A stretch of DNA of 15,644 nucleotides from Amoebophrya sp. AT5.2 (lineage: Eukaryota; Sar; Dinophyceae; Syndiniales; Amoebophryaceae), in NCBI GenBank assembly GCA_005223375.1, contig RXOD01005148.1:1-15644 (forward strand), written 5' to 3'. Under the pieces are notes generated by a model. It saw nothing but the letters and a program-made list of their open reading frames with translations. It was not told the DNA's origin and ran no database searches. Every line of letters begins with the position of its first letter. Within the stretch, counting starts at the first letter, position 1. Shown here piece after piece: positions 1 through 15,644 of the stretch. The position numbers and the translations under genes were made by a program.

Positions 1-87
1 TCGCCATATAGCGGAGCCGACTCCATAGTTGAGTTTTTCATCTTCATGGCAAATGCTCATCTTCACAATGAAGAGGCGTTTTCGACG

Positions 88-1385
88 TCAGCTTGTCAAC
101 ACTCGAGGATCATCATCATGAAGGCGCGTACTGCTCCTGAATAGAGGAAACTCAAAATATTAGTATACATAGTTACACTAACAATAACAAAATAAGTAAG
201 GAAAAGCAAAAGAAAGTACCCCTGTCCCTGCTGGCCGCAGGTGAGGAATCCGGCGCTGAGCGGTACGGACCACTTGAGCAGGTTGTTGCAGTTGCGGTCG
301 GAAAAGAACTGCACCTCGAGGACCCGCCACCCATTCACCATGGGATCGCTGTTGTGTACGAGCCACTGGCTCATCGGCTGGCACCCGCGCCAGCTCTCCG
401 GCCTCCGACACGTGGTCAAATCCAACAGCGCCTGCTCGTCCGCGTCGGTTTGCGCCCGTCTTGTTTCTGTTGGTGATCCGGACTTTGCCGATGGTCCCGA
501 TGTGCGCTGTCGTTCGTATGCAGTTGCAGCTCCAGCTGCGGCGGGTGGTCCTACTTCAAAGGGATTCGACAGGCCGGTCTTCGTGCTCGTGCTCGACGCC
601 GCGGGCGACGTGTGCCGTCTTTGTGAGTCCACGCTGCCCACGACGTCGGCGTTTGTTTTTCTATCGGGCGGCGTTGAGGATGGTCCTGACGAATTCGAGT
701 CCGTCTGCTCTGTCCTTCTTCTCAGACTTCTACTTTCCTGTTTGCCGCCTGCAGCTCCAGCTCCATCGTCTCTCACGCGGTCCACCCTTCTATAATCGCT
801 ATGTCCGTCACGACGACCTCCGCTATTCTCAGGCACTCCTGACTGTGAGTTTGCATCTGCGGCTTTCGCACTGTCATCTGGGGAGACGTCAGCTCTTTTT
901 GTGTCGCCAACTTTCCCCGTCTCGTGCCTTCGATTGGCTGAGTTTTCCGACCCGCCCGCTCCCGAATACGAAGCGAAAGACGACGCAATTGATGTTCCGT
1001 CTCCCGTCAATGATCTGTCGCTTCCCTTCTTTTCGTGCTGGTCTACTGCTTCTTTGTTTCCGCCGCTGCTGCTCCCAGCTCCAGGACCGCTTCTTGAAGA
1101 TGAGGCTGCAGCTTCCACCGTCGTCTTCCAACTTCTACTGGAGCTTGATGACGACGCTCCCCCTGCGACTGAGCTACCCACGAACTGTGAGCCGTCTCCT
1201 ACGCCATTAGATGGCATGATGATTTCCGTGACGTGTACATTCTCTTCGTTGGAGTAGTCTCGTCGATAGGAGGACGACGAGCTGCTCGATGGATCGTATT
1301 TGTAGGTCCTCCTCTGTTGTTCGACGTACTGACAGGCCACGTCGACGACCTGCAGGACGAGCAACTTCGTACAGGCCGCGCCCAT
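88..1385 (-). CDS. Hypothetical Ser-rich protein with C-terminal Trp/Cys module
   Basis: I do not recognise this gene. The model has two exons, 1385-220 and 136-88, joined across a GT-AG intron, giving 404 residues. Residues ~30-330 are low complexity: Ser runs, Ala/Gly and many Arg/Asp, almost certainly disordered. From about residue 330 the composition changes to an ordered module with paired cysteines (TTCRRPESWRGC, GWRVLEVQFFSDRNC, FLTCGQQ). The Trp-Arg-x-x-Glu-x-x-Phe-Phe-Ser-Asp pattern vaguely recalls galactose-binding-like (discoidin-type) domains, but too little is present to name it. The N-terminus MGAACT fits the N-myristoylation pattern MGxxx(S/T) with a nearby Cys; this is inference only. 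The ATG at 1385 is the first in frame. An upstream exon is possible, and further 3' exons could lie beyond base 1. Reading straight through the intron would add hydrophobic residues that look like a membrane helix but are intronic. Confidence 0.5.
137..219 (-). other. GT-AG spliceosomal intron (83 nt) in the Ser-rich gene
   Basis: On the minus strand the donor is GTACTTTC and the acceptor CTATTCAG. A TACTAAT branch-point-like box lies at 159-165, about 20 nt upstream of the acceptor, followed by a pyrimidine-rich stretch. Splicing keeps the frame (codon split 2+1) and gives a short tail ending in a TGA at 88-90. Confidence 0.65.
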
Positions 1386-2564
1386 GGTTGACGTTGTCCT
1401 TCTCCTTTTTTCGCAAGTGCGTCGTTGTTGTTCAACCTGCAGTGTACAACTACACTCCCCCTGCTGTTCGGTACCGTTCTGCTGTTCGGTCCCGCCAGCA
1501 CGGCTCTCAGCAACGAAGGCGATCTTGCCTCAAGGGCCGGGAGGTAATGATCGTCGAGCAGGAGCCGCTAGAGCCCCCCCCCGTCGGCGCCTCATGATTG
1601 CGTTGGTCGCAAAATTATGTGTCGGGAAGCAGGGTCGCGGCCGTGTATTAATTTTCGTCAAATCAATTCGGCATCGGCATGCACGAACAATCGTGAAAAG
1701 TAGGTCGTTTCAAATAACAATTTACAAAATTTCTTTTATTCTCCCCCAATGAATTCTCCCAGGTCAACAGTAGCCTACTTGCTTACAACATGCGAAACCA
1801 AAACTACGCTTTCAGAAGTCGGTGACTAAGAATCGATGGCATTGGCACCACTCCCTCGACGCGGGCTAGTACTGAATTCGAGGCGTTGGATGGGGCCGGA
1901 GGTATAGTACTATGGCTGCGACAATTCATTTTTGTTAAACTACTTTAAGTTTAAATTAATAAACATATTTATACTGCGAATTTTTAGGAGCCTCAGATTC
2001 AGTGAGACTCGTCTTCTGCTCTCAATAGCATGCGATTTCGAACGACGTCGACGCAGCATCGATTTCTGCCTACGTCAAACGCTGCGAAATGATAATGAAG
2101 TGACTACGTTTTTGAGGATTTTGGTCCTCCTCCCCCTCCGTCGAGCATCTCTCGCACTGCTTCTGTCTCTCGTCACTCGTCCAAGCTCAAGCTGTAGCTC
2201 ATCAAGTCGTCCCTTGCTTATATTCTTTGCAAGATCATTCAATGTGCAACTTCACGACTATCGGACGACACTGGCCATGGCCAATAAATATGCTTGATTT
2301 TTATCGAGGCGGGGGCCCCCCGTCTCCTTATTGATTGCAGGAAAGACACAGAGACTTCAATCTTATTCCACTTCTACATCTACACATGACCGCGGCGCAG
2401 CGCAGAACACAGCAAAAGAAGCGCCAGCGGATTCACCGAGGGGCTCAGGGAGTTCTGGAAAGCGTTGAAGAATATTCACCAATGCCTGACATCGTTTTTG
2501 AACAATGGATGCAGCCAACAAGTCGCAAAGAACTGCTGATGTGGAGCCATCTACTGAGCTGGCG
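1386..2564. other. Intergenic stretch, no gene supported
   Basis: This lies between the start of the Ser-rich gene and the stop of UTP23. It should contain the promoter/5' leader of the former and the 3' UTR of the latter. Base composition turns AT-rich around 1660-2000. Open frames here (for example 1932-2297 on the plus strand) have poor starts and unrecognisable, biased translations. A G5/C6 near-palindrome sits at 2310-2322. I see no tRNA, repeat array or conserved coding signal. Confidence 0.5.
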
Positions 2565-3722
2565 TCAAACCGCTGCCATACCAGCGGCGCTCCCAGTACC
2601 CTCGCCCCCACTTGCACGGACGCCTTTATTCTTGTTCCGGTTCCTGCTCCTCGTTTGTTTCTTTTTCTCCGCCCCTGCTCCTCCATCCTCGCCGTTTTTC
2701 TTCACTTTCATAAGATTCCCGAATGCTCCATTGGTTCCTAGCACCTTTTTCTTTTTCTTCATGCACGCCAACGGATTTGCTCTGTGTCCCCGCATCCGTT
2801 TTTTCTTTCCCGCGCGCGCTTCGAGCTCCAACTCCTTCTGGCGGATTTCGCTTTGCAAGACCGGAAGTTTTTTCACCTCCCACTCCGAGAGACCCTCGAC
2901 GACCCTCGTCGTGTTTCTGTCCGAGAGATAGTTGTTGGAGGCCTTGGAAAACGGCTCCAGTCTGGGCACTTGGCCGTTTAACGTAAAAATCGGCACACCC
3001 GGAATCAGCCGTAGCTGCTTTTTCAGACTTTCGTCCTGCGTGGCGACGAACCAACATCGGTAATTCCGCTCGCCGCGCCTCAGCTCGTTGCCGTCGCTTG
3101 AGGTCTTGTTTCTTGCTCTTGCTTCAGGGCCATCAGAGTCGTCATCAGATTCTTGGCCCTCCTCATCCTCGTCCTCGTCTTCCTCTGAGGCTTCATCTCG
3201 TTTGCAGCCCTTTTTGCAGCCCGCCGATGCGGATGCCGAGCTAGATGAAGACGACGCATTCGCAGCCTTGGCGTTGGATTTCTGCGCGACTACTATTTGC
3301 GCTCCCACGCTCTGCAGATTCGCTCCGTCCGCGTTTTTCGGGCATGACTGGAAGGTATCGCGGATGCAGTCTCTGGCTGTTTTACCCGCCTGCTTATTTT
3401 CAGCACCACGACCTTCCCCGGACTCACAGCAGCCGCACTTGATCTGGTAAAAGCCTTCGGCGATCTTCAGCGCGCCTTTATACTGCCCTCCGAGCCGTTC
3501 GACCATGTGTTTCAGCTCGTTCACCGCACACGTGGTCACCATTGGAGTGACCTTGTGCGTGCCCAGGATTTTGCAGAGCTGCTCCTTGATTTGGATCCGC
3601 GACTCCAGCGCGACGTGGATGAACGTCGGATCGAAGAGAACCCGGTAGGGCTCGTGGAAGCCGAAGGTCATTTTGTATCGACGGACGTCCTTCGACGCCT
3701 TCTTCTGCCGGTCGATCTTCAT
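2565..3722 (-). CDS. UTP23: rRNA-processing protein UTP23 (PIN-like domain)
   Basis: UTP23 is a nucleolar SSU processome factor needed for early 18S pre-rRNA cleavage and for handling the snR30/U17 snoRNA. The 385-residue single-exon protein starts MKIDRQKKASK, the basic N-terminus typical of the FCF1/UTP23 family. The PIN fold follows with FDPTF (Asp31), NEL (Glu69), and then FVATQDESLKKQL (Asp229) and PGVPIF. A cysteine cluster (C96, C98, C99, C119, C127) sits where the family carries a zinc-binding motif. The C-terminal RANPLACMKKKKK (315-326) matches the conserved NPLSxxKKKK tail of UTP23. The yeast and human proteins are about 250 residues. The excess here is mainly a Ser-rich and Asp/Glu-rich insertion at roughly 130-220 inside the PIN domain, plus a longer basic/Gly tail. 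FCF1 is the nearest alternative, but the tail and Cys cluster favour UTP23. The ATG at 3722 is the natural start. Confidence 0.9.
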   Translation of the reverse strand: MKIDRQKKASKDVRRYKMTFGFHEPYRVLFDPTFIHVALESRIQIKEQLCKILGTHKVTPMVTTCAVNELKHMVERLGGQYKGALKIAEGFYQIKCGCCESGEGRGAENKQAGKTARDCIRDTFQSCPKNADGANLQSVGAQIVVAQKSNAKAANASSSSSSASASAGCKKGCKRDEASEEDEDEDEEGQESDDDSDGPEARARNKTSSDGNELRRGERNYRCWFVATQDESLKKQLRLIPGVPIFTLNGQVPRLEPFSKASNNYLSDRNTTRVVEGLSEWEVKKLPVLQSEIRQKELELEARAGKKKRMRGHRANPLACMKKKKKVLGTNGAFGNLMKVKKNGEDGGAGAEKKKQTRSRNRNKNKGVRASGGEGTGSAAGMAAV

Positions 3723-4689
3723 CAGGGCGGAGGGGTGGTGGAATTCGAGGCTCTACTACGTACGTGTGGTACTTCTGAACTAGATTCTTGCGAGTCTACG
3801 CTTCTTCCATCCCTCGCTTTCTTTGCTTCATACTCGTCTGCGTCTGGAAAGGCAAATGAAAACAAGGTGGCGCTTTGAATTTTGAAATTTTTAGAAGATC
3901 GTCAGTACTATACGAAAAAATCAAGGCTGGCGCTGGACCGAAAGATCTGAGATCTAAGTCTAACCACGATCACGTCGGAGCAGGTGGATCTGTTTTCTCT
4001 TTGATACTTATATATATTGGGGACGGATCATCGCAATCGCATTTCAATGTCATCCGATTTGACCACTTTGAGGTCCATGAAAATCTGCTTGAAAGCGCGA
4101 GCACCTCACTGAACGTTTTCATCTCGTAGAATTGCCATGGACATGGACATCAAAACTCAGCTGACTTCTCGAGTCACACGTTGGTTTAGCGCAATCGAGA
4201 AAGCGGCGAAGATGCAGCGGTCGCGCGTAGCTTTTTGGGTCGGAATTCGTGGTACCCTTTGATCGACGTCGAGCTCGAGGTCGATCGATGAATGTTTAAA
4301 GGAAATCTAAATTTTGATTACACGAGCCGCAAGTCCAGGGCCAAATCTTCCCGAGAGCTTCAACACCAGTGTGGTTCGCACCACTTTGATCATGCGTACT
4401 ACTATAATTCTTGGACTGGGACTCGAGCTCGACCTCGACTTTGAAAAAATATACCGGCAAAAAGATGACACCAGCTGGCCGGCGTCGTGCATACCGTGTT
4501 TGTGTCTTCTTGTTCAGTGTTCGGTTATACTGCAGTTTTCGGCAAAAAAACATCTTCATCTTCACAATTACCATTCAGTTTCAATTCAGAAGATTAATAC
4601 GTCGTCCTGGGCGATAGTAAGTAAACCCTTCGCAGGCAGCAACTGACACTGTTGATGTTGAAACCGCCGCTAGCGCTACCAACATCGGC
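3723..4689. other. Intergenic stretch, no gene supported
   Basis: This lies between the carboxypeptidase stop and the UTP23 start. It must hold the carboxypeptidase 3' UTR and the UTP23 promoter/leader. The open frames here (for example 3875-4129 and 4314-4646, plus strand) show no recognisable domain. A near-perfect palindrome lies at 4262-4285 and is listed separately. No RNA gene was seen. Confidence 0.5.
4262..4285. repeat. 24-bp near-perfect palindrome (inverted repeat)
   Basis: The core TCGAGCTCGA is flanked by ATCGAC and GTCGAT. Only one symmetric pair (G/G) breaks the dyad over 24 bp. It lies in intergenic DNA about 540 bp upstream of the UTP23 start codon. It could be a protein-binding dyad or chance; related CTCGAGCTCGACCTCGAC sequence occurs around 4423-4440. 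Confidence 0.5.
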
Positions 4690-7600
4690 TTAATTGTACA
4701 CCTCTTGCGCTTCGTCCTGGCTCGATCGCACGTTCGCCATCGCCGACTTACCCCGCAATGAGAAGGGAAGCTTCGCCATCTTGGGAACTCCGCCGGATTT
4801 TGCGCTGCCCGTCACAACTCCCGCGCCGCTCTTATGGTGGGGCCAGATGGCAAGCGGCTAAGTGGTAAGTTGTGAAGTTCTGGGGGGTTCTTTGGGGTCC
4901 CTTTAAGTTCTTGGCCCAAGAACAAAAGAGGTCTGCAGTAGGAACGCAGGCAGCCCTTCGCCTTTAGCACGACAAGCACTCCTGCACCCCATACAGAGCT
5001 GGCATACCAATCCCAATCCTGAAAAGCTGCGCCTTATTTCCCCTGCTTTCAGGTCCTATCCCAATTCTAACCCAAGGCATCATCGCGCAAGAAGACCGCC
5101 ACCCCGTACCCCCCCCACAAAAATGGGGCATCTCTCAAACCGCCCGGCGCGAGCGCCGGGTAGACTTCGGAGCGCCGTAACGCACTCGCCGCCTGCCAAC
5201 AAGGGGACCACTCACTACGCAGTACTTACCACTTGCTTGCTTACCACCTGGTCCCGGCATAGCTCTTCACTCCGATGAAATCATTTAACATCCCCAGCGC
5301 CGCTTCTGGTTGGTCCATCGGCACCATGTGTCCCGCTTCGTACACTTGCAGAAAGGAGAACTTGCCCGCCTTTCTCAGCCTGCCGACCTGTTTGCCGCCT
5401 ACCATGTAGGCCGCGTCTTCCGCCGCGTTGAAGTCCGCCTTGCCGGGCCAGTCGAGCTTGAGAGCCCAAGCCTTGTTACCGAGCCAGTTGCAGATGTAGT
5501 CGACCTGGGGAGCAGCGATGGAGGCAGTGGAGAGCGAGTGGCCGCCGCTCATGATCTCTATCTTGTTCAATGTATGAAGATTCTGCAAGATCGCCGAGCA
5601 GAGACGTAACTGTGACACTGAGACTGACAGCTTTGCGCGGACGGAGAAAAAAAATAAATGAGGCGAAAAAGAAGCATAAAAGAGGTGAACCAGCAAAACC
5701 AATGGAGGAATCCAGAGAGAGAGAAGTGATGTTAGTTGCAGTAGTAGAAGTAGTACGTCTCCTGCGTAGATGAGGACATCAATCCCGTCGGCCATCATTT
5801 CTGGCAGCAGTAGGTGGAAGTTCATCATGAAGTCCGCGCGGAAATACGCGTTGACGACCATGTTGCAGGACGCCCATTTTCCTCTCGCACCTGGGTCGGA
5901 GAACCATCCAACGAACAATGAATAATCAAGGAAGTTCCATAAAAAAACCTATTGATGGCAAGCACACCAGACCCGCGCGTCACCTACTTCCAGGATCGAT
6001 CCTGCGATCGACGTCGAAGGACGGATACGGGGGATGAAGATGAATGGGAAAAGGAAAGGAAGACCACTAGCAGTACCGAGCTGCTTCTTGACCGCATCGT
6101 CGTTTAGGAACGTGGTGACCTGCGAGAAGTCGTAGCACAGCGGCGGAACCGCGCACTTGATCCGCATGTCGTATACGTTCATGCCGGTGAGTTGGTACGG
6201 AACCGTCTCCGCGTAGTTGCACACGAGGACCGATATGACCGGACCAGCGATGGTAAGCCTAGCCTGGCGATGGCGATTTCGCTCAACGATGGCAGCTGCG
6301 CCAAGGCGCTCGGAACCACCGACCCGGCGCGAAGCGCCGGGCGGTTGCAGAGATGCCCCCTTGTTTGGAGCAGGGGTCGGTGGAAAGCAAGTGAGTCATT
6401 AGAGGGAAAGGAAGGCCATGGAAAGCCAGTGGCTAGAAATAGAATGGCGCTACTTCTACGAGGGCGAGAGGCTGAACCTGAAAGTAAGCATGTTGCATCA
6501 TGGTAAAACTAAAAAATAAGATGGCGCCTGCTAAAATGGCGGGTCTTTGTTAGCTGTCGGGTAAAACGGTGTCAGGCCTGCTACCGACCGCGAAAAGTGG
6601 CCGCCTGTGCTCCTACTGCAGACCTCTTCCTAGGACCACAGCCGGGGCCGGGCCCCCGCCGAAGAGCCCCAATCAAAAAATTCACTCTCTTAAATCATGT
6701 AGTTGTAGTTGTACTAGTCATGCCACTTTATAGTACCCACTTACCATAGCTGGCCAATGGGCGACACCATAAACGCGCCCATGCATCCCGCGGTGGAGCC
6801 CGCGTTGCAGCTTTGGATCGCCTTCACGCAGGGCCCCACGCCACCCCGCATGATTGCCTGCGTCACCGGGTTTGTGATCACGCCCTTCTCCAGACTCCCG
6901 CCCTGCGACTTGCCGCCGTCGAACCCCATCTCGGGGTAGTGCTTGTACTGCTCCTCGGGGTCGGTCATGCCGTTCCCGATTGCGAGGCCCTTCAAATTGA
7001 TCTTCGTCTTTGGGCTCTGCTTGTTCATCTCCCAGATCTTGTGGCCGACGGCGGGGATGTAGTGCCCGGCGTAGGATTCGCCGGTGATGTAGAAGGGAAG
7101 TTTTTGGTACTGCGGAAACTTCTCGAGGAGACCAGTGAGAAAACCATACATGTCGATGGCGACGCCACTCTCGTTATGGTCGTAGGAGCCTGAGGTTGAG
7201 ATGTAGTCGTGCTGGGTCGACGTAGTGCCAGTTCAACATGTTTTTGTGATGACGTGAACTTCATCTTCTGAGATACTGCGATAGAAGTGTGAAGCTGCAA
7301 ACCTCTTCTACCAGCATCACGTAAAGGTATCGGTATGCCACCTTCGGAAAACCCCGTTCCCGCGGGTTGGTCGACCCAAATCACATTAGCGTTGTTATTC
7401 CAGGAGTGCGGGTTAGGTTTCAACGTCTTCCCGTCTTCTTCCACGCCACACGGACCGTTCTCGGACAACAGCGCCATTATTGACGAGCACCCGGGGCCGC
7501 CGGTAAGCCAGAGCACCAGCGGGGCGTTTGCGGGATCCTTCTTGGACTCAAACAGCCAGAAGAAGTACGACTTTTCGCTGTCGCCATTGCCCTTGAAAGC

Positions 7601-8053
7601 GATGTACCTGGCGGTAGTGTGTGTGTGTGTATGTGTCACAGATGATGCGCGGTTGCAAGCTGCACTGAACGACGACGTGGTCACAAGCCAGAGCAATAGC
7701 AACGACAACGACTTCTTGTACCCGCTGTGCTGCTTCACGCTTGGGTCGCATTCTTTGATGCCTTCCTTCAGTATCGTTTCGTGGACGACCTGAGATTCCG
7801 AGGCGGATTCCTCCTTTGCTGACAGTGCTCCGGAGGCTACCAGCTTTTTCGCCTCCGGGTCGTTCTTGTAGTGGGACTCCACGATTTTCCCGACGTCTTC
7901 CGAAGTTTCGGCCAGGTTCTGGAAATCCACAAGCAGCTGCGCATCTACGCCGTGGAAAAGGAGTGCTGCAGCCGCTGAGGCTGTTGTGAATCGGGAACAC
8001 GCCGCCCGCGAGGAACATCCCCGACGGGAAAGCCGACTATAGGACGGCGGCAT
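4690..8053 (-). CDS. Serine carboxypeptidase, S10 family (carboxypeptidase Y-like), seven exons
   Basis: This is a secreted or lysosomal/vacuolar exopeptidase that removes C-terminal residues. Exons: 8053-7722, 7607-7342, 7189-6768, 6224-6077, 5890-5757, 5504-5268, 4833-4690. They sum to 1683 nt, in frame, 560 residues. The N-terminus (basic, then TTASAAAALLF) is a signal peptide with a likely cut near VDA38. WLTGGPGCSS is at 144-153, VDQPAGTGFS at 189-198, nucleophile Ser238 in GESYAGHY, the catalytic Asp in YAGDVD (431-436), and His493 in EAGHMVPMDQP. ICNWLGNKAW (438-447) closely resembles carboxypeptidase Y. The ATG at 8053 is chosen; the longer frame upstream begins with TTG. Introns 1, 2, 4 and 5 are GT-AG. 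Introns 3 and 6 are introner-like elements flanked by direct repeats, and their exact splice sites are inferred from frame and family alignment. The 47-residue tail from exon 7 is the least certain part; without the last splice the protein would end GVKSYAGTRW. Confidence 0.9.
4926..4942. repeat. 17-nt block shared by both introners (copy in B)
   Basis: AAGAGGTCTGCAGTAGG is the exact reverse complement of 6612-6628 in element A. It sits near the same end of the element as the A copy, which supports a common origin of the two introns. Confidence 0.8.
5125..5176 (-). repeat. Conserved GC hairpin block of introner B
   Basis: The stem CCCGGCGC (5143-5150) and GCGCCGGG (5153-5160) is perfect with a 2-nt loop (GA). 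The surrounding 50 nt, read on the minus strand (GGCGCTCCGAA... to ...GAGATGCCCC), align with 6306-6359 of element A. Confidence 0.8.
5505..5756 (-). other. GT-AG intron 5 of the carboxypeptidase (252 nt)
   Basis: Donor GTACTACTTC follows GGAGAC, and acceptor CTCCCCAG precedes GTCGACTAC. Splicing gives the conserved IYAGD-VDYICNW. The length is a multiple of three with no in-frame stop, so the intron can be read as a Leu-rich 84-residue insert; family conservation shows it is not protein. Confidence 0.92.
5891..6076 (-). other. GT-AG intron 4 of the carboxypeptidase (186 nt)
   Basis: Donor GTACTGCTAG follows CAGCTCG, and acceptor CGACCCAG precedes GTGCGAGAGG. Splicing gives KKQLGARGKWASCNM, the expected family segment. 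Confidence 0.92.
6306..6359 (+). repeat. Conserved GC hairpin block of introner A
   Basis: The perfect 8-bp stem CCCGGCGC (6323-6330) and GCGCCGGG (6334-6341) has a GAA loop. The flanks GGCGCTCGGAA and GGCGGTT..AGAGATGCCCC match element B. Confidence 0.8.
6612..6628. repeat. 17-nt block shared by both introners (copy in A)
   Basis: CCTACTGCAGACCTCTT is identical to the reverse complement of 4926-4942. Confidence 0.8.
7190..7341 (-). other. GT-AG intron 2 of the carboxypeptidase (152 nt)
   Basis: Donor GTGGCATACC follows TCCGAAG, and acceptor TCAACCTCAG precedes GCTCCTACGAC. Splicing joins GFSEG to SYDHNESGVAIDMYGF as in other S10 enzymes. The length is not a multiple of three, so retention would shift the frame. 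Confidence 0.93.
7608..7721 (-). other. GT-AG intron 1 of the carboxypeptidase (114 nt) with a GT/AC microsatellite
   Basis: Donor GTACAAGAAG follows CACAGCGG, and acceptor CTACCGCCAG precedes GTACATCGC, giving HSGYIAFKGNGD. A (GT)n tract (plus strand 7616-7636) sits just before the acceptor. GTAC lies at both ends, so the boundary has a short direct repeat. It is 38 codons long with no in-frame stop, so it reads through as a false insert. Confidence 0.92.
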
Positions 8054-8873
8054 GATAGATCGTCTACTTCGCCTTCGACGGTACAATCGTGAAAATTAAA
8101 TTGCTCGTAGGGGAGGTGACCGTGATGTGGGTCGCCTGCTACTGCTTCGGTGTTTGAGATCGGGGGTGAAGAGTTTGACGAACGATTTATCGGGATCGGT
8201 CGTGCCAAGATGCTGATGTTTTGGTTCGCGTTCTTCCCGCCTCCAAGACTCCTATGTCGTGCGGCAATTAAATGTGCCGGAAGAAGCACGTGCAAAATAG
8301 GGTCACATAGAGAGTGCATGGGTCGTGGTAAAAACCGCCCTTAGTACTACAGCGAGAGCGTGTGCGTGTTGCAGCTGTTGTAAATACAACTTAAGTTGTA
8401 TCCAGTAGTGAAGAGGTAGAGGAATCAATGACCGCGTCGCAACGAAAGAAAAATTGTGATTGCGACTTTTTGCAGGCAGAAAAAAATATCTCTCGTCAGG
8501 GGCCTCGTTGTGGTTGACTCGACTCTCTTCAGCTGCGTTTGCTTGCATATTCATCAACGTTCACACAAGATCAAGAATGCGCTTTTCATCAATGAAGAGG
8601 GTATTATAGCATGGAGACGACGAAGAACACTCTGGCGTCATCCGTGCTGGTACGTAAGGGTAAAACTTCTTTGACTCTGAGTTTATTGGCAATGGCAACC
8701 GCAAGAACCACCTTCATCCTTGCTATTTTGCAAGGTCGTTGATTGACTTTGGCTGCGCCGACATCTCCTGGTTCTGGCGGATCTGCAACACATCAAGAAG
8801 AAGAATTTGAATTATCTTCTGCCAGTTCAGCACACATCAGCGTGATCGGAGCCTATGCGTATGAGTATAGTAC
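8054..8873. other. Intergenic stretch: carboxypeptidase promoter side and UTP21 3' side
   Basis: About 0.8 kb with no supported gene. On the minus strand an AATAAA sequence lies at 8682-8687, roughly 190 nt after the UTP21 stop, and could be a polyadenylation signal. This is weak evidence on its own. Small open frames on both strands have no recognisable product. Confidence 0.45.
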
Positions 8874-11800
8874 CTACCACTGCGTCTGCGTTTGCGTAAA
8901 ATTCTGCAAGTATGTTTTCACTCGCAGCACTTTATCCTCCAACGGAGACCAACTCTTCTTCTGCAGCAGTGCCAACGAATCGAGTAGCCTCCGGCAATTG
9001 CGTTCCTCGACGAGCTCGTCCTCATCGTCTGCACTTCCAGTTTCTCGAGCCGATTCTGACGCGGCCGCAGGTACCGCAGCCGTCATGTTCTGTATGTCCG
9101 CCGCGTGCTTTGTGAGAAAAATCGACAAGTACGTCTGCACGAGATCGGCCTGATGCCGTTTCCTCAACTGGTGTTCGAAAAAGCCAAGCATCTCCACGAT
9201 CTCGCCTATCGTTCCACCAGCGAGCGGGCCGATTTCTGATAAAGCGAGGTGCACCCCGGCCTGCGTCTGCTTCATGAGAAAGGACAGCACGCCGTCAAAG
9301 TCTTTTTTCTTAAGCAGCTTCTGGATGTCGGACGAGAACATGTCGGCGCCGATGAAGGCAGATGCTGCTGCTGCATTGCAGTTGGCGCGGAGGAGCTTTG
9401 AGCTGGAGGAGGAGCTCGAGGAGGCGGCTTTTGCTTTCGGTTCGGCACTTGCGCTTGCGGATCCTGCCGCTGCAGCGTTGTGGTTGTCGTCACCAGCGCC
9501 GCCGAGGAAGAAACTGGTGTTGTCTTTTTCGATGTTTGCACCGGCAAGCAAATCTCCGGAAGACAGTTTCGAATCCCCATCTTCGTCCTCGGCCGCATCT
9601 GCTTCACCGTCGTCCCTCCCCCCAAGGCTCATGAATTTCGTTTCGTTTCCCTCGTAGAACGTCGGCAGGAAGAACGGCGCAGCCTTCTTCGCAGCCTCTG
9701 CCTGGGTCACGGAGAGGGCATTTCGCTCTTTTATCTGTTCGTGATGAAGAATCGACTCGATGTGCGTCGCTGGGAGGTTTGACAGCTTCAGCTCGCATCC
9801 GAGGTCCTCGCTCTGCTCGTTCGTTCTTCCTCTCTGCAGGCTTCTCCGCTGCTGCACCTCCGCATCGATTTCCGCAAATGCCTTCGCCAGCGACGCGATC
9901 TCACCTTCATCTGCCGCCGCCTTCTCCACTTTTCGCTTCTTCGACACTGTCGCGCCCCCTCCCGCAGCCCGCTTCTGTGCGTTCGCGTTTGTCGTCGTGG
10001 CGTCGTCTTCGCCCCCGTTTGAACACGAGTCGTCCTCCTCGTCCACCTCGCGCCACGCAGTAACACCATCATCCTCGTCGTTCTCTCCACGACCACCTCC
10101 ACGACTCCTCTTCAGCATTCTGCTCGCGGCAGCCGCTTGGAGCAGTTTATTCCCCTTCTTCTTGCTCAGATCCATCGGGAACCCGCAATCTTCGGCACCC
10201 ACCTCCGCGCGCAGGAGCGGAGCCGAGTGGTCCAGGTCGAAGAGGTATTTGTTGGCCCAGCAGTATATCGCGCCCAGCTTCGCCGACTTCGGGTGCGTCG
10301 TGAGCATGTAGGCGTTGCTCGGCGAGAACTCGATCGCGATCACGGGAGAGGAAAACTTCAGCACGTCGATGCAGCGTGCGGAGGCGAGGTCGAACACGTG
10401 CAGCTTGCTGTTGACGGACGACACAAGCAACCAGCGGCCGTCCCGGCGCCACGACATGGCCAGGACCTTCGACCCGATGCTCTTGAAGTGCCGCACGACC
10501 TTTTTGGACAGCAAATCCACCACGACCACCGTTCCGTCGATCAGAGAAACGGCGAGGAGAGAGCCGACCGGCCCCGCGAAGGAGTTGGCGCCGGTAGGAA
10601 GCGTGATCTCGTGCTGGAGCGACTGCTGCTTGTGGTTCCAAACGCGAAGCTTGGCGTCGGCGGCATCGGAACACGCGGAGACAACCTGTGGTTTTGGGGA
10701 AATTCAAAGGATAGGGGCGGCGGGGAGCAGGTGTGGTGGATAGGTAGGCGGACGCTGCAAATTATTTTTCAGGGCGTGCCAAGGTCTTAAGCGATCACAT
10801 GATGATCGCATGCAAATTGATGTTTTTGAAAAGCAAGGCTACAAATGTACCTCAAGCTCCCTCGTTACTCCCACGCACGACACGGCGTTGCAATGCGCTC
10901 TCGAGCCGTTCTTCTGCTTCAGCTCTCTAAATTCGCCGCGGTGCTGCTGGGACTGGACTGCGAAGCGGTGCAACGAGCCGTCACTGTAGCCGATAAGCAC
11001 GTAGTTGCCGTCGGCGGTCATTTCCAGGGCAGTTGGCGTGGCGTCGAGATTCCTCTGCCTGAGCTCGATCTTCTTCGGTACCAGCGACTGGTACATCGCG
11101 GACCAGAGGTGCACCGTCTTGCTGTCGCGATGGGCCTGATTGAAGCGGAAGAGAATTAGAAATGAGACGAATAATTGTTATTTATGTTTTGCTTTATTTG
11201 GTGGATCAAATCTTCGGTTCATCCTCACTTGAGTTACTGATCGCGGAGCAGGCGAAATATAGACACACCTGACCCGAAGTACACCACCACGACACAACTT
11301 TAACTTTTACTTTTTTCCGAATCAATACTCAAAGAAGGCCATCATGCATAATATGCTTGCAAAGGACTCTGGACCTGCCTGCAGGCACTCCCGCAAGCAT
11401 GGCATTGCTATTGCATTCTGAGAAGGGAGCGCAACCAACATCAAAAGAAAGCGAATGCGTCTATCGAATTACCGTGCAGACTGCGGGCCAGTCGAAGTGT
11501 CGCAGCGCGGAAAACCCCATGTCGACGATGGCTCCGAGCTTGTCGTCGCCCTTCACGAAGCCGCCCATGCCGCCCTTGTTCCCCGAGATTGAAAACGCGA
11601 CATTTTGGTGCTGCTGGATCGTGGACACCTTTGACACCACGCCGTCGCAGGCCGCGAGCAGTTCGTTGCCGTCCTCCTTGTAGAATTTCATGGTCCGGAT
11701 CGGGTGCACATTCCCAAGTCGCTGCCTCAGCGAGCGCGGGAGTCCGTCCGGCTGGTCGAAGACGTACATCAGCAGCGAGTTCCTCCCCTGCGCAATGAGA

Positions 11801-13008
11801 AAGGGCTCCCCTCCCAAAAATTGCACTTTGACGCAATCCTCGACCGCTTCCACGTGTGTGTGCAGCTTCGTGTTCAGGTCCCAGACGACAAAACCCTGGT
11901 CGTTGGCGGAGACCAGTTGGTCGGCGAGTTTCGAGTTGGAAGAGTTGTTCCCGGAGCCTGCTGTGGTGGAGGACACCCCTCCCGCACCGGCGACGCAAGC
12001 GGTGAGGCCCTTATCCGAGCGGAACGAAAGCGAGTGAATCTTGCCTCCGGAAGAGGAGACCTGCTGTACCTTCCAGAGGAAGGTGTCGGTGAGACCGTTG
12101 AAAAGCGAAATGGTGCCGTCCGCGAAAGCGATCGCGGCGGTGTCGGCGACGGTGGGGCACGGAGTGATGCACTCGATGCCGGGATTTCTTTGCGCGTCCT
12201 GCGCTTTTCCTCCTCCAGCATCTCCACTTCCTCCTCCGAAGTGGTTGGTGAGCTTGCCGACTTTCTTCATCTTCGAGTAGTTGAAGACGAAGAGCTCACC
12301 AGTGCTCGTGCCAAGCAAAACCTTGTTCACCCACGTGGGCATCGGTGTGACGCACGTTATCTTCCCGCGACGCTGAACTTGTTCATCCTCAAAGAGCCCG
12401 TAGTTGTCCGCCTGGCAATCGATCGTCGCGTGCAGCTTCTTCCAGCACTTGATGTTTGCCGCAGATTTATTGTTTGTTCCACCGCTTTTAATTCTCGCCG
12501 TCTCCACCTCGTCGACCCTCTCGTCGTCCACAGCATGCAAATCGAAGAACAGCACCACTCCACCGCCGCCAAACGCTTTCTCGGCAACCACTGCCACGAA
12601 TTTGCCACCGATCGGAATGATTTTCTGCACGGAGCAGTTTCTGCAGTCCAGCTTGCCCAATTCCTCGTGCTTGCTCCAGATGTAAACAATCCCGTCCGGC
12701 AAGGCCGTCAGCGTGGCCTCCCCGATCGTCGCCACGGCACGCACCCTGTCGTTGAAATAGGGCGAAATGTAGCTGAGGCGAAGCTTGTCGGTGTCGTAGA
12801 TCTGAAACCCATTGCCCTTGCCCACGGCGAGGAAATCCTTCGTGCCGAGCTTCTGGAGCGAAAACGGAACGGATGTGTCTGCGACAGTGCCAATGGTCAT
12901 GGCGGGTCGGAAAAGAGTGGACTGGTTCACGACCAGCGCGTCGCTCACTGCACCCCGCTCGCCGGCGGCGCCGGCACTGTTCTTCAGAACCGTGGCGCCG
13001 CGTGACAT
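8874..13008 (-). CDS. UTP21: U3 snoRNP/SSU processome protein UTP21 (WDR36 homologue), three exons
   Basis: UTP21 is a nucleolar WD40 scaffold of the UTP-B subcomplex, acting in early 18S pre-rRNA processing. Exons 13008-11473, 11135-10851 and 10685-8874 give 1210 residues. Diagnostic stretches are VPFSLQKLGTKDFLAVG and FQIYDTDKLRL near residues 45-80, strongly like the WDR36 N-terminus. WD-type blades continue through exon 1 (DGIVYIWS, DNTISLF-like ADGTISLFNG, FVVWDLN), exon 2 (VHLWSAMY, IGYSDGSLHRF) and exon 3 (AKLRVWN, DGRWLLVSS, LHVFDLAS, AIYCW), compatible with the double propeller of the family. The C-terminal Utp21 domain includes APFFLPTF and then, from ~1056, FDGVLSFLMKQTQAGVHL and LVQTYLSIFL, matching the WDR36 tail. 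Between them lies an acidic/Ser-rich region with a likely nuclear signal SKKRKVEK (~855-862). Yeast and human proteins are about 940-950 residues; the surplus is this low-complexity region and similar loops. The ATG at 13008 is the first in frame. Confidence 0.93.
10686..10850 (-). other. GT-AG intron 2 of UTP21 (165 nt)
   Basis: Donor GTACATTTG follows GAGCTTGAG, and acceptor AAACCACAG precedes GTTGTCTCC. It is phase 0 and carries an in-frame stop (TAG) at its fourth codon. Splicing restores a WD repeat ending LRVWN. Confidence 0.92.
11136..11472 (-). other. GT-AG intron 1 of UTP21 (337 nt)
   Basis: Donor GTAATTCGATAG follows TGCACG, and acceptor TTCAATCAG precedes GCCCATCGC. Splicing gives WPAVCT-AHRDSKTVHLW, equivalent to the WDR36 region joining its two propellers. 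I see no terminal inverted repeat or introner hairpin in it. Confidence 0.92.
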
Positions 13009-14566
13009 TTTGGAGAGTTTGAGGGTCTACTAGTTTTATGTTTGTTGCAGCTAATATGGAGGTGGAGGAGGTGGATATGAATGGATAATATCAATGTCCG
13101 GTATGGTAGAGGCAATTCAAAAGCAGTCAACGCCTCCAACAAAAAATCTTTGGCGTTCTACAATAAGGCGGCTTCTTGCAGCGCTCGCCCTCACGTACAC
13201 GTAGACGTACCTATGAGAGCCTGCAGACATATTAAGCCCGAAGGCAAAATTGAAATTGTTACCAAAAATGTAAATAACATCAAGCAGGAGCAGCTTGCAT
13301 CGGAAGAAGGAGTCGCGTGACACAGATCGCATTTATGCACGAAGATCTTTGATCATGATCATTTAAACAGCTACATCTACACCAGCTGTCGCTGTGGTTC
13401 ATTTACCGATTTATCGAGCGCATTGCCGTTGTTTGGCGATCGTGTTCATCACGACAAAAGTCAGTGGATCAATTTAATCAGCAGGAGCATGAGGGTCATT
13501 CATTGCGACAACATGCAGAAAGAGCGAAGAAACTTCGCTATTCGAAGCATGCGCACACAAGCCACAACAGCGCCTGCCATAGCAGCACTTTAGGATTAGG
13601 CAGGGGGAGCCCCCGCACACGCCCGGAAGTCTTCTATTGCTATTCCTTTCTCTATCTGTCTCTTTGTCTTTCATCCATGGGAGAAGTACTGTCTAGTGCC
13701 GCTCAGTCAGAGCAGCGACAGTCAGTCTTAGGGACAACGCCCGCCCGTGCGTAATCATACTGCACTCAAATAAGCACAGCGGCAGATGACTAACAAGCAC
13801 CAGAGCTGACACTTTAGGCCTCAGAAGAGAGGCGCGACGACCGCAACGGGTCGGAATACCACTACCAACAGCCTGAAGTGAGATGGAGTAAGGGAAAGTG
13901 AGCTATTCCGCGCCCGCACGCGTGATCATCGACGAGCTGCGTCAACTGGGCCTTGCCGCGTTGCCCTAAGCTACTGGATCATCATCGTGAAAAACTAAAC
14001 CTGCAACAGCCTGCAAAGTAGACGTAGCAAGAGCACCATCGATGATCCCGTCTATGCAGAGTCCTCGTCCTCATCATGGTTGCAATGTGTTTTGTGAAGA
14101 ATAGCCAACGTAAGATGAAACACAGAGCTCCTCCTCCTGCTAGAATATCACCGAAGTATCTATATATATTAGTGTTTAAATTATGATCATGTTACAAGGA
14201 AGCCTGAAGAGCAAAAGAACTAGAGAGTTGTAAAGAGGAAAAGTATCTATAGCCCAGTTCAACGAATTCAATTCTTGTCGATCTCGAACATCGATGCCAC
14301 GAAACAAAGGACGAAATGCAAGATTGTGGAAACGGGTCGGTAAGTAGGAACAAAGTAAATACTTAGATAGGTAAGAGAAATAAAATTGAATAAGCAGTGA
14401 AATAAGGTAGCCACATAGCAAACTACGGCCACTGGGAGAGCTCATCTACAGTGCTTGCGTTCGTATCTCAAATGTACTGACCTTGGCCTAGGTTAGTACA
14501 CCCCCAGTCAGGTTGCAATGTGTAAAATTCATCTAACCCGCCCATTGTAGACGTAGAGGTAGAGCC
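13009..14566. other. Intergenic stretch of 1.56 kb, no gene supported
   Basis: This lies between the PAP2 phosphatase stop and the UTP21 start. It should hold the UTP21 promoter/5' leader next to 13009 (a purine-rich GGAGGTGGAGG tract lies at 13057-13072) and the PAP2 3' UTR. Open frames at 13081-13320 (+), 13464-13754 (+) and 14176-14445 (-) have no recognisable family. No tRNA-type T-loop or spliced-leader motif was found. Confidence 0.5.
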
Positions 14567-15583
14567 CTAACCTCTTCCCGCTCCCCCGCACGCTCCTCCT
14601 GATTCCGACCCCGCTCCCACTCCCGCCGAGCTCTTCACCAAGTACAGGTACATAAAGGACTGCGTGAGCGTGCCGACGAGGCAGCCCCCGATGGTGTCCT
14701 CGATCCAGTGGCACACGTAGAACACTCTCGCGAAGGCCACCAGTGGCAGCAGCACGCATATGCCGCTCACGTAGCCGCCGAACACGAACATGAAGAGGCC
14801 GAAATTCGCCGCCTGCGCCGTGTCTCCGCTCGGAAAGGCGTAGCGGGTGTGGTAGAGGTTGGGGGACTTGAAGTGGCGGCCCCAGTACTGGCGTCGCTTC
14901 AGGGGCTGCCGCGGCGCCAGCAACGAGCACTGCGTCGCGTAGAAATTGTAGTCCGGCCGCGGGGAACGAAAACAAAACTTCAGAATCTCCGTCACGGGCA
15001 GAGTCATCAGCGCGGTCAAAATGTACCATCTGTAGAATCTTCCCTGCAGCACGTCCAAGCCGCGGAGAAGGGGTCGCAGGGAGTAGGCTTGGGAATTTAT
15101 CGACGTGAAGTTTGATGCTCGTGGCTCTGCATGCTCGTGGCCGGCGTCCTGGTCCCAAAAGGCCTGCACGATTGCTCGCCCGTACCTTCCTCCCCACCAC
15201 GTGGAGTACGCTCGGCTCGGCTCGGTTCGTCTCGATGCTCCTTCGAACTCGATGGGTAGGTCGAACAGGAGGTAGACAAGAAGCACCGTCCATATTATGA
15301 ATACCGGGTTGAATGCGACGCCGCCGATGAAAATCGGAATTTCCTGCACCCAGAACTTCAGTCCCCGGAACCCGTGTACGCCCTGATTCGTCCTTGCTAG
15401 ACACCGGCACAGAGTCCAGCTGTCGGAGACCTGGGGCGGTGGTGCCACCGAATACAGATGCGCAGCTTGTTGTAGTCGGCCACGCTTGGACAAAGGAACC
15501 TTCTGCTCGCCAAAAAACGGGAGCCCGTTGGCCTGCTGGTGGCTGCTCCCGCTGCTGCTAGAACGAGCGCTGTCCTTGTCCAT
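14567..15583 (-). CDS. PAP2-type (phosphatidic acid phosphatase/haloperoxidase) membrane phosphatase
   Basis: This is a multi-pass membrane protein, probably dephosphorylating a lipid phosphate or a related substrate at an endomembrane; the substrate cannot be read from sequence. The single-exon model has 338 residues. The three PAP2 motifs are in order. C1 is K202-x6-R209-P210 (KFCFRSPRP). C2 is PSGD at 251-254, where the classical motif is PSGH. C3 is R286-x5-H292-x3-D296 (ARVFYVCHWIED), with Ala where Ser is usual; His292 would be the nucleophile. Hydrophobic segments lie at about 82-112, 186-203, 261-290 and 297-316. The N-terminal ~50 residues are polar and Ser-rich, and the C-terminal tail is Gly/Ala/Ser-rich. 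The 115-160 stretch is Arg-rich and poorly family-like; it contains GT and AG sites, so a small hidden intron is possible. The ATG at 15583 is the first in frame. Confidence 0.82.
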   Translation of the reverse strand: MDKDSARSSSSGSSHQQANGLPFFGEQKVPLSKRGRLQQAAHLYSVAPPPQVSDSWTLCRCLARTNQGVHGFRGLKFWVQEIPIFIGGVAFNPVFIIWTVLLVYLLFDLPIEFEGASRRTEPSRAYSTWWGGRYGRAIVQAFWDQDAGHEHAEPRASNFTSINSQAYSLRPLLRGLDVLQGRFYRWYILTALMTLPVTEILKFCFRSPRPDYNFYATQCSLLAPRQPLKRRQYWGRHFKSPNLYHTRYAFPSGDTAQAANFGLFMFVFGGYVSGICVLLPLVAFARVFYVCHWIEDTIGGCLVGTLTQSFMYLYLVKSSAGVGAGSESGGACGGAGRG

Positions 15584-15644
15584 CGTCGACGAAAACCGGA
15601 CAACTGGACTGCGGTCGGCGAGTTTCGTCTCGGTGTCGGTGTCG

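Follow-up and report, generated by a model that had tools for sequence, protein, structure and literature searches.

Does an insertion that is built like a DNA transposon, and that has no canonical splice site at either end, act as an intron, and if so, where is it cut? The question is raised by a serine carboxypeptidase gene on contig RXOD01005148.1 of Amoebophrya sp. AT5.2 (assembly GCA_005223375.1), the whole 15,644 nucleotides of which are referred to here as the window (contig C1352 in our numbering of the searched genome, which comprises 50.7 Mb in 2759 contigs). A preliminary description, made from the letters of the window, had proposed that an element near the end of this gene, here called iF, is an introner that is spliced without GT-AG.

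Introns of this kind have been described in other members of the genus. In the portions of the cited papers available to us, non-canonical introns make up more than 60% of the total in Amoebophrya strains A25 and A120; some of them carry inverted repeats of 8-20 nt together with direct repeats of 3-5 nt, and the introner families are called strain-specific (Farhat et al. 2021, PMC7789003). For AT5, the introns are given as 99.98% GT-AG, a figure of the genome paper of John et al. 2019 (via PMC7789003 and PMC11453091), and for Amoebophrya ex Karlodinium a 2025 study describes mainly GT-AG introns and proposes that only a subset of the genus possesses the unusual ones (PMC12005148). Papers on euglenids, diplonemids and Amoebophrya treat the recognition of introns that lack GT-AG as an unsolved question (PMC4770533, PMC12621601, PMC7789003, in the parts available to us). 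A search by title and beginning of abstract, with preprints and most subscription papers outside its scope, retrieved no other primary study of Amoebophrya introner splicing.

The insertion and its host gene

The carboxypeptidase gene contains four GT-AG introns and two copies of one element family, iF and iC, whose ends give no GT-AG (Table 1). The paired arms abutting direct repeats that had been described at iF were found at the places given for them; they are 38 nt each and 76% complementary. The repeat itself had been taken as an exact 6-bp GCTCTT with the element at 4834-5261. A 6-bp duplication was rejected after comparison of 56 two-ended copies from the genome, as the repeat consists of 5 bp (GCTCT) and one chance match: its sixth base is a T that belongs to the element and happens to be matched by the host T at 5267, and the element spans 4833-5261. 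Removal of iF with one repeat restores the frame, as had been stated; the last exon amounts to 45 residues and a stop. On the minus strand, none of the seven equivalent cut positions along the repeat of iF gives GT-AG, in agreement with the preliminary description, and none gives GC-AG or AT-AC. The two duplication copies of iC are no longer alike, with GCGTT on one side and TCGGT on the other, and since they differ at 2 of 5 bases this insertion is, from its sequence, likely old.

Table 1. Positions of the carboxypeptidase gene, its introns and its two introner copies in the window.
Feature	Position	Strand	Remark
Host gene, serine carboxypeptidase (PF00450)	4690..8053	-	Pfam match
Host gene exons	8053-7722, 7607-7342, 7189-6772, 6228-6077, 5890-5757, 5504-5262, 4827-4690	-	
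GT-AG intron iA	7608..7721	-	
GT-AG intron iB	7190..7341	-	
Introner copy iC	6234..6771	-	538 bp; same family as iF, opposite orientation to iF
iC duplication copy, transcript 5' side, GCGTT (minus strand)	6772..6776	.	kept in P0001 coding sequence
iC duplication copy, transcript 3' side, TCGGT (minus strand)	6229..6233	.	absent from P0001 coding sequence
GT-AG intron iD	5891..6076	-	
GT-AG intron iE	5505..5756	-	
Introner copy iF	4833..5261	-	429 bp; starts TATG, ends CATA
iF terminal inverted repeat, transcript 5' arm	5224..5261	-	two GGTAAG motifs
iF terminal inverted repeat, transcript 3' arm	4833..4870	-	
iF target-site duplication copy, transcript 5' side, GCTCT	5262..5266	.	
iF target-site duplication copy, transcript 3' side, GCTCT	4828..4832	.	
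iF intron as removed	4828..5261	-	434 nt; position along repeat not resolvable at iF

The four GT-AG introns of this gene start with GTAC or GTGG and are thereby less like GTAAGT than the unused motifs in the introner arms. Elsewhere in the window, the next gene (8877-13026, minus strand) consists of several exons and codes for a WDR36/Utp21 protein, and an open frame with an Fcf1 domain lies at 2568-3752 on the minus strand.

A transcript-derived protein and the position of the cut

A model of the spliced carboxypeptidase was written from the genome before the protein search, which covered 5.8 billion proteins. With iF and iC removed exactly at their ends, the model has 560 residues and is identical over all 560 to a transcript-derived protein of MMETSP / EukProt (here P0001, 'Transcript_784 ... 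type:complete len:561'), the identity spanning both the iC junction (GCMGAFLVCNY) and the 45 residues after iF. Two oppositely oriented copies are absent from this protein, exactly at the element ends, and the proposal that the element acts as an intron is supported by it. The preliminary description had named an unspliced transcript ending near 5241 as one outcome that would speak against an intron; the sole matching transcript-derived protein has the element removed. We would like to note that the transcript evidence is a protein sequence from the transcriptome of an unstated strain, and that a strain free of the insertions would give the same protein. P0001 may come from strain Ameob2, presumably the single Amoebophrya transcriptome of MMETSP.

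Among proteins assigned to a named organism, the nearest are those of Amoebophrya A120 and A25, at 68% identity, both of which share GCMGAFLVCNY. A same-species transcript-derived match was obtained for one of three query proteins, the carboxypeptidase. The protein encoded at a second locus (L053) had no match in the protein search, and the cystathionine beta-lyase encoded at a third (L056) retrieved only relatives, with at most 61% identity among the 120 matches listed. One study set aside the Ameob2 transcriptome for many missing genes (PMC6249206, in the part available to us), and such missing genes may explain the absent second and third matches.

Due to its diverged duplication, iC also bears on the position of the cut. 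The Ala-Phe of P0001 at the iC junction can be encoded only with GCGTT, in full or up to its fourth base; the 5' duplication copy was therefore kept and the 3' copy removed. By this reading the cut at iC is fixed by the sequence: the exon would keep the 5'-side copy (or all but its last base), the 3'-side copy would leave with the intron, and the intron would start with the first base of the element and end 5 nt beyond the last, or lie one base upstream at both ends.

The family across the genome

The genome search that had been suggested, for more copies with different short direct repeats, returned many, and these are flanked by differing 5-bp repeats. With the element as query, 57 matching pieces were obtained when 40 of 157 candidates were scored, and queries with either half of the element or with iC added more. 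When at most 3 mismatches were allowed, a 22-nt pattern of the element end matched 1060 genome sites (541 forward, 519 reverse) as against 7 sites (4 and 3) for the reversed control, so the family ends are not chance matches. Among 88 fetched, partly overlapping loci (GC content 55.6%, window 53.9%), 56 distinct two-ended copies were recognised (54 by the first method used). They are 176-836 bp long, mostly 400-500, and the top pairwise identity between copies over at least 150 nt is 92%. The arm consensus of about 38 nt (TATGGNGRGACCAGRTGGTAAGTGGYYAAGTGGTAAGT) contains GGTAAGT twice, with the GT of these motifs lying 17 and 32 nt inside the element.

The duplication matches at all five bases in 28 of the 56 copies, at four in 11, at three in 4, at two in 3, at one in 5 and at none in 5; some of the 17 copies with three or fewer matching bases have wrongly paired ends, one of them at L082. 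Counted by position, agreement is 70-80% at each of the five positions and 21% at the two positions that directly flank them, so the duplication is 5 bp long. Six further copies, fetched later and chosen for both ends fitting the pattern, all have an exact 5-bp duplication. A duplication of constant length and inverted ends, the features of a DNA transposon with terminal inverted repeats or of a MITE-like element, bear out the transposon layout that had been claimed for iF, and the family likely consists of non-autonomous DNA transposons with inverted ends and 5-bp duplications.

In coding orientation, 16 of 33 exact copies have G as the middle base of the duplication and 6 have C, a skew that may reflect an insertion preference or a strand-linked signal. 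One gene can host several introners: L087 has two copies, and the DNA polymerase epsilon gene on contig C411 has at least two (L063 and L094).

Coding frames and conserved domains at other copies

The 39 copies with at least four matching duplication bases were used for a frame test. After exact removal the frame is open, and its shorter side has a median length of 99 codons; shifting the removal by 3 nt gives medians of 98-100 codons, and shifting it by 1, 2, 4 or 5 nt gives 39-57. The median shorter-side frame is 106.5 codons at the 28 exact copies versus 55 at 530 random flank positions of the same loci, of which 83% have at least 30 codons on both sides. Because GC-rich DNA commonly holds long chance frames, the threefold periodicity is a stronger signal of the frame than frame length.

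Conserved domains provide a second view of the junctions. Carboxypeptidase Y aligns without a gap at iC after exact removal, and the same holds for cystathionine beta-lyase at L056 (where the site lies inside the YTRSGNPT motif), DNA polymerase epsilon at both L063 and L094, AP-complex mu at L033, MAP kinase at L091 and dTDP-glucose dehydratase at L082. At L068 (DUF285) and L050 (TPT), the junction is crossed by equal Pfam spans. Gap-free junctions in conserved domains are thereby found at iC and eight further copies, nine in all, some of the alignments being gapped elsewhere. The Pfam scan was applied to 20 of the 39 restored frames, chosen by eye as likely domain holders, and gave 8 matches above the family cut-off, 2 weak matches only and 10 frames with none. 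Five of the 8 matches cross the junction (L056, L063, L033, L050 and L068), two begin after it (L029 and L047), and one, in the carboxypeptidase gene, ends just before the iF junction. L082, L091 and L094 were chosen by eye as known domains. The frame at L090 resembles a Nudix domain by eye.

Splice sites, orientation and pairing of the ends

In the counts of splice pairs, orientation and border bases, the coding strand was mostly taken as that of the longest frame, which can err in GC-rich DNA. With this proviso, sliding the cut along the repeat makes no GT-AG, GC-AG or AT-AC possible in 24 of the 28 exact copies, while a canonical pair is possible in four (one GT-AG, one GC-AG, two AT-AC). 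The duplication on the 3' side ends in AG in 1 of 33 copies, L089 having been omitted from this count because its coding strand was unclear. Relative to the gene, 22 copies are in sense and 16 in antisense orientation (38 of 39 assigned); among eight copies whose orientation is anchored by Pfam, 3 are sense and 5 antisense.

The transcript 5' and 3' arms were compared over 60 positions, and p<0.01 was reached at 2, about what chance gives for 240 tests. Pyrimidine content, in keeping with this symmetry, is 34% in the 5' arm and 65% in the 3' arm (44 copies). Because both orientations occur and the arms look alike, the signals for removal likely lie in the mirrored ends, or elsewhere in an orientation-blind form. 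Predicted folds pair the ends of iF and of iC, weakly better than shuffled sequences (z -1.86 and -1.18). Arms of the same copy are complementary at 17.1 of 22 positions versus 16.9 +/- 0.18 for arms shuffled between copies; being no more complementary than shuffled arms, they give the hairpin no support from covariation. Among the spliceosomal RNAs, U6 was found twice in the genome. Searches for U1 and for U2 both gave nothing there, and since U2 was also not found and none of U1, U2 and U6 was matched in the control genomes, a loss of U1 cannot be claimed.

Explanations for the removal of the element

We consider it highly probable that iF belongs to a family whose members have inverted ends and 5-bp duplications and are likely non-autonomous DNA transposons, and that these members, which sit in coding frames, are likely to leave the pre-mRNA as introns cut exactly at the element ends, without GT-AG. 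Removal of the family copies would take place at the RNA level and would be carried out by the spliceosome, which would also splice the GT-AG introns found in the carboxypeptidase gene. The paired inverted ends would bring the two exon ends together, and the signals would then read the same in either orientation. Spliceosomal removal at the RNA level guided by the paired ends appears most likely.

The element might carry its own splice-site guide, an idea to which we assign only a small chance, in which the folded arms form within the intron a helix like that between a donor and U1. ACUUACC is the run of letters by which U1 RNA reads a donor; the 5' arm would offer the donor letters GGUAAGU twice, and the 3' arm their complement, ACUUACC. 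The cut would then fall 17 nt upstream, at the stem base, and on the opposite side it would be displaced by a constant 5 nt; the mirrored arms would work in either orientation with no need of GT, of AG or perhaps of U1. If this were true, every fresh insertion would be removed by splicing immediately.

Four other explanations have to be set against spliceosomal removal guided by the paired ends. That the copies are plain transposon insertions which break genes is scarcely credible: terminal inverted repeats and duplications are indeed typical of a DNA transposon, but the spliced carboxypeptidase is identical to P0001, which contradicts this for iF and iC, and the insertions would have disrupted the genes for polymerase epsilon, MAP kinase and AP mu, among others. 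Nor do we give much credit to ordinary GT-AG splicing at the GGTAAGT motifs inside the ends, with a short stretch of the element left in the protein, which we regard as very improbable despite the two motifs in the arm consensus and an in-frame GT-AG path that can be read by eye through iC. P0001 is free of such residues, so that GT-AG splicing inside the arms is rejected for iF and iC, the two transcript-supported copies, in which the GGTAAGT motifs are not the splice site; it is disfavoured at the eight further junctions, where, as at iC, conserved domains align without an insertion. Ciliate internal eliminated sequences are cut out of DNA, and an excision of this type, or a transcriptome strain that lacks the insertions, would account for a joined form that is known from one protein sequence of an unstated strain; the GCGTT kept at iC would equal the pre-insertion site too. 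We nevertheless hold this to be quite unlikely, as iC is likely old and yet the protein is identical over 560 residues, which would require the strains to be nearly the same, and the assembled frames, with two copies in DNA polymerase epsilon and others in conserved enzymes, are interrupted unless the copies are removed somehow. In A25 and A120, moreover, the introns were called from RNA-seq against the genome (PMC7789003, in the part available to us).

The most probable of the four is a dedicated pathway outside the spliceosome in which the paired ends are recognised, an option also considered for the nonconventional introns of euglenids; we regard it as possible, if doubtful. It would fit the near absence of AG at the 3' cut, the occurrence of copies in genes in both orientations and the end pairing predicted by folding, and the euglenid introns themselves likewise have borders that vary, ends that pair and, frequently, direct repeats, while their removal mechanism is described as unknown in the available part of PMC4770533. 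The four GT-AG introns of the carboxypeptidase gene and the U6 in the genome, however, indicate that a spliceosome is likely at hand, which the 3' arm with its 65% pyrimidine could serve, and the pairing is without support from covariation.

Comparison with known systems

The likeness to Amoebophrya introners that had been suggested is confirmed by the closest named proteins, those of A120 and A25, and by the same kind of intron in Farhat et al. 2021. As with the introner elements of those strains, the family consists of repeated introns without GT-AG, with inverted repeats near both ends and direct repeats over the exon-intron border (3-5 nt there, 5 bp here), and its inverted repeats begin with TAT as in families of A120 (PMC7789003, part available). 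Non-GT-AG borders, inverted repeats at the ends, direct repeats within 3-5 nt and a genome-wide family are all found here, with the borders judged through a transcript-derived protein in place of RNA-seq junction reads. Differences are the protein identity of about 68% to either strain, in the one gene compared, and an end repeat of about 38 nt with two GGTAAGT, as against the 8-20 nt described there (PMC7789003, part available). The iF family is a new family of Amoebophrya-type introners. What is new in it is the exact 5-bp geometry, the removal of both orientations in one gene product and the side of the duplication copy that is kept; in the available part of PMC7789003 we found no treatment of both orientations or of the cut position at a diverged duplication.

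The introners of Aureococcus likewise have direct repeats and terminal inverted repeats and form introns, but canonical splicing motifs are described for them in the available part of PMC7789003, unlike the present copies; canonical sites supplied by the element or the duplication, the mark of GT-AG spliceosomal introners, do not define the borders of this family. The nonconventional introns of euglenids and diplonemids, whose hosts belong to other eukaryote groups than Amoebophrya, resemble the family in their variable borders, end pairing, direct repeats at the borders and proposed MITE-like origin (PMC4770533, PMC12621601, parts available). In euglenids, positions +4, +5 and +6 pair with -8, -7 and -6, mostly as CAG/CTG (PMC4770533, part available), a pattern that is absent here when the arm consensus is read with the iC cut: CCAG/CTGG lie at +11 to +14, and the pairing is offset by 5 nt. 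Fritillaria borealis also has non-GT-AG introns beside a U2-type spliceosome, where they make up most introns, and introner transposons with weak sites have been discussed (PMC13326754, PMC7789003, parts available). Its non-GT-AG introns mostly follow an AG-A(N) pattern (PMC7789003, part available), whereas the 3' border bases here are set by the target site.

For the recognition of introns without GT-AG, the family offers a clean case: the element is constant, the border is dictated by the target site, both orientations are absent from one protein, and a diverged duplication tells which copy is kept. For AT5.2, the figure of 99.98% GT-AG introns (as cited in the available parts of PMC7789003 and PMC11453091) would likely rest on annotation blind to such introns, and so would the 2025 view of a subset of the genus (PMC12005148, part available).

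An observation on the assembly may be added. At least seven of the zero-mismatch ends listed are found no more than about 100 bases from where a contig begins (C7, C13, C199, C277, C507, C542 and C772), as if the assembly broke inside introners.
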